DNA of 64,000 nucleotides, taken from NCBI GenBank assembly GCA_003352285.1, contig QQVN01000003.1, positions 1 to 64,000 on the forward strand, given 5' to 3'. This stretch comes from Thermoproteota archaeon (GTDB lineage: Archaea > Thermoproteota > Nitrososphaeria > Nitrososphaerales > Nitrosopumilaceae). This document shows, in pieces, positions 1 to 64,000 of this stretch. Position 1 is the first letter of the stretch, and every line of letters starts with the position of its first letter. The position numbers and the translations under genes are program-made. The notes under the pieces are model-generated. The model did not search any database and had not been told where the DNA came from. It was given only the letters and a program-made list of their open reading frames with translations.

Positions 1-126
1 ACCAGAACCAAAACCAGAACCAAAACCAGAACCAAAACCAGAACCAAAACCAGAACCAAAACCAGAACCAAAACCAGAACCAAAACCAGAACCAAAACCA
101 GAACCAAAACCAGAACCAAAACCAGA
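1..126 (+). repeat. 12-bp tandem repeat encoding PEPK
   Basis: Ten perfect copies of a 12-bp unit (accagaaccaaa) fill positions 1-120 and a partial copy follows. Read in the frame that runs to the stop at 356-358, each unit encodes Pro-Glu-Pro-Lys. The array starts at the window edge, so its full length is unknown. Perfect nucleotide identity between copies points to recent slippage or recombination. Confidence 0.95.
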
Positions 127-358
127 ATTAGAGAGTGATGATCCCTTCGAAGGAATTGATACTAAGGATATCAACAAGTATGCAGACATGTATGATGAAC
201 CTCCCCCTGAGAGTGATGCTCAAGCAAAAGAGCTTTCCTCAAAGATTCGTAAATGGATTGAAGATGGAAGACCAAAACCTGGTGAGGAACCAAAGAAACA
301 AGACGATGCAGATAAATCTAAAAAGAAACGTTCTCTATTTGGTAGATTTAAGAAATGA
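2..358 (+). CDS. PEPK-repeat protein, 3' end only
   Basis: This is an open frame from the window edge to TGA at 356-358. It encodes about ten PEPK repeats, then an acidic linker (PELESDDPFEGID), a helical segment containing KELSSKIRKWIEDG, and a basic C-terminus (KKKRSLFGRFKK). A proline/charge repeat like this is typically an extended spacer between folded domains, but the N-terminal part that would identify the protein lies outside the window. Its stop overlaps the argF start by 4 bp (ATGA), so the two are probably cotranscribed. The repeat number could vary between strains. I do not recognise the family. Confidence 0.8.
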   Translation, partial: PEPKPEPKPEPKPEPKPEPKPEPKPEPKPEPKPEPKPEPKPELESDDPFEGIDTKDINKYADMYDEPPPESDAQAKELSSKIRKWIEDGRPKPGEEPKKQDDADKSKKKRSLFGRFKK

Positions 359-1260
359 AATTAAAAACAAAAGATTTTCTCACACTGGATGAATTATCAA
401 GCAAAGAGCTTTCACAAATTATTGATCTTGCAATAAAATTAAAAAAACAAAAAAACAACAAAGCAAAACCACTACAAAACAAAACACTTGCAATGATATT
501 CCAAAAACCTTCCACTCGTACACGAGTAAGCTTTGAGGTAGGAATGTTTCAGTTGGGTGGAAATACGTTGAATCTGTCACCAAATGACATGCAAATTTCT
601 CGGGGTGAATCTGTACAGGATACTGCAAAAACCCTCTCTGCATATGTTGATGCTATAATGGCTCGAGTCTTTGAGGATGACCTACTGGAAGATCTTGCAA
701 AAAATGCCACAGTTCCAGTGATTAATGGATTATCAAACTCATTTCATCCATGTCAGATATTGGCTGATCTTATGACAATCAAAGAAAAGAAAAAGAAACT
801 TTCTGGATTAAAGATTGCTTGGATTGGAGATGGCAATAACGTATGCAATTCACTCCTTTATGGATGTGCGCTAAGTGGAATTAACATCTCTGTTGCAACA
901 CCAAAAGAGTTCCAACCTGATTCTGCAGTGGTAAAAAAATCAAAAAGTAAAACTCAAGTTGAATTAACAACTAATCCTGATGATGCTGTGATTAATGCAG
1001 ATGTAGTAATGACTGATACCTTTACTTCAATTCATAATTTAGATAAAAAACGCGTTAAAAAATTCCTACCAAAATATCAGGTCAATTCTTCCTTGATGAA
1101 AAAAGCAAAGAAGGATGCAATCTTTATGCATTGCCTGCCAGCAAAGCGAGGCGTAGAAGTTACCGAATCAGTAATTGATGGTCCTCAATCAGTTGTTTGG
1201 CAAGAAGCAGAAAATCGTCTGCATTCTCAAAAAGCACTTTTAATTTCTTTGATAAAATAA
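355..1260 (+). CDS. argF: Ornithine carbamoyltransferase
   Basis: This enzyme transfers the carbamoyl group from carbamoyl phosphate to ornithine, making citrulline in cytosolic arginine synthesis. At 301 residues it has the usual family length. Visible motifs are STRTR at residues 53-57 (carbamoyl-phosphate binding), HPCQ at 131-134, and HCLP at 259-262 (ornithine side). The ATG overlaps the stop of the upstream PEPK-repeat gene by 4 bp. Its TAA ends at 1260 and the opposing gene's stop begins at 1261, so the convergent pair has no spacer. HPCQ together with HCLP favours ornithine over aspartate carbamoyltransferase. Confidence 0.96.
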   Translation: MKLKTKDFLTLDELSSKELSQIIDLAIKLKKQKNNKAKPLQNKTLAMIFQKPSTRTRVSFEVGMFQLGGNTLNLSPNDMQISRGESVQDTAKTLSAYVDAIMARVFEDDLLEDLAKNATVPVINGLSNSFHPCQILADLMTIKEKKKKLSGLKIAWIGDGNNVCNSLLYGCALSGINISVATPKEFQPDSAVVKKSKSKTQVELTTNPDDAVINADVVMTDTFTSIHNLDKKRVKKFLPKYQVNSSLMKKAKKDAIFMHCLPAKRGVEVTESVIDGPQSVVWQEAENRLHSQKALLISLIK

Positions 1261-1548
1261 TTAGTTTGTATGTTCTAAAATTTTAATAAAATCAGAATAA
1301 TCTTTTTGTTCTCTGAGATCACCCAGGTAATCATTTATTTTTTCAAGAATTTGTTTGTGTGCATTTCCGTAAATGTCCTGAATTATTCTTTTGAAATATT
1401 CTGGATTCTCTAAACAATCCGTAAAATAAATCCCATATTCTGACTCCAATCTGTTTTCAACTTCTTTATACTCTGCTTTTCCAAATTCATTTAACGTTCT
1501 TTCAATAATGACTGCTACGAGGGCTCTTTTTACGGTGTGGTTTTCCAT
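1261..1548 (-). CDS. Conserved 95-residue helical protein
   Basis: The product is 95 residues, highly charged and predicted mostly helical, without a signal peptide or membrane segment. It aligns without gaps over about 65 residues to the 95-residue product at 33743-34030: both have a (V/I)(I/L)E(R/K) helix, a central LENP/LDNP motif and a hydrophobic C-terminal helix (FIKIL / FITIL). The two are therefore paralogues. I know of no assigned function; small output-domain families of ammonia-oxidising archaea look similar, but that is only an impression. The ATG start is clear and the gene converges on argF with zero spacing. Confidence 0.75.
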   Translation of the reverse strand: MENHTVKRALVAVIIERTLNEFGKAEYKEVENRLESEYGIYFTDCLENPEYFKRIIQDIYGNAHKQILEKINDYLGDLREQKDYSDFIKILEHTN

Positions 1549-1620
1549 ATATCAAATTATTATGTAACTGCTTTAAACATATCTCACATTTTAATAATGT
1601 AGAATCGTATTACAAGCCGA

Positions 1621-2409
1621 TTGCAAAAAACTAATCTTGAAACTTTTCAATCTCAGTGGTTACTAGCTGCATTACTTGCACTACTTGTATCGATAAACAC
1701 GATTGCAAATTTTCTTGACATGTACACTGCCATACTTGTTGGAAACATTGTTTATGTTCCAGTAGTATTACTTCTAGTCACAGTTAGTGCATTTACTCTG
1801 ATAAAATTAGGCCATGATGGAATGCATGGAATAGCATGGATCTCTTTACTTATTGCATCATTATTATGGCTAGTTGCTGAAGTAGTGTGGATTTTTTACG
1901 AGCTTGTATTACAGGTTGATCCTTTTCCATCTCTAGCTGATGTGTTCTATTCACTTGGATACCCATTTCTTTTTGTGTTTATGTTGGCATACATCTCGCC
2001 AGTCCGAAAAGGAATCACAAAACGTTCTTTGTCAATTGCAATCTCTATTTCAGCAGTAATCCTGTTCTTTGGGTTATACCAAACAATTGACTCTTCAATT
2101 TACCTAAACTCTCTTGATACATTTTATGCAATTCTGTATCCAATCTTGGATTCGATTCTGATAGTTCCTGCGATCTTGGGCATCTCTCTGTTCTTCTCTG
2201 GTAGGGTCAATTTCATGTGGACAATGGTATGCTTTGGGATTTTGTCTCTGTTTATTGCTGATACAATCTTCATGTATTCGCAGATGGATGACACATACTA
2301 TACGGGACACCCAATTGAGATTTTATTTTATTTTAGCTACGTTTTGATTGCGTTTGGAGTGTATGATCAAGTGCGAATTTTTGGTCAAAAAAATAAAATC
2401 CAAAGATAG
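1621..2409 (+). CDS. Multi-pass membrane protein, sensor-like
   Basis: The protein has 262 residues from a TTG start and about seven or eight hydrophobic helices with short loops. The segment around residues 100-116 (PFPSLADVFYSLGYP) resembles a signature of membrane-embedded N-terminal sensor regions that precede GGDEF or kinase domains in bacteria. Here the membrane part stands alone and ends in a short basic tail (KNKIQR). A TATA-like stretch (ctttaaa) lies at about 1571-1577. No enzymatic motif is visible. It could be a receptor whose partner is encoded elsewhere, or an unrelated membrane protein. Confidence 0.7.
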   Translation: MQKTNLETFQSQWLLAALLALLVSINTIANFLDMYTAILVGNIVYVPVVLLLVTVSAFTLIKLGHDGMHGIAWISLLIASLLWLVAEVVWIFYELVLQVDPFPSLADVFYSLGYPFLFVFMLAYISPVRKGITKRSLSIAISISAVILFFGLYQTIDSSIYLNSLDTFYAILYPILDSILIVPAILGISLFFSGRVNFMWTMVCFGILSLFIADTIFMYSQMDDTYYTGHPIEILFYFSYVLIAFGVYDQVRIFGQKNKIQR

Positions 2410-2482
2410 AGTTACAATCTTGCCTTGATCCGTGAAAAAACATCGCACACGATAAAAACCTACGAAGCCGTATCACTTTACG

Positions 2483-2490
2483 TTTATAAG
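2483..2490 (+). promoter_or_regulatory. TATA box of the uL18 operon
   Basis: The sequence tttataag lies 27 bp before the ATG at 2517, so transcription would start almost at the start codon. This is the leaderless arrangement usual for first genes of archaeal operons. No ribosome binding site is seen before 2517. Confidence 0.65.
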
Positions 2491-2516
2491 AGCAGATTCA
2501 AGTTTTTGCCTTATAG

Positions 2517-2999
2517 ATGGCCTATTCGCAAATATTGAGAAGACTACGGGAAGAGAAGACTAACTACCGAAAGCGTAAAACCATGTTGATGGGAAAGCGT
2601 CCTTTCATCACTGTTCAGATTACTAATGAGAATACCCAAGTCCAAATTCACACGCCAGAGATGACTGGTGATAAGGTCATTGCATCAGCACATTCACATT
2701 ATCTATTAAAAAAAGGCTGGAAAGGCTCACGCAAAAACATTCCAGCAGCATATCTAACTGGATATCTTGCAGGAAAAAAAGCAGTAGGAAAAGGTTCCAA
2801 GTCTGCAATACTTTACACCGGTACTAGACGTTATACTCAAAGAATGGCAGCAGTACTCAAAGGAGTAGTTGATGCTGGTTTGGAAATCCCAGCTGATCCT
2901 GAATCATTTCCACCAGAGGAGAGAATCACAGGACAACACCTTACTGTAAAAAATGACGTTAATCAATTCAAATCACAAATAGATTCTGAGGTAAAATAA
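2517..2999 (+). CDS. rpl18: Ribosomal protein uL18
   Basis: This 160-residue large-subunit protein binds 5S rRNA in the central protuberance. The N-terminus (RRLREEKTNYRKRKTML), AGKKAVGKG and the C-terminal RITGQHL follow archaeal/eukaryotic uL18 and make it longer than the bacterial form. It has its own TATA box 27 bp upstream, and uS5 starts 1 bp after its stop. Confidence 0.96.
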   Translation: MAYSQILRRLREEKTNYRKRKTMLMGKRPFITVQITNENTQVQIHTPEMTGDKVIASAHSHYLLKKGWKGSRKNIPAAYLTGYLAGKKAVGKGSKSAILYTGTRRYTQRMAAVLKGVVDAGLEIPADPESFPPEERITGQHLTVKNDVNQFKSQIDSEVK

Positions 3000-3000
3000 G

Positions 3001-3657
3001 ATGAGTCAAATTCAAGAGAAAAAAGATTCAGACCGCGGTGAACGTAGAAGACGTCCACGAGAAGAAGAAGAGGTTTGGGTACCAAAGACCATACTTGGAC
3101 AAAAAGTTGCATCAGGACAAATCACTTCACTAGAAGAAATAATTGAAAGCGGTGATAGAATTCAAGAAGCTGGTATTATCAAAAAATTACTTCCAGATTT
3201 GAAAACCGAAGTCGTAGATGTTGGAATTATTCAAAAGATGACATCAAACGGCCAATCAACAAGATTCAAAGCAATTGTTGCAGCAGGAAACGGAAACGGT
3301 TGGCTAGGTGTTGGTCAAGGAAAATCAAAACAGATGAGAATTGCAATTGAAAAAGCAAACAACCAAGCATATCTTAATGTCAGTCCAATCAAATTGGGAT
3401 GTGGTAGTTGGGAATGCAGATGTGATCAAAAACATTCTGTTCCATTCAAAGTAAGAGGAAAAGGTGGAAGTGTTACAATTGAAATTTTACCTGCACCACG
3501 TGGACTAGGTCTTGTTGCAGGTGGTAAAATTAAACGACTATTAGAATTGGCAGGACTCAAAGATGCATGGACCACAGCATATGGTTCCACTACAACAATG
3601 AACTCCACTTCTAAAGCACTACTTGAATGTCTAAGACAAACATTCAGTCACGGATGA
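3001..3657 (+). CDS. rps5: Ribosomal protein uS5
   Basis: This small-subunit protein is involved in decoding fidelity. At 218 residues it has a charged N-terminal extension (GERRRRPREEEEVWVP), the S5 double-stranded-RNA-binding domain with GWLGVGQGKSKQ, and a C-terminal domain (PAPRGLGLVAGGKIKRLLELAG). It ends in two tandem TGA codons at 3655-3660. Gene order uL18-uS5-uL30-uL15-secY matches the archaeal spc-type operon. Confidence 0.97.
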   Translation: MSQIQEKKDSDRGERRRRPREEEEVWVPKTILGQKVASGQITSLEEIIESGDRIQEAGIIKKLLPDLKTEVVDVGIIQKMTSNGQSTRFKAIVAAGNGNGWLGVGQGKSKQMRIAIEKANNQAYLNVSPIKLGCGSWECRCDQKHSVPFKVRGKGGSVTIEILPAPRGLGLVAGGKIKRLLELAGLKDAWTTAYGSTTTMNSTSKALLECLRQTFSHG

Positions 3658-3663
3658 TGAGAA

Positions 3664-4131
3664 ATGGCAAAAGCATATCTTGTTGTTAGAATCAAAGGTC
3701 AAGTCGATGTTCCATATTGGGCAGAGCACACACTCAAACTACTCAAATTAGAAAAGAGATACCGCGCTACTATCATTCCAGCTAAAGAAAATACCTTGGG
3801 TATGTTAAACAAAGTAAAGCATTATGTTTCTTGGCAAGAAGTTGATACAGGCTTAGCTAAGGAGTTGCTAGACAAAAAAGCTAGAAAGTCCGGCTACAAA
3901 AAGATAACATCTGAGGACTTGGGAGAGATTGGCTTCAAATCAATTGATGAGCTTGCAACATCTTTGGCTGAAGGCAAGACATCATTAACTAAACTAAAAC
4001 CCCTAAAACCTTGGTTTGCCTTGGCACCACCAAGACATGGATTTAAGAAAAGTACAAAGCGCATGTCTGGCCAAAAAGGAGTTTTGGGACAAAACAACGA
4101 ACTTGCTACAATTGTGAGGAATATGATGTAA
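3664..4131 (+). CDS. rpl30: Ribosomal protein uL30
   Basis: The 155-residue product is the long archaeal/eukaryotic form (the bacterial form has about 60 residues). It begins KAYLVVRIKGQVDVP and carries the conserved TLKLLKLEKRYRATII and LGMLNKVKHYVSWQEVD segments that contact 23S rRNA. It starts 6 bp after uS5 and ends 1 bp before uL15. Confidence 0.96.
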   Translation: MAKAYLVVRIKGQVDVPYWAEHTLKLLKLEKRYRATIIPAKENTLGMLNKVKHYVSWQEVDTGLAKELLDKKARKSGYKKITSEDLGEIGFKSIDELATSLAEGKTSLTKLKPLKPWFALAPPRHGFKKSTKRMSGQKGVLGQNNELATIVRNMM

Positions 4132-4132
4132 C

Positions 4133-4558
4133 ATGGCTACTCGCTTACGAAAGACTAGAAAATTTAGAGGCTCTAGAAACCACGGTTGGGGTCAAGTCGG
4201 ACAACACCGTGCAAGTGGACACAAAGGAGGACTAGGTGTCTCAGGACAACTCAAACATCATTACAGCGGAATGCTCAAGACAGACCCAGATCACTTTGGT
4301 CATGATTCTACTGTTCCACCTCACCCAACTATAACAAGAAAATGGGCTAGCGTCCGTGATCTCGATGATCTATTTACAAGATATGGAAAACAAGAAGGGG
4401 AGAAAAAAGTAATAGATCTACAAGGAAATGGATTTGACAAGCTACTAGGCGGAGGTAAGATTACATCTGCTTACACTGTCAAGATAAATCGTTTTACTGC
4501 ATCTGCTGAAGAGAAAGTCAAACAAGCAGGAGGCGAGGTGTTAGCAGATAATGGCTGA
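4133..4558 (+). CDS. rpl15: Ribosomal protein uL15
   Basis: At 141 residues, this protein has the glycine- and basic-rich N-terminal tail that threads into the large subunit (RKTRKFRGSRNHGWGQVGQH, then GHKGGLG) and a compact C-terminal domain. Its last 8 bp overlap the secY start, suggesting coupled translation of uL15 and the translocon. Confidence 0.97.
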   Translation: MATRLRKTRKFRGSRNHGWGQVGQHRASGHKGGLGVSGQLKHHYSGMLKTDPDHFGHDSTVPPHPTITRKWASVRDLDDLFTRYGKQEGEKKVIDLQGNGFDKLLGGGKITSAYTVKINRFTASAEEKVKQAGGEVLADNG

Positions 4559-5981
4559 GGGTTCAGCTACTGCGTTTATACGAAAAATGGTAATGGTTGC
4601 AGAACCGTATCTGCCCCAAGTACCAAAACCAAAAAAGAAACTACCTTTACCAACAAGACTCCTTTGGTGTGGTCTTGCACTTTTAATTTACATGATAATG
4701 GGACAAACCCCATTGTTTGGAGCAACGACTCCAGAATTTGATTTTCTTGCATTTGCAAGAGTTATTTTTGCATCCCAACAGGGAACATTAGTTGAGCTTG
4801 GAATAGGGCCGATAGTCACAGCCGGACTATTGATGCAGCTCTTGAGGGGTTCTGAAATTCTCAAATTTGATTTCAAAAAGCCTGAAGAACGTGGTGTATT
4901 TCAGACTGCAACAAAGATTGTAACATACATTGTAATCGTCGTAGAGTCTGCGGTATATGGAATGGCCGTATATGGCCCAGGAATTTCTGATCCTAGTGTA
5001 CTGTATATTATAGTAGGACAACTGATGGCTGCGTCAGTAATCATCATGTTTCTTGATGAGCTGATTCAAAAGGGATGGGGTCTTGGTAGTGGAATTAGTC
5101 TATTCATTATGGCAGGTGTTGCTCAACAAATTCTATGGAGCCTCTTTAGCCCATTGCCTGCTGGTGATGGAGGAACGGTAGGAATTCTTCCATACATTGG
5201 ACAATCAATAATGTTTGGTGACTTGTCAAACGTATTTTTCCGGTCAAATCAGCTTCCTAGCATATTTGGAATACTCTTGACGGCAGCGGTGCTGTTAATC
5301 CTTGTATACACACAGGGCATGAAGGTAGAGATTCCAATCGTGTCTACAAAGTACAGGGGATTCTCAGCAGTGTACCCAATCAAACTAATGTACGTATCAA
5401 ACATTCCTGTAATTTTAGCATCTGCACTTACAGCAAACGCGGTCTTTATTGGTCAGATGTTTTGGGCCAACTTTAATCCGCGGAATAATAATTTCTTTAT
5501 GAATATTTTAGCGCAATTTGATCCTACCAGTCCGTCTACTCCAATCGGAGGAATACTATACTATGTTACACCACCAAGAGGACTAGATGTTGCAGCACTT
5601 GATCCTATGAGAGCCGTAGGCTATGTCTTGTTTATGATTGGAATTGTTGTAGTATTTGGAAGATTATGGGTAGAGCTTGGTGGTCTGTCTCCAAAGAGTG
5701 CTGCTCAAAACTTGCTAGATGCAGATGTACAGGTACCTGGATTTAGAAGATCAAATAAACCCGTTGAGGCACTACTTAATCGATACATTCCTTCTGTAAC
5801 AATTATTGGTTCAATGATACTTGGAGCATTGGCTGGAATCTCTGATGTTCTTGGCGTATTTGGTTCTGGAATTGGAATCTTACTGATGGTAGATATTCTG
5901 ATCAACTACTATAATCAACTTGTAAAGGAACAGGTCGAAGTTGTAATGCCACGGCTTGGTGCGTTGCTTGGTAGAAAGTAA
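4551..5981 (+). CDS. secY: Preprotein translocase subunit SecY
   Basis: SecY forms the protein-conducting channel in the cytoplasmic membrane with SecE and SecG/Sec61-beta. The 476-residue sequence shows about ten transmembrane segments and the plug/TM2 region. The loop between TM8 and TM9 contains LGGLSPKSAAQNLLDADVQVPGFRRS, as in archaeal and Sec61-alpha homologues. The start is set by the ATG overlapping uL15. The next gene, adkA, begins inside the last 14 bp. It must export the many secreted proteins encoded in this window. Confidence 0.97.
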   Translation: MAEGSATAFIRKMVMVAEPYLPQVPKPKKKLPLPTRLLWCGLALLIYMIMGQTPLFGATTPEFDFLAFARVIFASQQGTLVELGIGPIVTAGLLMQLLRGSEILKFDFKKPEERGVFQTATKIVTYIVIVVESAVYGMAVYGPGISDPSVLYIIVGQLMAASVIIMFLDELIQKGWGLGSGISLFIMAGVAQQILWSLFSPLPAGDGGTVGILPYIGQSIMFGDLSNVFFRSNQLPSIFGILLTAAVLLILVYTQGMKVEIPIVSTKYRGFSAVYPIKLMYVSNIPVILASALTANAVFIGQMFWANFNPRNNNFFMNILAQFDPTSPSTPIGGILYYVTPPRGLDVAALDPMRAVGYVLFMIGIVVVFGRLWVELGGLSPKSAAQNLLDADVQVPGFRRSNKPVEALLNRYIPSVTIIGSMILGALAGISDVLGVFGSGIGILLMVDILINYYNQLVKEQVEVVMPRLGALLGRK

Positions 5982-6546
5982 AAAAGTCGTAATGGTTGGC
6001 ATTCCTGGTGTCGGCAAGACTACTTTGGTATCAAAGATAGTAGAAATTCTTAATGGAAAAAACAAGAGCGTCAAAGTTGTTAGCTTTGGAACTGTTATGC
6101 TAGAAGAAGCCAAGAAGAATGGATGCAAAGACAGAGATGATTTGAGAAAACTAACTACTGAAGAACAACAAAAACTCCAAAGAATTGCTGGCGAAAAGAT
6201 TGCAGCAATGCATGAAGATTTGGTCATTATTGATACTCATGCGTTTATTGTCACTCCAGCTGGATTTTATCCCGGACTGCCTGATTATGTGATGAAGATT
6301 ATCAAGCCATCAAATTTTATCACAGTATCAGCAAGACCTGAGGAAATTTACAACAGAAGAATGAAGGATGATACCAGAAATCGGGATATAATTTCAATTG
6401 ATGCAATTAAAAAGGAACTTTCTGTGCAGGAATCCATGGTATCTGCATGTAGTGTTTTATCTGGCTCACCGATGATGACCGTGTTAAACCGTGAGGGAAA
6501 GATTGAAGAAGCTGCTGAAACCGTAATTAATGCAATAGGTCTGTAA
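5968..6546 (+). CDS. adkA: Archaeal adenylate kinase
   Basis: The enzyme interconverts ATP + AMP and 2 ADP. From the TTG at 5968 the product is 192 residues, the usual length of the archaeal AdkA family, and starts MVESKKVV just before the P-loop GIPGVGKTT (residues 11-19). An upstream in-frame TTG at 5956 would add four residues but reaches further into secY, so 5968 is preferred; the overlap is then 14 bp. It lacks the LID arrangement of bacterial adk and belongs to the distinct archaeal group found next to secY. Confidence 0.93.
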   Translation: MVESKKVVMVGIPGVGKTTLVSKIVEILNGKNKSVKVVSFGTVMLEEAKKNGCKDRDDLRKLTTEEQQKLQRIAGEKIAAMHEDLVIIDTHAFIVTPAGFYPGLPDYVMKIIKPSNFITVSARPEEIYNRRMKDDTRNRDIISIDAIKKELSVQESMVSACSVLSGSPMMTVLNREGKIEEAAETVINAIGL

Positions 6547-6548
6547 AA

Positions 6549-7169
6549 ATGGAATTTAACATACTGCTATTTCTTGAATCAATCTTTCTACAAGGTGATC
6601 TCTTTGGAATTCATCAGGGCCCATTAGGCAGCGCAGATCCAATTGTAAAAGGAATAATCCCATCAATGTTTGGAATTTTGGGATTTGCATTATTGCTTAA
6701 TCTCTTTAATGCTGGAGTACGCAAAAAATTGGTAGACCAAGTAAAACTAAAACGAATCATGAAAGAGACACGTGCTTGGCAAAAAGAACGAATGGCTGCA
6801 TTTAGGGCAAAAGATACTGCAAAACAAGCAGAGCTTAACAAAAAATCTGCATACATGAACAAGATGAACATGGAGATGATGCAGATGAACATGCGACCAA
6901 TGATGATTACATTTGTCCCATTAATTTTGATATTTTACTTTGTATTGCCTCCATTATTCTCCTACACTGTTGCACTATCGCCAATTCCACTCAATGTGAT
7001 TCCAGGTGACTTTTTCCAACTAACATGCACTGCAGCTCAAGCAGTTGACTCTGAACATGTATGTCCTAAAGAAAACGCGATTTACTTTTGGGCTTGGTAC
7101 TTTTTGTCATCTATTGCGTTTAGTGGCATAATCATGAAAGTTACTAAAACATCGATGGGTCTCGATTGA
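6549..7169 (+). CDS. EMC3/YidC-like membrane insertase (DUF106)
   Basis: This 206-residue membrane protein has an N-terminal helix near residues 35-55, a positively charged coiled region rich in Lys, Arg and Met (MNKMNMEMMQMNMRP), and at least two further helices. This is the layout of archaeal DUF106 proteins, which belong to the Oxa1/YidC/EMC3/Get1 superfamily of insertases. The short Met-rich cytosolic coiled coil would contact ribosomes or substrate helices. Its place between secY-adkA and cmk fits a role in membrane protein insertion. It overlaps cmk by 4 bp (TTGA). Confidence 0.9.
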   Translation: MEFNILLFLESIFLQGDLFGIHQGPLGSADPIVKGIIPSMFGILGFALLLNLFNAGVRKKLVDQVKLKRIMKETRAWQKERMAAFRAKDTAKQAELNKKSAYMNKMNMEMMQMNMRPMMITFVPLILIFYFVLPPLFSYTVALSPIPLNVIPGDFFQLTCTAAQAVDSEHVCPKENAIYFWAWYFLSSIAFSGIIMKVTKTSMGLD

Positions 7170-7726
7170 CCAAATCTGTTATCATCTCTGGTCCTCCAGC
7201 AGTTGGTAAAACTACAGTTGCTTTAGCCCTTTCACAAGAGTTTGATCTGAAATATCTTAGCGGTGGTGATGTTCTAAAGGAGATTGCAAAGGAGCAAGGA
7301 TTTGTTGCAGATGGTGATGATTGGTGGGACAGGCCAGAAGGAATGAAGTTCCTATCACAAAGGGAACAAAACTATGATTTTGATAAAAAAGTAGATGAGC
7401 GCTTAAAGAAACTATTCTATGAAGGCGGTAAGGTGATAACAAGCTATACTCTGCCTTGGCTTGTTGATGATGGAATCAAAATCTGGCTTGCAGGTTCTCA
7501 TGAGAACAGTGCAAAAAGAATGCAAAACAGAGACAACATGGAAAGAAAGGAGGCTTTTGAAGTGACTCGGAAAAGATACGATAAAAACAAAATTCTCTAC
7601 AAAAAACTATATGATTTTGACTTTGGTTCTGATACCTCGGTATTTGATACTGTGATTAACACTGATAATCTAAATGCGCAACAAGTAATAGAGATTGCAA
7701 AATCAACTGTACGTGAGTTACTATGA
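7166..7726 (+). CDS. cmk: Cytidylate kinase, archaeal type
   Basis: The enzyme phosphorylates CMP/dCMP with ATP in pyrimidine nucleotide recycling. The P-loop GPPAVGKTT is at residues 9-17. The following LSGGDVLKEIAKEQG matches the archaeal Cmk NMP-binding signature, and an Arg-rich lid segment (RMQNRDNMERKEA) is present. At 186 residues it is the usual size. The TTG start overlaps the DUF106 stop, and the ATG of cbf5 overlaps its own stop by 4 bp, so this is a tight translational unit. Confidence 0.92.
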   Translation: MTKSVIISGPPAVGKTTVALALSQEFDLKYLSGGDVLKEIAKEQGFVADGDDWWDRPEGMKFLSQREQNYDFDKKVDERLKKLFYEGGKVITSYTLPWLVDDGIKIWLAGSHENSAKRMQNRDNMERKEAFEVTRKRYDKNKILYKKLYDFDFGSDTSVFDTVINTDNLNAQQVIEIAKSTVRELL

Positions 7727-8736
7727 CACTAAAACAACTAGAAAATTTACTAGAGATTGATCAAGACCTAACTGATAATGAATACGGTACATACTATGAC
7801 AAGCGTTCAATAGAGCAGTTACTCAATTATGGACTGATACTCTTAGACAAACCACCAGGTCCCACTAGTCACGAAACAGTCGCATGGACTAAAAGAATTC
7901 TAAAGATTCCAAAGATTGGGCATAGTGGAACACTAGACCCTATGGTGTCCGGAGTATTGCCACTTGGATTAGGTGAGGCAACAAAAGCACTGGGTGTTTT
8001 GTTGTTTGGACCAAAGGAGTATCATGCATTGGGACGACTCCACTCGTTACCATCAAAGGACAAGCTAAATGATATTCTATCAATGTTTAGGGGAGAAATT
8101 TTTCAAAAACCTCCACAACGTTCATCTGTATTGAGAAGAACAAGAACAAGGCACATCTATGAGCTAGACTTGCTTGAGCAAAAAGAGAGATTAATTCTAG
8201 TACGTGTACTGTGCGAGGCTGGAACTTATATTCGAAAATTATTTTACGACATTGGAGAAATTTTAGGTCCAGGCGCATCAATGATTGAGCTTCGAAGAAC
8301 TAGAGTTGATCAGTTTACAGAAGAATCAGGATTGATTACACTACATGAGCTTGCTAACGCATTTGCATTATGGGAAGAAAAAAAGGATGATTCAAAGCTA
8401 ATCAAGATGATCAGGCCAATTGAGGATGCACTAAGTGAAATTAAATCAGTAGTTATTCGTGATTCCGCAGTTGATGCACTGTGTCATGGAGCACAACTTG
8501 CAATTCCTGGAATCTTGCAGGTATCCCCTGATCTAAAAAAGGGTGACTTTGTTGGGGTGTATACACTCAAAGGAGAAGCAGTTGCCTTGGCTGAATCATT
8601 ATACAGTGCACACGAAATCAAAGATGGAACAAAGGGATATGCGTTTCAGACAAAACGAATCATTATGGCTCCAGGTACGTATCCAAAGAGATGGCACTCA
8701 AAGCCTAACCAACAAATAAAAACTGAATCAGAATAG
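7723..8736 (+). CDS. cbf5: tRNA/rRNA pseudouridine synthase Cbf5
   Basis: Cbf5 (dyskerin) is the catalytic protein of H/ACA guide ribonucleoproteins and also makes Psi55 in tRNA. The TruB catalytic motif GHSGTLDP carries the nucleophilic Asp at residue 72. The PUA domain that grips the guide RNA ACA box occupies roughly residues 255-335 (GAQLAIPGILQV to IIMAPGTYPKRW). At 337 residues it has the archaeal length. The companions Nop10, Gar1 and L7Ae are not in the window. The gene ends the uL18 operon. Confidence 0.96.
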   Translation: MTLKQLENLLEIDQDLTDNEYGTYYDKRSIEQLLNYGLILLDKPPGPTSHETVAWTKRILKIPKIGHSGTLDPMVSGVLPLGLGEATKALGVLLFGPKEYHALGRLHSLPSKDKLNDILSMFRGEIFQKPPQRSSVLRRTRTRHIYELDLLEQKERLILVRVLCEAGTYIRKLFYDIGEILGPGASMIELRRTRVDQFTEESGLITLHELANAFALWEEKKDDSKLIKMIRPIEDALSEIKSVVIRDSAVDALCHGAQLAIPGILQVSPDLKKGDFVGVYTLKGEAVALAESLYSAHEIKDGTKGYAFQTKRIIMAPGTYPKRWHSKPNQQIKTESE

Positions 8737-8746
8737 AATTTTTTAC

Positions 8747-9193
8747 TTGCTTCCAAAAGGACTAGTCATTGCAACAAGTGTAGGAGTCTTTGCTGCAGTA
8801 GTATTTGGCTTATTCTTTGCAGAATTAAAAAATGAAAATCAACTAGTCTTTGTTGATGGTCCTTCATTGTCAATAGTAACAGAAAAGACTGATTTTAAAA
8901 AAGGCGAAGACATTAAGATTAGGATTGTAAATTCTGGCACTGTGCCAATTACATTTTCTGATGCATCATATGGATTAAAAATCACACAACTAGATACCAT
9001 TGAACTGTACTCTCCAACTGCTGCACAAGTGGTATCTACATTAGAACCCAAAGACGAGGTGACCATCACTTGGGATCAGATAAAAAACGATGGAGATGCA
9101 GCACTTGAGGGCTTGTACAAAATTATATCAGAAGGCAGAGATTCCGAACAAAACAAAATTTCAAAATCAATAACTGTTCATATCCACAAATAG
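8747..9193 (+). CDS. Membrane-anchored beta-sandwich protein
   Basis: The 148-residue product (TTG start 10 bp after cbf5) has an N-terminal hydrophobic helix (residues 5-25) followed by one Ig-like domain exposed outside the cell. Features such as FKKGEDIKIRIVNSGTVPITF and the closing LEPKDEVTITWDQI resemble BsuPI-type proteinase-inhibitor beta-sandwiches, which share a 'norm of pressure on the final Trp' layout; that similarity is weak. It may be cotranscribed with cbf5. Function unknown. Confidence 0.7.
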   Translation: MLPKGLVIATSVGVFAAVVFGLFFAELKNENQLVFVDGPSLSIVTEKTDFKKGEDIKIRIVNSGTVPITFSDASYGLKITQLDTIELYSPTAAQVVSTLEPKDEVTITWDQIKNDGDAALEGLYKIISEGRDSEQNKISKSITVHIHK

Positions 9194-9218
9194 TGCAAAT
9201 CAAATCCTTGCCAACCTA

Positions 9219-9226
9219 TTATATAA
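9219..9226 (+). promoter_or_regulatory. TATA box of tRNA-Ser
   Basis: The sequence ttatataa lies about 26 bp before the first base of the tRNA at 9252, the expected spacing for an archaeal promoter. Confidence 0.65.
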
Positions 9227-9251
9227 TGAAATAATCTGTCTCAATGACAGT

Positions 9252-9352
9252 GCCGGGGTCGCCTAGCCTGGTAGGGCGCGCGCCTGGAAATTGATAACCA
9301 TAAAGCGCGTTCTCGCAAGGGAACGGGAGTTCAAATCTCCCTCCCGGCGCCA
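9252..9352 (+). tRNA. tRNA-Ser(GGA) with anticodon-loop intron
   Basis: Acceptor strands 9252-9258 and 9342-9348 pair over 7 bp (last pair G-U), followed by discriminator G and an encoded CCA at 9350-9352. The T arm is gggag-ttcaaat-ctccc. A long variable arm (ttctc-gcaa-gggaa) marks a class II tRNA. The anticodon stem cgcgc/gcgcg encloses 21 nt instead of 7, so about 14 nt of intron sit just after the anticodon GGA. That anticodon reads UCC/UCU serine codons. Removal needs the splicing endonuclease, encoded at 56309. Confidence 0.93.
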
Positions 9353-9394
9353 TTTTCAAAATCAATTAATTGCTTGTAAGTTACTCTCATACCA

Positions 9395-10690
9395 TTGGAA
9401 AAATTTGATGTTGCTATTATCGGAGGAGGCATACTTGGCACTGCAATATCCTACTGGATTTCATTACTTTATGACATCAGAGTTTGCGTTATTGAAAAGG
9501 AGAAAAATGTTGCAAGACATACTAGCAGCAGAAATACCGGCGTTGTCCATTCTCCGTTTTATCTTGATCCTGTAAAGCGAAAAAAATCTGCACTAACATC
9601 ACTGATATCTCATGATTTGTGGGCTACCATGGCAAAGAAAAAAGATCTCCCATGGCATGAAGTCGGAACAATTGAAGTTGCGTTAAATGAATCCCAACAC
9701 CACACTCTTGAGAAATATCTCAAATGGTCTGCAAAAAACGGAATACCTGAAGAGCAGACTCAACTTTTAGATGATAAAGAACTAGAGAAAAAAGAACCAA
9801 ACCTCAGGGCCTATTCTGGATTATACTGCTCAAGGGATGTTTCCACTGATTATGGCTTGTTTACAAAGGAGCTCAAAAAGGAATCAGAAAAAAATGGAAC
9901 ACAGTTTCTTTTTGGTAAAAAACTCGAGTCAGTAACAGTCGGAAATGATTCCATTCTTACATTTTCAGATGCAACAACTCTTGATGCTACATTGACAATT
10001 AACTGTGCTGGGGGAAATTCACTTGATATTGCAAAAAAGTTTGGCCTAGCAACAGAATATGATGATCTGCATTTTCGAGGAGAATACTGGATTGCTGATT
10101 CAAACTATTCTAATCTTGTTCAGACAAATATCTACACTGTAGCTAGATTTTCTGAATTTCCTTTCTTGGATCCGCACTGGATAAAGCGCTCAAATGGAAC
10201 AACTGAGATTGGACCAAACGCAGTTCCTGTTGCAACACCTGAGACATACCTTGGGTATACAGGTGATATCGGAGAGACAATTGACAAAGTAAAAGAGATC
10301 ATCTCGGGAAATGTCAAAAAATTATTGTTAAATCCTGACTTTTTGACTCTTATATCAAAGGAGTTTTTGAGCTCTATCTCAAAGACTGCTATGGTGCATC
10401 GAGTTCAGGAGTTTATTCCAAAAGTAAAACCAGAATACTTTACAGAACATGGCACTGCAGGTATTCGAACACCAATTATTTCTGAGAAAGGAGAATTTGA
10501 AAAGGATATCTTGGAACTTTATGGAAAGAATTCTTTTCATATTGTAAATTATAATTCCCCAGGTGCTACTGGCGCTCCTGCATATTCAGCCCTTGTTGTA
10601 AAGCAATTACAGGAAAAAGGACTATTGAAGAGCTCTACAAAACAAAAGAGCTCCTTTTGGAGATTTGAGGACATTATCAACCAAGCTTAA
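9395..10690 (+). CDS. LhgO-like FAD-dependent oxidoreductase
   Basis: This 431-residue member of the DAO/GlpO-like flavoprotein family starts at TTG, giving MEKFDVAIIGGGILGTAISYW with the dinucleotide-binding GGGILG loop at residues 10-15. SSRNTGVVHSPFYL, FRGEYW and the C-terminal NYNSPGATGAPAYSALV match L-2-hydroxyglutarate dehydrogenase/oxidase (LhgO/YgaF). The probable reaction is oxidation of L-2-hydroxyglutarate to 2-oxoglutarate, either as metabolite repair or feeding electrons to quinone; the acceptor cannot be read. The 2-oxoacid:ferredoxin oxidoreductase at 19.5 kb would use the product. Other 2-hydroxyacids are possible substrates. Confidence 0.85.
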   Translation: MEKFDVAIIGGGILGTAISYWISLLYDIRVCVIEKEKNVARHTSSRNTGVVHSPFYLDPVKRKKSALTSLISHDLWATMAKKKDLPWHEVGTIEVALNESQHHTLEKYLKWSAKNGIPEEQTQLLDDKELEKKEPNLRAYSGLYCSRDVSTDYGLFTKELKKESEKNGTQFLFGKKLESVTVGNDSILTFSDATTLDATLTINCAGGNSLDIAKKFGLATEYDDLHFRGEYWIADSNYSNLVQTNIYTVARFSEFPFLDPHWIKRSNGTTEIGPNAVPVATPETYLGYTGDIGETIDKVKEIISGNVKKLLLNPDFLTLISKEFLSSISKTAMVHRVQEFIPKVKPEYFTEHGTAGIRTPIISEKGEFEKDILELYGKNSFHIVNYNSPGATGAPAYSALVVKQLQEKGLLKSSTKQKSSFWRFEDIINQA

Positions 10691-10716
10691 TATCATATAA
10701 AATCAGAAATGGTATC

Positions 10717-10977
10717 ATGTTTCCTGACAAGTGCTCCATAAAGGAAGAGGGACGAAACTGTCTAAATCCCCCAGAGTTTGTCATATCTGTATTGGTTGAA
10801 GATGGGGAATACATGGTCGGAGTCACATGCAACAGGCACAAAGGCGCAGTGTCTGGAAAAATTCAGATATTACAAAATGAAGGAAAGATTCCGAAAGGAA
10901 CAATTAATTTTTCAGAGCTAAAACCAGTTGGTACTGACTGTATCAAGGGCAATGCTGATGATTTGATTCAGCTGTAA
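10717..10977 (+). CDS. Small hypothetical protein with four Cys
   Basis: The 86-residue soluble product has cysteines in CSIKEEGRNC near the start, one in VTCNRHKG (followed by His) and one in GTDCIKG. Together these could hold one metal ion, but the spacing fits no ribbon I know. ATG start 26 bp after the oxidoreductase stop. A 5-bp hairpin (gtgta-aaaaa-tacac, 10993-11007) follows and may end the transcript. Confidence 0.6.
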   Translation: MFPDKCSIKEEGRNCLNPPEFVISVLVEDGEYMVGVTCNRHKGAVSGKIQILQNEGKIPKGTINFSELKPVGTDCIKGNADDLIQL

Positions 10978-11062
10978 TTTTGAAAATTTCATGTGTAAAA
11001 AATACACAAACAATTCTTCGCTATCTTTTACTTTACAATTATTCTATGATATAGTGGCAGGG

Positions 11063-11083
11063 AAGTTGTATTTTTGGCAACTT
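11063..11083 (+). other. Inverted repeat upstream of the giant gene
   Basis: AAGTTG (11063-11068) and CAACTT (11078-11083) form a perfect 6-bp inverted repeat around a 9-nt T/G-rich centre. A looser fold follows at about 11101-11137 (ggttttgcc-tttat-ggcaac). These may be parts of a terminator for the upstream gene or of the regulatory region of the 2222-residue protein gene. Confidence 0.4.
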
Positions 11084-11155
11084 GTCTGGTCCTATCTAAT
11101 AAGGTTAGGTGGTTTTGCCTTTATGGCAACTCTACCTTCTTATTGTTTTTCAAAT

Positions 11156-11193
11156 CTAAGCAAAATCTAAGCAAAAACTAAGAAATTTCTTAG
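11156..11193 (+). promoter_or_regulatory. Four CTAAG half-sites phased at 11 bp
   Basis: CTAAG occurs at 11156, 11167 and 11178, and its inverse CTTAG at 11189: exactly 11 bp apart each time. The last two form a perfect 16-bp palindrome (ctaagaaatttcttag, 11178-11193). The array lies about 30 bp upstream of the TATA box at 11223. Equal helical phasing suggests cooperative binding of a regulator on one DNA face, controlling the giant surface-protein gene. Confidence 0.65.
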
Positions 11194-11222
11194 ATCTTCA
11201 ACTTCCAATTTTGGGATCGAAT

Positions 11223-11230
11223 TTTAAATA
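11223..11230 (+). promoter_or_regulatory. TATA box of the giant gene
   Basis: The sequence tttaaata lies 23-30 bp before the TTG start at 11253, giving an essentially leaderless transcript. Confidence 0.6.
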
Positions 11231-11252
11231 GTGTATAATTTTACCTTTCATA

Positions 11253-14200
11253 TTGATATCTGGTAAGGGATTACTTTTTACATTAATCTTTAGTGTTGTC
11301 TTATTTGGATTTTCATCTTCTCAAGTAGCATATGGTGATTCAGTTACCATCATAGATTCTTCTACCTGTCTTCAACTTGATTCAGGTTCAATCCAATGGT
11401 TACCTACACAACAAGCATGTGTAATTAATACATCGTACACATTACCTGGTCCGAAATTTAAAGGTGGAATTATTGATGAAATTACTGTTCCATCTGGAGT
11501 AACATTAAGAATTTCTAACGGAGCCACTTTTACTACCTCTGGAGGTACAATTCATAATAATGGAATTTTTGAGAACCTTGGAACCACAACAATTGGTTCT
11601 ACATTTAACAACAACTGTGGTGCTGAAATAATCTCTTCTGGCACCATTACTGCATCTACTCCTGTAACTGAGAATCTATGCATTCCAAATCTAACTGCGC
11701 CTGCTGACGCATCAACAGTTACCGAGGGAAAACCTGATTTAATCTGGGATAATCCTACTGAGACTAGAACAATAGAGTACACTCCAAACCTGGAGGATGT
11801 TACAAATCCTGGCGTTCCAATTCAACTTGTTTCATTAAGTTTAGTATCTGTTGAACCACTTAACATTCTTCCAGACGGTAACTATGAGTGGTTAGTATCT
11901 GCAGATCTTGATCCTGGATATGCACCAGGATATGCTTTTACAACAACTCCTGTTGACTCTACAACATTTTCGTTTGCAGTTAGCATTCCAACATTTACTG
12001 CTATAAAGACCGGAGATTGGAATGATCCTACAGTTTGGGATGTCGGTTCTGTTCCTGGCTCTGGTGATACTGCAATTATTCCTAGTCCATTTAATGTTCT
12101 AATTACTGGTGGAACAACTATAGGTACATTACAAAATGCTGGCACAGTAACCGTTCAAGGCGTTCAGCTAAACATAGCCAATAACTTACACAACGACGGT
12201 CAAATTGATTTACGAAGCGCAACAATTGACTTTGATAATGATGCAACGCTAACTACTACTCCATCTGTTGGAACCAGCAGAATAACTATTCCAACTGGTT
12301 TCTCCTCATCGATAATTCTCAGTGGAGATACGCAACCATTGGTACACCCGGCTGATCACACAATTAGAAATGCTGGCACCCTGCAGCTAATGTCTGGCAC
12401 TGGCAGCTTCCAAAACGATGGAAGTATTCTAGTTAGACAAGGCGGTACTCTAATAATCAATCCAGGTGATGGAACTCCTGGTTCTCCCACATTTACCAAC
12501 AATGGATTACTCAGGACACAAGATGTAGGCAGTACCATAACTTGGAGTAATGGTGGAAACGAATTATTCTTAGACAATGGAACCTTTGAAATCATAGACG
12601 GTGATGTCACCCTAAGTGGTGGTACGTTTCAAAACAGTACCCCATTAATGTCTGGCACTTCACCTACCCTGACAGTAATCGGTGCAATAACATTTCAAGA
12701 TGTTACAATAAATGAAAATGCAGTTCTTACCGTTCAAGGCGTTCAGCTAAACATAGCCAATAACTTACACAACGACGGTCAAATTGATTTACGAAGCGCA
12801 ACAATTGACTTTGATAATGATGCAACGCTAACTACTACTCCATCTGTTGGAACCAGCAGAATAACTATTCCAACTGGTTTCTCCTCATCGATAATTCTCA
12901 GTGGAGATACGCAACCATTGGTACACCCGGCTGATCACACAATTAGAAATGCTGGCACCCTGCAGCTAACCGGTAATACTGGTAGCTTCCAAAACGATGG
13001 AAGTATTCTAGTTAGACAAGGCGGTACTCTGTTGATTGATTCTGGTTCTGGCTCCTCTGGTGATGATCGATTTGATAATACAGGGATAATCGATATTGAT
13101 TCTACTAGCTCTGTAACATATTCAGGAGCATCTACTGATCCATTTAATAATTTCAACCTAGTTGATATTGATGCTGTCTCTGGTGGTTCATTTACAAATA
13201 ATGCGTTATTTGTTAATCACTGCGGTGCTATTGTCCTAAACTCTCTTCTGGAAATTACCGGTTCAGGAACTGTTCAGAATAATCCCTGCGCTGCAACAAT
13301 TACCGATGTATCTCAGTTAGAAGGCGATTCGGGATCTTCTGACTTTATCTTTACAGTTACAATAAACGATACCTCTATAATTCCAATAGACATTCTATTT
13401 GAAACTGCTGATGATTCAGCAACAGTAGCAAACAATGACTATGCCTCTAACTCTGGAACAATCACAATAAATCCTGGTGAGACGACTGCAACAATTCCAG
13501 TTACAGTAAACGGTGATACAGACGTTGAACCAGATGAATCCTTCTTTGTTAATTTGCTAAATCTTGATAATCCAGCACAAAATCTTGCATTTGCAGATAC
13601 ACAAGGAGTCGGAACAATACAAAATGATGATATACCAACATCTGATCTTGAAATAATCAAAACAGTTGATACTCCAACTGCATTTGTTGGTGACACTGTA
13701 ACATTTACTCTACAATTACAAAATCTCATTGGACCAAATGACGCTACTGGAATAATAGTAACTGATCTTCTTCCACCCGAATTGACATTTGTTTCCGCAG
13801 TACCAACTGAAGGCACTTACAATGAAATCACAGGAGTATGGTCTGGCATTGACTTGACATTTGGTGAAGGACAACAGCTAGAAATCACTGCGACTGTAAA
13901 CTCTGCCGGTTCTATAACCAACACTGCAACTATCACTGCATCTGACTCATTTGATCCTGATACTGCAAATGACTCTGATTCTGCAACAGTGACTGCAACA
14001 GTGCAAACTGCAGACCTTGAACTATTCAAATCCGTAGATAATCTGACACCATTTGTTGATGAGAATATCGTATTTACACTACAAATTATCAACAATGGAC
14101 CGGATGCTACTACTGGAGTAGTAGTGACTGATCTTCTTCCACCCGAATTGACATTTGTCTCTGCTGTACCAACTGAAGGCACTTACGATGAAATCACTGG

Positions 14201-17200
14201 AGTATGGAGTGGTCTTGATTTATCAAACTCTGAAGGCCAAAATCTTGTAATCACTGCGACTGTAAACTCTGCCGGCTCTATTACAAACTATGCTCAGGTA
14301 ACAGCTTCCGATGAAAATGATTCTGATTCTACTCCAAACAATGGAACTCCGCCAATTGTAAATGAAGACGATGAAGCCATAGTGACCTTTACATCTACAG
14401 TAAAGACGGCAGATCTTGAAATAATAAAATCCGTTGATAACTCTACACCACTAATTGGTGACACTGTAACATTTACTCTACAATTACAAAATCTCATTGG
14501 ACCAAATGACGCTACTGGAATAATAGTAACTGATCTTCTTCCACCCGAATTGACATTTGTTTCCGCAGTACCAACTGAAGGCACTTACAATGAAATCACA
14601 GGAGTATGGTCTGGCATTGACTTGACATTTGGTGAAGGACAACAGCTAGAAATCACTGCGACTGTAAACTCTGCCGGTTCTATAACCAACACTGCAACTA
14701 TCACTGCATCTGACTCATTTGATCCTGATGCTGGTAATGATGTAAGCTCTGAATTACTTTCCGTAAACTTCCCACCAACAGCAGTTGATGACTCTAATGC
14801 AACCGATGAGGATACAATTCTTAACGTTGCAGCACCGGGAGTGCTAACAAATGACTCTGATGTTGAAGGACCACTGACAGTTATCTCCTTTGATGGCGTA
14901 TCTGCTGAAGGCGCTATCATTAATGTTAATCCAGATGGTTCATTTTCATATGATCCAACTTTAGCTCCTGCAATACAGTCACTAAATAATGGAGATCAGG
15001 TAATTGATACTTTCACTTACACAGTAGAAGATAACGGATTACCTATATTGACTAACACTGCAACAGTCTCCATCACAGTTGATGGTATTACTGATGATAC
15101 AACTGCGGCCATAATAGACCCAATTCACATAGAATCTGACAATGCATTTGACACTTCACTTGCAAAAACTGGTGACACTATAACTCTCAGCTTTACATCA
15201 AATGAACAAATTCTAACACCTACAGTTACAATCTCTGGATCACCGGCTGCAACTGCAGGTGATGGAGTCTCTTTTACTGCAAGTAAGGCAGTATCTGGAA
15301 CTGATGTTGACGGTGTAGTTCCGTTTGTTATCTCCGACATTGTAGACCTTGCAGGCAATACCTCACCAGATGTCTCTCTGACAACTGACGGTTCACAAGT
15401 AACTATAGATAATACGCCACCTGTCTTGACACTTCCTGCAGATGTGACAGTTAACACAGATGCCGGTCTAGCAACTGCAACATTTGCTTACACAGTGACT
15501 AGTAATGAACCTGCAACAATTACACAATTAAATGGTCTTGCATCTCCAGGTCCTTTCCCAATAGGGCTTACAACTAATACTTTCCAAGCTACTGATGCTG
15601 CAGGAAATGTTGGCTCCGCTGACTCCTTCACTGTAACTGTAATTGATAATGAGCCCCCAATCATTACTGCTCCTGCTAGTGTCACGTTAAACACCGATGC
15701 TGGAGGAGCATTTGCAACCTTCTTACTTCCTGATGCAACAGCTACTGATAATTCAGGTGATGTCCCAACAATTGTAGATAACAGACCTGTGGATAATCAA
15801 TATCCTATTGGTTCTACAACAGTAACATTCACAGCAACTGATTCAAGCGGAAATACCTCTCAAGCAACAACCACCGTTACAGTTGTTGATGACGAACCTC
15901 CAGTCATTATTGTACCCTCTGACATCACTGTCAATGTTGATCCAGGCCAATCAAGTGCGGTAGTAACATACAGTGTAACGGCTACTGATAATTCTGGTAT
16001 ATCTCCAACAATAACACAAACTGCGGGTCTCCCATCAGGTGCGCCGTTCCCACTAGGAACAACAACTAACTCATTTGATGCAACGGATAATTCAGGAAAT
16101 ACTGCATCAGCGTCTTTCACTGTAACTGTAATTGATAATGAAGAACCAATCATTACAACTTTGATATCTGATAGAACCGAGGAAGTATCTGGACCAGGTG
16201 GTGCAACTACAACCTTTGAGGCCCCAACTGCAACTGATCCACAAGATGGAACAATTCCTGTAACATGTGATGCAACATCTGAAGTTACTTTATTCCCATA
16301 TTTGCCACCAACACCAACAACCACATTGGTAACATGTACGGCTGAAGACAATGCTGGAAACCAAGCAACTACCAGCTTTAATGTAATTGTTCAAGACACT
16401 ACAGCACCATTCCTTATAGTTCCAGCAGATATTGTAGTTGAAACAACTGATCCTGCAGGAGTTCCAGTTACATTTACTCCAACTGCAACTGATCTCTTTG
16501 ATGGAGCAGTTACTCCAGTTTGTTCTCCTGCATCAGGTGATACCTTCACAGTAGGAGTGACAACTGTAGATTGTTCTGCAACAGACAGCACTGGCAATGT
16601 TGATAATGATTCATTCCTAGTAACCGTGACACTTGCAAACCTAGCACCTACTGCAAATGATGATTACTTTACAGTAGATCAAGATAGCATTGCAAACCTC
16701 CTGGATGTAATAGCAAATGATGATGATGAAAACATTCCAGGACTAACGATTACTACAGTTGGACCAACTGACAATGGTGGAATTGTTAGTAATTCGGGAG
16801 CTTCATTAGCGTATTCACCATCATCCGGATTCTTTGGAACTGAAACGTTCACCTATGCTATTCAGGATGATGGAGGACTAGAAGATACTGCAACTGTTAC
16901 AATTACGGTTCAGTCAATTGATACTGATGGCGATGGTCTAACTGATGAAGAAGAAATAGCAGCTGGAACCGACCCAACTAACCCAGACAGCGATGGAGAT
17001 GGACTAAATGACGGTGATGAGGTAAATACTCACAATACAAATCCTTTATCTCCAGACACTGACGGAGATGGGTTATCCGATGGTGATGAAATAAACATAC
17101 ATGCAACAGATCCATTAAACACTGATACTGATAATGATGGCCTTACTGACAATGAAGAAATTAACACACACAGTACAGACCCGCTGAACCCTGACACAGA

Positions 17201-17921
17201 TAGTGGTGGAGTAAATGACGGTGATGAAATTACTAATGGAACAGATCCGCTTAACCCAGCAGATGATGTTGTCACAGAAGTCTCAGTGCAAGACCAAAAA
17301 TCAAATCTCATTGATGAATTAGAAGATAAAATTAATGACGCAGAATCAAAGAATACTAAAAAGGAATTAGAAAAGGCAATTGAAAGAATCGAAAAGAGTC
17401 TAGATGATAAAAATTGGATTGACGAGAATACATTAACCTCAAAACATGGACACAAGGCTATTCACGAGGAAGAAAAGGCAGTAAAGAGTTTGATGAAAGT
17501 TACAGATGATAAGAAAGACTCTGAATCACCCGAGTTCCTTTCAATGATTCAAGATATCATCGATACTATTGTAGAGATTGATAGAGGATTTGCACTAAAT
17601 GCAATTGATGATGCACAGGCATTTGCCGGAGACAAGAAATCAGATAAAGAAATTGAGAAAGCATTAGAAGAATTAGCAAAAGGAGATGAAGATATAGCGG
17701 ACGAAAAATTCGATAAGGGAATTCATCACTATGAAAAAGCCTGGAAGCATGCCCAAAAAGCCATGAAACATGATGTTGATGAATCTGAAACTGATGATGA
17801 ATCAGAAGAAGAATCAGATGACGACAAGGACGACAAGAAGGACGATGATGACGACAAGAAGAAAGACAAGAAGGACGATGATGACGACAAGAAGAAAGAC
17901 AAGAAGGACAAAGACGATTAA
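11253..17921 (+). CDS. Giant secreted multidomain surface protein
   Basis: This 2222-residue protein starts at TTG with a Sec signal (residues 1-29, ending VAYGD). Domains in order: a beta-rich/G8-like part (about 250-330, [15 protein letters not shown]); a solenoid-like region with two identical 80-residue blocks (300-379 and 493-573); a Calx-beta domain (680-795); three DUF11 repeats (800-915, 919-1040, 1053-1170); a cadherin-like/tandem-95 domain (1173-1280); an Ig-like domain (1283-1390); several HYR domains (1390-1795); a second tandem-95 domain; calcium-binding thrombospondin type 3 repeats (1890-2006, [12 protein letters not shown]); a charged helical region; and an Asp/Lys tail (2173-2222). 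No C-terminal membrane anchor or sorting tail is visible, so attachment may be through Ca2+ or charge. A role in adhesion or S-layer interaction is inferred. Confidence 0.93.
12150..12390 (+). repeat. 241-bp direct repeat, copy 1
   Basis: By direct reading, this block is identical at every base to 12729-12969 (offset 579 bp). It encodes residues 300-379 of the giant protein. A second identical stretch (agcttccaaaacgatggaag onward, about 47 bp) resumes after a short variable gap. Absence of synonymous differences indicates recent duplication or gene conversion. Confidence 0.93.
12729..12969 (+). repeat. 241-bp direct repeat, copy 2
   Basis: Second copy of the block at 12150-12390, encoding residues 493-573 of the giant protein; the two copies are base-for-base identical. 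Confidence 0.93.
13687..13961 (+). repeat. 275-bp direct repeat (DUF11), copy 1
   Basis: This stretch of the first DUF11 repeat is identical to 14455-14729 (offset 768 bp), while the middle DUF11 copy (about 14010-14370) is clearly diverged. Copies 1 and 3 were therefore homogenised or duplicated recently, skipping copy 2. Confidence 0.9.
14455..14729 (+). repeat. 275-bp direct repeat (DUF11), copy 2
   Basis: Partner of 13687-13961, within the third DUF11 domain of the giant protein; identical by direct reading. Confidence 0.9.
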
Positions 17922-17960
17922 TCTAACAAATACTGAAATATTTCTGCATTAACTAATTCC

Positions 17961-18344
17961 ATGCTAAAGGAAATTCTGTCCGATTTACTATCAATCGATG
18001 ATATTCTCTTTGTTGTAAAAAGCAATGGTGCAACTGCAGAAATTCGAAGTAATTCACTTGGAATTAGACAGAAAGATCAATGGATTACAATTGGCGAGAA
18101 TGATGGGCCTTGTCATATGCATCTAAATGATACACTGGTAAGATCAGCACAGTTTGTCAGAGAGGAAAAACCAGAAAGAACTAGCTTTAGCGTTCGATTC
18201 TATGATGAGAAAGGTGAACGAATTCTTGGCGTATTTTTTACAAAGATGTATGATGAAAAGATGAATCTAAAGCAAGACAGAAAAAAACTCTATGATGCCC
18301 TTTCTCAAAAATATGGCACAGAAATGATTTACTTTACAGAGTAG
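17961..18344 (+). CDS. Hypothetical protein, ChuX/HutX-like hints
   Basis: The 127-residue soluble alpha/beta protein contains DGPCHMHLNDTLVRSAQFV and RTSFSVRFYDEKGERILGVFFT. Those two strands recall one half of the HemS/ChuX/HutX heme-handling fold (a GP.HIHL segment followed by E...S.SI.F), but the match is by eye and weak. ATG start 39 bp after the giant gene. It converges on the dehydrogenase gene with a 16-bp overlap (18329-18344). Confidence 0.65.
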   Translation: MLKEILSDLLSIDDILFVVKSNGATAEIRSNSLGIRQKDQWITIGENDGPCHMHLNDTLVRSAQFVREEKPERTSFSVRFYDEKGERILGVFFTKMYDEKMNLKQDRKKLYDALSQKYGTEMIYFTE

Positions 18345-19303
18345 ATAGGCTTTTTTCCTGCAATTCCACGATTTAGATTCTCAACAGTAATTTCAGCCAT
18401 CTTTGCTCTTGTCTCTACAGTTGAGCTTCCAATATGTGGTGCTAGTACAACGTTTTCAAGTTTTAACAATGGATTTTTGGAATCAATTGGCTCATTTGTA
18501 AATACATCTAATGCAGCACCTGCAATAATTTTTTTCTTTAATGCAAAGATAAGATCTGATTCTTTGATTATCTTTCCTCTTGCTGTATTAATAATGTAGG
18601 ATTCTTTTTTCATTTTTTTCAATAACGGTAGATTCACCATCTCATTTGTTTGAGGATTATGCGGTACGTGTAATGAGACTACATCTGATTTACTAAACAA
18701 TGAATTTAACGTTGAATATTTTACTCCTAGTTTTTGTTCTACTGATTTTGATAGTCTATTTCTATTGTAATACAAGACATTCATTCCAAATGCTTTAGCT
18801 CTTTGTGAAACAACACGTCCAATTCTCCCAAGACCAACAATCCCAAGTGTCTTTTTTGAAATGTCTACTCCCACATAGTCATATGCCCCATAGATTACTT
18901 TCCAATCTCCTCTGCGAATTATTCTGTCTCCTTCTGTGACTCTGCGCAGTAGATCTACCATCAATGCAATTGCCAAGTCTGCAGTTGCATCAGTTAATAC
19001 ATCTGGAGTGTATCCTATTCGTATTCCTCTTTTTTTGGCATAATTGATATCAATATGATCATAACCTACACTGTACGTACTGATTGCACGCAAATTTTTT
19101 GCAGCATCAATTACTTCTTTGTCAATCTTGTCATATGGAAAACATATCAGTCCATCAACATTGGCAATTTTTTTTATCAGTTTTTCCCTTGGTATGGGAA
19201 TTTTACCTGAATGCACCTTGATTGAATATCTTTTACGTAATTCCTTTAAGGCAAATTCATGCAGCCTTCTGGTTAAAAACACACGGTTCTTACTCATGCA
19301 CAT
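18329..19303 (-). CDS. D-isomer-specific 2-hydroxyacid dehydrogenase
   Basis: This 324-residue NAD(P)-dependent oxidoreductase is of the glyoxylate/hydroxypyruvate reductase (GyaR) or phosphoglycerate dehydrogenase type. The nucleotide-binding GLGRIG is at residues 157-162, and the catalytic triad is Arg242 (NTARG), Glu271 (FTNEP) and His290 (APHIGS). There is no C-terminal ACT domain, which argues against classical SerA. M3 (MSKNRVF) is an alternative start 6 bp downstream. Exact substrate (glyoxylate, hydroxypyruvate or similar) cannot be decided from sequence. Confidence 0.9.
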   Translation of the reverse strand: MCMSKNRVFLTRRLHEFALKELRKRYSIKVHSGKIPIPREKLIKKIANVDGLICFPYDKIDKEVIDAAKNLRAISTYSVGYDHIDINYAKKRGIRIGYTPDVLTDATADLAIALMVDLLRRVTEGDRIIRRGDWKVIYGAYDYVGVDISKKTLGIVGLGRIGRVVSQRAKAFGMNVLYYNRNRLSKSVEQKLGVKYSTLNSLFSKSDVVSLHVPHNPQTNEMVNLPLLKKMKKESYIINTARGKIIKESDLIFALKKKIIAGAALDVFTNEPIDSKNPLLKLENVVLAPHIGSSTVETRAKMAEITVENLNRGIAGKKPIYSVK

Positions 19304-19319
19304 ACCTCACCTTAAACCA

Positions 19320-19327
19320 TTTATAAG
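19320..19327 (+). promoter_or_regulatory. TATA box of the 45-residue ribbon gene
   Basis: The sequence tttataag sits 21-28 bp before the GTG at 19348. This spacing supports that small gene being real and leaderless. Confidence 0.6.
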
Positions 19328-19347
19328 ATTCCGCTATATGGAAATTA

Positions 19348-19485
19348 GTGGTTTCTGACAAAGAAGAGTTTGCAATCTGTGTAGAATGCGGCAATTCAAT
19401 TGAAAAATGTCAGTGCGTTTGCCCTTTTTGTGGAGAACGTGACAAATGTGAATGTGCATTGTTTGATGCAGCAACAGGCGGTTAG
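19348..19485 (+). CDS. 45-residue double zinc-ribbon-like protein
   Basis: The small frame GTG...TAG encodes 45 residues with eight cysteines at 11, 14, 21, 23, 25, 28, 34 and 36: CVEC, CQCVCPFC and CEC. Eight Cys in 26 residues would suit two zinc sites or a compact cluster. Flanking residues are acidic, not basic, so direct DNA binding is not obvious. It has a well-placed TATA box, lies divergent from the dehydrogenase gene and 50 bp before the ferredoxin oxidoreductase operon. Function unknown. Confidence 0.8.
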   Translation: MVSDKEEFAICVECGNSIEKCQCVCPFCGERDKCECALFDAATGG

Positions 19486-19535
19486 TTCATTTTTTTAACC
19501 ATATTATTAATATCTAATAAAAAGAAAATCTTTTC

Positions 19536-21443
19536 GTGACTACTGATATTTCTTGGTTAATTGGTGGACCGCAAGGTAGTGGTGTAGAATCTGCAGCAAA
19601 TGTTTTCTCACGAGTTTGTGCACAATTAGGATACCAAGTCTTTGGAAAAAGAGAATTTTATTCAAACATCAAAGGTGAGCACAGCTATTTCACTGTCAGA
19701 ATTGCCAACAAAAAAATTCATTCAAATGTCAATGATGTGACCTTGATGGTCTCTTATGATGCAGAGACAATTTTTCGTCATGCCGACGAAGTAATGAAGG
19801 GTGGCGCGATCATATATGATTCAGATCTTGATGCATTAACAACTGATGATGTACATACTCTGGATTCCCCATTTAAGAACAGGTTACACGAGTCCCTAAA
19901 ATCAAAAAACAAACCATTTACAATTCCAGGAATTTTGGAAACAGCAAAAGAACGAGGTGTAAATCTGTATCCGATTTCCTTTAAGAGCATTTTATCAAAA
20001 CTTGCTGAAGAAACACAGAATCCAAAACTAAAGGGTTTGATTAGAATGTACAATGTAATTGGCGTGTCTTTGTCGTTGGGGCTCCTCAAGATGGAGACTC
20101 AATATCTTATTGAATCAATTGAATCAATCTTTGCAAAAAAACCAAAGGTTGCAGAGATAAATGTTCAGGCTGCAAACTATGCATACAATCAAGGTACTAC
20201 ATTTACTGGATTTGATTATTCCTTACCAAAAGTCCCTAAACAACCACATACAATGCTTGTTCAAGGTTATCAAGGAACAGCAATTGGAAAGATGGTGTGT
20301 GGATGCAGATTCCAACCATACTATCCGATTACACCGGCATCTGATGAGAGTGTATATTTAGAATCAAATGAATTGCTTGAAGTATCTGGTGACAGACCAG
20401 GCTCTACTCTTGTTGTGCAAAGTGAAGATGAAATTTGTGCAATTGGAATGACGTTAGGTGGTGCAGTGACTGGTACTCGTTCTGCAACATGTACATCGGG
20501 TCCTGGATTCTCACTGATGGCAGAAATGATGGGATGGTCTGGAATTAACGAGGTACCAATAGTAGTGACTTCGTATCAGAGAAGTGGACCATCCACAGGT
20601 CTTCCTACAAGACATGGCCAAGATGATCTCTTGTTTACGATTAATGCAGGACATGGAGAATTTCCCAAAATTGTTTATGCATCTGGTGATATTGAAGAGA
20701 GCTTTTATGATACTGCAAGATGCTTCAACTATGCAGACATTTACCAGCTTCCTGTAATTCATCTGATGGACAAGTTTTTGGCAAGTTCTGTTATTACATG
20801 TCCTCGATTTGATTCAGAAAAAATTGAGATAAATCGCGGAAAGTTACTAAACGAAATAAAGACTGATGATTACAAAAGGTTTGAGCTAACACCAGATGGA
20901 ATATCTCCAAGATCAAAACTTGGTCTTGAGGGTGGTGTCTTTTGGAACACAGGTGATGAGAGCGATGAGTATGGCCACATCACAGAAGATCCAATTATGA
21001 GAAGAAAAATGATGGATAAGCGTCTAAACAAGTATGAAAAAATTCTCAAAGAGATACCTGATGAGGAACAAGCAGTATCCTTTGGTGTTCATGAGCATAC
21101 TGTGATAAGCTGGGGCTCAGCTAAAGGACCTATTCTTGATGCAATTGACATGCTAAAACAAGAAAACATCAATGTAGGATTTGTCCAGATTAAATTGCTA
21201 AATCCTTTCCCAACTGATTATGTTGATTTTCTATTAGAAAAGGCAAAAAAGATTATTGATGTTGAGGCAAACCATACTGCACAACTAGGAAAATTGTTTG
21301 CTCAACATTTGCACAGAGATCCTGATAATTACATCCTAAAGTATACTGGCAGAGCAATGACTAGCACAGAAGTATATGATTCACTTAAAAAAATCATCAA
21401 TGGAACTGCAGAAAAAAGGGAGATCTTAATGCATGGCGCTTAA
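19536..21443 (+). CDS. korA: 2-oxoacid:ferredoxin oxidoreductase, alpha (gamma-alpha fused)
   Basis: The 635-residue subunit fuses the gamma domain (residues 1 to about 190, starting [15 protein letters not shown]) to the alpha TPP-pyrimidine domain with the YPITP motif near residue 263, as in the two-subunit crenarchaeal enzymes. With the beta subunit it interconverts a 2-oxoacid plus CoA and an acyl-CoA plus CO2, exchanging electrons with ferredoxin. In autotrophic thaumarchaea it would supply pyruvate or 2-oxoglutarate. GTG start. It overlaps korB by 11 bp. The two-subunit class is broad in substrate, so pyruvate versus 2-oxoglutarate is unresolved. Confidence 0.93.
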
Positions 21444-22392
21444 ACTCGCTGATTACAAGACAGATGTCCACAATGACTGGTGTCCAGGCTGTGGTGACTT
21501 TGGAATTGTAAATGCAATTCAAATGGCACTTGCCGAGATGGGAATACCACGACACAAAGCAGCACTATTTTCTGGAATCGGTTGCTCAGGAAAGACATCG
21601 CACTTTGTCAATGTTTACGGGATTCATACTTTGCATGGTCGTGTACTTACATTTGCACAAGGCGCAAAGCTTGCAAATCCTGGAATGACTGTTCTTGCTG
21701 CAGGTGGTGACGGTGACGGACTAGGTATTGGTGCAGGACATTTTGTTGCAGCTGGACGAAGAAACATCGACATGACATACATAATATTTGATAATGGTGT
21801 CTATGGATTAACAAAAGGACAAGCATCTCCTACTCTAAAACTAGGTGAGAAGACAAAATCATTACCAACACCTAATACAAATTACAATGTTAATCCAATT
21901 GGGCTGGCAGTTGCTAGTGGTTTTACCTTTGTTGCAAGAGGATATTCATACGATGTAAGGCATCTCAAGGACCTAATCATTGCAGCAGTGAAACACAAAG
22001 GATTAGCATTTTTAGATGTTCTTCAACCCTGTCCGACGTACAATGATATCAATACAAGGGATTGGTATTCTGGAGCAGACATCAAAGAAGCACAGGAGCG
22101 ACACTCTAGAATTTACAAGCTTGAAGATACTGGATACGAACCAGTCGTTCATTATTCCTCAGAAGCAGAATTAAATGAAAAGCTTAGTCAGGCTTTGATA
22201 AAATCCCTTGAATGGGGAAATAAAATTCCTATAGGGATTTTTTACAAAAACGAGTTAATCACCCCATATAGTGGTAGAATCGAAGATAAGATTCCAAATT
22301 ATGTTGAAAATCCGCCATCAGATCAGATTATCTCACGCAATGGCAAGCCAACTACTGATGTTACCAACCTGCTTGATTCCCTAGAGGTATAG
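21433..22392 (+). CDS. korB: 2-oxoacid:ferredoxin oxidoreductase, beta
   Basis: The 319-residue beta subunit binds TPP pyrophosphate and one [4Fe-4S] cluster. [13 protein letters not shown] near the start supplies two cluster Cys. GIGCSGK carries a third, and a further Cys lies in QPCPTYN. The TPP motif [12 protein letters not shown] runs to [10 protein letters not shown]. Its ATG lies inside the 3' end of korA, so the subunits are translationally coupled. A 7Fe-type ferredoxin fusion that could serve as electron partner is encoded at 48595. Confidence 0.95.
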
Positions 22393-22446
22393 GGTCTCAT
22401 TTACCCAATGAATTATTAGCAAGTTTCCCAAAAGACAGAGTTATCA

Positions 22447-22881
22447 TTGAACATTACTGATGCAAATAAGATATTTCGAAAATCAATAATCAAGGGTTTT
22501 TTTGAACCCCAACTGGTTAATCTTGATTTTAAAAAATCTAACATCAAGCATCCTGAAATACCTGATGACGGTCTGATGCAATTTGAAATACTACACATCT
22601 TCTTTGATGTGGAAACCGGTTCTGATTATCCTGATGGAGATGAATGGTTTATTGTTGATTACCTATTTCCTCATGATATGAAATTACCTGATTCACTGAA
22701 AGGAACTGACTATTTTACAACTATAGCAATTGAGGATGGCAAAAACTTTTGGCATCATCGTGAATTGATCAGATTCAAGTACGGAAAATCAAAAAAGCTT
22801 GTAGAGTCTTTGGAATTTTTAGAAACAAAGTACAAAGAACTTCATTCCATGCTAAAGCCTTTAGAAAAAGACATCAAGTAA
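22447..22881 (+). CDS. Hypothetical protein, 144 residues
   Basis: TTG start. The soluble acidic protein contains EILHIFFDVETGSDYPDGDEWFIV and a C-terminal helix (SLEFLETKYKELHSMLKPLEKDIK). No signal peptide, membrane helix or catalytic motif is seen, and I do not recognise the family. It lies 54 bp after korB on the same strand and converges on the next gene with an 8-bp overlap. Confidence 0.7.
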   Translation: MNITDANKIFRKSIIKGFFEPQLVNLDFKKSNIKHPEIPDDGLMQFEILHIFFDVETGSDYPDGDEWFIVDYLFPHDMKLPDSLKGTDYFTTIAIEDGKNFWHHRELIRFKYGKSKKLVESLEFLETKYKELHSMLKPLEKDIK

Positions 22882-23410
22882 CCATCTTCCAGCCATTATT
22901 CTGGAAAACAAATTTTTTGTCTTTAACAATTGCTTGATTTAGTCTCCAACGCTTTGCTGCTTCATCAAATGAATATGAAATTTTATTTACATTTTGAGGT
23001 AATTTTTCGGGATCTAAGTGATATGGAAGTAACTCAATTACAAAATCAATCTTTTCTACTGCATTGTTGTACCATTCTCTATCGTTTGCATCCAAAATAA
23101 ACTGAATATCTGGCCTTCCTGCAAAGTTTATGATAATTTTTAATGCATTTCCACTTCCTCTCCGTCGCTTCATCTCTTTGAATAATGCTTTTACTTTCTC
23201 CCATCTTCTAAAATCAAACCAATTAAAAAACTCCTCAGAAAAAGCCAATGGAATGTTTATCTCAAACATGCTGACAAAATTTTCATCGTCCTGTTCTATC
23301 TCTTCTTGTGTTACATTAAATCTTGAATTAAGATATCCGAATACTACTTCTACCTCCCAAGGTGATATTCCATAATATCGTAAATGTGCATATAAAAATT
23401 CATCAGACAT
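22874..23410 (-). CDS. Hypothetical protein, 178 residues
   Basis: The soluble protein begins MSDEFLYAHLRYYGISPWEVEVVFGYLNSRF, a helical segment, and has RRRGSGNALKIIINFAGRPDIQFIL in the middle, a positively charged loop followed by beta strands. No known domain recognised. The gene may share regulation with the C2H2 mini-gene just upstream (23445-23573, same strand). Confidence 0.7.
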   Translation of the reverse strand: MSDEFLYAHLRYYGISPWEVEVVFGYLNSRFNVTQEEIEQDDENFVSMFEINIPLAFSEEFFNWFDFRRWEKVKALFKEMKRRRGSGNALKIIINFAGRPDIQFILDANDREWYNNAVEKIDFVIELLPYHLDPEKLPQNVNKISYSFDEAAKRWRLNQAIVKDKKFVFQNNGWKMVT

Positions 23411-23444
23411 AATTTCTAAAGCTAAAAATTTCTAATTAAAGGTT

Positions 23445-23573
23445 CTACTTTGTTTTTTTCTTTTTTTCTATTTGTTCACTCTCAGTTTCTGCATGAACTT
23501 CTAGATGATCATATAATGCTTCTTTTGATTCAAAAATCTGCTCACAATAGTAGCATTGATGATCAAGTGACAT
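23445..23573 (-). CDS. 42-residue single C2H2 zinc-finger protein
   Basis: ATG at 23573 to TAG at 23445 encodes 42 residues with one textbook C2H2 finger: Cys7-X2-Cys10-X12-His23-X3-His27. The usual hydrophobic core is present (Phe14, Leu20 in QIFESKEALYDHLEVH). A lysine-rich tail (EKKKKTK) follows. A lone classical finger of this kind binds zinc and could contact DNA, RNA or protein. The gene is monocistronic or first in a unit with 22874-23410. Confidence 0.85.
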   Translation of the reverse strand: MSLDHQCYYCEQIFESKEALYDHLEVHAETESEQIEKKKKTK

Positions 23574-23651
23574 TATGATATGAGCATGCATCTCAATTAA
23601 AAATCTTGACAAAATTGGTATATGAAAGATGGAAATTTTATACCTAATATT

Positions 23652-24200
23652 CTAAATTGTATTTAGGTACTTCCAAAGATAGAATATTCCTACTGTGCCA
23701 ATCATAAACAACATTGGCTTCCATGCAAATACTGGAATGCTTGGAGTTGCTAGTTTTACTTTATAGTTCTCAAAAACAGTTGAGACATACTTTCTGATTC
23801 TTGCATTCCAAATTTTATAATCAACATTATGACGCTTTAGCATCTCTTCAACTTCGTAAATTACTGGCGTTCTCTGAGAAAACAAATGTTGCAGGTAATC
23901 TCTGGAAACTTCTACTTCTGCATGAATTGCAATCAATCCTTTCTTTAGCTCTACAAATCTTACATGCATTTCCCATGGCTTTTTGAGCTTTAGATTCAAA
24001 CCATTTCCTATCTGTGATGGTTGTTTGTGTTCAAATTTTACTTTGGTAAATCCTTCTGCAGTAAAAATTTTCATCAAATCATTAAAGCTCTTTTTTACTA
24101 CAATGTGGAGCTGTTCTACTCCCTCTTTGTCTACCTGTATGCTCTCTTTTATTCCATCTAGAAATGATACAGTTTTGGGATATTTTGTAAGATATTCCAT
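23652..24200 (-). CDS. Tail-anchored hypothetical protein
   Basis: The 182-residue product has a soluble N-terminal domain and one hydrophobic helix at the very C-terminus (PMLFMIGTVGIFYLWKYL), suggesting a tail-anchored membrane protein facing the cytosol. The middle contains HVRFVELKKGLIAIHAEVEVSRDYLQHLF. ATG start. No family recognised; the same strand continues from cofE about 60 bp upstream. Confidence 0.7.
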   Translation of the reverse strand: MEYLTKYPKTVSFLDGIKESIQVDKEGVEQLHIVVKKSFNDLMKIFTAEGFTKVKFEHKQPSQIGNGLNLKLKKPWEMHVRFVELKKGLIAIHAEVEVSRDYLQHLFSQRTPVIYEVEEMLKRHNVDYKIWNARIRKYVSTVFENYKVKLATPSIPVFAWKPMLFMIGTVGIFYLWKYLNTI

Positions 24201-24260
24201 TAATTTTCCGTAAAAAATCCCATATTTAAAACAGTTTGACTTTGAATCCCAAATTTCCAG

Positions 24261-25031
24261 TCAATTAGAGTTTCGAAGACCTCTGACATACACGCATTGG
24301 TCATGTGAAATGGCAACTTCGTTTGGGTCTATGCGTCTATCCGTAAGCTTTGCATTAGAATTTCTAACAATGGCAATAGGCCTTGACTCTCCGCCCTCTC
24401 CCATCTGATGATTTGCAATTGATGCTAGATTGTCAACCACTGCTTGAAATGTAACCTTTAGAGGATTTCCATCCAGATCTTTTTGAGCCCTCATGTCCGT
24501 TACTGGCTCAATTCCTGCACATGCAATGGCAACTCCGGTTGTCCCGACACGGGCTGGCATTAATCTACTATCTACTAGTATCACTCCAACATGAATCAAC
24601 AAATTCAAAAATATCTTGCGCCGTAACTCTTCTGCAATTTTGTAGGGGCTGTTTGGATAGAGAATTATTTTACCTTTCTTTGCATTTGATTTATCTATTC
24701 CAGCATTTGGTGCCATGATGTTATCTGCAGAGGTTATTACAAATCCTGCAATTCCACCAAAGATATAGTCAGATTCTCTAAGAATTATCTCTGAAACTTT
24801 TGGTTGGATCTGAAATTTTTCTGAAACCTCAACTCCATGTTTTGAAGGTTTTACCTTGTTGATATCAATGATTCTGCCTTGGGCATTTGAAACAAATTTA
24901 CTTGAAATTACTAGTACATCACCATCTTGAAGCGTCAAATCCTTTTTCTTTATAGATTCTATAACTACTTGATACAGATCAAAGACAGAATCTCTCCTTT
25001 CGGTCTTTACTGTGAGTACGGTTAGAGTCAT
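24261..25031 (-). CDS. cofE: Coenzyme F420:L-glutamate ligase
   Basis: CofE adds L-glutamate residues to F420-0 with GTP, completing the deazaflavin cofactor F420. Diagnostic stretches are DGDVLVISSKFVSNAQGRI, AGIDKSNAKKG, DSRLMPARVGTTGVAIACAG and the C-terminal GESRPIAIVRN. From the ATG at 25031 the protein is 256 residues, close to characterised archaeal CofE. An in-frame start at 25070 would add 13 residues lying over the likely promoter (ggataaaaa on the minus strand, about 25049-25057) and is less likely. The flavin-type protein at 63004 could be an F420 user. Confidence 0.93.
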   Translation of the reverse strand: MTLTVLTVKTERRDSVFDLYQVVIESIKKKDLTLQDGDVLVISSKFVSNAQGRIIDINKVKPSKHGVEVSEKFQIQPKVSEIILRESDYIFGGIAGFVITSADNIMAPNAGIDKSNAKKGKIILYPNSPYKIAEELRRKIFLNLLIHVGVILVDSRLMPARVGTTGVAIACAGIEPVTDMRAQKDLDGNPLKVTFQAVVDNLASIANHQMGEGGESRPIAIVRNSNAKLTDRRIDPNEVAISHDQCVYVRGLRNSN

Positions 25032-25100
25032 GAATATTAAAAAACAGATGTACTTTTTATCCTTCTGCAATTATTGATTTCTCCATTCTAAGCACAAAAT

Positions 25101-25117
25101 GTTACTGAAACAGTAAC
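25101..25117 (+). other. 7-bp inverted repeat between divergent genes
   Basis: Perfect dyad GTTACTG-aaa-CAGTAAC, 70 bp upstream of cofE on the minus strand and about 115 bp upstream of the small gene at 25234. It could be an operator for either direction. Confidence 0.45.
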
Positions 25118-25181
25118 TTTGGCACCTTTACTGCACTGAATCTCAAAATCTGTAGGATAACACATTATAGAATCTGGAAAA

Positions 25182-25199
25182 GTAAGCTTCTCAGCTTAC
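25182..25199 (+). promoter_or_regulatory. Inverted repeat at probable transcription start
   Basis: GTAAGC-ttctca-GCTTAC is a 6-bp dyad about 20 bp after a TATA-like acattatag (25162-25170) and about 35 bp before the ATG at 25234. It would therefore span the transcription start or lie in a short leader: an operator or a leader hairpin. Confidence 0.45.
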
Positions 25200-25233
25200 G
25201 CATTCCTATGTATCACTCATTGATAGGTACTCC

Positions 25234-25377
25234 ATGGAAACAAACACAAAAGAAAGCACCTGGAACAAAATGGTGCATGCCCCGTTCAAGAAGGTCGTAG
25301 CCTTTGATCTCATATGTATGGGAATTGGCGTCGTCATCGGAATGGGAATTGGTGCATTCTTGATTGCCGGACCATAA
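25234..25377 (+). CDS. 47-residue single-span membrane protein
   Basis: ATG...TAA encodes 47 residues: a polar N-terminus with basic residues (NKMVHAPFKKVVAF) and one Gly/Ile-rich transmembrane helix (ICMGIGVVIGMGIGAFLIAG). Gly-x-Gly spacing suggests tight helix packing, as in small subunits of membrane complexes. It lies 10 bp upstream of the Kazal/metallo-beta-lactamase gene start and is probably its cotranscribed partner. Confidence 0.7.
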   Translation: METNTKESTWNKMVHAPFKKVVAFDLICMGIGVVIGMGIGAFLIAGP

Positions 25378-25387
25378 GCCTGCAATC

Positions 25388-27643
25388 ATGAACTCCTTTT
25401 TTTATTCAGAAAACTGTAAAAGTATCAAAAACCAACAAGCTAGAATGCTTTACCCTCTGGCATTTGCCATAATTGGAATTTTTAGCATATCTTTTCTTTC
25501 TTTATCTTATGCAGAGGAAATAATCACCATTCATGTAGCCCCCGAGCAGGTAGACTGTGTCGGTGTTGCAAAGCAAAAATGCATGCAGGTTAGATATTCG
25601 GATGATTCAGAGTGGAAGATGTTCTATGATAAAATTGAAGGATTCACTTTTGAGCCTGGAAATCAATATGAGCTTCGCATATTGATTACAGATATCAAAA
25701 ATCCACCCGCTGATGCATCCTCAAAGAAATATTCCCTTTTAGAAATAATTGAGGATAAAAAACCAAACAGACACATACCATACAATGGAGTATGCGCACC
25801 AGGTTTTACTTCATTAGGTGAGATTTGCGTTTTAAATGACAGGTGTGGTCCTGGTGCCTATCCTGGAAAGGTCTGCATCATGGATGGAGAGATTCAGCCA
25901 TATCTTAGGCCCCTACAGCAGGGGCATGCCGGAATTGCAGCTAGTGATGTAATATGCGCAGAAGGTCTGACTCTTTTATTCAAGTCTTCAAATGGCTCAC
26001 CATCTTGTGTCAGAGATTCCTCTGTTGATTCTCTAAAGGAGAGAGGATTCCAAGAGATGATGCCAAACCGTGCATGCACACTGGAATATGCTCCGGTTTG
26101 TGGTGTTGATGGCCTAACATATGGTAATATGTGCATGATTAATGCAAAGCACATTGCAGTAAAACACACAGGTGAGTGCCTTGATGCAACACTAACAGAG
26201 TTTGAGCTTGACACAAAGTATCAGGAAGCTCAAAACAAGATATCAAAGGTTAGCAAAGAACTCTACAATGGACGATACAATGGTAATCTTCCACTGGATC
26301 AGGCTCTAAAAATTTTACAGGATGGCAGGGCACTACTAGCCGCACTATACCAACAGTATTCCTCACTTGATGATGAATTAAAGACTGACATGCAGATTGC
26401 AATGCGGTTTTCCACTCTAGGCAAGATGGGATTATCAAGCATTGATTCACAAATTAACATGATTAAAAACCAGATTGCAAATCCCTCTCCAGAGCAATCA
26501 CCAGAAGACATTCTGGCGCAGGCTGAAAAGTCATTTTCTGTAAAGTTCAACGCAATTAGCAATGTAATCAAAAACTACGAGTCCAGCTTTGAGAATGGAA
26601 CGTATGTAGGTGTGATGTTTGCAGAATCCATGCGAAAGAGCATCTATGAATCTCAGCAAAAAGTCTTTGAGCTATATGATGACCTTGATGCAAAAAAAGA
26701 AATGATATCAGAAGAGCTTTATTCCCAAGTTGAGGCCGAGGTGCCAAAGCTTGATGCATCAGTGAATAACATGTGGAAAACAATCAATGAGCATCTTGAC
26801 AAAAAAGGTGTAACATTTGATGCCCTACGATACACGTGGCAAGCCCCTGGAGTTGATCCTGAGAAGGGATACTTTGTTGATGAGATTGCTGATGGCGTCT
26901 ACTGGTTGGTATCTAGTGGTTACCAGACAATGTTTGTAGTAACTGGCGAGGGAGTAATAGTAGTTGATGCCCCGCAGCCAATTGGTGAAAAATACCTTGA
27001 TGCTGTATCTGAAGTTACTACAGAACCCATCACTCACATGATTTACTCGCATCATCATCAGGATCATACCGGTGCTGCAGGGCAGATATTTCCTCCAGAC
27101 ATAACCTACATCTCACACAAAGGAACCGCCGATGTACTCAAGGTAGCAAATGATCCAAACAGACCAGTACCAACTGTTACGTTTTCAGGTGAGCTAGAAA
27201 CTCTAAACATTGGAGACAAGACAATTGAGCTGCATCACTTGGGAAATTTTCATTCTGATGGTGACATTCTGATTATTCTGCCTGAGCAAAACGTTGCAAT
27301 GATAGTTGATCTGCTGCGACCAGCTGCTGCGCCGTATCGTGCATTTGGCGTAACACCAGACATTGACCTGTATGTTTCAATGCATGACAAGCTGCAAGAT
27401 TATGACTTTGATGTTCTGGTTTCGGGACATACTGGAATTCTTGCAACTAAAGATCACATAAAGACAAACAAGGAATTCACACTAGATGTGATGAATAATG
27501 CAGCTGATTCACTTGGAGACGAATCCCCCGTAGAGTCATGTGTTGCAAAGACCGTATCACAGTGGCAGGAAAAGCTAGAAGGACTGGATACGTTCATGAC
27601 AGAGCACTGCCAGGCAATGATTGACTATCACAATTCTAGCTAG
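25388..27643 (+). CDS. Exported Kazal/metallo-beta-lactamase fusion
   Basis: The 751-residue exported protein has a signal segment at about residues 20-43 (LYPLAFAIIGIFSISFLSLS; M20 could be the real start, and a TTG at 25364 would extend it). Next come a Cys-rich region (CAPGFTSLGEICVLNDRC), a CAEG...CV...ERGF module at about 190-228, and a Kazal-type inhibitor domain at about 226-262 (CTLEYAPVCGVDGLTYGNMC). A helical stretch then leads to a metallo-beta-lactamase fold at about 480-697 with the zinc motif HHHQDH at 555-560 (D559 and three or more His), HSDGD and SGHTG. It would be an extracytoplasmic hydrolase or glyoxalase-II-like enzyme with an attached protease inhibitor. Substrate unknown. 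Confidence 0.88.
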   Translation: MNSFFYSENCKSIKNQQARMLYPLAFAIIGIFSISFLSLSYAEEIITIHVAPEQVDCVGVAKQKCMQVRYSDDSEWKMFYDKIEGFTFEPGNQYELRILITDIKNPPADASSKKYSLLEIIEDKKPNRHIPYNGVCAPGFTSLGEICVLNDRCGPGAYPGKVCIMDGEIQPYLRPLQQGHAGIAASDVICAEGLTLLFKSSNGSPSCVRDSSVDSLKERGFQEMMPNRACTLEYAPVCGVDGLTYGNMCMINAKHIAVKHTGECLDATLTEFELDTKYQEAQNKISKVSKELYNGRYNGNLPLDQALKILQDGRALLAALYQQYSSLDDELKTDMQIAMRFSTLGKMGLSSIDSQINMIKNQIANPSPEQSPEDILAQAEKSFSVKFNAISNVIKNYESSFENGTYVGVMFAESMRKSIYESQQKVFELYDDLDAKKEMISEELYSQVEAEVPKLDASVNNMWKTINEHLDKKGVTFDALRYTWQAPGVDPEKGYFVDEIADGVYWLVSSGYQTMFVVTGEGVIVVDAPQPIGEKYLDAVSEVTTEPITHMIYSHHHQDHTGAAGQIFPPDITYISHKGTADVLKVANDPNRPVPTVTFSGELETLNIGDKTIELHHLGNFHSDGDILIILPEQNVAMIVDLLRPAAAPYRAFGVTPDIDLYVSMHDKLQDYDFDVLVSGHTGILATKDHIKTNKEFTLDVMNNAADSLGDESPVESCVAKTVSQWQEKLEGLDTFMTEHCQAMIDYHNSS

Positions 27644-27764
27644 ATTTCTTTGAGAATCTGAACGTTTCATCACACTCCCATGAGCAAAAATCACTTACGC
27701 ATTCTTCCTTTCCAGTACATGCGATGATCTCCTTTCCACAGTTTTTGCATATGTGTGATGACAT
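27636..27764 (-). CDS. 42-residue six-Cys zinc-binding protein
   Basis: ATG at 27764 to TAG at 27636 encodes 42 residues with Cys at 6, 9, 16, 22, 27 and 31 (CKNCGKEIIAC, then ECVSDFCSWEC). The CKNCGKEI start and FCSWEC end resemble treble-clef/MYM-like fingers of the 'FCS' type. Its last 8 bp overlap the end of the convergent fusion gene. Likely a structural zinc protein; partner unknown. Confidence 0.75.
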   Translation of the reverse strand: MSSHICKNCGKEIIACTGKEECVSDFCSWECDETFRFSKKSS

Positions 27765-27854
27765 GAGATGAAAAATCATCCATTGGATTTATTTTTCGTC
27801 TGCCAAAAATGGAAATGATTTTTCTGCAAATCCTTTTACTGGATTTTCTTACCG

Positions 27855-28694
27855 TTAATTTCCATCAATCTTACATCCTGATTCCCCGGGTAAGCAATAC
27901 ACTGAGAACTTGAAGAGAATTGTCTTTGCTGAGACATCATCAGTTGCATCAATGTATGCGAGAAGAGTCTTTATGTCATCAAATCTTGGGACCTCCCATG
28001 AGAAGACAAACCTTCCATTGGGGTCTGTTCTTCCCTTGAATTCTCGTAATATGTCCTCTCCATAATCCTCAATTGTAATTCTTATCTGTGCGTTATTCAC
28101 AGGACTGCCATCCCTTGTCACTAGTACGTTAATCTCATGTGTTGTGCCGCCTCTTACCTGCTGTGTACCTGTGACCTTGAGTGCAAATCCAGATTCTTTT
28201 TGCAATGTATCTGTCTTTTCTGGAACAATGTCAAGACTCTCTGTAATCTTTACAGAATCCTTTTCAATGCTTTGCACTTGCTCCTCCCTTAGAATCACCT
28301 CAAAGAAATGAACTACAGGTTCCTTGATCTCCTCAACTGTAACTGTGACATTGTATGTTCCCGGAATCGTTGGAACAAGCGAACCCAGCCCCCTGCCATC
28401 CTTTCTTGAATCATATGAGATTTTGTCTGCTACCTTTTCAGTACAGTCCACTGCTTCGCCCCTGTACATTGTAGTGCCGTTTTGATCAGGAAATGTCGCA
28501 ACCCAAGAGCCGCAAATGTCCCCAAATCCCGAAATGGTGTAAAAGAAAAAATATTCTTCACCGATGTAGTACTGGTCCTTCATTCCCTTGATTTCAAGTG
28601 TATAGTGGTGGTTCTGTGTTGGCATTATCAGTGCAAAAATTACTGCCCCTGCAATGATTCCTCCAAGAATGATTGCTATTATACTAGTCTTCAT
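27855..28694 (-). CDS. Exported Ig-like protein
   Basis: The 279-residue protein has an N-terminal hydrophobic helix (IIAIILGGIIAGAVIFALI) with two predicted beta-sandwich domains outside the membrane. The first (about 30-135) has a Cys pair in GDICGSW/AVDCTEK; the second (about 175-265) has GGTTHEINVLVTRDGSPVNNAQIRI and TDPNGRFVFSW, typical of invasin/Big_1 or carboxypeptidase-regulatory-like folds. CLPGESGCKIDGN ends the protein with another Cys pair. Last gene of a minus-strand set whose neighbours overlap by 4 bp. Confidence 0.75.
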   Translation of the reverse strand: MKTSIIAIILGGIIAGAVIFALIMPTQNHHYTLEIKGMKDQYYIGEEYFFFYTISGFGDICGSWVATFPDQNGTTMYRGEAVDCTEKVADKISYDSRKDGRGLGSLVPTIPGTYNVTVTVEEIKEPVVHFFEVILREEQVQSIEKDSVKITESLDIVPEKTDTLQKESGFALKVTGTQQVRGGTTHEINVLVTRDGSPVNNAQIRITIEDYGEDILREFKGRTDPNGRFVFSWEVPRFDDIKTLLAYIDATDDVSAKTILFKFSVYCLPGESGCKIDGN

Positions 28695-29011
28695 CTTTTA
28701 TCCCATGCCACAATTGCAGAAATAATTCCAGCTGGCAGCACTATCATGCTAAGCAAAAATGAAACATTGTCTTGCAAAAGCATGGAAATATCTGGTTCCT
28801 GGGTGATTCCCTGTGCGGTTCCACTCCATTCTGAAATTCCCTCAATGCCAAGATATCCAGACCAAATAACTGGACGCGTGAGATTAATCAGAAATTGGAA
28901 AACAGAACAGTCTGAACCTGCATCCCTGCACATCTCATAGCCGGGGATTAGTGAAAAGTAGAATGCAACAAACGATGCAATTACTGCTAGAATTTTGTAT
29001 CTAGTCTTCAT
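28691..29011 (-). CDS. Small membrane protein with lumenal domain
   Basis: From ATG 29011 the product is 106 residues with a first helix (KTRYKILAVIASFVAFYFSLIPGYEM), an outside loop with two Cys (CRDAGSDCSVF) and a C-terminal hydrophobic stretch (FLLSMIVLPAGIISAIVAW). A TTG at 29023 would add four residues and overlap the upstream gene. It overlaps the downstream gene by 4 bp (ATGA). No family recognised. Confidence 0.65.
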   Translation of the reverse strand: MKTRYKILAVIASFVAFYFSLIPGYEMCRDAGSDCSVFQFLINLTRPVIWSGYLGIEGISEWSGTAQGITQEPDISMLLQDNVSFLLSMIVLPAGIISAIVAWDKR

Positions 29012-29016
29012 ATTTA

Positions 29017-29796
29017 TCAACAAATGGCAAATCCTACGGTGTAGGTGTTATCATTGTACTCAAAATAGGAACTGCGAGTCCCATTCTGAATAATTTGTTC
29101 GTCATACCATTTTCTTGCATCATTCCAAGCATTCTCATCTGCTCCTTTTGATATGTTAACGCTGTCATCTCTGGTTCCTATCTGGTTTAATGCATCACGA
29201 ATCTTTGGATAATGACTTAGTGCATCATCATCCATCTCAATTAACATGGTATTGGAATATTCATAGTTGTCAAGCTGCACATTTACGTACTGTATTGTCT
29301 CTGGTGGAAACGAAAAGATTCCGTTTATGACATATGTGTTGTCCTCATAGGATAACTTTGGCATTATTTTTACAGAATAAATATAGTCAGTCATGTTTTG
29401 CTGCTCCATTTTCTTTTGATAGACTGGTGGGGTAGGCTCTACATAGTCGTCTGGGTTTCCCTTTTGATTTGCAATCTCGTCTCTGAATAGTTTGTGAATG
29501 GATACTACCTCGTCCAGTGAAAGCTCAGCATATCCCCTGTCATTTTTTGGAGGAGTAGTTTTTTCTGCCTGCACCACCAAGTCGTGAATTATTCTGGATT
29601 GTGTAAGCTGCTCTGAGCTGATAAGAATTGGTACCTCCTGCATTCTGCTGATATCATACTCTGATAGTTTACTGACATGAACTGATGCGCAGCTATTTTC
29701 AGTCATATTTGCAAGTAATGACCATGGAAACGGAATGACAAACCATGCAAACAAAATTGCGGTTCCAATGATTGCTAATTTGTACTGTAGTTTCAT
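29017..29796 (-). CDS. Membrane-anchored exported protein
   Basis: The 259-residue protein starts MKLQYKLAIIGTAILFAWFV, an uncleaved anchor or signal, followed by a soluble exported domain with several NxT/S sequons (NMTENS, NISK, NGTR) that could be N-glycosylated. Two Cys (near residue 36 and the last residue, FAIC) could form a disulphide linking both ends of the domain. It shares the MKLQY start with the next upstream gene and overlaps it by 4 bp. Confidence 0.7.
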   Translation of the reverse strand: MKLQYKLAIIGTAILFAWFVIPFPWSLLANMTENSCASVHVSKLSEYDISRMQEVPILISSEQLTQSRIIHDLVVQAEKTTPPKNDRGYAELSLDEVVSIHKLFRDEIANQKGNPDDYVEPTPPVYQKKMEQQNMTDYIYSVKIMPKLSYEDNTYVINGIFSFPPETIQYVNVQLDNYEYSNTMLIEMDDDALSHYPKIRDALNQIGTRDDSVNISKGADENAWNDARKWYDEQIIQNGTRSSYFEYNDNTYTVGFAIC

Positions 29797-31409
29797 TTCT
29801 TTCCAAAAGTCTCACAATGGTAATTCTGCAAATGATTCAGGATGTCCTCTTGAGCTATCTCGTATCGATGCTGTTTGTCCTCATAGCAGTGAAACTCGAT
29901 GTGTTGCAGATTGTATCTTTTATCAAAGTAAAGACTCAACCTTGCAGAAAACCCATCATCGTCTCCTGCATGATATGACACACGATCGCCGCTTACAGAA
30001 GAATTCATTTCACCATATTGGGCATAGAATGCATCAACTACGGGATTATTCATGATATCTTCAAGCGTAGATTGAGTAATGTGACAGACCTCAACGCATA
30101 CATCATCGCATGCAACATCTGGATATGCAGGATCGTTTCTGCATGCAGATGCACACTCATTGTATGCACCACCCATCAGGGAGCACTGCAGTGGATCCTC
30201 AAGATTGATACACTCTTTTGATTCTGATATCCACTTGCCATCGTATATTCCACACAAATCCCTTGGAAGATTATCAGTTGCAGGTCCACCAAGGCGCAAT
30301 GCTGCCCATCCCCTGTTGATTAGCTCAATCACAGTATCAGGATAGACGCATGCTATCATCATTCTGTCTAGTCTTGGCACTGCATGATATCCATCACGGC
30401 ACTGTATCTCAGAGAGTGCAGCGCCGTTTTTTATCTGCTTTAATGGGGGAAGAGATCCATGCAATTTTGTAATGTCTTCTTTTTGTGAATAATACAAATA
30501 GACATCAAAGTGCGAATGATCTTTTGTCTCATCAACCCACTCATGGAACCTGTTTTGGTTTAGCGAATCTATCATCTCTTGCTTTTTTTGCTCCATCCAT
30601 GTTTCCCCCTTGTACTTGTAGAAGAGATCTGTCTGGTCTGGGTTGCATGGAACTATGCTCTGTATTTCTGCATTAAAGCACGGATGAGAAGACTCTGCCA
30701 GTATTGGAATTGTAAAGCTGACTTGCTCCACCAGACTTGCATCAATTCTTGCCTCCTCTATGGTAACTATCAGCTCATGCTTTCCTGAAAGAAAGACTGG
30801 GCCTTTTATTTTTGGAGTGTCATATTCTGGCAGAATAATTCCAGCAGCAATTGATGCAGTTGTACCATAGTACGTGGTACATTTCCATAGCTCATCCTCT
30901 GGACATCCAAATATTGGCTGTATGATAATCTCTAGTGTTCCGTCTGGCACATCGTAAATGTTTCTTGCCAAGAGGTCTCCGTCTTTGCTAATCTGTAAGC
31001 GTAAAATGACATCAGTTGCAGTCTGGTTTGTCAGCTCATCATATGCCCTGATGATTAGTTGTCCCTCTTCTGGTGCATCTTGGGCATACCCTGCAGAGAC
31101 TGCCATTTTGTGTGTTTTTCCTTGGGAAAAGTCACAGACCTGATAGCACTGTGAAGTGCACACCCTGTCTGCATTGCCATCTGACATTCCTCTGCAGCTA
31201 CTACATTCTAGGTATACGCCATTGAACTGCTTGCAGTAATTCTGGAATTCCTCTTCATTCTCATAGCTTGGTTCCTCACATTCCAGAGTCGATGCAACCC
31301 AATTTCCAAATTTTTTCTCGCAAATTTCCTTTGCAGAGTCTGCATAGGCATCATGAATCGGCAACAAGAATGCTAATCCTGCAATGATTGCTATGTACTG
31401 TAACTTCAT
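29793..31409 (-). CDS. Exported protein with duplicated Cys-rich module
   Basis: The 538-residue product has a cleavable-looking signal (residues 1-23, ending DAYA). Two homologous Cys-rich modules follow the pattern C-x6-W-x6-EC...C-x3-GxY-x-EC-x-S-x-CR...C-x3-C-x2-VC at residues 30-92 and 386-442. Between them lie a beta-rich region and, at 333-369, a C-x-DG...ACV...LINRGWA module shared with the Kazal fusion. Cys spacing resembles trypsin-inhibitor-like (TIL) domains. A clear ribosome binding site (ggaggaagaa) precedes the ATG. It overlaps both neighbours by 4 bp. Confidence 0.8.
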   Translation of the reverse strand: MKLQYIAIIAGLAFLLPIHDAYADSAKEICEKKFGNWVASTLECEEPSYENEEEFQNYCKQFNGVYLECSSCRGMSDGNADRVCTSQCYQVCDFSQGKTHKMAVSAGYAQDAPEEGQLIIRAYDELTNQTATDVILRLQISKDGDLLARNIYDVPDGTLEIIIQPIFGCPEDELWKCTTYYGTTASIAAGIILPEYDTPKIKGPVFLSGKHELIVTIEEARIDASLVEQVSFTIPILAESSHPCFNAEIQSIVPCNPDQTDLFYKYKGETWMEQKKQEMIDSLNQNRFHEWVDETKDHSHFDVYLYYSQKEDITKLHGSLPPLKQIKNGAALSEIQCRDGYHAVPRLDRMMIACVYPDTVIELINRGWAALRLGGPATDNLPRDLCGIYDGKWISESKECINLEDPLQCSLMGGAYNECASACRNDPAYPDVACDDVCVEVCHITQSTLEDIMNNPVVDAFYAQYGEMNSSVSGDRVSYHAGDDDGFSARLSLYFDKRYNLQHIEFHCYEDKQHRYEIAQEDILNHLQNYHCETFGKK

Positions 31410-31822
31410 TTCTTCCTCCTAGCTAGAATAATTACAAACAATCCGACAATTACTATAGAGCCTGCAAGCGTCCACCATCCAAGCGAGTCCCCCAATGTCT
31501 CTCCTTTGGCAAGTGGTTCACGCTGCTCTGAATCAGTTGGAATCTCTTCTATGGGGCCACTTGCATTTTCGTTTCTTAGTGGACTCCATTCCCACACGCA
31601 ATCTTGGGCATTCCATGCATAGTTGTTTGCAGGGGCTTTTCCTTTCATGCAATTTTCCACTGGAACATCTGCATATTGTTTCCATTTGCAATCGACAAAG
31701 ACCCATCCCTCACCGTCTGGTTTTGGACCACTTTTGCATTCGGCAGGTGGCGGAGCATTATCTTGGGCAAATATGGGAAGAATAAATCCAATCAATAACA
31801 AAACCATTACAAAATACTTCAT
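31406..31822 (-). CDS. Type I membrane protein with twin Cys/Trp repeat
   Basis: The 138-residue protein has a signal peptide (MKYFVMVLLLIGFILPIFAQ), an outside domain with two repeats of C-x5-P-x5-W-x3-DC-x-W (Cys29-Cys45 and Cys58-Cys75), a Pro/Glu-rich stalk, and a C-terminal helix (WWTLAGSIVIVGLFVIILA) followed by RRKK. This is a surface protein held by one membrane span. It has its own promoter-like element with an inverted repeat at 31829-31860. Confidence 0.75.
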   Translation of the reverse strand: MKYFVMVLLLIGFILPIFAQDNAPPPAECKSGPKPDGEGWVFVDCKWKQYADVPVENCMKGKAPANNYAWNAQDCVWEWSPLRNENASGPIEEIPTDSEQREPLAKGETLGDSLGWWTLAGSIVIVGLFVIILARRKK

Positions 31823-31828
31823 CCATTA

Positions 31829-31860
31829 AAGCTCCAAGTGGGAGCTTCATAAGTTATTCT
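31829..31860 (-). promoter_or_regulatory. Promoter element plus 7-bp inverted repeat
   Basis: On the minus strand a 15-nt element (agaataacttatgaa, 31846-31860) precedes a perfect dyad AAGCTCC-cactt-GGAGCTT (31829-31847), which ends 6 bp before the ATG at 31822. The same 15 nt occur at 33410-33424 upstream of the next gene, again followed by a perfect dyad. The element is probably the core promoter (TATA-like cttatga) and the dyad an operator or leader hairpin. Confidence 0.55.
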
Positions 31861-33376
31861 AAGCTCTTGTCCCTAAAGGTCCGGATTTTCTGGCAAGAAT
31901 CACTATTGGTATAATTGCAGCACCCAAAAGCAACAGTGCGATTCCCTCAAATTCAGGTATTGCACTGGTGCCAATCACTTCAATTTTTGTATGATCATCC
32001 TCACCAGGCCATGGAGAAAAATGAGTGTATCCTTCTGTCTTTCGTATGTTGCCGTCTCGCTCCACTCCGTTTACAAGAACAGTAAAGTCTCCATCTAGTA
32101 GCTCATTGGGTATGCCAAAGTCTACTCGCCTATATGGTTCAGAAGTATCAAGCTCTATTGACAGAGTCTTTTTTTGCTTATCAAAAGTTACATTTTGTGG
32201 GATAAAGTAAGCCCCATCAACTGTAACGGTAAACTCTTTTCCTTGTTCAGTTATTGTAAAATTTTTGATGTTGTAAGGTGCTTCCGTACCTACCGTTTGT
32301 TCCAAACCATTATAGCTTGGCGTAACGTGTATTGTATAGTATCCAGCTCTTAGACCGATTGGCTCAAAATGAAAACTATACTCTCCGTTCTCATTTGATA
32401 CTGTTTCTTTTGTGTCTAGTGTCTCCATCCATTGGCCGTGTTTAAGATCATATCTTTTGATTTCAGCTTTGATTGGAACATTTGGAATGATATTGCCGCA
32501 TCCATTGTATGCAGTGTGACCTGCAAAGTCAATTGGCTGCTCTGTCATAAATAATTCAGGCTTGAATTTGACTTTAAAGGGTGTTAGAACAGAGTATGGA
32601 GTCTTCTTTGGCATGGGGGATTGCTCTATTGTTATTTGAAATGATTTTTGCTCATTCTGATATCCTTCAAATTCTCCGCCAGCATGCAATGAAACATCAT
32701 ATGTACCGGGCCGTGCAGTATTTTGGATTGGCATGTTTCCTTTGACTATTCCTGCAGACCAATAGTCTGGCTGCAAGGAGTATAACGGAGATACATCAAG
32801 GGAAGCTCCCGCATCACCTGCGGTTTGAGTATCGCAGAGCTGATGAGGTATGTAACTTGTTGCCATAATTCTTAGATAGTGAGCAGGCCTTCCAACACCG
32901 TCGACTACCTTTGCTTCAAATTGTACTGGCTCTCCCTGCTTTAGCGTTGTGTTTAGCACTTTGATATCAGAAATCACAATCTTGCTTGCATCTTTTTTTG
33001 TAAAGATAAACTTTGAGATATCTTGAGAGGGAGTATCAATTAAGACAAGATACCTGTACCTGTCAGGATTTTTTGGAAGGGTGTATTCAAAGAGTGTCTT
33101 GCCATCTTGTAATGTCTTTTGCTCCTCAAAGAGAACTTTGGCATAATCGGGCCCGTCTGTCACATCAGATATTTTTACGGTAATTGGCTGGGAATAGTTT
33201 TCCAAGTCCTCTGTTGCATTTATTGGAATTTTGATTGTTTCACCGGGGCTGTACTCTGTCTTTTCAAATGCCACGTCGATACAGCATGGCCACCATCCTC
33301 CACCAAAGGCATTTTGAGATAAAGAAAATGAAGAGAAGAGAATTCCAGATACAATTAAAAAAACAAGATACTTCGT
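31859..33376 (-). CDS. Secreted beta-sandwich protein with PEF sorting tail
   Basis: This large exported protein ends in IPEFEGIALLLLGAAIIPIVILARKS, the Pro-Glu-Phe motif, hydrophobic helix and basic tail of PEF/PEFG-CTERM proteins handled by archaeosortase-like enzymes. The rest looks like several Ig-like domains (SPGETIKIPINA, LKQGEPVQFEAKVVDG, VNGVERDG). The first normal start codon is GTG at 33274 (471 residues), but that product lacks a signal. The open frame continues upstream through a good signal sequence (KYLVFLIVSGILFSSFSLS) to an ACG codon at 33376 where an ATG is expected (505 residues). Either ACG is used, or the 5' end is altered. Confidence 0.75.
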   Translation of the reverse strand, partial: TKYLVFLIVSGILFSSFSLSQNAFGGGWWPCCIDVAFEKTEYSPGETIKIPINATEDLENYSQPITVKISDVTDGPDYAKVLFEEQKTLQDGKTLFEYTLPKNPDRYRYLVLIDTPSQDISKFIFTKKDASKIVISDIKVLNTTLKQGEPVQFEAKVVDGVGRPAHYLRIMATSYIPHQLCDTQTAGDAGASLDVSPLYSLQPDYWSAGIVKGNMPIQNTARPGTYDVSLHAGGEFEGYQNEQKSFQITIEQSPMPKKTPYSVLTPFKVKFKPELFMTEQPIDFAGHTAYNGCGNIIPNVPIKAEIKRYDLKHGQWMETLDTKETVSNENGEYSFHFEPIGLRAGYYTIHVTPSYNGLEQTVGTEAPYNIKNFTITEQGKEFTVTVDGAYFIPQNVTFDKQKKTLSIELDTSEPYRRVDFGIPNELLDGDFTVLVNGVERDGNIRKTEGYTHFSPWPGEDDHTKIEVIGTSAIPEFEGIALLLLGAAIIPIVILARKSGPLGTRA

Positions 33377-33384
33377 AAAGATTC

Positions 33385-33424
33385 CTCAGATTTTCTGAGA
33401 TAATCCTTGTTCATAAGTTATTCT
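33385..33424 (-). promoter_or_regulatory. Second copy of promoter element plus dyad
   Basis: The 15-nt element of 31846-31860 recurs exactly at 33410-33424 (minus strand), followed by a perfect dyad CTCAGA-aaa-TCTGAG (33385-33399), 9 bp before the ACG codon at 33376. The element matches and the dyad position is similar, but the dyad sequence differs from that at 31829. This suggests a shared promoter type with separate operators or hairpins. Confidence 0.55.
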
Positions 33425-33459
33425 ATGATTTGAATCTGATACGTGCTTATGTTAGACAG

Positions 33460-33567
33460 TTATTTTGTAAAGAATCCAATTAGTACACCCACTAAAAGTA
33501 AACCACCAACCAATGCTATTGCTATCTTGCCTATGCCTTCTGGATAATTTTCTGGAATTGGAAACAA
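33460..33567 (-). CDS. Possible 35-residue membrane peptide
   Basis: A TTG-initiated frame encodes a short Pro-rich N-terminus (MFPIPENYPEGIG) and one transmembrane helix (KIAIALVGGLLLVGVLIGFF) ending TK. An in-frame TAA lies directly upstream of the TTG codon region, so it is not the tail of a longer frame. It resembles the sorting-tail layout of the neighbouring gene but without an exported domain. It may be a genuine mini-protein or a relic. Confidence 0.4.
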   Translation of the reverse strand: MFPIPENYPEGIGKIAIALVGGLLLVGVLIGFFTK

Positions 33568-33742
33568 AGGTTATCGATATTTTTCTTTTGGAGATGTAAT
33601 TTTAATCATGGTGCTAACGACTAGAGTACCATATGTCTAATCTGAAAACACAGCTAGATAATACCCTCATACTAGTATACTAGCATACTTGGGCAAATAG
33701 CCAAAGTTTTCATTTTGGGTGGGTGCCTTTTGCACGCCCCAA
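33568..33742. other. Intergenic stretch with palindromes
   Basis: No gene seen. It contains a small palindrome atactagtat (33670-33679) inside a run of ACTAG/ATAC repeats (33669-33689). A GC-rich hairpin (gggtgc...gcacgccc, about 33718-33741) directly follows the stop of the minus-strand 95-residue gene and may terminate its transcript. Confidence 0.4.
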
Positions 33743-34030
33743 TTACTTGTTTAAAATAGTGATGAATCTATCAAATAACTCCATTTTTGGCACAAGGCTT
33801 AGCTCACTGTTTACTGCTTGAACCAGTCTTTGGTATTTCTCACCCAAGACCTGCTTTAGTATTGCATTTACTGCATCTGGGTTATCAAGTGAGTCATCAA
33901 ATGAGAGGTTACTATCCTTTAATGCCCGCTCTATCTTTGATAGGGACTTGATATCAATATCGAGAATTGACTTTTCAAGAAGAGAGGATACGACATCTTT
34001 GTACACCTGCATGTCTCTTGCCCAAGCCAA
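33743..34030 (-). CDS. Paralogue of the 95-residue helical protein
   Basis: The 95-residue product (TTG start; ATG at 34012 is an alternative) aligns along its length with the protein at 1261-1548: SLLEKSIL / VIIERTLN, SLDNPDAVNAILKQVLG / CLENPEYFKRIIQDIYG, RFITILNK / DFIKILEH. It is helical, soluble and lacks cysteines. Function unknown; two copies in 64 kb suggest an expanded thaumarchaeal family. Confidence 0.75.
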   Translation of the reverse strand: MAWARDMQVYKDVVSSLLEKSILDIDIKSLSKIERALKDSNLSFDDSLDNPDAVNAILKQVLGEKYQRLVQAVNSELSLVPKMELFDRFITILNK

Positions 34031-34183
34031 TATGATATCTTGGTAAAATCACCTATTATGGCTGGGGGAACTTTTCTGGGATCAGCAGTACCAATGTGGA
34101 AAAAACAATGTAAAGTTTAGACGTACTCCTTTCCAAGAAAAAAGCCAATGCCTCCAAAAATTTTGGGATGATTTTGCGTAGAT

Positions 34184-34215
34184 GCGTCACATATGAGCGA
34201 TTTCATATGTTACGC
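34184..34215 (+). promoter_or_regulatory. 13-bp near-perfect dyad upstream of leuC
   Basis: gcgtcacatatga (34184-34196) and tcatatgttacgc (34203-34215) are inverted repeats matching at 12 of 13 positions around a 6-nt centre. The dyad ends about 20 bp before the TATA-like ttttaa (34236-34241). This is a strong candidate binding site for a dimeric regulator (for example an Lrp/AsnC-type protein) of the isopropylmalate isomerase operon. Confidence 0.6.
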
Positions 34216-34237
34216 TCTAATAGATTCTGAAAAGCTT

Positions 34238-34253
34238 TTAATCTGTAGATTAA
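34238..34253 (+). promoter_or_regulatory. Dyad overlapping the leuC promoter
   Basis: TTAATCT-gt-AGATTAA is a perfect 7-bp inverted repeat that overlaps the TATA-like ttttaa and ends 6 bp before the TTG at 34260. It is flanked by two AAGCTT palindromes (34232-34237 and 34252-34257). A protein bound here would block transcription initiation. Confidence 0.55.
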
Positions 34254-34259
34254 GCTTTT

Positions 34260-35537
34260 TTGAACGTGAATATTACAGAAAAAATTCTAGCTAGGGCATC
34301 TGGAAAGGAAAGATTGGCACCAGACGATGTAGTCTTTGCTAATGTGGATAAAGTAATGGTACATGACGTATCTGGTCCTGGGGTGATCAAGGTATTTGAT
34401 AAATTAAAGAAACAAGGGATTAATGTAGACAAGCTATGGAATCCAAAAAATGTCTGGGTTGCGGAAGATCATTTTGTTCCTTCTGCTGAAAAGGTCTCTG
34501 CAGAAAATATTGTCAAATTATCAAACTTTACAAAAAATTATGGAATTGAACGCCATTTCAAATACGGTATGGGTCAGTATGGAATTTGCCACACTTTATC
34601 CCATGAAGAAGCAATGGTTTTACCAGGCGAGGTATATGTTGGAGGTGACTCTCATACAAACACCACTGGAGCATTAGGTGCATTTGCATGCGGACTGGGA
34701 CACACTGATGTAGCTTATGTCCTGTTACATGGAAAAATATGGTTTAAGGTTCCAGAGACTGTTTACTTTAAGCTAAACGGAAAGCTACCTGATCATGTGA
34801 TGGCAAAAGATCTAATTCTCAAAATAATTGGCGATATAGGAACAGATGGTGGAGCATATCGTACCATGCAGTTTGGTGGTACCGGAATCTCAGAGATGTC
34901 AGTTGAAGAGCGATTAACTCTAACAAATATGACAACAGAGGGTGGTGCTAAAAACGGAATTATCGAACCAGATCAAAAAGTCTATGATTATCTAGCACAA
35001 CGTGGTGCAACAAATTACTCACCTGTAATGGGTGATGATGACGCAGAGTATGCAGAAACATACGAGTATGAGGGTTCTGAGATGGAGCCAATCGTAGCAA
35101 AACCTTTCTCACCAGAAAACATCTGTGTTGTAAGGGAAGCACCTTCAGTTGATCTTGACAAAGCATACATCGGTTCATGTACTGGTGCAAAGATGGAGGA
35201 TTTGGAAGCTGCAGCAAAAATACTCAAAGGAAGAACAGTAAAAATTAGAACAGAAATTTTACCAGCTGCAATATCGATTTACAAGCGTGCAATGGAAAAA
35301 GGATTAATCAAAATATTTCTTGATGCCGGCGCAACTGTTGGACCACCAACATGCGGAGCATGCTGTGGAGCACATATGGGAGTATTAGCAAAAGATGAAA
35401 TCTGCATTAGCACTACAAATCGAAACTTTCCTGGAAGAATGGGGCATGTGGATTCTCAAACGTATCTATCATCTCCTATGGTTGCAGCAGCATCTGCAGT
35501 TACTGGAAAGATTACTGATCCGAGGGATTTGAAATGA
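34260..35537 (+). CDS. leuC: Isopropylmalate/homoaconitate isomerase large subunit, archaeal type
   Basis: This 425-residue aconitase-family subunit starts at TTG. The [4Fe-4S] ligands are Cys307 (GSCTGA), Cys365 and Cys368 (TCGACCG). GGDSHTNTTGALGAFACGLGHTDVA and TNRNFPGRMGH are substrate/cluster motifs. The short length places it in the archaeal LeuC/HacA group, whose members isomerise isopropylmalate (leucine) or homocitrate/homoaconitate (lysine by the alpha-aminoadipate route). It overlaps its small subunit by 4 bp. A second, bacterial-type pair follows directly, so the two pairs may divide these jobs. Confidence 0.9.
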   Translation: MNVNITEKILARASGKERLAPDDVVFANVDKVMVHDVSGPGVIKVFDKLKKQGINVDKLWNPKNVWVAEDHFVPSAEKVSAENIVKLSNFTKNYGIERHFKYGMGQYGICHTLSHEEAMVLPGEVYVGGDSHTNTTGALGAFACGLGHTDVAYVLLHGKIWFKVPETVYFKLNGKLPDHVMAKDLILKIIGDIGTDGGAYRTMQFGGTGISEMSVEERLTLTNMTTEGGAKNGIIEPDQKVYDYLAQRGATNYSPVMGDDDAEYAETYEYEGSEMEPIVAKPFSPENICVVREAPSVDLDKAYIGSCTGAKMEDLEAAAKILKGRTVKIRTEILPAAISIYKRAMEKGLIKIFLDAGATVGPPTCGACCGAHMGVLAKDEICISTTNRNFPGRMGHVDSQTYLSSPMVAAASAVTGKITDPRDLK

Positions 35538-36016
35538 AAGGCAACGCAATAAAATATGAACGAGACAACATAGACACCGATGTAATAATTCCAGGTACTT
35601 ATCTTAAGATTCATGATTATGCAGAGCTTGCAACACACGCAATGGAGGGAATAGATCCTGATTTTCACTCAAAGGTTAAGGAAGGTGATTTCATTGTTGC
35701 CGGAAAGAATTTTGGTTGCGGCTCTAGCAGAGAACACGCCCCCATAGCATTATCTCACTCTGGAATAAAGGCAGTATTGGCTCCAACCTTTGCCAGAATT
35801 TTTTATAGGAATGCAGTTGATGGCGCATTTTTACTCCCAATTGAAATTTCTGAGGAAACCTACAAGGATATCTCAGACGGGGATGAGCTTGAAATTAACA
35901 CTGCAAAGAACGAGATTAAAAATATCACAAAAAACAAAGTGTATCAAATGAAACCTTTCTCAGAACTAATTGGGAAGATAATTGAGGCAGGTGGCCTCTT
36001 CAAGTATACTCCATAA
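35534..36016 (+). CDS. leuD: Isopropylmalate/homoaconitate isomerase small subunit, archaeal type
   Basis: The 160-residue swivel-domain subunit contains [31 protein letters not shown] (substrate loop) and [14 protein letters not shown]. The substrate-specificity loop after DTDVIIPG reads TYLKIHD, a tool for distinguishing isopropylmalate from homoaconitate enzymes by comparison with characterised homologues. ATGA overlap with leuC. Confidence 0.9.
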
Positions 36017-36026
36017 TCTGAATATC

Positions 36027-37442
36027 ATGGCACAGACATTATTTGAAAAAATCTGGGATTCTCACATTGTTGTGGAAAAAGATTCTGGTCCCACTCTAAT
36101 CTACATAGACAGACACATGATTCATGAGGTGACATCACCTCAAGCCTTTGATGGTTTACGAATGAATAATCGAAAGGTTCGAAGACCTGATCTTACCATA
36201 GCTACGATGGATCATAATGTTCCAACAAACAACCGCTCTCTTCCAATAGTTGATCAGACATCATCAATTCAGATTAAAACTTTGGAAAAAAACTGCAAAG
36301 ACTTTGGAATTCATCTTTTTGATATTAACAGTCCAGAACAAGGGATTGTACATGTAATTGGACCTCAGTTGGGAATCACACTACCTGGTACTACGATTGT
36401 TTGTGGCGATAGTCATACATCCACACAAGGTGCATTTGGCGCACTAGCTTTTGGAATAGGTACCAGCGAAGTGGAGCATGTATTTGCCTCCCAAACTCTA
36501 TGGCTAGAAAAGCCAAAACCATTTGAGATCACAGTAAGGGGAAAAAGAAAAAATCCATTTGCTGTAACTGCAAAAGACATCATTCTTTCAATCATTAAAA
36601 ATATTGGAACTGGTGGTGGCACTGGAACTGTGATAGAGTATAGGGGAGAAGGAATCAAAGACTTGTCAATGGAGCAAAGAATGACTGTTTGTAATATGTC
36701 AATTGAGGCAGGTGCCCGTGCGGGATTAATTGCACCAGATGAGAAGACATTTGATTATTTGAGGGGAAGAAAATATACTCCAAAAAATTATGAAGATCTA
36801 GTTGATGATTGGAGAGAAAACCTAAAGACTGATACTAATGCAAAATTTGCAAAAAGTTTCACACTAAACATTGATGATATTGCACCTCAAGTAAGCTGGG
36901 GAACAAATCCGGGAATGACATGTGATGTAACTGAGAACGTTCCATATCCAGAAGAGTTTGCAAAAGGAGATTCCAATCAAGAAAAGGGTGCACAAAAAGC
37001 ACTTGAATACATGGATTTGGAAGCTGGAACTCCAATAACTGATATCAAAATTGATAGGGTCTTTATCGGTTCATGTACAAATGCCAGACTCGAGGATCTG
37101 ATTGAGGCATCAAAAGTAGTAAAGGGGCAAAAGGTATCCCCAAATGTAAGGGCAATGGTTGTCCCCGGTTCCCAAATGGTCAAAATCCAAGCAGAAAAGA
37201 TGGGATTAGATAAGATATTCATTGATGCAAATTTTGAATGGCGAGAGTCAGGATGTAGCATGTGTCTTGGAATGAATCCTGATATCTTATCACCGGGTGA
37301 AAGATGCGCTAGTACTTCAAATCGAAACTTTGAAGGTAGGCAAGGTGTTGGGGGAAGAACTCATCTTGTGAGTCCTGTTATGGCAGCAGCTGCAGCAATT
37401 TCTGGTCACTTTGTAGATGTTAGGGAGCTAGCTCTGAAATGA
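36027..37442 (+). CDS. leuC: 3-isopropylmalate dehydratase large subunit, bacterial type
   Basis: From ATG 36027 the protein has 471 residues and begins [15 protein letters not shown] like bacterial LeuC; an in-frame start 45 bp upstream is rejected because it runs into leuD. [4Fe-4S] ligands are Cys350 (GSCTNAR), Cys410 and Cys413 (GCSMCLGM), and the [22 protein letters not shown] block is typical. With LeuD it isomerises 2- and 3-isopropylmalate in leucine synthesis. It starts 10 bp after the archaeal-type leuD. Confidence 0.94.
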
Positions 37443-38023
37443 AACCATTTGAAAAGATTTCAAGCATTGTAACTCCTCTTGACAAAGTAAATGTCGATAC
37501 TGATCAAATTATTCCAAAACAATTTCTCAAGTTGGTTCAAAAATCTGGTTTTGGAAAATATGTCTTTTACAACTGGAGGTTCTCACAGGATGAAAAACCA
37601 ATTGATACATTTGTGTTAAATGAGAAAAAATACCAAGGCTCAAAAATTTTGGTTACTGGGGATAACTTTGGCTGTGGTTCAAGCAGGGAACACGCAGTAT
37701 GGGCTTTGCAGGATTTTGGTTTTTCTGTAATTATTGCCCCTTCATTTGCTGATATCTTTTATAGCAACTGTTTCAAAAATGGTATTTTACCAATTCAATT
37801 GGAGCAAAAAATTGTTGAAAAATTAATGAATGAGACATCACCGATTCAAGTTGATCTTCAAAATCAACTAATTACTACAAATTCTCAAAAGATATCATTT
37901 GATATTGATTCCTACAAGAAAAAGATACTCTTAGAAGGATTAGATGATATTGCATTGACCCTTCAATACGAGGATAAAATATCTGAATATGAGAAGAACT
38001 CTAGACTTTCATCTGTTTTATGA
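37439..38023 (+). CDS. leuD: 3-isopropylmalate dehydratase small subunit, bacterial type
   Basis: The 194-residue product contains [28 protein letters not shown] and [17 protein letters not shown], matching bacterial LeuD length and motifs. It overlaps leuC by 4 bp and its 3' end overlaps the convergent nucleotidyltransferase gene by 23 bp. Confidence 0.94.
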
Positions 38024-38726
38024 TATTGTTAATCATCTTTTGATTTCTTTCAACAAATACTGGTGATTCAACATCTACCCACAAACTTTTTCCAATATCA
38101 AAAGAGCTAACCTTTCCCTCTCTAGATAATTCTTGTAAAATATCAAATGAAAGATTAACATCCTTTTTCTTTGATTTTTCCTTGATCTTCCTTAGAATTG
38201 ATTTTGAGATAATATAGACTCCAAGACACTCTGGCATCTGAAGATTCATCATCGGCTTTTCCACAAATTCCTGAATAATCCCATCTTCTACTTTGGCAAA
38301 TCCTGTCTCTTCTTTTCTACTGCTTCTTGTAGCGATGCAGGCAAGACTCTTTTTTCTCTTAAACCGCTCCCACATATCTTTGAGATTTATTGCACAAAGA
38401 TTGTCTACAAACCACAAAATGAATTCTGATTCCTTTATCTTTGATGACACATGCAGCAAGTCTCCCCCAGTTCCTGATTGGGAGTCCTGAACAAACGATA
38501 ATTTTGAGTGAGTCTTTAGCTCTCCCAAATAATTTTGAATCTGTCCGCCTAATCCGTTATAATCTGAAACTATGATTATCTCGCTGATGAATTTGTGTGA
38601 ATCAAGATATTTCACAATATATTCAATCAGGGGTTTTGCATTAATTGGTGTCATTGCCTTTGGGAAATAATCTGTATAGGGTTTTCCCCTTGTACCTTTG
38701 CCACCAGCTAAGATTATTGCTTTCAC
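38001..38726 (-). CDS. Sugar-phosphate nucleotidyltransferase
   Basis: The 241-residue protein has the Rossmann-like NTP-transferase fold: AIILAGGKGTRGKPYTDYFPKAM at residues 3-25 is the nucleotide-binding signature with the conserved Lys. WFVDNL (D/N motif) and FVEKP follow the GlmU/RmlA/mannose-1-phosphate guanylyltransferase pattern. It would make NDP-sugars for surface glycans or glycoproteins. It starts 2 bp after uS9, occupying the position where rpoN/rpoK are often found in archaeal operons. Confidence 0.87.
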   Translation of the reverse strand: MKAIILAGGKGTRGKPYTDYFPKAMTPINAKPLIEYIVKYLDSHKFISEIIIVSDYNGLGGQIQNYLGELKTHSKLSFVQDSQSGTGGDLLHVSSKIKESEFILWFVDNLCAINLKDMWERFKRKKSLACIATRSSRKEETGFAKVEDGIIQEFVEKPMMNLQMPECLGVYIISKSILRKIKEKSKKKDVNLSFDILQELSREGKVSSFDIGKSLWVDVESPVFVERNQKMINNIIKQMKV

Positions 38727-38728
38727 TT

Positions 38729-39178
38729 CTAACGATAAGATTTCTGTTTTCTTCTTCTAGCGCCAGGTCCACCGAATTTCTTTGGTTCCTTCATTCTGGC
38801 ATCTCCACTAATTAGATACTTGTCAAAATCTGCAATTCGTTTTCTAAGATCTTCACGAGTTGATTTTGGAAGTGGATGATCTTTTGGTTCTTTCTTTGAT
38901 TTTGTCCATCCGGTTAATGCTCTTGAAATTCCTGTTGCAGTTGCACTTGCTTGTCCCATGTATCCTCCGCCTCTAACTCTAACTGAAATGTCAACCTTTT
39001 TTCTCAAATCTCCTGCAATCTCTAGTGGTGCAAGAATAGCTTCTCTTGCTGTCTCTTGTGGGATCATTTCAACTGGAATGTTGTTGACTCTAACTCGTCC
39101 TACACCTTTTGTGATATGAACATGAGCACTGGATGTCTTTCTAGTTGCAAAATAAATTTCAGTTTTTGGTACGGTCAT
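38729..39178 (-). CDS. rps9: Ribosomal protein uS9
   Basis: The 149-residue small-subunit protein contains GVGRVRVNNIPVE, VRGGGYMGQASA and the basic C-terminal tail ARRRKQKSYR that reaches the P-site tRNA. It overlaps uL13 by 4 bp in the rpoD-eL18-uL13-uS9 cluster. Confidence 0.97.
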   Translation of the reverse strand: MTVPKTEIYFATRKTSSAHVHITKGVGRVRVNNIPVEMIPQETAREAILAPLEIAGDLRKKVDISVRVRGGGYMGQASATATGISRALTGWTKSKKEPKDHPLPKSTREDLRKRIADFDKYLISGDARMKEPKKFGGPGARRRKQKSYR

Positions 39179-39630
39179 TCAGTCCACCCAATAGTTCTTC
39201 CGAGATTTGCCATGGTTGTATAGTTTGCCGATGCTCTAGTAATCATTGCTTTTTCAAATTTTATCTTCTCAAATGAGCCTAACTCTTTAGGAGTTCCAAT
39301 GTATGTACGTAATCTCTTGTGAGCCTCTAATCCTGATGTTTTTTTTCTTGGAAGCATTCCTCTAATCATTCTTGTAATTATGGTGTCTGGACGTCTTGGA
39401 TGGAATGGACCATGTTTTGGATGTAAAATACTTGCAATCTTTAGAAAGTCTCTATACTCTTTGATGATGTTGCTCCTGCTACCACTAATCATGATATTTT
39501 CACAATTTACAATTGATACCCTGTTTCCCTGCAGTAGAAGCTTTGCAACATTTGATGCTAATCTTCCAGCAATGTGATTTGTTGCATCAACCACAATTGG
39601 TCTGTCTGTCTTTACTACTTGATCAGCCAA
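39175..39630 (-). CDS. rpl13: Ribosomal protein uL13
   Basis: The 151-residue large-subunit protein shows the archaeal N-terminus (PIVVDATNHIAGRLASNVAKLL), HPRRPDTI and IRGMLPRKKTSGLEAHKRLRTY. It overlaps eL18 by 8 bp and uS9 by 4 bp. Confidence 0.97.
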   Translation of the reverse strand: MADQVVKTDRPIVVDATNHIAGRLASNVAKLLLQGNRVSIVNCENIMISGSRSNIIKEYRDFLKIASILHPKHGPFHPRRPDTIITRMIRGMLPRKKTSGLEAHKRLRTYIGTPKELGSFEKIKFEKAMITRASANYTTMANLGRTIGWTE

Positions 39631-39970
39631 GCATGGTCACTCCTTTTCCAGTTGGATATTGCTTTATCATGTTTTCAAAATTCAGAATCTTTCCGCCTGA
39701 TTCTAGAATCTTTGTTGCTGCAGCATTTGATATTGAAAATGAGCAAAGTGTGATTTTATGAGACATGTTTCCAGTTCCTAGAACCTTTCCTGGAACTACT
39801 ACAACATCATTGTCTTTGGTTAATTTATCGATCTTATTGACATTGATGTTTCTTCTTGCAACAGTTGGTTTTAGTGCCAATTCAGCTAATTTCTTCCAGA
39901 TTGGGGCCTCGTGTTCTACTGAAGCCTTTTTGAGCTCTTTAGCCATTTGACGTACAACTATGTTTGACAT
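39623..39970 (-). CDS. rpl18e: Ribosomal protein eL18
   Basis: The 115-residue product from ATG 39970 starts MSNIVVRQMAKELKKAS as expected for archaeal eL18. A TTG at 39994 would add eight residues and is less likely. APIWKKLAELALKPTVARRNINV and VVVPGKVLGTG are the family's conserved parts. Confidence 0.93.
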   Translation of the reverse strand: MSNIVVRQMAKELKKASVEHEAPIWKKLAELALKPTVARRNINVNKIDKLTKDNDVVVVPGKVLGTGNMSHKITLCSFSISNAAATKILESGGKILNFENMIKQYPTGKGVTMLG

Positions 39971-40017
39971 GTGATAATGCGTTTTTCTGCCCAAATATAA
40001 TAGATATGCTTGTTTTA

Positions 40018-40644
40018 CTATGCTTTGAGCTGTTCAACTATGCCTTTGAACTCTGATAATCTGTGAGATAACTCCTCAACACCAGCAAGTACTATTTGTT
40101 CAGGTGCCAAGGCGCCAGTAGACTCTACTGTTAGGATTCTCTCATTTTCCTTGTTTGTCTCAGTTAAAACTGATACATTTGAAGAGTTCCACTTTGCATG
40201 TTCAATTCCTCTTCCAAGTCTAGCATAAGCCTCAACCTTTATCTTTTGACCAGGAGCCAACTCTACGATTGGGATCTTATCTGAGATTGGTTTTACAAAA
40301 TTATCTTCAGATGACATTTCGCCAGAGAGTACCGTTCTAGTCTCAGTAGAATCTCCTGAATCTAAAACCAACATTACCCTATTGGTAGAATCATTTAGGT
40401 CAAGCTCTGCCAAGTTTTTAAATTCGTTCAAGTCAGTTTTTAATGGAATTAGTCCTAGTCTGTGAGCAAGACCCTCATCAGCAAGAACTGAGGTGTTTTC
40501 AACAATGTCAACTGTATCTATGGCAAAAACTGGAACTCCATTTAGGCAAATACGTCTTAATGCATTTGCATATTGAAGAGGAACATCTGTAAGCTTGATT
40601 GATATCTTTTCTTTATCTTTACTAATAACTTCTAAAGAAGGCAA
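40018..40644 (-). CDS. rpoD: RNA polymerase subunit D (RpoD/Rpo3)
   Basis: Rpo3 pairs with subunit L to form the assembly platform of archaeal RNA polymerase, like bacterial alpha. ALRRICLNGVPVFAIDTV and EGLAHRLGLIPLKTD are the signature segments. The 208-residue protein lacks the Cys-rich [4Fe-4S] domain of many archaeal RpoD proteins: only one Cys (in RICLNG) is visible, so it is the cluster-free short form. First gene of the minus-strand cluster, divergent from SBDS. Confidence 0.96.
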   Translation of the reverse strand: MPSLEVISKDKEKISIKLTDVPLQYANALRRICLNGVPVFAIDTVDIVENTSVLADEGLAHRLGLIPLKTDLNEFKNLAELDLNDSTNRVMLVLDSGDSTETRTVLSGEMSSEDNFVKPISDKIPIVELAPGQKIKVEAYARLGRGIEHAKWNSSNVSVLTETNKENERILTVESTGALAPEQIVLAGVEELSHRLSEFKGIVEQLKA

Positions 40645-40731
40645 ATCTTACTCAAAAACTTCAAAGTCCAAATAAAAATCTAGCTAGTTTTATGTATAGA
40701 TAAATACCGACTATGCATATTCAGATACACG

Positions 40732-41418
40732 ATGGTAGACGTAACTGTTGTAAGGTACTCATTTGAGGGCGAAAAGTTTGAAATTCTGGTAAAGCCGGAT
40801 CCTGCACTAGATTTTAAGCTTGGAAAAAAGAAGGATATCTCATCGGTATTAGTATCTGATGAAATTTACACTGATTCTGGAAAAGGTACAAAACCATCCA
40901 CTGAAAAATTGCTCAAAGCTTTCAAAACTGAAGATACTGCCATAATAGCAGAAAAAATCCTCACAAAAGGAGAACTAAATCTTACCACTGATCAGCGCAG
41001 AAAGATGATTGAAGAAAAACGCAAACAAATTGTTGAGCATATTGCAAAAACATACGTTGATCCTCGCTCGCATCTTCCTCATCCTCCACTTAGAATTGAA
41101 CAAGCAATGAAGGATGCCAGAATCTCTATAGATCCTCAAAAAAATTCTGATGAGCAGATCAAAGATATTGTAGAAAAATTACGTAGTGTCATTCCATTAA
41201 AATCTGAAAATTTGAAATTAGAAATTATTGTCCCTGCCCAATATGCAGCTCAATCATATTCTGTCTTAAAGTCAGTTGGTAGTTTGAAAAAAGAAGATTG
41301 GCTTGCAAATGGTTCACTCAAAGCAATACTTGAAATACCGGCGGCAGCAAGGCCCAACGTGATAGATAGATTAGGCTCAATTACAAAGGGTACTGCTACA
41401 GTAGAGGTTCAATTATAA
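40732..41418 (+). CDS. Ribosome maturation protein SBDS/SDO1
   Basis: The SBDS family releases the anti-association factor aIF6/eIF6 from new large subunits. The 228-residue protein has the N-terminal FYSH domain (SVLVSDEIYTDSGKGTKPS), the helical middle (EEKRKQIVEHIAKTYVDPRS, PHPPLRIEQAM) and the C-terminal ferredoxin-like domain (LEIIVPAQYAAQSYSVLKS). Its stop overlaps the start of rrp4 by one base, heading the exosome operon as in many archaea. Confidence 0.95.
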   Translation: MVDVTVVRYSFEGEKFEILVKPDPALDFKLGKKKDISSVLVSDEIYTDSGKGTKPSTEKLLKAFKTEDTAIIAEKILTKGELNLTTDQRRKMIEEKRKQIVEHIAKTYVDPRSHLPHPPLRIEQAMKDARISIDPQKNSDEQIKDIVEKLRSVIPLKSENLKLEIIVPAQYAAQSYSVLKSVGSLKKEDWLANGSLKAILEIPAAARPNVIDRLGSITKGTATVEVQL

Positions 41419-42098
41419 TGGAAAATACAAAGCGAAAATATGTTATTCCTGGCGATGTAATCACTTCAGGACCATATCGACCAGATCAAAATGTCACACT
41501 AGAGGGAAAAAATATTGTAGCAACAACAATAGGAATTTCTGAAATCTATGATGACACTGTTAGAGTCATACCACTTACCGGAATGTATCTTCCAAAGATC
41601 AATGATCTGGTAATTGGCAAAGTAATTTCTCATACATCATTATCATGGGAGCTTGATATCAACTCCTGTTATGTGGGATTTTTGCCAGCCCAGGATGTTT
41701 TTGGCAGAGACTTTTCTGCACATGCAGATGAATTAACTTCTAGACTTGACAAGGGTGATCTTGTTGCTGCTAGAATTGCAAATTTTGATAGAACACGTGA
41801 TCCATTAATTACAATTGCAGACAGAGAACTTGGAAAAATTGAATCAGGAGAACTGATTGCAATCTCTGCAAGCAAAGTCCCAAGATTAATTGGAAAAAGA
41901 GGTACCATGATTCAAACAATAGAGATGGCTACTGGTGCTACTATTACAATTGGACAAAATGGTTGGGTTGTAGTAACCTGTGATGATCCCAATGGGTTAT
42001 TAAAGGCCAAAAAAGCAATTCGAATGGTGGACGAACAAGCACATATTGCAAATCTCACTGATAAAGTGAAATCAATGCTAGAATCAAAAGGTGAATAA
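41418..42098 (+). CDS. rrp4: Exosome RNA-binding cap subunit Rrp4
   Basis: Rrp4 caps the archaeal exosome and feeds RNA into the Rrp41/42 ring. The 226 residues comprise an N-terminal domain (VIPGDVITSGP), an S1 domain (VIGKVISHTSLSWELDINS) and a KH domain whose GxxG loop is IGKRGTM (about residues 158-164). It directly precedes rrp41. Confidence 0.95.
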   Translation: MENTKRKYVIPGDVITSGPYRPDQNVTLEGKNIVATTIGISEIYDDTVRVIPLTGMYLPKINDLVIGKVISHTSLSWELDINSCYVGFLPAQDVFGRDFSAHADELTSRLDKGDLVAARIANFDRTRDPLITIADRELGKIESGELIAISASKVPRLIGKRGTMIQTIEMATGATITIGQNGWVVVTCDDPNGLLKAKKAIRMVDEQAHIANLTDKVKSMLESKGE

Positions 42099-42100
42099 TT

Positions 42101-42835
42101 ATGGGTGGAAGAGATACTGAAGTAGTACTATTAGATGAAAATGGCATTCGTTGTGATGGAAGAAAGATTAACGAGCCAAGAAGAATTATGATAAAGGCCG
42201 GTGTTTTAAAAAATGCCAATGGTTCTGCCTACATTGAATTTGGAGACAACAAAATTTTGGCTGGCGTTTATGGACCAAGAGATGTACATCCAAAACACAT
42301 GTCAAATACTGATACAGGAATTTTAAGATGCAGATATCACATGCAGCCATTCTCTGTCACTGAGAGAAAAAACCCTGCACCTTCTAGAAGAGAAATTGAA
42401 ATTTCCAAAGTCATCAAAGAGGCACTAGAGCCTGCAGTAATGTTGGATAAATTCCCAAGAACTGCAGTTGATGTATTCATTGAAGTATTACAAGCTGATG
42501 GAGGTTCACGCTGTGCAGCATTAGATGCAGCATCTGTTGCATTAGCAGATGCAGGAATTCCAATGCGAGATATGGTTTCAGCGTGTGCAGCTGGAAAGGT
42601 TGCTGATACTATAGTTTTAGATGTAAATAATGAAGAGGATCAAGCAGGTCAAGCAGATATGCCAGTAGGCTATATGCCAAATCTAGAAAAAATTACTCTT
42701 TTACAACTTGATGGTGTATTAACTCCAGAAGAATACAAAAAATGTGTTCAAACTGGAATCGATGGTTGCAAACTAGTTTACGAAATTCAGAAAAAAGCTT
42801 TAACTGACAAATATTTTGCTGGGGGAAATGAATAA
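42101..42835 (+). CDS. rrp41: Exosome catalytic subunit Rrp41
   Basis: Rrp41 is the phosphorolytic 3'-5' exoribonuclease of the exosome (RNase PH fold). In its 244 residues, RCDGRKINEPRRI, AYIEFGDNKILAGVYGPRDV, VLQADGGSRCAALDAASVAL (phosphate/RNA-binding) and the catalytic-Asp region ADMPVGYM are visible. It starts 2 bp after rrp4; its last base overlaps the rrp42 start. Confidence 0.96.
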   Translation: MGGRDTEVVLLDENGIRCDGRKINEPRRIMIKAGVLKNANGSAYIEFGDNKILAGVYGPRDVHPKHMSNTDTGILRCRYHMQPFSVTERKNPAPSRREIEISKVIKEALEPAVMLDKFPRTAVDVFIEVLQADGGSRCAALDAASVALADAGIPMRDMVSACAAGKVADTIVLDVNNEEDQAGQADMPVGYMPNLEKITLLQLDGVLTPEEYKKCVQTGIDGCKLVYEIQKKALTDKYFAGGNE

Positions 42836-43653
42836 TGGGACATACTTCTATCATTGATGATCTAAAAAAGAAATCTATTTTGGAATTACTTGAACAAGGA
42901 AAAAGAATTGATGGACGTTCACTTGAAGAAGTTCGACCACTAGATATCGAAATAGGAGCGATTCCAAAAGCAAACGGTTCTGCAAGAGTAAGATTAGGTG
43001 ATACCGAAGTTATTTCTGGTGTAAAGATTCAACCCGATAGACCTTTTCCTGATATGGGAGACAAAGGAATTTTCATTTGTACTGCTGAAGTTTTACCAGT
43101 GGCACACCCATCTGTTGAAACAGGTCCACCAAATGAAGATGTAATTGAACTTGCAAGAGTTGTAGATAGAGGAATTAGAGAAAGCCACATGATTGATTTG
43201 TCTCAACTAGTTATTGAGAAAGATAAATCCGTAGTTGGCGTATTTGCCGATAACAGTGTAATCGATTATGCCGGCAATCTCTTTGATGCATGCTCTTATG
43301 CAACAACTGCTGCATTATTATCTAGTAAGACCCCAAAATGGGAGATGCAAAATGATTCCCCAAAACTTGTAGAAGGGGCTGAATCTGATGTACCGATAAC
43401 TACTATTCCAGTTTCAGTTACTATGGCTAAAATTGGTGATTATATCGTAGTTGACCCAAACGCTGATGAATGGGATTGCATGGATGCTAGAATCACAATT
43501 ACTACTGATTCTGATGGAAATATCTGTGCACTCCAAAAGGGAGGTCATGATGGATTTAGGCATGAGGAGCTCATAAAATGTGGAGAATTATCTGTCTCAA
43601 TCGGTAAAAAAATAAGGGAAACTCTTAAACAAGCAAAACAAGGCAGTCAATAA
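42835..43653 (+). CDS. rrp42: Exosome ring subunit Rrp42
   Basis: Rrp42 is the non-catalytic RNase PH-like subunit that alternates with Rrp41 in the hexameric ring. RIDGRSLEEVRPLDIEIG, ANGSARVRLGDTEVISGVK and VVDRGIRES are typical. The 272-residue length is normal. eL43 begins 1 bp after its stop. Confidence 0.95.
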   Translation: MGHTSIIDDLKKKSILELLEQGKRIDGRSLEEVRPLDIEIGAIPKANGSARVRLGDTEVISGVKIQPDRPFPDMGDKGIFICTAEVLPVAHPSVETGPPNEDVIELARVVDRGIRESHMIDLSQLVIEKDKSVVGVFADNSVIDYAGNLFDACSYATTAALLSSKTPKWEMQNDSPKLVEGAESDVPITTIPVSVTMAKIGDYIVVDPNADEWDCMDARITITTDSDGNICALQKGGHDGFRHEELIKCGELSVSIGKKIRETLKQAKQGSQ

Positions 43654-43654
43654 A

Positions 43655-43864
43655 ATGGCCAAAAAGAAATCAATGAAAGGGTTAGGTGCTCGATATGGAA
43701 TCAAGCCAAGAAAACAATACACCCAAGTTCACTTGATGCTTAAAGAAAAAAGAACATGTCCTGACTGTGGTTCAAAAAAGCTTGGCAGAGAAGCCGTTGG
43801 AATCTGGAAATGCCAGAAATGTGGTTTTAAAATTGCTGGAACAGCATACGATGTCAAACTTTAA
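43655..43864 (+). CDS. rpl37ae: Ribosomal protein eL43 (L37Ae)
   Basis: The 69-residue protein is a basic N-terminal arm (KGLGARYGIKPRKQ) plus a zinc ribbon with CPDCGSKKL and CQKCGF. Conserved archaeal exosome-operon member. The downstream pcc1 start lies inside its last 14 bp; no rpoP gene is found between them, where other archaea often carry it. Confidence 0.95.
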   Translation: MAKKKSMKGLGARYGIKPRKQYTQVHLMLKEKRTCPDCGSKKLGREAVGIWKCQKCGFKIAGTAYDVKL

Positions 43865-44093
43865 TGCAAAAATTACTGTTAATGCCAAAGAAAAAACAAA
43901 AGCAATCTTTGATGCAATAGATATCGATAACAAGTTTTATCCTGAAAATCCTACAAAAACAGAAATGAAGTTAAATAAAGAAATTTCAATTCTTATAGAA
44001 TCAGACCACCTTCCACATTTGCGTGCAAATCTTAACTCCACACTTAGATTGATTCAGGCAAGCTACAACACTATTGAATCGGTAAAGATATAA
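43851..44093 (+). CDS. pcc1: KEOPS complex subunit Pcc1-like
   Basis: The 80-residue protein from ATG 43851 has the Pcc1 pattern: an N-terminal strand (NAKITVNAKEKTKAIFDAI), paired strands (KTEMKLNKEISILIESD) and a C-terminal helix (HLRANLNSTLRLIQASYNTIE). Pcc1 dimerises KEOPS, which makes t6A37 in tRNA with Kae1 and Bud32. The gene overlaps eL43 by 14 bp; its neighbours (exosome, prefoldin) match the usual archaeal context. Confidence 0.85.
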   Translation: MSNFNAKITVNAKEKTKAIFDAIDIDNKFYPENPTKTEMKLNKEISILIESDHLPHLRANLNSTLRLIQASYNTIESVKI

Positions 44094-44118
44094 GAAAACA
44101 TGGAATGTAGATGTTAAG

Positions 44119-44520
44119 ATGTCTTCAGGTCAACAAATGCCTCCATGGTTACAAGAACAATTAATGAAGATGCAACAATCTCAACAAAATTTGCAATCAA
44201 TCATGGCACAAAAACAACAATTAGACATGGAAATTGCTGAAACAGACAAGGCCCTAGAAGAATTAAAAAAAGTAAGTGATGATGACACTGTTTACAAACA
44301 TGCAGGCTCAATTCTTATAAAATCAGTCAAAAAGGATTTGATTGCAGAGCTAGAAGAGAAAAAAGAGCTTGCAAACACTAGGACTACTGTACTAGCTAAA
44401 CAAAGAACTAGAATTGAAGAAAGTCTAAAAGAACAGGAAGCAAAGATTACTGAAATGATGAAGGGCGGTCAATCCGGTACAAAGCCTCAACCTTCAAGTA
44501 AACCTCAAGACTCCAAATAA
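44119..44520 (+). CDS. pfdB: Prefoldin beta subunit
   Basis: The 133-residue jellyfish chaperone subunit has an N-terminal coiled-coil helix (QMPPWLQEQLMKMQQSQQNL), the conserved LEELKKVSDDDTVYKHAGSI hairpin and a C-terminal coiled coil. It delivers unfolded proteins to the thermosome. The extra polar tail after residue 110 (GGQSGTKPQPSSKPQ) is longer than usual. Confidence 0.93.
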   Translation: MSSGQQMPPWLQEQLMKMQQSQQNLQSIMAQKQQLDMEIAETDKALEELKKVSDDDTVYKHAGSILIKSVKKDLIAELEEKKELANTRTTVLAKQRTRIEESLKEQEAKITEMMKGGQSGTKPQPSSKPQDSK

Positions 44521-44550
44521 GATATTAACAAATTAACCAAAACCAATTTT

Positions 44551-45237
44551 GTGAATCTATCCAATTTACGCATTGTAGTTGATGAGCGAGAACGCAAAAG
44601 TGGTATTCCTGATCTGTTAAAACAAGTGGGAATCAACACTGAAATCAAAACCTTACCCATTGGTGATTATATCGTTGCACCAGAAACAGTTGTAGAGAGA
44701 AAAAGCCTTCATGATTTACTATCATCTGTCTTTGATGGTAGATTATTTGATCAATGCAGCCGACTAAAAGAGCATTTCCAGTTTCCAGTGATTCTCATGG
44801 AGGGAAATCTTGATGAGATTGATGAAATAACTGATAATCCACTGATATTTTATGGTGCAGTATCTAGTGTCGCACTAGATTTTAAAATTCCAATTATCCC
44901 TACTCCTAGTGCAACTCATACGGTGAAATTACTTATCTCAATGTGTTCTCGAAAAGATGCAACAAAGGGACCATTTCTTAAAAAAATAAAAAAATCAAAT
45001 GATACCCAGAGACAACAACTTTCTGCTTTGTGCAGCTTACCTGGTGTTGGAGAGAAACTTGCAATAAGAATGCTTGAAAAATTTGGAACTCCGCTTAGAG
45101 TCTTTAATGCAACAACAGCAGATCTCTCAAAGGTTGAAGGATTGGGTGATTCAAGAGCAAAGAAGATTAAAAAAATGTTAGAAACTCAAAGTAATCATAT
45201 CAAATCTTCAAATCAAAAAACCTTACACGACTCTTAA
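44551..45237 (+). CDS. XPF/Mus81-family (ERCC4) nuclease
   Basis: The 228-residue structure-specific endonuclease starts at GTG. The ERCC4 nuclease domain carries VDERERKSG, GDYIV and the catalytic ERKX3D motif at residues 49-55 (ERKSLHD). A tandem helix-hairpin-helix DNA-binding region follows (SLPGVGEKLAIRMLEKFG, VEGLGDSRAKKIKKML). It lacks the helicase part of euryarchaeal Hef and matches the short crenarchaeal XPF, which works with PCNA on flaps and branched DNA. Confidence 0.93.
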   Translation: MNLSNLRIVVDERERKSGIPDLLKQVGINTEIKTLPIGDYIVAPETVVERKSLHDLLSSVFDGRLFDQCSRLKEHFQFPVILMEGNLDEIDEITDNPLIFYGAVSSVALDFKIPIIPTPSATHTVKLLISMCSRKDATKGPFLKKIKKSNDTQRQQLSALCSLPGVGEKLAIRMLEKFGTPLRVFNATTADLSKVEGLGDSRAKKIKKMLETQSNHIKSSNQKTLHDS

Positions 45238-45272
45238 CATAGTATTAAATAATTATCAAATTTTTTTACCAT

Positions 45273-46031
45273 GTGCTAGTTTCACCAGAATGGCTAAAAG
45301 ATCACATTGATGATTCTGAACTAATTATTCTTGATACCCGACCAAAAGTCTCTTTCACGTATGGTCATATACCCAACTCACAGTCACTGACAATCGAGCA
45401 GGTAATCAGATTTGATCAAAATGGTTCACACCTTGTTGCAGATGAAAAAAACATTGTAGAAATTTTTAGCTCATTAGGAATTGATGAATCAAAAACAGTT
45501 GTACTGTGTGGAGAATACATGGATCCTTCTGTTGCAAGAATAGCTTGGACATTTCTATACTTTGGTCATGAAAAAACCAAAATTTTGGATCATGGAATTA
45601 ACACTCTTACACAATTTGGTATTGAGCTTACAAGAAAGTTATACAATGTAACTCCTTCAAAATTTTCTTCAAAGGTAAACCATCATTTACAAATTGATGC
45701 CGATAACATCTTGAAAAATTTGGAAAAGATTGTATTGTTGGATGCTAGATCCACTCAAGAATTCATGGGTGGACATTTACCAAATGCCATATTGATTCCA
45801 TTTACTGATGGGATAGGAACAAACGGTAAGATGTTCTCTGATAAAGCAACTCTCGAAAAACTATTCCAAGAAAGACAAATTCCAAATGATAATGAAATCG
45901 TTTGTTATTGCATGCATGGACATAGGGCATCGAGCCTATTTTATCAATTAAGAATTGCCGGTTATGATAAAGTCAAAGTATATGATGGCTCATTCGTTGA
46001 CTGGAATGGAAGGCGACTTGCCCTTGATTAG
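45273..46031 (+). CDS. Two-domain rhodanese sulfurtransferase
   Basis: The 252-residue protein has two rhodanese domains. The N-terminal one (ILDTRPKVSFTYGHIPNSQ) is probably structural although it keeps a Cys in VLCGEYMD; the C-terminal one has the active-site loop CYCMHGHRAS. It moves sulfur from thiosulfate or 3-mercaptopyruvate to an acceptor. GTG start. Its 3' end overlaps the opposing nob1 gene by 42 bp. A homologue lies at 47399. Confidence 0.9.
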   Translation: MLVSPEWLKDHIDDSELIILDTRPKVSFTYGHIPNSQSLTIEQVIRFDQNGSHLVADEKNIVEIFSSLGIDESKTVVLCGEYMDPSVARIAWTFLYFGHEKTKILDHGINTLTQFGIELTRKLYNVTPSKFSSKVNHHLQIDADNILKNLEKIVLLDARSTQEFMGGHLPNAILIPFTDGIGTNGKMFSDKATLEKLFQERQIPNDNEIVCYCMHGHRASSLFYQLRIAGYDKVKVYDGSFVDWNGRRLALD

Positions 46032-46496
46032 CTTTCTCTTCAATGGATTACCACACTGTGGACACTCTACTCCCTTCTGAAAACTCTTTTCACATCCTGA
46101 ACAATAATGAATCCATTTTCCCACATCTTTTATTCCCGAAGTCATAATTGGGGAAACCTTCACACCAAGATTTTCAGAAACATTTGAAATTGCATAATCA
46201 TCTGTGATTAACTCTCCTTTCAATTCATAACATAATGCTAGAACAGAGATGTCTTGTTTAGATAACTGCTGAAGATCTCCTGTCTCTTTTGCTTTTTTTA
46301 GAATAAAGTCTAATGTATTTTTTTCAGGATCTCTAATCTGTAATCTACCTGTCTCTAACAGAGTTCCTAAAGCATCTTGATTTTGTTTTATGTGTTTAAT
46401 TTCATCATACACCAATGTAGTGGTATGACATGCATCTAGCGTGCCAAATGGAATGCCGGCGTAAAACGCGCTGGCGTCTACAATTTTAAAATCCAA
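45990..46496 (-). CDS. nob1: rRNA maturation endonuclease Nob1
   Basis: Nob1 cleaves pre-16S rRNA to make its mature 3' end. The 168-residue protein has a PIN domain (FKIVDASAFYAG with the first catalytic Asp, TDDYAISNVSENLG later) and a C-terminal zinc ribbon (CSGCEKSFQKGVECPQCG) ending in basic residues. It overlaps nadK upstream by 11 bp and the convergent sulfurtransferase by 42 bp. Confidence 0.93.
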   Translation of the reverse strand: MDFKIVDASAFYAGIPFGTLDACHTTTLVYDEIKHIKQNQDALGTLLETGRLQIRDPEKNTLDFILKKAKETGDLQQLSKQDISVLALCYELKGELITDDYAISNVSENLGVKVSPIMTSGIKDVGKWIHYCSGCEKSFQKGVECPQCGNPLKRKLIKGKSPSIPVNE

Positions 46497-47322
46497 GTTT
46501 ACTCATTTGCCTTAATCCACGCTTTTTTAGTCTAACAAAGACTGCGTGTTTATTATACTTTTTAATGGTTATTGGTTCACCAAAACCTGCAGATTTTACA
46601 ACTTGTGCATCCATTACAACATTGCAATCATGAGAACAAATGATCTCTACCTTTTCATCTGGAACTACAATTGATTCTAGTCTGTACACTGGGGCAACAG
46701 GTGTGATGATTAGTACATCAAGGCTTTCATGTAGAATTGGTCCTCCAAGTGAAAACGAATGTCCAGTTGAACCACTGGGTGTTGCAATTATTACTCCATC
46801 CATCTTCTGTTTTACGGTGTCGTTTTGGAATTTTATCTCAAATTCTGCAGTCTTGGTCAAGTTTGTTCTATTGATGTAAATCTCATTTAGAGCCGGTGGA
46901 AATTCCTTTCCAGCACAGGAAGCAACTACTCTGGTTCTTTTTTCTAGAATTATCTTTCCTGCAAGCATCTGGTTTATTGCAGTGTCTAATTCATCAATCG
47001 TAATCTCTGATAGAATGCCCCTATTCCCACCTACATTAATGGTCAAAACAGGAACTTCGTTTCGTAGTTGTCTAAAGGCCCTCAACGTAGTTCCGTCTCC
47101 GCCTAATGTTACAACAAGGTCAAGTTTCTCTTTTTTTAACTCCTCTATGGTGTCCACTTGTTTTGTGCCTTCTAGTTTTACTGGCGCAATAGTAAACACT
47201 GTTGATTTTTTTGAAAGGAATTTTTTTGATACCCTGGTTGCAGCATCTTCAGACTCCTTTGAGCCGAATTTACTAACAACTGCAACTTTGTTTAATTTCA
47301 ACCAAGTGTGTATCATTTGCAT
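46486..47322 (-). CDS. nadK: NAD kinase
   Basis: The enzyme phosphorylates NAD to NADP. The 278-residue product contains the GGDGT motif at residues 74-78, NVGGNRGILSEI and ATPSGSTGHSFSLGGPIL (nucleotide-binding), all family signatures. The start may be M1 or M3. It is cotranscribed with nob1 and divergent from the sulfurtransferase at 47399. Confidence 0.94.
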   Translation of the reverse strand: MQMIHTWLKLNKVAVVSKFGSKESEDAATRVSKKFLSKKSTVFTIAPVKLEGTKQVDTIEELKKEKLDLVVTLGGDGTTLRAFRQLRNEVPVLTINVGGNRGILSEITIDELDTAINQMLAGKIILEKRTRVVASCAGKEFPPALNEIYINRTNLTKTAEFEIKFQNDTVKQKMDGVIIATPSGSTGHSFSLGGPILHESLDVLIITPVAPVYRLESIVVPDEKVEIICSHDCNVVMDAQVVKSAGFGEPITIKKYNKHAVFVRLKKRGLRQMSKLGF

Positions 47323-47398
47323 TTACTTAAAAATGATAGTTTTGGGATTGTAAATTGGGAAAAACAATTAATTAAGCAGATTTTCAATTAAACTTGAT

Positions 47399-48244
47399 AT
47401 GAGTTACGCACATCCTGAAGTTTTAGTTGATACAGAATGGGTATCAAATAATCCTCCAAATGAAAAAAGACGTTTAGTAGAAGTTGATTATGATCCTGAA
47501 AATGGATATAGAAAAGGTCACATTAAAGGTGCAAGTTTAATTTGGTGGAAGAGAGACATCAATGATCCTCTTACTAGAGATATTATCGATAAGAAAAAAT
47601 TTGAAGAATTAATGTCAAAAAATGGAATCACTCCAGACTCTGAAGTCATTCTTTATGGTGATTTTAATAATTGGTTTGCAGCTTTTGTGTTTTGGGTATT
47701 CAAGTATTATGGACATGAGAATATCAAAATTATGAATGGCGGACGCAAAAAATGGGAATTAGAAAATAAACAATACACCACTGAAGAACCACAAATTACT
47801 AACACAAAATACACTGCTAGTCCCCCTGATGAAGGCTTGCGTGCATACCTATATGATGTTCGACGTGCACTAGACAGACACGACACTGTAATGGTTGATG
47901 TTCGTTCTCCAAAAGAGTTTACAGGTGAGATTACTGCTCCTCCAGAATATCCAATGGAGCATGCACAGCGTGGTGGACATATTCCTAGAGCAAATAACAT
48001 ACCATGGGCAACTGCAGTTAATGATGCAGATGGGACATTCAAATCTGTAGCAGAGCTAAAACAAAACTATGAACCAAAAGGTGTTACTTCAGATAAAGAC
48101 GTAATTTGTTATTGTAGAATTGGTGAGCGTTCCTCACATTCTTGGTTTGTCTTAAAGTATCTGCTAGGTTATCCTAGAGTTAGAAACTATGATGGTTCAT
48201 GGACTGAATGGGGTAACATGATTGGAAACCCAGTCGAAAAATAA
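47399..48244 (+). CDS. Thiosulfate/3-mercaptopyruvate sulfurtransferase
   Basis: The 281-residue two-domain rhodanese has VEVDYDPENGYRKGHIKGASLI in the N-terminal half and VDVRSPKEFTGEI, AQRGGHIPRANNI and the active loop CYCRIGERSSHSW in the C-terminal half. It resembles the SseA/CysA-type enzymes of actinobacteria and archaea. Its 3' end overlaps the next gene by 23 bp. Confidence 0.92.
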   Translation: MSYAHPEVLVDTEWVSNNPPNEKRRLVEVDYDPENGYRKGHIKGASLIWWKRDINDPLTRDIIDKKKFEELMSKNGITPDSEVILYGDFNNWFAAFVFWVFKYYGHENIKIMNGGRKKWELENKQYTTEEPQITNTKYTASPPDEGLRAYLYDVRRALDRHDTVMVDVRSPKEFTGEITAPPEYPMEHAQRGGHIPRANNIPWATAVNDADGTFKSVAELKQNYEPKGVTSDKDVICYCRIGERSSHSWFVLKYLLGYPRVRNYDGSWTEWGNMIGNPVEK

Positions 48245-48557
48245 TTCTGGGCTGGACTTACCTATTTTAAAAAAAGGTAGTTTCTATTACATTAAAGAAA
48301 GCGAACTTGATCTGGTCTTAGAGGACAGAACAAAAAGAGGCCTTACCATCAAAGAGCACTCTATTGATGAAAAACTAAACGTAGAAGCTGACAAAGGAAT
48401 GATCCATGATATGGATGGAATAGGCCATTGGGTTGTTATCCGATGGTTTTTCCCAAAGAACTCATTTGATCTATCTGCTGTTTTGGTTCATGCAGAAACA
48501 ATGGAAAAAAAATACACAGAATTACGCGAATTAACATGTCCGGATGACGGGGACTAG
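48222..48557 (+). CDS. Hypothetical protein, 111 residues
   Basis: From TTG 48222 this soluble protein overlaps the sulfurtransferase by 23 bp, which suggests coupled translation. It contains KGSFYYIKESELDLVLEDRTKRGLTIKEH and GIGHWVVIRWFFPKNSFD. One Cys near the end (ELTCPDDGD). No family recognised; the context hints at a sulfur-related or regulatory partner. Confidence 0.65.
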   Translation: METQSKNNSGLDLPILKKGSFYYIKESELDLVLEDRTKRGLTIKEHSIDEKLNVEADKGMIHDMDGIGHWVVIRWFFPKNSFDLSAVLVHAETMEKKYTELRELTCPDDGD

Positions 48558-48594
48558 ATAAGGTTTTTAAACAATTCGTAGTTAGAGAAATCAA

Positions 48595-49563
48595 ATGTCA
48601 TTATTGCTTAAGGATCGCGTTTACACAATGGAGTCACCCACTGCAAAACGTGGTGTATATCCTTTACATGGTTACAAATTAGGTTTGTATAGATTACCAA
48701 TTAAACTCGAAGATCCTGCCGAAATAAAGTCTGTTCATGATGGCATGAAAAAGACCTTTGAGATGGATACCTATGCTGACAGAATCTATGCTACATACAA
48801 ATGGAAAGAACAAAACATGGAGGATCCAGATGCAGCAGGATACGAAGAAGTCGAGCTAAGTGTTACAGTCGAAGTTGTGACAGGAGAAGTCGTAGATATT
48901 ATTTATCAAATATTCCCAATTGAAAAATTCGGAGACCCACAATGGGTTAAAGATTACAGAAAGAAGGCAGATCATTTTGCAAAGATGATGATTGACACTA
49001 TTCTTAGAAATACAATTCTTGCTGACAAAATGATTGAATCAATGTCAAAGTCTGAAAAAATTTCACTTGCAGCTGCGATGGAAAAACTAGAAGAGATGAC
49101 TCCTCTTGCAAAAATCGTTCCAAACGGAAAACCAAAACCAAAGGTTGCTGCACCAGAAGGACAACCACAAGCTGCATCTGCAGAAGAGGAAGTAGTTGAA
49201 ATTCCAGATGGTGCAAAACCAGGACCAATTGATGTTGAATACAAATCACACATGCCAGCTTCAGCACCATTCAAGGTAGAAGCAACAGGTCATACGATCA
49301 AAACTTGGGGAAGAAAAGGAACTGACAATGGCATCATGGGTGTTTGGGGAGAATTTGTCTCAGTTGATTATGATATTTGCATTGCAGATGGAGCATGCAT
49401 TGATGCATGTCCTGTTCAAGTCTATGAATGGTTTGATTTTCCTGGAAATCCCGCATCTGAGAAAAAACCATTAATGTCAAAAGAACCTGATTGTATCTTT
49501 TGTCTTGCATGTGAAGGTGTTTGCCCTCCAAAAGCAATCAAGATCTTTGAAAACAAAGGCTAA
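48595..49563 (+). CDS. 7Fe-type ferredoxin with long N-terminal domain
   Basis: The 322-residue protein has a C-terminal dicluster ferredoxin: Cys262-X5-Cys268-X2-Cys271-Pro (the spacing of a [3Fe-4S] site) and Cys300-X2-Cys303-X2-Cys306-X3-Cys310-Pro ([4Fe-4S]). This half resembles zinc ferredoxins of Sulfolobales (GHTIKTWGRKGTDNG precedes it). The first 180 residues form a separate alpha/beta and helical domain, joined by a Pro/Ala/Glu-rich linker. TATA-like gtttttaaac lies 25-30 bp before the ATG. Possible electron carrier for the 2-oxoacid:ferredoxin oxidoreductase. Confidence 0.87.
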   Translation: MSLLLKDRVYTMESPTAKRGVYPLHGYKLGLYRLPIKLEDPAEIKSVHDGMKKTFEMDTYADRIYATYKWKEQNMEDPDAAGYEEVELSVTVEVVTGEVVDIIYQIFPIEKFGDPQWVKDYRKKADHFAKMMIDTILRNTILADKMIESMSKSEKISLAAAMEKLEEMTPLAKIVPNGKPKPKVAAPEGQPQAASAEEEVVEIPDGAKPGPIDVEYKSHMPASAPFKVEATGHTIKTWGRKGTDNGIMGVWGEFVSVDYDICIADGACIDACPVQVYEWFDFPGNPASEKKPLMSKEPDCIFCLACEGVCPPKAIKIFENKG

Positions 49564-49608
49564 TCTTCAATTTCTCACATACTCTTTCTTGCAAATATAA
49601 ATACGGAT

Positions 49609-51651
49609 GTGGGCATTGCCCATTTAGGGATGGGCGCTAATCCTTTCACTCAGTTAGTTTTTGATCTCTTCATCATTGCCGCCATTCTAATTACTGCTTA
49701 CACAGCCAATTTCTATTATCTTGCATTTCTCTCATCAAAGCGAAAAGATGCGCTTGGTGTAATGGTATCTGATGAGCCCACAATTACAGTTCAACTTCCA
49801 ATCTATAATGAAAAGTATGTTGCCGCTCGTTTAGTTAATGCAGTATGTGCAATGGATTATCCAAAAGAAAAAATGCGAATTATGGTCCTTGATGATTCTG
49901 ATGACGATACCGTTGAACTCTTAGGAAATTTAGTTGAAGAGCGAAAAAAAGAAGGATTTCAAATAGAACACGTCAGACGAGGAACTAGGAGTGGCTACAA
50001 AGCAGGTGCTCTAAAACACGCGATGAAATCTACTGATACTGAACTAGTAGCAATATTTGATGCCGATTTTATTCCTCCAAGATGGTTCCTCAAAAAAGCA
50101 ATACCTCACTTTGTAACTTCAAACATAGGATTAATTCAATGCCGTTGGGGACATGTAAATGAAAATTATTCTGCCATCACTCAAGCTCAAGCACTTAGTT
50201 TGGACTTTCACTTTTTAATAGAACAAAAGGCAAAGAGTAACTCTCATCTTTTTATGAATTTTAATGGAACGGCTGGAATCTGGAGAAGAGAATGTATTGA
50301 GGATGCTGGTGGGTGGCATACTGCCACACTTGTTGAAGATCTTGACTTGAGCTATAGAGCTCAAATGAAAGGATGGAAATGCCTCTTCTTACCTGATATT
50401 GTCGTTGATGCAGAGCTTCCAGTCCAGATGAATGCTGCAAAGAGGCAACAGTTTAGATGGGCAAAAGGTTCAATTCAATGTGCAATAAAATTACTTGGAG
50501 AAATTGCATTAAAAAGAAAGATTGCAATTGAAGCAAAAATCCAAGCCTTTATTCAATTAACTCGCCATATTGTTTTTCCACTAATGCTTGTACAGTTTCT
50601 ATCCTTGCCTGTATTGCTTGCAGCAAACATGAATCTGTATGTTGTCAGCTTTCTTCCTGCATTAACAATTGCAGCATACTTTGCAATGGGTCCTGGCGCA
50701 TATCTTATTGTAATTCAGAAACTCTATCATGAATCTTGGAAATCAAAAGCAAAGGTTCTACCTTCTTTACTTCTTTACAGCGCCGGAATGTCTGTGAATA
50801 ATACAGTTGCGGTATTTGATGCAGTATTGGGTAAGAAGAACGAATTCTTACGAACTCCAAAATATGGTATCATAAAAAACACTGATGATTGGCGTGATAA
50901 AGCATACAATCTACCATTTACCAAAACCACTCTGCTTGAAATCTTCTTTGGCATATACGGCCTATTAGGAATCTTAATCTCGGTTTTTTCTAATAATCCT
51001 GTTTTTGCTCCAATAATAGGAATCCAAACATTGGGATTCTTCTATATTGCTTATCTGAGCCTCTCTCACTCAAGATTTAAAAGAATTAAATCAAGTTCCA
51101 ATCGTGTAGTAACAAAGGCAGAGAAGATGGCAAATTACGGATACAAACTTGCAATGATAGGAATTGTTGGAATAATCGTGTTTGGTGCCTTTATGGCTTT
51201 TGATGGATACGGAAAGGACGTATATCCATTGGATCTTTCAAGAGGTTATCTTAGTGAGATAAGCCGAGCTACTGAACCCCAAGCAGTCATGGTAAATGTA
51301 CTTGAAATAAAAGATCAACTTCCAAAAGAAGGAAACCCCGTCTGGATATTTGCAACTGCAGAAACTGACTTTGGACGAATGCAATCCTCCTTGGACAGCA
51401 TGTTTGCAACTGCAGAAAAAATTTCTTCATCTCCTAGAGATAGTTCTGCATATCACACTGGTATGACAAACATCAAACACAGTGCAATTGAATTACGTGA
51501 AAATATCATGAATGCAACTCCTTACATGTACGTTAGTGTTCAAAATATTATCTTTAGTACAATGTGGATTGCAGCAATTTTAGGAATATTTGCCGTATTG
51601 AAAAGAAAGAACCAACAACTCAAGGCATACGATCTTGCTAATGATGTCTAG
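49609..51651 (+). CDS. Membrane glycosyltransferase family 2
   Basis: The protein has 680 residues from GTG 49609. An N-terminal membrane helix precedes a GT-A domain with QLPIYNEKYVAARL, DDSDDDT, the DxD motif at 151-153 (DAD), VEDLDLSYR and QQFRW at 280-284 (Q/RxxRW), the set seen in processive cellulose/hyaluronan-synthase-like enzymes. Six or so further helices lie beyond residue 300, and an outside region sits before the last helix. It probably makes or exports a surface polysaccharide. A TATA box (aaatataaat, about 49593-49602) is too close to the GTG; ATG 49630, seven codons on, fits better as the start. Confidence 0.88.
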   Translation: MGIAHLGMGANPFTQLVFDLFIIAAILITAYTANFYYLAFLSSKRKDALGVMVSDEPTITVQLPIYNEKYVAARLVNAVCAMDYPKEKMRIMVLDDSDDDTVELLGNLVEERKKEGFQIEHVRRGTRSGYKAGALKHAMKSTDTELVAIFDADFIPPRWFLKKAIPHFVTSNIGLIQCRWGHVNENYSAITQAQALSLDFHFLIEQKAKSNSHLFMNFNGTAGIWRRECIEDAGGWHTATLVEDLDLSYRAQMKGWKCLFLPDIVVDAELPVQMNAAKRQQFRWAKGSIQCAIKLLGEIALKRKIAIEAKIQAFIQLTRHIVFPLMLVQFLSLPVLLAANMNLYVVSFLPALTIAAYFAMGPGAYLIVIQKLYHESWKSKAKVLPSLLLYSAGMSVNNTVAVFDAVLGKKNEFLRTPKYGIIKNTDDWRDKAYNLPFTKTTLLEIFFGIYGLLGILISVFSNNPVFAPIIGIQTLGFFYIAYLSLSHSRFKRIKSSSNRVVTKAEKMANYGYKLAMIGIVGIIVFGAFMAFDGYGKDVYPLDLSRGYLSEISRATEPQAVMVNVLEIKDQLPKEGNPVWIFATAETDFGRMQSSLDSMFATAEKISSSPRDSSAYHTGMTNIKHSAIELRENIMNATPYMYVSVQNIIFSTMWIAAILGIFAVLKRKNQQLKAYDLANDV

Positions 51652-53123
51652 GTAATTCCAAGCTCTTTTCTTAACTCGTCTACTCCTCTAATTCCAAAAA
51701 TATCTCTGACCTGCTGCAGTCTGATTGATTCTTTTAGAAGGTCTCTACCCAGATTGTTTGATAGTATGTTAAAAACATCTGAAAATCTAATCTCCCATCT
51801 GTCTGCACAATCAAGAATCTTGCTAACTGCCCACTGTCTTACCTCATGAGGAACTGGCATCTTTTCTTGTGATTCAATGGAAATCTTATCAAACAAATTC
51901 ACTATCTCTGCAGTTTGAGATGCCATACTCTCAAGGTCTTTAATCTCTCCATATTTTGATTCAGAAGTCATCCTAATTGTTGATTGGTACTCTGATAGTT
52001 TTAGCAAAGCCATCATCTCTTTTGATGAATCACTAGATGCCTTGTTTGTTACATTCTTAATTCCTTGTAATTCCTGGAAGACCTTGTCAGTCTTTCTGTG
52101 AAACTCAGAACTGGCATCTTCTGATCTCTTGACCAAATCTGACAATGTAGATATCTTCTGCTCTATCGTGTTGGTTTTGTTATACACATTATCCTTGAAA
52201 TCAGAGAAATCACTCTGAACAGATTTTAGATTTTCACCCATAAATGCAGTTGCCTCAGATCTCTTTACCAGGGAGTTGATTTCGCCCTCTAAATTCTGAA
52301 TTTTGCCGCTGAGATTTAGGAGTGATTCTGCCTTGGATGATATTGCCTGAAATTGATTTTTTAGGCCATCAATTACCGTTCCCAAAGAATCTATCTTCTC
52401 TGCGCGGGTAGCTATTGACTCAATCTGTTTTTGTATGCTTGTGATCTCAGATTTAATCTGTGATGTAGAATCCATTTTTTCTGACATTTTTTGCAATTCT
52501 GATTTTAGATTTGAAATGTCAGTGCTCTGAATCTTACTTGTTTGCTCTGTAATTGTCTTTAATGTCTCTTTTAGTTTATTTAATTCTGAATTTATTGAAG
52601 ATGCATTCTCTGTCTTTGCTGAAACTTTTCTTAAATCATCTCGAACTTCGTCCACTCTTTGCGCAATTTTGATTATCATTTGAGAATTATTCTTAATCGA
52701 ATCCATGCTCTCTGAAACCTGTTGAGATAGTTTAGCAGACTCTGGAGATGATTTCTGAACATCTTCAATTTTTTTAAGCTCTTCTTGTAATCTGTTTGTC
52801 TGATCATTAATTTTTGAAATTATGTTGGAGTGATTTCTTACCTCACTTAATCCAGAAAATAACTTTTGAGTATCTTCTTCTAAAATGTTAATTTGCTTTG
52901 ATTGTTTTTGCATATGTTCAATAGCTGTTGTTAATGTATCGATCATTCCTTTCATTGAGATAAGCACCTTTTGATTATCGGCAAAAATCTTTGTCATTGA
53001 TTTAATTTCTTTTGATAATGTCTTTGTTGTATCTGATACGGTTGCAACTTTTTTTAATAGTGCAGCTTGTGTGGGTTCCTTTTTTGTAGTCTTTTTTGTT
53101 GCTTTCGTTGTCTTTCCAGCCAC
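51648..53123 (-). CDS. Long coiled-coil protein
   Basis: The 491-residue soluble protein has a Lys-rich N-terminus (TTKATKKTTKK), then about 350 residues of Leu/Ile/Ser heptads with repeated LNKLKETL / LKSELQKMSEKM-like units, and a globular C-terminal domain of about 75 residues (VRQWAVSKILDCADRWEIRF, LQQVRDIFGIRGVDELRKELG). It resembles SMC-like or chemoreceptor-like rods but lacks ATPase and membrane parts. A structural or DNA/cell-organising role is a guess. Overlaps the convergent glycosyltransferase gene by 4 bp. Confidence 0.8.
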   Translation of the reverse strand: MAGKTTKATKKTTKKEPTQAALLKKVATVSDTTKTLSKEIKSMTKIFADNQKVLISMKGMIDTLTTAIEHMQKQSKQINILEEDTQKLFSGLSEVRNHSNIISKINDQTNRLQEELKKIEDVQKSSPESAKLSQQVSESMDSIKNNSQMIIKIAQRVDEVRDDLRKVSAKTENASSINSELNKLKETLKTITEQTSKIQSTDISNLKSELQKMSEKMDSTSQIKSEITSIQKQIESIATRAEKIDSLGTVIDGLKNQFQAISSKAESLLNLSGKIQNLEGEINSLVKRSEATAFMGENLKSVQSDFSDFKDNVYNKTNTIEQKISTLSDLVKRSEDASSEFHRKTDKVFQELQGIKNVTNKASSDSSKEMMALLKLSEYQSTIRMTSESKYGEIKDLESMASQTAEIVNLFDKISIESQEKMPVPHEVRQWAVSKILDCADRWEIRFSDVFNILSNNLGRDLLKESIRLQQVRDIFGIRGVDELRKELGIT

Positions 53124-53182
53124 TCACTTCAGAGATTAAAGAATAGATAAAAAAGTTAGGATAAAAAGAAAAGAGATGAGAG

Positions 53183-53290
53183 CTAATTGTTTACTACTTC
53201 TGGTTCGTGCAACAACTCGTGAAATGTCTTTTCAGCTAGACCGTTCATGCTCTCTACAAAGTTTTTTGGGCAGTATTCACATCTTATCAT
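53183..53290 (-). CDS. 35-residue zinc-finger-like mini-protein
   Basis: ATG at 53290 to TAG at 53183 encodes 35 residues with Cys4-X2-Cys7-X16-His24... His28 (HxxxH), a lengthened C2H2 pattern (IRCEYCPKNF, then FHELLHEPE). Its promoter carries a perfect dyad (53295-53311) just before the ATG and a TATA-like tattaata (53313-53320). The tight regulatory layout supports it being a real gene. Confidence 0.7.
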   Translation of the reverse strand: MIRCEYCPKNFVESMNGLAEKTFHELLHEPEVVNN

Positions 53291-53294
53291 AAAT

Positions 53295-53311
53295 TACGGT
53301 AATGTACCGTA
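53295..53311 (-). promoter_or_regulatory. Operator-like dyad of the zinc-finger gene
   Basis: TACGGTA-atg-TACCGTA is a perfect 7-bp inverted repeat placed between the TATA-like sequence and the start codon at 53290. A repressor bound here would block initiation; metal-responsive or self-regulation is plausible. Confidence 0.6.
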
Positions 53312-53345
53312 CTATTAATAAGATGGTGATTGTGTTCTTACCAAA

Positions 53346-53408
53346 GAGTAGTCAGATACCCCAGGTGTCTTTCATCATGATTCAGATCACCTAATCATCA
53401 TTCTACAG
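53346..53408 (-). ncRNA. C/D box guide sRNA
   Basis: Read on the minus strand: a GTAG half-stem (53403-53406), box C ATGATGA (53395-53401), a 9-nt guide, box D' CTGA (53382-53385), a 3-nt spacer, box C' ATGATGA (53372-53378), a 16-nt guide (53356-53371), box D CTGA (53352-53355), and the closing CTAC half-stem (53348-53351). All four boxes, the short D'-C' spacer and the terminal stem fit archaeal 2'-O-methylation guide RNAs. A TATA-like ctttatt lies about 25 bp upstream. Targets are not assigned. Confidence 0.78.
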
Positions 53409-53512
53409 ATGTTTTTTACAATGCAAGAATAAAGACGTTAAACATTTAGCTCTTCATAAGATAGTTCGCTCTTCTGTTAGTCTTTTTAAAGTCAATAAAA
53501 TACATCACATCA

Positions 53513-54829
53513 TTGAGAGATTATTTTTTACAAACTGGTGCCGATGAAATTCAGGATTCTATCAGTCAAAGCTTTTCAAATATTATTGATCAAATTACTC
53601 CGGACCTAAGTCACACGAACTTTGTTACTGACTTGGCTATTATCATGATAATAGGTGCAGTAGTTACTTTAGCATTCTTCAAAATTAGGCAACCACTAAT
53701 CATTGGTTATCTCTTTGCAGGAATGCTTATTGGGCCACTTTCTCCATTGTGGGCTTGGCTACTTCCTGAAGTAGAACCTTCTAGTCATTTGGAGGGAATC
53801 GGCATACTTGCAGATATTTCCGCGTTGAATCTTTTTGCTGAGATTGGCGTAATCTTGTTACTATTTGTTATAGGGATAGAATTTCCATATGCAAAGATCA
53901 AATCTATTGGTAAAGTGGCAGTAGGGGTCGGAACCATTGGATTGTTTTCAACACTAGGAGTGGTATTTTTAACTGCAAATTCATTTGGTATGAATTTTAT
54001 GGATTCTTTGTTTTTGGGTGCTGCGCTATCGATTAGCAGTACTGCAGTAATTGTAAAGATTCTGACTGACATGGGCAAAATTAAGAGAGAATCATCAATT
54101 CTGGTTTTGGGTATATTGATTATCGAAGACGTCGTGGCCGTAATTTTGATTTCTACATTACAATCTATTGCACTAGTCGGAAGTGTTTCAATAGAAGGAA
54201 TCGTGGTTGTGGTCTTAGTAGCAACTGGATTGATAGTCGGCACATTTACAATTGGTACAAGAATTATTCCTCAACTTATTGACAGAGTAGCAGCTGCAGA
54301 ACATCGAGAAATTCTACTTTTGAGTGTATTGGGACTCTGCTTTGGATACTCGTTACTTGCAAATGTTGTCGGTCTGTCTGTTGCAATAGGGGCCTTTTTA
54401 GCAGGGGTTTTGGTAGCAGAGTCAAAGTCTGCTGAAGTCTCAAAGATAATATCCAGTCCAATTAAAGACATGTTTGTAGCAATTTTCTTCATTTCTGTAG
54501 GTGCATTAATGGATGTTAGTCAAGTCGGAGATTACATTATTTTGGCTCTGGTTCTAATTTTGGTAGCAACTTTTATGAAATTTGGAGGAAATTTACTAGG
54601 GAATTTCATTTTCAGACAGAAAAGAAGAAAATCACTACGAACTGCTTTCACACTTGCTGCACCAAGAGGAGAATTCTCAATTGTAATTGTCAAAACTGGG
54701 GTTGACATAGGTGCAGTTAGCAGCTTTGTGTTTCCTCTAATTGGTTTAATTTCAATTATTACGGCGTTCATTTCGCCATTTTTAATAAAGGCCAGTGACA
54801 AGATAGTTCCAAAACTCAAGGAAGATTAG
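53513..54829 (+). CDS. Cation:proton antiporter, CPA2 family
   Basis: The 438-residue protein has about 12 transmembrane helices after a soluble 35-residue N-terminus. QPLIIGYLFAGMLIGP, LLLFVIGIEFPYAKIKSIG, GAALSISSTAVIVKIL and IEDVVAVILIS follow KefB/NapA-type Na+(K+)/H+ exchangers, with the conserved Asp in the last motif. There is no RCK/TrkA-N domain at the C-terminus. TTG start about 27 bp after a ctttttaaag promoter element. The next gene starts 2 bp after the stop and may encode a soluble partner. Confidence 0.92.
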   Translation: MRDYFLQTGADEIQDSISQSFSNIIDQITPDLSHTNFVTDLAIIMIIGAVVTLAFFKIRQPLIIGYLFAGMLIGPLSPLWAWLLPEVEPSSHLEGIGILADISALNLFAEIGVILLLFVIGIEFPYAKIKSIGKVAVGVGTIGLFSTLGVVFLTANSFGMNFMDSLFLGAALSISSTAVIVKILTDMGKIKRESSILVLGILIIEDVVAVILISTLQSIALVGSVSIEGIVVVVLVATGLIVGTFTIGTRIIPQLIDRVAAAEHREILLLSVLGLCFGYSLLANVVGLSVAIGAFLAGVLVAESKSAEVSKIISSPIKDMFVAIFFISVGALMDVSQVGDYIILALVLILVATFMKFGGNLLGNFIFRQKRRKSLRTAFTLAAPRGEFSIVIVKTGVDIGAVSSFVFPLIGLISIITAFISPFLIKASDKIVPKLKED

Positions 54830-54831
54830 AA

Positions 54832-55266
54832 ATGACACAAGATGAAATGAAAAAATTACTCGAGCAAGTACATGAAGGAATTACCACATTTGATTACAAT
54901 GGCACAAAAATACCATGCATAATACTTTCAGAAAAAAGATTTGATGAAATCATGCAAAAAGTTGCTGGAAAACCAATATCTGTTGATACTAATTTGAATA
55001 TTTTACAAGATGGATTAGGACATGTCTTTGTTGAGGTCTTACTTACATTTTCAGATGGCGGAATCAACGAAAAGATACTGCTTAATGCAAATACTTCTTT
55101 GGAGTTTTTTGAATTACTGGCAAAGACATCAATGCTTGCCATATCTTCACCACATTCTGAGATTGGTAAAGACAATGTCTTTATGATTCAGTTGCCAAGG
55201 CCTGAAAAAGCCACAAACGCATTAGAGATAATAAAACGCGGTATAGAATCATCTAATTCAAATTAG
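54832..55266 (+). CDS. Hypothetical protein linked to the antiporter
   Basis: The 144-residue soluble protein has an alpha/beta pattern (GHVFVEVLLTFSDGGINEKILL, SLEFFELLAKTSMLAI). It begins 2 bp after the antiporter stop, so it is cotranscribed and may modulate or accompany it. No known domain recognised. A tRNA gene on the opposite strand ends immediately after it. Confidence 0.7.
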   Translation: MTQDEMKKLLEQVHEGITTFDYNGTKIPCIILSEKRFDEIMQKVAGKPISVDTNLNILQDGLGHVFVEVLLTFSDGGINEKILLNANTSLEFFELLAKTSMLAISSPHSEIGKDNVFMIQLPRPEKATNALEIIKRGIESSNSN

Positions 55267-55267
55267 A

Positions 55268-55341
55268 TGCAGTTGCCGGGATTCGAACCCGGGTCACGAA
55301 CTTGGCAAGCTCGAATATTAACCAAACTGTACTACAACTGC
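55268..55341 (-). tRNA. tRNA-Gly(GCC)
   Basis: On the minus strand the acceptor gcagttg pairs with caactgc. The anticodon stem cgagc/gttcg holds loop ttgccaa, giving anticodon GCC. The T arm is ccggg-ttcgaat-cccgg. The discriminator is A and CCA is not encoded. The D arm is weakly paired. A TATA-like element (tattaaag on the plus strand, 55365-55372) lies at the right distance upstream. Confidence 0.93.
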
Positions 55342-55421
55342 TCAATCGATGTTTTCGAGTTTCTCTATTAAAGGGTACTGATTATTGCGATTATTTTTAT
55401 TCTAAATGAGTAAAGTATTGT

Positions 55422-55694
55422 GTGGATAAAATCTTAGAAAATAAGATGAATGAAAAAATTAATGAAGTTTTTTCAAATTCATCTGAAATATCATCCATTG
55501 TAAATTTGCTTGATAAATTATCGTCTAATCGTGATTCATTTGCATATGGAATTTTCATAGGAAGATTGTACAATTCATTTTATTATCAGTGTAGGAGAAT
55601 TTTAAAACGTAATCCTACAGAAGAGGAATTTTCCGAATTCATTGAGATGTTAAAATCAAGAGAGAAAGAATTTCTGAAATTGGTTTTTCCCTGA
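55422..55694 (+). CDS. Hypothetical protein, 90 residues
   Basis: GTG start. The small helical protein (NKMNEKINEVFSNSSEISSI, YGIFIGRLYNSFYYQCRRIL, EEEFSEFIEMLKSREKEFL) has no membrane segment. The ATG at 55445 is an alternative start. It converges on uL16/L10e with a 5-bp gap. Family not recognised. Confidence 0.6.
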   Translation: MDKILENKMNEKINEVFSNSSEISSIVNLLDKLSSNRDSFAYGIFIGRLYNSFYYQCRRILKRNPTEEEFSEFIEMLKSREKEFLKLVFP

Positions 55695-55699
55695 TGTGA

Positions 55700-56194
55700 T
55701 TATTTTAATGGAATGACTTTGATTGTTGGAGTGCCTGGTAATTTTACACATGCACTCTTGAGTGCCTTTTTTGTGTGTTCCAAATGCTCTTTTTTGACAT
55801 GTGCTTCATAGATTACTTGACCTTGTTTGACTCTAGCTGCCAAACTAACTGCTTTACCAAATGCTCTTCTCATTCCTTCTTGAAGTCTATCTGCACCTGC
55901 TGTTGCAATCATCTTATTTTCTCGTAGTAATACGTGTGGGTATACTCTTAATCTTGAATAATATCCTGTTTCACCTGTTACTTGTTCTATGGTCTTGTTT
56001 GCTGCAAGCCTTGTTGATTCTATTGCCATATGTCTGATCTGTATCTTTTCATTTACTAGTAACTGGACACAAAAATCATAATCTCCCATCTTGCCAGTTT
56101 GAAATTTTGCAATTTTTATCTGAGGTTTACCCTTGATGTACTTTTTTCTAGCGTAGGGTTGTCCATTACTTTTTCTGTAGTTTGCACCGTGCAT
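55700..56194 (-). CDS. rpl10e: Ribosomal protein uL16 (L10e)
   Basis: The 164-residue protein from ATG 56194 starts MHGANYRKSNGQPYARKKYIKG, in line with archaeal L10e; a TTG at 56212 would add six residues. IAKFQTGKMGDYDF and GADRLQEGMRRAFGKAVSLAARV are conserved elements contacting the tRNA and 23S rRNA central region. Confidence 0.94.
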   Translation of the reverse strand: MHGANYRKSNGQPYARKKYIKGKPQIKIAKFQTGKMGDYDFCVQLLVNEKIQIRHMAIESTRLAANKTIEQVTGETGYYSRLRVYPHVLLRENKMIATAGADRLQEGMRRAFGKAVSLAARVKQGQVIYEAHVKKEHLEHTKKALKSACVKLPGTPTIKVIPLK

Positions 56195-56308
56195 ATTCTC
56201 ACTTATGACCAAGTGAGTTAGATGCCCATATTTTAACGGTTAGCCACGATTATTCGTAAATTTTGATTCTCATGGGATTCATATATTGTAATGCTAATTT
56301 CAAACATT

Positions 56309-56875
56309 ATGGATAATGACTCGGAGCCAAATGTAGAGGGTATGTTAATTGACGATCAAACTTTCATTTCTGACTCTACAATGCAACATGATTTAGAGCT
56401 AAAAGGGTATGGAGATTTAACTGAGAAAAAATTTTTTCTCAAACCCTTTGAGGCACTTTATCTGTTGTATTCTAATAAACTAAAACTTCACAAAGGAAGT
56501 AAACTTGTAGACTTTGATACCTTGATGCAAATTTGTATAAAATTTGATGAGGACATTCTTACTAAATTTCTAATTTATCGAGATTTGAAGACTCGAGGCT
56601 ATACTGTAAAAGATGGATTTGGATTTGGTTTTGATTTTCGAGTTTATGATAGGGGACATTTTGGCGCAAAGGGAGCAAAGTATTTGGTATTTGGTTTAAA
56701 CGAAGGGAGGCAAGAAAAGATTGGTAAACTTCAACAAAAAGTAGAAGAGATTACGCAAATGGGAAAAGAGCCTATCATTGCGGTAGTGGAAAAAAGAGGT
56801 GAAGTAATCTACTATAAAATTTCTAAAATAAACTTCCTTGAAAACAAAGAACGAGTTAGTATGAATTTTTCCTAA
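56309..56875 (+). CDS. endA: tRNA-splicing endonuclease EndA
   Basis: EndA cuts bulge-helix-bulge introns from pre-tRNA, such as the tRNA-Ser at 9252. The C-terminal catalytic fold has KFLIYRDLKTRGYTVKDGFG and DFRVYDRG with the catalytic Tyr, followed by GAKGAKYLVFGLNEG. In homologues His usually directly precedes AKYLV; here Gly does, and the nearest His is six residues earlier (RGHFG). ATG 56309 gives 188 residues; an ATG at 56291 would sit almost on the TATA-like catatat. Converges on the next gene with a 4-bp overlap. Confidence 0.9.
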   Translation: MDNDSEPNVEGMLIDDQTFISDSTMQHDLELKGYGDLTEKKFFLKPFEALYLLYSNKLKLHKGSKLVDFDTLMQICIKFDEDILTKFLIYRDLKTRGYTVKDGFGFGFDFRVYDRGHFGAKGAKYLVFGLNEGRQEKIGKLQQKVEEITQMGKEPIIAVVEKRGEVIYYKISKINFLENKERVSMNFS

Positions 56876-57561
56876 TCTCTCTCAATTACCCAATCTGATG
56901 AAAATTTTAATAAATTATTTTTTTCTGCGTAACTAAAATCATAGACTTCAACATATTTTGTTTTGTTTTCCCACAAATTTTCAAAATCTTTAATCTTTGT
57001 GTCTACTCGGCTTTTATCATTCCAGGAAGTAAATACATCCACTGATTCAAAATTTCTATTGTCAAGACTAAATGATCTGTTTGATGTTCCACTAAATGCC
57101 ACTACGTCGTCCTTATCGTCAATAAATAATCCAATTCTTTCGCTAAATGAGCCAACTACGTCATCCGAATTTGGTATGGCAATTTTTACTGCTACCTGAT
57201 GATTCTTTACCATTTCTCTTACTTGACGAAATTTAGGATCTTCTGTTTGAAGATTCAAACCAGATGCTGGTTCAGAAAAAATTTTTTTAATTATGGCAAG
57301 GTCTGAAACATTAAACCTATGTCCAGAAACAATTCTTAATTTTGCTTTATTCTTTGCAAAATTATCAAAACCCATTGATAATGTGGTGAGTCCCTTTAGT
57401 GATACATACTCTATACATCTATCATATTCTATGCAATTACTTAGGCATGGAATGAAAAATTCCTTAATGATGTCATCCCTATCTGATCTGTATTCTTCCT
57501 TTAATGGAATGTCTCTTAATCCCAATACTCCAACTAAGATGTGGTTTCTTTTAATAAACAA
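56872..57561 (-). CDS. Phospholipase D-like domain protein, degenerate
   Basis: The 229-residue protein resembles the PLD-type N-terminal module of certain DEAD/DEAH helicases: FFIPCLSNCIEYDRCIEYVS, AKLRIVSGHRFNVSDLAII and VVAFSGTSNRSFS, then DVFTSW. In functional modules the segment before the active site reads HxK; here the corresponding residues are SER (SFSERIGLF), so the catalytic His and Lys are replaced. The helicase part is absent. It may be a non-catalytic nucleic-acid-binding protein or a remnant of a larger defence or repair protein. Confidence 0.7.
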   Translation of the reverse strand: MFIKRNHILVGVLGLRDIPLKEEYRSDRDDIIKEFFIPCLSNCIEYDRCIEYVSLKGLTTLSMGFDNFAKNKAKLRIVSGHRFNVSDLAIIKKIFSEPASGLNLQTEDPKFRQVREMVKNHQVAVKIAIPNSDDVVGSFSERIGLFIDDKDDVVAFSGTSNRSFSLDNRNFESVDVFTSWNDKSRVDTKIKDFENLWENKTKYVEVYDFSYAEKNNLLKFSSDWVIERD

Positions 57562-57594
57562 TTACAAAATTAATTCTGAAGATAAAATAACTAA

Positions 57595-57670
57595 TGCTCC
57601 CGCCGGGATTTGAACCCGGGATCACTGCCTTGAGAGGGCAGTATGCTTAGCCGGACTACACCACAGGAGC
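57595..57670 (-). tRNA. tRNA-Glu(CTC)
   Basis: On the minus strand the acceptor gctcctg pairs with cgggagc (one G-U). The anticodon stem ctgcc/ggcag holds loop ctctcaa, giving anticodon CTC. The T arm is ccggg-ttcaaat-cccgg. The discriminator is A and CCA is not encoded. A TATA-like aatttaaag (plus-strand 57696-57704) lies about 26 bp upstream. Confidence 0.94.
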
Positions 57671-57781
57671 TTGTTAAAAAATCATCTTAAATCGCAATTT
57701 AAAGCAATGTTTTGACTTTGCATTTGTTTGTAAAAATTAGTCTGTTTGATACTTTATAGAAAATAATTTTCTATCTTTTTT

Positions 57782-58663
57782 ATGGATGAAAAAAAATTGT
57801 TAGAAATGATCACCCACAATAATTTTCCCGTAGGGATTGGTGGTTGTAAATATCATGATTTTTCATATGATTGCTGTGAATACAATGTTACTATCTTTGA
57901 TGATTTAAATCAAGATTCTAGTGTCATTCAATTGGATGATGATCTTATTAAAATTCAACATGGCACACTTTTAGAATCTAATTCCAATATTTTAGTTCAA
58001 TTTGATTCAATGAAGATTATCCTTGATGAAAAATGGGAATTAAAGATGCTTTTAAGCAAAATTCATGAGAACAAAAATAAATTTTTTGATGACTATGCTA
58101 AATCATGCCTAATTGAATCACTTTTTTGTACGTCTAAAGCAAAAGAAGGAATAAAAAACAATGATGGTTTTGCCTCCTGTTGGATAAAGTCATCTGCATA
58201 TTATTTAGCTGATGCAATTTCTTTACTTAATATGACTAGACCCTGCCCTACACATCTTCTTAGTTTGTCTAGAAGTTTTAAAAAAAATAAAATTAACAGT
58301 CATCTTTTGACAGTTACACAATGTATTGGTGTAGAAAGGGCTACTCCTTCGCTTTTATTGAGAATGTTAAAATCAACTATTGGTTTTTCTGAAATGATTG
58401 GAAAAACAAATGATTCTGAAATTATAAAATCCAAATATGAGTTTCTTTTGAAAAACTCTCTTTTATCTGATTGTTACTTTTACTTTGGATATCTTAACAG
58501 GAATAATTTTGTCTCAATAAAAAACACCCTTCACAGACACCCCGAATACATTCATGTTTTAAAAACTGCCTTTGATATAGAAAATGACAAAACCATCATA
58601 AGCCAACAAATTGATTCACTTCAGAATGCATCAAAGGAAATCTTATCAGGGTTGAATCAATAG
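57782..58663 (+). CDS. Hypothetical protein, 293 residues
   Basis: The soluble protein is rich in Asn, Lys and Cys (about nine Cys). It has an N-terminal beta-rich part (GIGGCKYHDFSYDCCEYNVTIFDD) and a helical remainder (KSSAYYLADAISLLNMTRPCPTH). No signal peptide or membrane helix. ATG start. It is more AT-rich in codon choice than the ribosomal genes. Family not recognised; it may bind metal, given GGCKYHDFSYDCC. Confidence 0.65.
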   Translation: MDEKKLLEMITHNNFPVGIGGCKYHDFSYDCCEYNVTIFDDLNQDSSVIQLDDDLIKIQHGTLLESNSNILVQFDSMKIILDEKWELKMLLSKIHENKNKFFDDYAKSCLIESLFCTSKAKEGIKNNDGFASCWIKSSAYYLADAISLLNMTRPCPTHLLSLSRSFKKNKINSHLLTVTQCIGVERATPSLLLRMLKSTIGFSEMIGKTNDSEIIKSKYEFLLKNSLLSDCYFYFGYLNRNNFVSIKNTLHRHPEYIHVLKTAFDIENDKTIISQQIDSLQNASKEILSGLNQ

Positions 58664-58717
58664 TCTGTACGTATCTATATTCTAAACCTTTAAAATCATG
58701 TATGAGATCTTGAACTC

Positions 58718-58861
58718 ATGACAGATCAAGCATGTGGCTGCGAAGCAGACAGCGGCGATCCTGATTATGCATGTGATTGTGCTATGCAAGGACATTGTAT
58801 TTGTAGTGAAGATTGCAAATGCGGTACTGACGTCTGCAAAGAAGCAACTAAACAATTTTAG
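58718..58861 (+). CDS. Metallothionein-like Cys-rich mini-protein
   Basis: ATG...TAG encodes 47 residues with nine Cys at 6, 8, 19, 21, 27, 29, 33, 35 and 40, eight of them in four C-x-C pairs (CGC, CDC, CIC, CKC), and His26 beside Cys27. There is almost no hydrophobic core. This is the pattern of metallothioneins, which bind several Cu+ or Zn2+ ions. A TATA-like ctttaaaa lies about 25 bp upstream, giving a leaderless gene. Copper handling is an attractive role because ammonia oxidisers of this lineage rely on copper enzymes. Confidence 0.75.
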   Translation: MTDQACGCEADSGDPDYACDCAMQGHCICSEDCKCGTDVCKEATKQF

Positions 58862-58905
58862 AAGTTTAGATTTTCAATCTTTTCTTTTATTTTTCAATTT
58901 TTTTA

Positions 58906-59073
58906 CTAATCGTCATCTTGCTCAAATCCCCATGATTTAACAAGATCTTTTTGAAACTGATCTGCTTGTTTTTCATTGAGGGAGAATCCACAATTCTTAT
59001 GTGTTGGAACTACGATCATTCCGTCTAGTTTGAATTCCACTTCATACAAGTGGACTTTTGAACAATCACACAT
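58906..59073 (-). CDS. 55-residue hypothetical protein with three Cys
   Basis: ATG at 59073 to TAG at 58906 encodes 55 residues starting MCDCSKVHLYEVEF, with HKNCGF in the middle (Cys2, Cys4, His25, Cys28) and an acidic end (EQDDD). The CxC plus HxxC set could hold one metal ion. It converges on the metallothionein-like gene, 44 bp away. Function unknown. Confidence 0.65.
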   Translation of the reverse strand: MCDCSKVHLYEVEFKLDGMIVVPTHKNCGFSLNEKQADQFQKDLVKSWGFEQDDD

Positions 59074-59151
59074 TTACAAAATATTCGAATATGCCTCTAT
59101 ATTTGCTTATTTGAATAACCTTTAACTAGGTAAATTCGCAATTCTGATTGC

Positions 59152-60612
59152 TTGAATAGTAAATTTGCTGTAATATTATTGGTTGCCGTATTATTTACTG
59201 GAAGTATTCCATTACCTACAGCATTTGCACAATTTCAACAGGGCGGCGTAAACAAGGAAGGAAGTTGGTATGTTGGTGAAGGTCTAAAAAAAGGTGATTA
59301 TTTTTCGTATAGTTTTTGCCATGTAGATTATGAGGAATGCAGTCCATTACGAATTGATTTTTGGATTAAAGGTGATAGAACAGTTGGTTCTGAAGAAAAA
59401 TGGCTTGCAGAAGCTGTAGTATATGATGGTGCATTTGTATTGAAAGGAGATATGGAGATGGGCAAAGTTGCACCTGAGCCAAGTGGCGGTTCTGAAAATC
59501 TAACTCCATATCGTGCCGCATTCAAATCTTCCATAGCTTGGTTATCTGCATATGCAACTGCCGATATTGGAATATCTGGAAAGGGACCTAGAGAATTCAA
59601 GGCAGTTTCTTGGGGAAAGATAGCAAACATTGGTGGTGAACAAATTCTTCCAACTAGCATTGAAACAATCAAAGTAAAAGGTGGTACATTTGAAACCGTT
59701 AAATTAACTTGGAAAACAGGTGGTGCAGTAAACAAAGTTTGGATTGTAGATGAATTTCCTTTTCCTGTAAAGGCATCAACATTTACACATGTAGCTGAGG
59801 GCATTCCTCCATCTGAATATGTCTTTGAGTTATTATCTTACAAGGAGAACATTACGTCAGATCCTTTCGCAAATGTAAAAGAGGTTTTACCAAAGAAAGC
59901 AAAAGAAGGTTGCTCTAAAAACTATGAATTAACTTCAATCAAAAAACCTTCAAAAGATTTCAAATATTTAGTTGAGATAAAATATGGACCAAAAAACCCT
60001 GCAACCGGATGTAGCATAGAATGGTTTATCAGTTTTAAAAATAAGTTCAACCAAGAGGAATTCTTAAACCAAGTTCAATATGATATTCTAGTAGTAGATG
60101 ATAATCTTAAACCCAAACGTTCCATCGCACAAGAGGAAGGAAAGAACTTTTTGTATTCTGCATCTGGTCAGGTCAGAACTTTTACTATAGTCGATGAATC
60201 CCCTGGAACAGCTCGCTATGTTATTTGGATATATGGTACAAGCCCAGACTACATAGTTCCCCCATTAGATGAGCTTGATTATCTTCCTATAGATATCACG
60301 ATTTCTGGTGAACAAACTATCTTGACTCCAAAGACTACAGTACAGATTCCAGATTGGATTAAGAACAATGCAAAATGGTGGGCAGATGGTCAAATAGACG
60401 ATAACTCATTTGTGCAAGGAATACAATTTCTAATTAAAGAAGGAATAATGAAGATTCCGTCCACTACCCAAGGAACTGGTTCAGGTTCTAATGAAATTCC
60501 ATCCTGGATTAGAAATAATGCTGGATGGTGGGCAGATGGGGCTATTACCGATAATGATTTTGTGCAAGGAATTCAATTCTTGATACAAAATGGAATCATG
60601 CGTATTTCCTAA
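59152..60612 (+). CDS. Exported protein with two IPxWIKNNA repeats
   Basis: The 486-residue protein (TTG start) has a signal peptide (residues 1-26, ending PTAFA). A large beta-rich domain follows (GEGLKKGDYFSYSFCHVDY; EYVFELLSYKENI). A second domain is rich in Lys/Glu, and two C-terminal repeats of about 38 residues lie at 399-437 and 449-486: IPDWIKNNAKWWADGQIDDN and IPSWIRNNAGWWADGAITDN, each ending in FVQGIQFLI...GIM. I know this repeat from other thaumarchaeal exported proteins; its ligand is unknown. Confidence 0.85.
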   Translation: MNSKFAVILLVAVLFTGSIPLPTAFAQFQQGGVNKEGSWYVGEGLKKGDYFSYSFCHVDYEECSPLRIDFWIKGDRTVGSEEKWLAEAVVYDGAFVLKGDMEMGKVAPEPSGGSENLTPYRAAFKSSIAWLSAYATADIGISGKGPREFKAVSWGKIANIGGEQILPTSIETIKVKGGTFETVKLTWKTGGAVNKVWIVDEFPFPVKASTFTHVAEGIPPSEYVFELLSYKENITSDPFANVKEVLPKKAKEGCSKNYELTSIKKPSKDFKYLVEIKYGPKNPATGCSIEWFISFKNKFNQEEFLNQVQYDILVVDDNLKPKRSIAQEEGKNFLYSASGQVRTFTIVDESPGTARYVIWIYGTSPDYIVPPLDELDYLPIDITISGEQTILTPKTTVQIPDWIKNNAKWWADGQIDDNSFVQGIQFLIKEGIMKIPSTTQGTGSGSNEIPSWIRNNAGWWADGAITDNDFVQGIQFLIQNGIMRIS

Positions 60613-60662
60613 ACATGTACTAATCAAGACTTAAACACGGAATCAATTTAGAATGAAATCAA

Positions 60663-61022
60663 ATGGGTCTGTTTAACTATCCTAAAAGAAAATTACGAAA
60701 ACTTGCTAAAAATGGTGATTACAAAGAGGCAATTGAATTTGGAAAAAGCATCGAGAAAAAATTTGCCCAAGACACTGACTTCTTATTTATTATGGGTAGT
60801 ATTTTCTACATATTAGAAGATGCAAAAACTTCTTTGTCATACTTTGAGCGTGTACTCTCAATAAATCCAAACGACATTGAAACATTACTCTTAAAATCAA
60901 ATATTCAGATATTCTTACAAAACAAAGAACTGGCAACTCAATGCTTGAACAAAATACTAGAATTAGATCCAGAACACCAAGAGGCAAAACTACTTTTAGA
61001 AAAAATATCTCACAATCAATGA
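60663..61022 (+). CDS. Tetratricopeptide repeat protein
   Basis: The 119-residue helical protein has about three TPR units (GDYKEAIEFGKSIEKKF, DAKTSLSYFERVLSINPND, NKELATQCLNKILELDPEH). TPRs mediate protein-protein contacts. It starts 50 bp after the exported protein and overlaps the convergent gene by 7 bp. Confidence 0.85.
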   Translation: MGLFNYPKRKLRKLAKNGDYKEAIEFGKSIEKKFAQDTDFLFIMGSIFYILEDAKTSLSYFERVLSINPNDIETLLLKSNIQIFLQNKELATQCLNKILELDPEHQEAKLLLEKISHNQ

Positions 61023-61489
61023 TCTAATTTATAGACATTTACAAAAAGCCAATCACAAAATTCAGTAACACTTTCCGTAAACTCACACCAAATGTGAAGT
61101 GAATGCGGTAAGATATCAATTCTACCTTTCTCAAAAAATACCTTTACTCCCTCTTTTCCTTCATACATGTATGCATCCTCTGTTTTTGAATCCTTGAACA
61201 ACTCTTTGGCTTTTTCTTTTATTATCTCACGACTAATGGGAAAGTTTGTTTTGGTTTGATCAATGATTATACTTAGATCTTGTTTGCCATACATCTCAAA
61301 GTTTTCGATTTTCCCTTCCTGTGGAAAGTTCACGATTAATTTGATGTTGTTTTTCTTGCCTACTGCAAAGCCAATCTCCGTAATCTTTGTGTATGCTATT
61401 GCAGGATTTTTCTTTAGCAAAAATCTAATTTGCGGTAAATTTGATTTTAATTGTACCTGTAATTCTTTTACGATTGATGAAAAACTCAT
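61016..61489 (-). CDS. Hypothetical protein, 157 residues
   Basis: The soluble alpha/beta protein contains KITEIGFAVGKKNNIKLIVNFP, EDAYMYEGKEGVKVFFEKGRIDI and a Trp/Cys-containing end (HIWCEFTESVTEFCDWLF). ATG start. No family recognised. It is divergent from the gene at 61567. Confidence 0.65.
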   Translation of the reverse strand: MSFSSIVKELQVQLKSNLPQIRFLLKKNPAIAYTKITEIGFAVGKKNNIKLIVNFPQEGKIENFEMYGKQDLSIIIDQTKTNFPISREIIKEKAKELFKDSKTEDAYMYEGKEGVKVFFEKGRIDILPHSLHIWCEFTESVTEFCDWLFVNVYKLDH

Positions 61490-61566
61490 GACTGAAATTT
61501 TACAACGACTAGTTAATAATTGAATTTATTGGGATTGGTTTTTTTAGATGTAATCCAAGTAAATTC

Positions 61567-62211
61567 ATGGCATTACCTATGGATTATGATTCATTACGTT
61601 CAGATGAGAGTTCCGAGCGCGCAAACAGTCTTGAAGATTATAAAATTACATGTATGCAGTTTATCAAGGATATTTCAAAAGATTATCTTGCTTGGGTTGA
61701 TTACTACAAATTGCCAGATGAAGAGGACAAAAAACGAAGAGCTGGAATATTTTCTACTATTGAGAGAACCAATGAATGGATAGCAAAAATTGCACAATCT
61801 ATCAAAAGTGTTGATGTTGTAATGAATGATGGCGTTCAAAAGATGGCTGAATCCACTGCAGGAAAACCATTCCCTATTGGTGTGTTTGTAAATAAAACAT
61901 CTAGCTATACGTTATCCAAACCTGGAATAATTGATGTCAATGTAAAAGCAACTGGACGTGAAGGAAGAAAGACAAAACTTGGGTTTCATTTTAAAGATGA
62001 TAGATTTAGGATTGAATCTTCTTGTAAGGCATTCATTGACGAAATCAATCTCCCACAGGATGAATTTGATGTTATGGATTTACATCTAAAATTACATGCA
62101 GAAGAATGCAAACAACGTGATGTAATTTCATTTACTGTTACTGTCTCTGAAATGAATAACAATCAAGAATCAGACAGACGTGGCGTTAGTACAATAATTC
62201 ACATAGTTTAA
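61567..62211 (+). CDS. Hypothetical protein, 214 residues
   Basis: The soluble protein starts MALPMDYDSLRSDESSERAN. A helical N-terminal half (LAWVDYYKLPDEEDKKRRAGI, NEWIAKIAQSIKSVDVVMND) precedes a beta-sandwich-like C-terminal half (SYTLSKPGIIDVNVKATGREGRKTKLGFHF). No signal or known catalytic motif. It converges on the archaellin gene 10 bp away. Confidence 0.65.
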   Translation: MALPMDYDSLRSDESSERANSLEDYKITCMQFIKDISKDYLAWVDYYKLPDEEDKKRRAGIFSTIERTNEWIAKIAQSIKSVDVVMNDGVQKMAESTAGKPFPIGVFVNKTSSYTLSKPGIIDVNVKATGREGRKTKLGFHFKDDRFRIESSCKAFIDEINLPQDEFDVMDLHLKLHAEECKQRDVISFTVTVSEMNNNQESDRRGVSTIIHIV

Positions 62212-62221
62212 GATTTAGGAT

Positions 62222-62908
62222 TTAACCTAAATCAACAACTAAATTAGTTACGTTTGGAACTTGTCTCTCTATTGTCAGTGGAGCTCCTGTTGGAACTAAA
62301 ACTTCAATTCTGAGATTATCAAGTGCTGATGGTCTTTCATCTGATTTGAAGACAATTGCAATATTTGCATGCTCTCCCTGATCTATGATTACATTATCAT
62401 TTCTGTTAACGGCATAGTAAAGAAATGCTGCTGTTGAATTTGCGTTTCCACTACCTGCTGTATCTCTTGCCGTATTGGCATTGATGAAACCACCAGTATT
62501 CATTGCTGCATCCATTGCTAGAGTGATGTTTACATAAGACCCAGTTCCTAAAGCACCAACAAAGATATCATCATATGATACTGAATTACTTAGATATTTT
62601 ACCGCTGTAAGAGTTGGATTCATGTTTACAGAATCTCCGCCTGATGCTACCTTTATTGGAACGTTTGTTACATTTACAAATCCTCCTGTTACGTCACCAA
62701 TTCCTGTAACTTTACCTGCAATCTCAATTGAACTGCTTGCTTCACTTAAACTTGAAATGATTGCAGTCTTTGCTCTTTGAGTAGTTGAGAAACCCATGTT
62801 GAGAACTACAAAGGCCAAAGCTGCTGCTACAATTACAAATGCAATCATAACTATTGCAGACTCTACACCAATAACTCCTCTATGTTGGCCTCTCTTAATT
62901 AAATTCAA
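62222..62908 (-). CDS. flaB: Archaellin (flagellin) FlaB-like
   Basis: The 228-residue protein has a class III signal peptide: KRGQHRG followed by VIGVESAIVMIAFVIVAAA, with predicted prepilin-peptidase cleavage after Gly11 and the hydrophobic assembly helix after it. AFVVLNMGFSTTQRAK matches crenarchaeal/thaumarchaeal archaellins. The rest is a Thr/Asn-rich beta domain with NxT/S sites. It forms the archaellum filament or, less likely, a pilus. No other archaellum gene is in the window. TTG start with a TATA-like gattatag about 25 bp upstream. Confidence 0.88.
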   Translation of the reverse strand: MNLIKRGQHRGVIGVESAIVMIAFVIVAAALAFVVLNMGFSTTQRAKTAIISSLSEASSSIEIAGKVTGIGDVTGGFVNVTNVPIKVASGGDSVNMNPTLTAVKYLSNSVSYDDIFVGALGTGSYVNITLAMDAAMNTGGFINANTARDTAGSGNANSTAAFLYYAVNRNDNVIIDQGEHANIAIVFKSDERPSALDNLRIEVLVPTGAPLTIERQVPNVTNLVVDLG

Positions 62909-62950
62909 TAACTATCCAAATAGAATCTAGCACTATAATCTGCGTGTGTT

Positions 62951-62980
62951 TGATAACGCCAAACAACATTTGAGTTATCA
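62951..62980 (-). promoter_or_regulatory. Inverted repeat upstream of archaellin
   Basis: TGATAAC (62951-62957) and GTTATCA (62974-62980) form a 7-bp dyad with centres 23 bp apart (about two helical turns), just upstream of the archaellin TATA-like sequence. Possible regulator site for motility. Confidence 0.4.
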
Positions 62981-63003
62981 TATCTAAATTGATTTTGGTA
63001 CTC

Positions 63004-63336
63004 CTAATCTGACTGTACTTGAAGATTAACTCTATGTTCTTTTGCTCTTTCCTCTCCAGGGTATTTTAATTCAGAAATTTTTTTTGCAAGATTTTCATCA
63101 GTAACTAAAGATGCTTTTCCGGAAATTTCCAGTCCATCATATTGTATGAGCACTTCGTTGTTTACGAGTGCATTTTTGAACCAATCACTATCTGGCCTGT
63201 GTCTTGAAAAATAGATCCTATCTTCATACATAACCCCCCTTAGCCAAACTGCATGATTCTTTCCAGAAATTCGTCCCTTGGTGACTAATTTTGCTTTAAA
63301 GGCATCTCCGTTATTCTTAGCCATGAAACGAATCAT
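63004..63336 (-). CDS. Split-barrel flavin/F420-binding protein
   Basis: The 110-residue protein resembles the PNPOx/deazaflavin split beta-barrel group: FKAKLVTKGRISGKNHAVWLRGVMYEDRIYF, then SDWFKNALVNNEVLIQYDG and ISGKASLV. The VTKGRxSGK motif recalls F420-dependent Ddn-like enzymes; FMN binding is the alternative. M5 (63324) may be the true start, because the 63336 start touches the divergent gene's TTG at 63337. F420 would come from the CofE pathway at 24261. Confidence 0.72.
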   Translation of the reverse strand: MIRFMAKNNGDAFKAKLVTKGRISGKNHAVWLRGVMYEDRIYFSRHRPDSDWFKNALVNNEVLIQYDGLEISGKASLVTDENLAKKISELKYPGEERAKEHRVNLQVQSD

Positions 63337-63864
63337 TTGTCAAGTAATTTAACCTCATTGATAGAAAATTCTGATATCTGGGATGATAAGGAAATTTCAG
63401 AATGCATCTTGATGTCAACAAAACTAGAAGGAATGCCTTCGAATCTTACTACCGCCGATGATTTCACAGGGAAAAAAGTAATTGATAGGGAAGGAATCCA
63501 ATATGGTAAAGTCAAACACATTCACATAAATCAAGATACGCTAAGAGTATCTGGGGTAACCATACATCAAGGATTCAACAAAGATTACTTTTTGTCTGAA
63601 ACATACATTGATAAATTTACAGACAACATGTTGCTGCTTAGTACCCCTCCAGTAACAGTTGGATCTCCAGTAGTAGATATTGATGGACAAAAGTTAGGCA
63701 AAATCAAAAGACTTCATAGAAACACCGAAACAAATGAGCTTGAATCAATCGAAGTATCCAATGGACTCTTTAATACAAAGATTCTTGCAAAATCTGAAAT
63801 TTGGGGTGTTGGTGAAAAGGTCATCTTAACTCTTAAAAAAGAGCAATTCAAAAACCTTGAATAA
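63337..63864 (+). CDS. PRC-barrel domain protein
   Basis: The 175-residue soluble protein has two PRC-barrel-like units: FTGKKVIDREGIQYGKVKHIH (about 45-105) and VGSPVVDIDGQKLGKIKRLH (about 108-165). PRC barrels mediate contacts with RNA-processing, photosynthetic or cell-division proteins. TTG 63337 abuts the divergent ATG; a downstream ATG (63412) would remove the first 25 residues. Confidence 0.8.
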   Translation: MSSNLTSLIENSDIWDDKEISECILMSTKLEGMPSNLTTADDFTGKKVIDREGIQYGKVKHIHINQDTLRVSGVTIHQGFNKDYFLSETYIDKFTDNMLLLSTPPVTVGSPVVDIDGQKLGKIKRLHRNTETNELESIEVSNGLFNTKILAKSEIWGVGEKVILTLKKEQFKNLE

Positions 63865-63907
63865 ATCGTATCCCAAAATTTATTTTCATTATTTTTCTTG
63901 ATTAGAC

Positions 63908-64000
63908 ATGTCAGTTGATTCTGAAGTTTATGAAATAATACAAAAAAACATTCAAGAGCATATAGCGGGAATTCCTACAATGCTAAATGAAATATTACCA
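63908..64000 (+). CDS. Partial gene at window end
   Basis: An open frame from ATG 63908 runs off the window after 31 codons. It starts MSVDSEVYEIIQKNIQEH, a helical N-terminus. Too short to identify. Confidence 0.5.
   Translation, partial: MSVDSEVYEIIQKNIQEHIAGIPTMLNEILP

Follow-up and report, generated by a model that had tools for sequence, protein, structure and literature searches.

Judged from its sequence, the locus at 53345–53407 on the minus strand of the window (the whole 64,000-nt stretch of Thermoproteota archaeon DNA analyzed here) is an archaeal C/D box sRNA gene with a variant feature. In the explanation that we consider best, and highly probable as a whole, the sRNA would be transcribed from its own promoter and would direct methylation of LSU 2542, and its D′ stretch would be an anti-guide that the docking target displaces. 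An earlier note on this DNA had proposed a C/D box methylation guide RNA at this place, and the assignment is strongly supported by the boxes, by covariation of the stem and by covariation between guide and rRNA.

Architecture of the sRNA and its surroundings

Read from 53407 to 53345, the DNA has the order TGTAGA-ATGATGA(C)-TTAGGTGAT-CTGA(D′)-ATC-ATGATGA(C′)-AAGACACCTGGGGTAT-CTGA(D)-CTACTCT, which as RNA is UGUAGA-AUGAUGA-UUAGGUGAU-CUGA-AUC-AUGAUGA-AAGACACCUGGGGUAU-CUGA-CUACUCU. This interval comprises the core, the terminal stem and flanks, was delimited by pattern and family-model matches, and is kept in relatives. All elements lie on the minus strand. Box C (ATGATGA, 53395–53401) is followed by the 9-nt D′ stretch (53386–53394), box D′ (CTGA, 53382–53385), a 3-nt spacer (ATC, 53379–53381), box C′ (ATGATGA, 53372–53378), the 16-nt D guide (53356–53371) and box D (CTGA, 53352–53355). 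The boxes thus conform in sequence and order to C RUGAUGA, D′ CUGA, C′ RUGAUGA and D CUGA, and beside boxes C and D the arms GTAG (53403–53406) and CTAC (53348–53351) form a 4-bp terminal (K-turn) stem. The complete box set, the 3-nt D′–C′ spacing, the 4-bp stem and the intergenic position described in the earlier note, which only implied the strand, were all recovered, the last of these between a minus-strand ORF at 51648–53123 and a plus-strand antiporter-like ORF at 53513–54829. The C-D′-C′-D pattern occurs once in the window and in none of 100 dinucleotide-preserving shuffles; it also occurs once in the 1.69-Mb genome, where a reversed-pattern control gave no match.

The TATA-like element that had been claimed upstream is TTTATT at 53428–53433 on the minus strand, 27–32 nt upstream of box C. 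Its position is conserved: in 83 of 119 distinct relatives a TATA-like word begins 30–36 nt upstream of box C (mean in shuffles, 4.7), and in a GC-rich relative (L042) CTCTTTATT is still prominent there. The sRNA very likely has its own promoter.

The machinery of the class is encoded in the same genome, which contains a fibrillarin gene (E 5e-86), an ORF directly upstream of it that reads by eye as Nop5, and two L7Ae-family genes. At its C terminus the Nop5-like ORF (L102, 6–1502) carries a tail made of RGNRDFRRSDRGES repeats.

Several features of the window were observed alongside the sRNA. An unlisted 35-aa ORF on the minus strand (53183–53290; MIRCEYCPKNFVESMNGLAEKTFHELLHEPEVVNN) has a C2H2 zinc-finger-like pattern and matches no Pfam family above cut-off; most relatives in which the gene order is preserved have it too, downstream of the sRNA. 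Just upstream of its start lies a conserved palindrome, TACGGTACATTACCGTA (53295–53311), with TATTAATA before it; the palindrome is found in the same place in many relatives and looks like an operator or a transcription start site element. A 98-nt tRNA on the plus strand (9252–9349), found by Rfam (40.5 bits) and not by ARAGORN, is possibly an intron-containing gene.

A conserved family in ammonia-oxidizing archaea

A DNA search found the sRNA in 41 of 101 genomes. A pattern search of genome contigs, in which the D-guide core YYUGGGGUAU was required, returned at least 120 stretches, and among the matches listed nearly all belong to Nitrosopumilus, Nitrosarchaeum, Nitrosotalea, Nitrosopelagicus, Nitrosotenuis or other Thaumarchaeota; the window would thus come from an ammonia oxidizer of this group. 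With a covariance model built from 31 members, matches at E ≤ 0.01 were obtained in 239 of 400 genomes of the class, the weakest matches possibly having arisen by chance. When 60 distinct stem sequences were compared, every cell of the terminal stem was paired (100%), 45 cells having changed on both sides, and slid registers paired at most 51%; covariance in relatives, which had been named as a check on the candidate, is present. The core letters of box C are invariant in 60 distinct rows, and many relatives have a degenerate box C′ (for example, ATGTAGA).

Some matches were not accepted. One at 30327–30370 lies inside a 538-aa ORF (16.8 bits) and has no box set, and a contig labeled Verrucomicrobiia (L113) gave a match with neither a box C′ nor a matching stem. 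Model matches below about 25 bits (G002, G003, G096, G213 and G283, and the second matches of G081 and G108) were not taken as members.

No Rfam family (Rfam 15) reaches its curated gathering score at the locus, where the best archaeal model, sR2, scores 25.2 bits against a gathering score of 42. At a permissive threshold most matches are to C/D box families. Many of these are archaeal sR families whose models match on the same strand and with the same ends. The locus is a real small-RNA gene of ammonia-oxidizing archaea and represents a new family.

The D guide and its target in 23S rRNA

The D guide (AAGACACCTGGGGTAT; RNA AAGACACCUGGGGUAU) pairs with UACCCCAGG of the genome's own 23S rRNA. 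Its segment CCTGGGGTA (53365–53357; RNA CCUGGGGUA) makes nine Watson–Crick pairs with 23S 2539–2547, and the fifth base from box D (53360) lies opposite LSU 2542, so that at least nine consecutive pairs span the N+5 position; the base immediately beside box D forms a U–U mismatch. The nine-consecutive-pair criterion and the N+5 rule for C/D sRNAs are those of a survey of archaeal C/D sRNAs (PMC4644070).

The 23S site is the best match of the D guide family-wide among 16S, 23S and tRNA. Since 12 of 300 column-permuted D guides find an equally good site somewhere, the complementarity alone is not conclusive. The target is settled by three further observations. The core YYUGGGGUAU is present in nearly all relatives found by similarity and also in those found by the pattern, which requires it, and its variants remain pairable: CUUGGGG and UCUGGGG place a U opposite a 23S G, and in most UCUGGGG members the adjoining position is a C, paired with the following G of the 23S. 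Fifteen genomes of the window's family share an identical 23S target, UUACCCCAGGG. Finally, model matches in a sister family, f8, have the guide CUAGGGUA (RNA ACUAGGGUA) beside box D, from which a 23S change of CCCCAGG to CCCUAGG was predicted before the 23S was looked up. The f8 23S reads UUACCCUAGGG in seven of seven genomes (UUACCCUAGG), for five of which the guide is known, and the 23S of two other families (f2 and f19) has UUACCCCAGGG, as in the window's family. Guide and rRNA have thus changed together.

By the N+5 rule, the D guide very probably directs methylation of LSU 2542, a C. Through the invariant GGGAUAACAGG motif we take this nucleotide to be E. coli 2441, which belongs to helix 74 and is situated at the base of the peptidyl transferase center. 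The statement that the D guide would define an rRNA target five nucleotides from box D is thereby upheld, and the proposed matching of both guides to the genome's own 16S, 23S and tRNAs succeeded for the D guide (23S 2539–2547) and failed for the D′ stretch.

The D′ stretch and the internal helix

For the D′ stretch (TTAGGTGAT; RNA UUAGGUGAU), the earlier note had also foreseen an rRNA or tRNA site (target atcacctaa), a claim that is not supported. Compared with the genome's own 16S, 23S and 30 tRNA genes, the stretch finds nothing above permuted guides (103 of 300 permutations do as well), and when the D′ stretches of eleven genomes were compared with their own 23S, again no site beat permuted guides. 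A 7-bp match in the window's own genome to the 16S 3′ end (ATCACCTCC) was rejected as it is not kept in relatives. Complementarity of the D′ guide to a second RNA site, common though not obligatory in the class, was thus not found here. Of 489 archaeal C/D sRNAs surveyed elsewhere, one-third lack significant rRNA complementarity altogether (PMC4644070).

Folding instead pairs UUAGGUG of the D′ stretch (53394–53388) with CACCUGG of the D guide (53367–53361). In an ungapped alignment of 68 distinct relatives, these seven pairs are formed in 91.2% of cells, and sliding the partner by one to three columns leaves 19–47% paired. Five of the seven pairs have changed on both sides, in 43 cells in all, and the outer pairs are broken in at least nine sequences. 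None of 500 shuffles reached the pairing percentage or the covariation score; the shuffles ignore kinship among the alignment rows, a weakness partly offset by the slid registers and by the comparison with f8. The same helix emerges from RNAalifold when no structure is supplied.

Lineages with CUUGGGG or UCUGGGG separate the two kinds of pairing. In these the pair between D guide and rRNA is weakened to U–G, and a G to A change in the D′ stretch regains a Watson–Crick pair with the D guide. As the D′ stretch follows the D guide even where the rRNA pair weakens, it is the internal pairing that is kept, and the D′ stretch would be conserved because of its intramolecular pairing with the D guide.

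The helix is absent from f8, which has the same D guide, as judged by a comparison with shuffled D′ stretches: the observed complementarity is equaled by none of 300 shuffles in the window's family and by 29 of 300 in f8. A generic pattern found 39 distinct C/D sRNAs in the phylum, 35 of which have a mean D′:D score of 3.7 (SD 0.8, maximum 5.5), compared with 6.3 for the window's family. Such a helix is rare among the other C/D sRNAs of the phylum. High scores of 7.5–10.5 occur in an unrelated family from other lineages of the phylum (D′ UAGCGGGUAUUU, D AGAUACCCGCU and variants), in which perfectly or nearly complementary guides (GCGGGUAU/AUACCCGC) were observed at G497:C9:65655-65701, G417:C1:553760-553806 and G564:C8:11280-11327, among others. 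With the 16S of the window's genome as proxy, the D′ guide of this family matches 16S at AGAUACCCG.

Four deeper homologues (f19: L265, L269, L270 and L271) keep the D guide. Their D′ stretch lies next to a non-canonical D′ box (AUGA) and matches best, in the one 23S tested, at the P-loop, GCUGGGGCGG, with N+5 on E. coli G2251. Methylation at the G2251 position has been predicted in three other archaea (PMC4644070). It is plausible that the ancestor was a double guide to two partly complementary sites around the peptidyl transferase center, and likewise that the rRNA target of the D′ arm was later lost in the window's family and the arm retained as partner of the D guide.

Proposed mechanism and alternatives

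In the proposed mechanism, the locus would be transcribed from its own promoter into a C/D box sRNA of roughly 60 nt, on whose C/D and C′/D′ motifs L7Ae, Nop5 and fibrillarin would assemble. The D guide would pair with helix 74 of 23S rRNA, leading to 2′-O-methylation of LSU 2542, and the D′ stretch, instead of acting as a second rRNA guide, would pair intramolecularly with the 5′ half of the D guide. The internal helix leaves UAUGG beside box D free, the N+5 base included, and the rRNA could dock there and then displace the anti-guide. Such docking and displacement are allowed by the predicted energies, −8.5 kcal/mol for the internal helix and −18.7 kcal/mol for the guide–rRNA duplex. What we infer from the sequences is that the RNA is expressed, that the RNP assembles, that LSU 2542 is methylated and that the helix takes part in docking and displacement.

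Three other readings bear on parts of this explanation. That the boxes are a chance arrangement with no RNA product, for which the lack of an Rfam match above gathering score might speak, has practically no probability given the conservation across genera, the covariation of the stem, the conserved promoter and the covariation between guide and rRNA. It is improbable, too, that the sRNA is a double guide whose D′ stretch methylates a second site (in a tRNA, 5S, an mRNA or a weak rRNA site), with the D′:D complementarity being incidental. About half of the archaeal C/D sRNAs surveyed are double guides (PMC4644070), and the P-loop match of the f19 D′ stretch points the same way, but the searches of 16S, 23S and tRNA and of the 23S of eleven genomes gave the D′ stretch no site better than permutations, and it changes with the D guide and not with an rRNA site.

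Closer to an even chance, though a little short of it, is that the helix is a folding clamp that aligns the two K-turns of the free RNA and plays no role in choosing or releasing targets. The helix is predicted to be modest beside the guide–rRNA duplex, and with box C′ degenerate in many relatives an extra helix may help assembly. However, other C/D sRNAs of the phylum, and the f8 homologues with the same D guide, manage without it. Beyond the displacement model itself, one can entertain, as a rather doubtful extension, that five-base docking and anti-guide displacement tune how specifically the guide acts, or how the product is released, at a GC-rich site beside the peptidyl transferase center and that guide/anti-guide sRNAs arose repeatedly; as an unrelated sRNA family of the phylum has the same arrangement, it would have arisen more than once.

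Relation to known sRNAs and significance

Most of what is known of archaeal C/D sRNAs comes from hyperthermophiles. In the literature searched, we found no description of them in ammonia-oxidizing archaea, and a guide to the site equivalent to E. coli 2441 may have been predicted earlier in another archaeon. With the archaeal sRNAs sR2 (RF01139), sR9 (RF01312) and snoPyro_CD (RF00095), the window's family shares the box sequences, their order and spacing, the short terminal stem, the N+5 geometry and an rRNA target near the peptidyl transferase center; it differs in having its own guides and in its D′ stretch, whose partner is the D guide and not rRNA. In the unrelated family of the phylum the D′ and D guides are mutually complementary as well, but the guides are other ones and it is D′, not D, that matches rRNA.

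The yeast C/D snoRNA snR38 guides methylation of 25S Gm2815 (PMC5199042). This methylation falls in the same conserved segment, around GGGAUAAC, as that predicted for the window's sRNA. Yeast 2815, which we take to correspond to about E. coli 2446, is nevertheless a different nucleotide, about five further 3′, and common descent is not indicated.

The sRNA thus represents a conserved family with a specific predicted methylation site beside the catalytic center of the ribosome, supported by covariation between guide and rRNA. Its guide/anti-guide helix would offer a natural case in which strand displacement may control the choice or release of targets by a C/D RNP.
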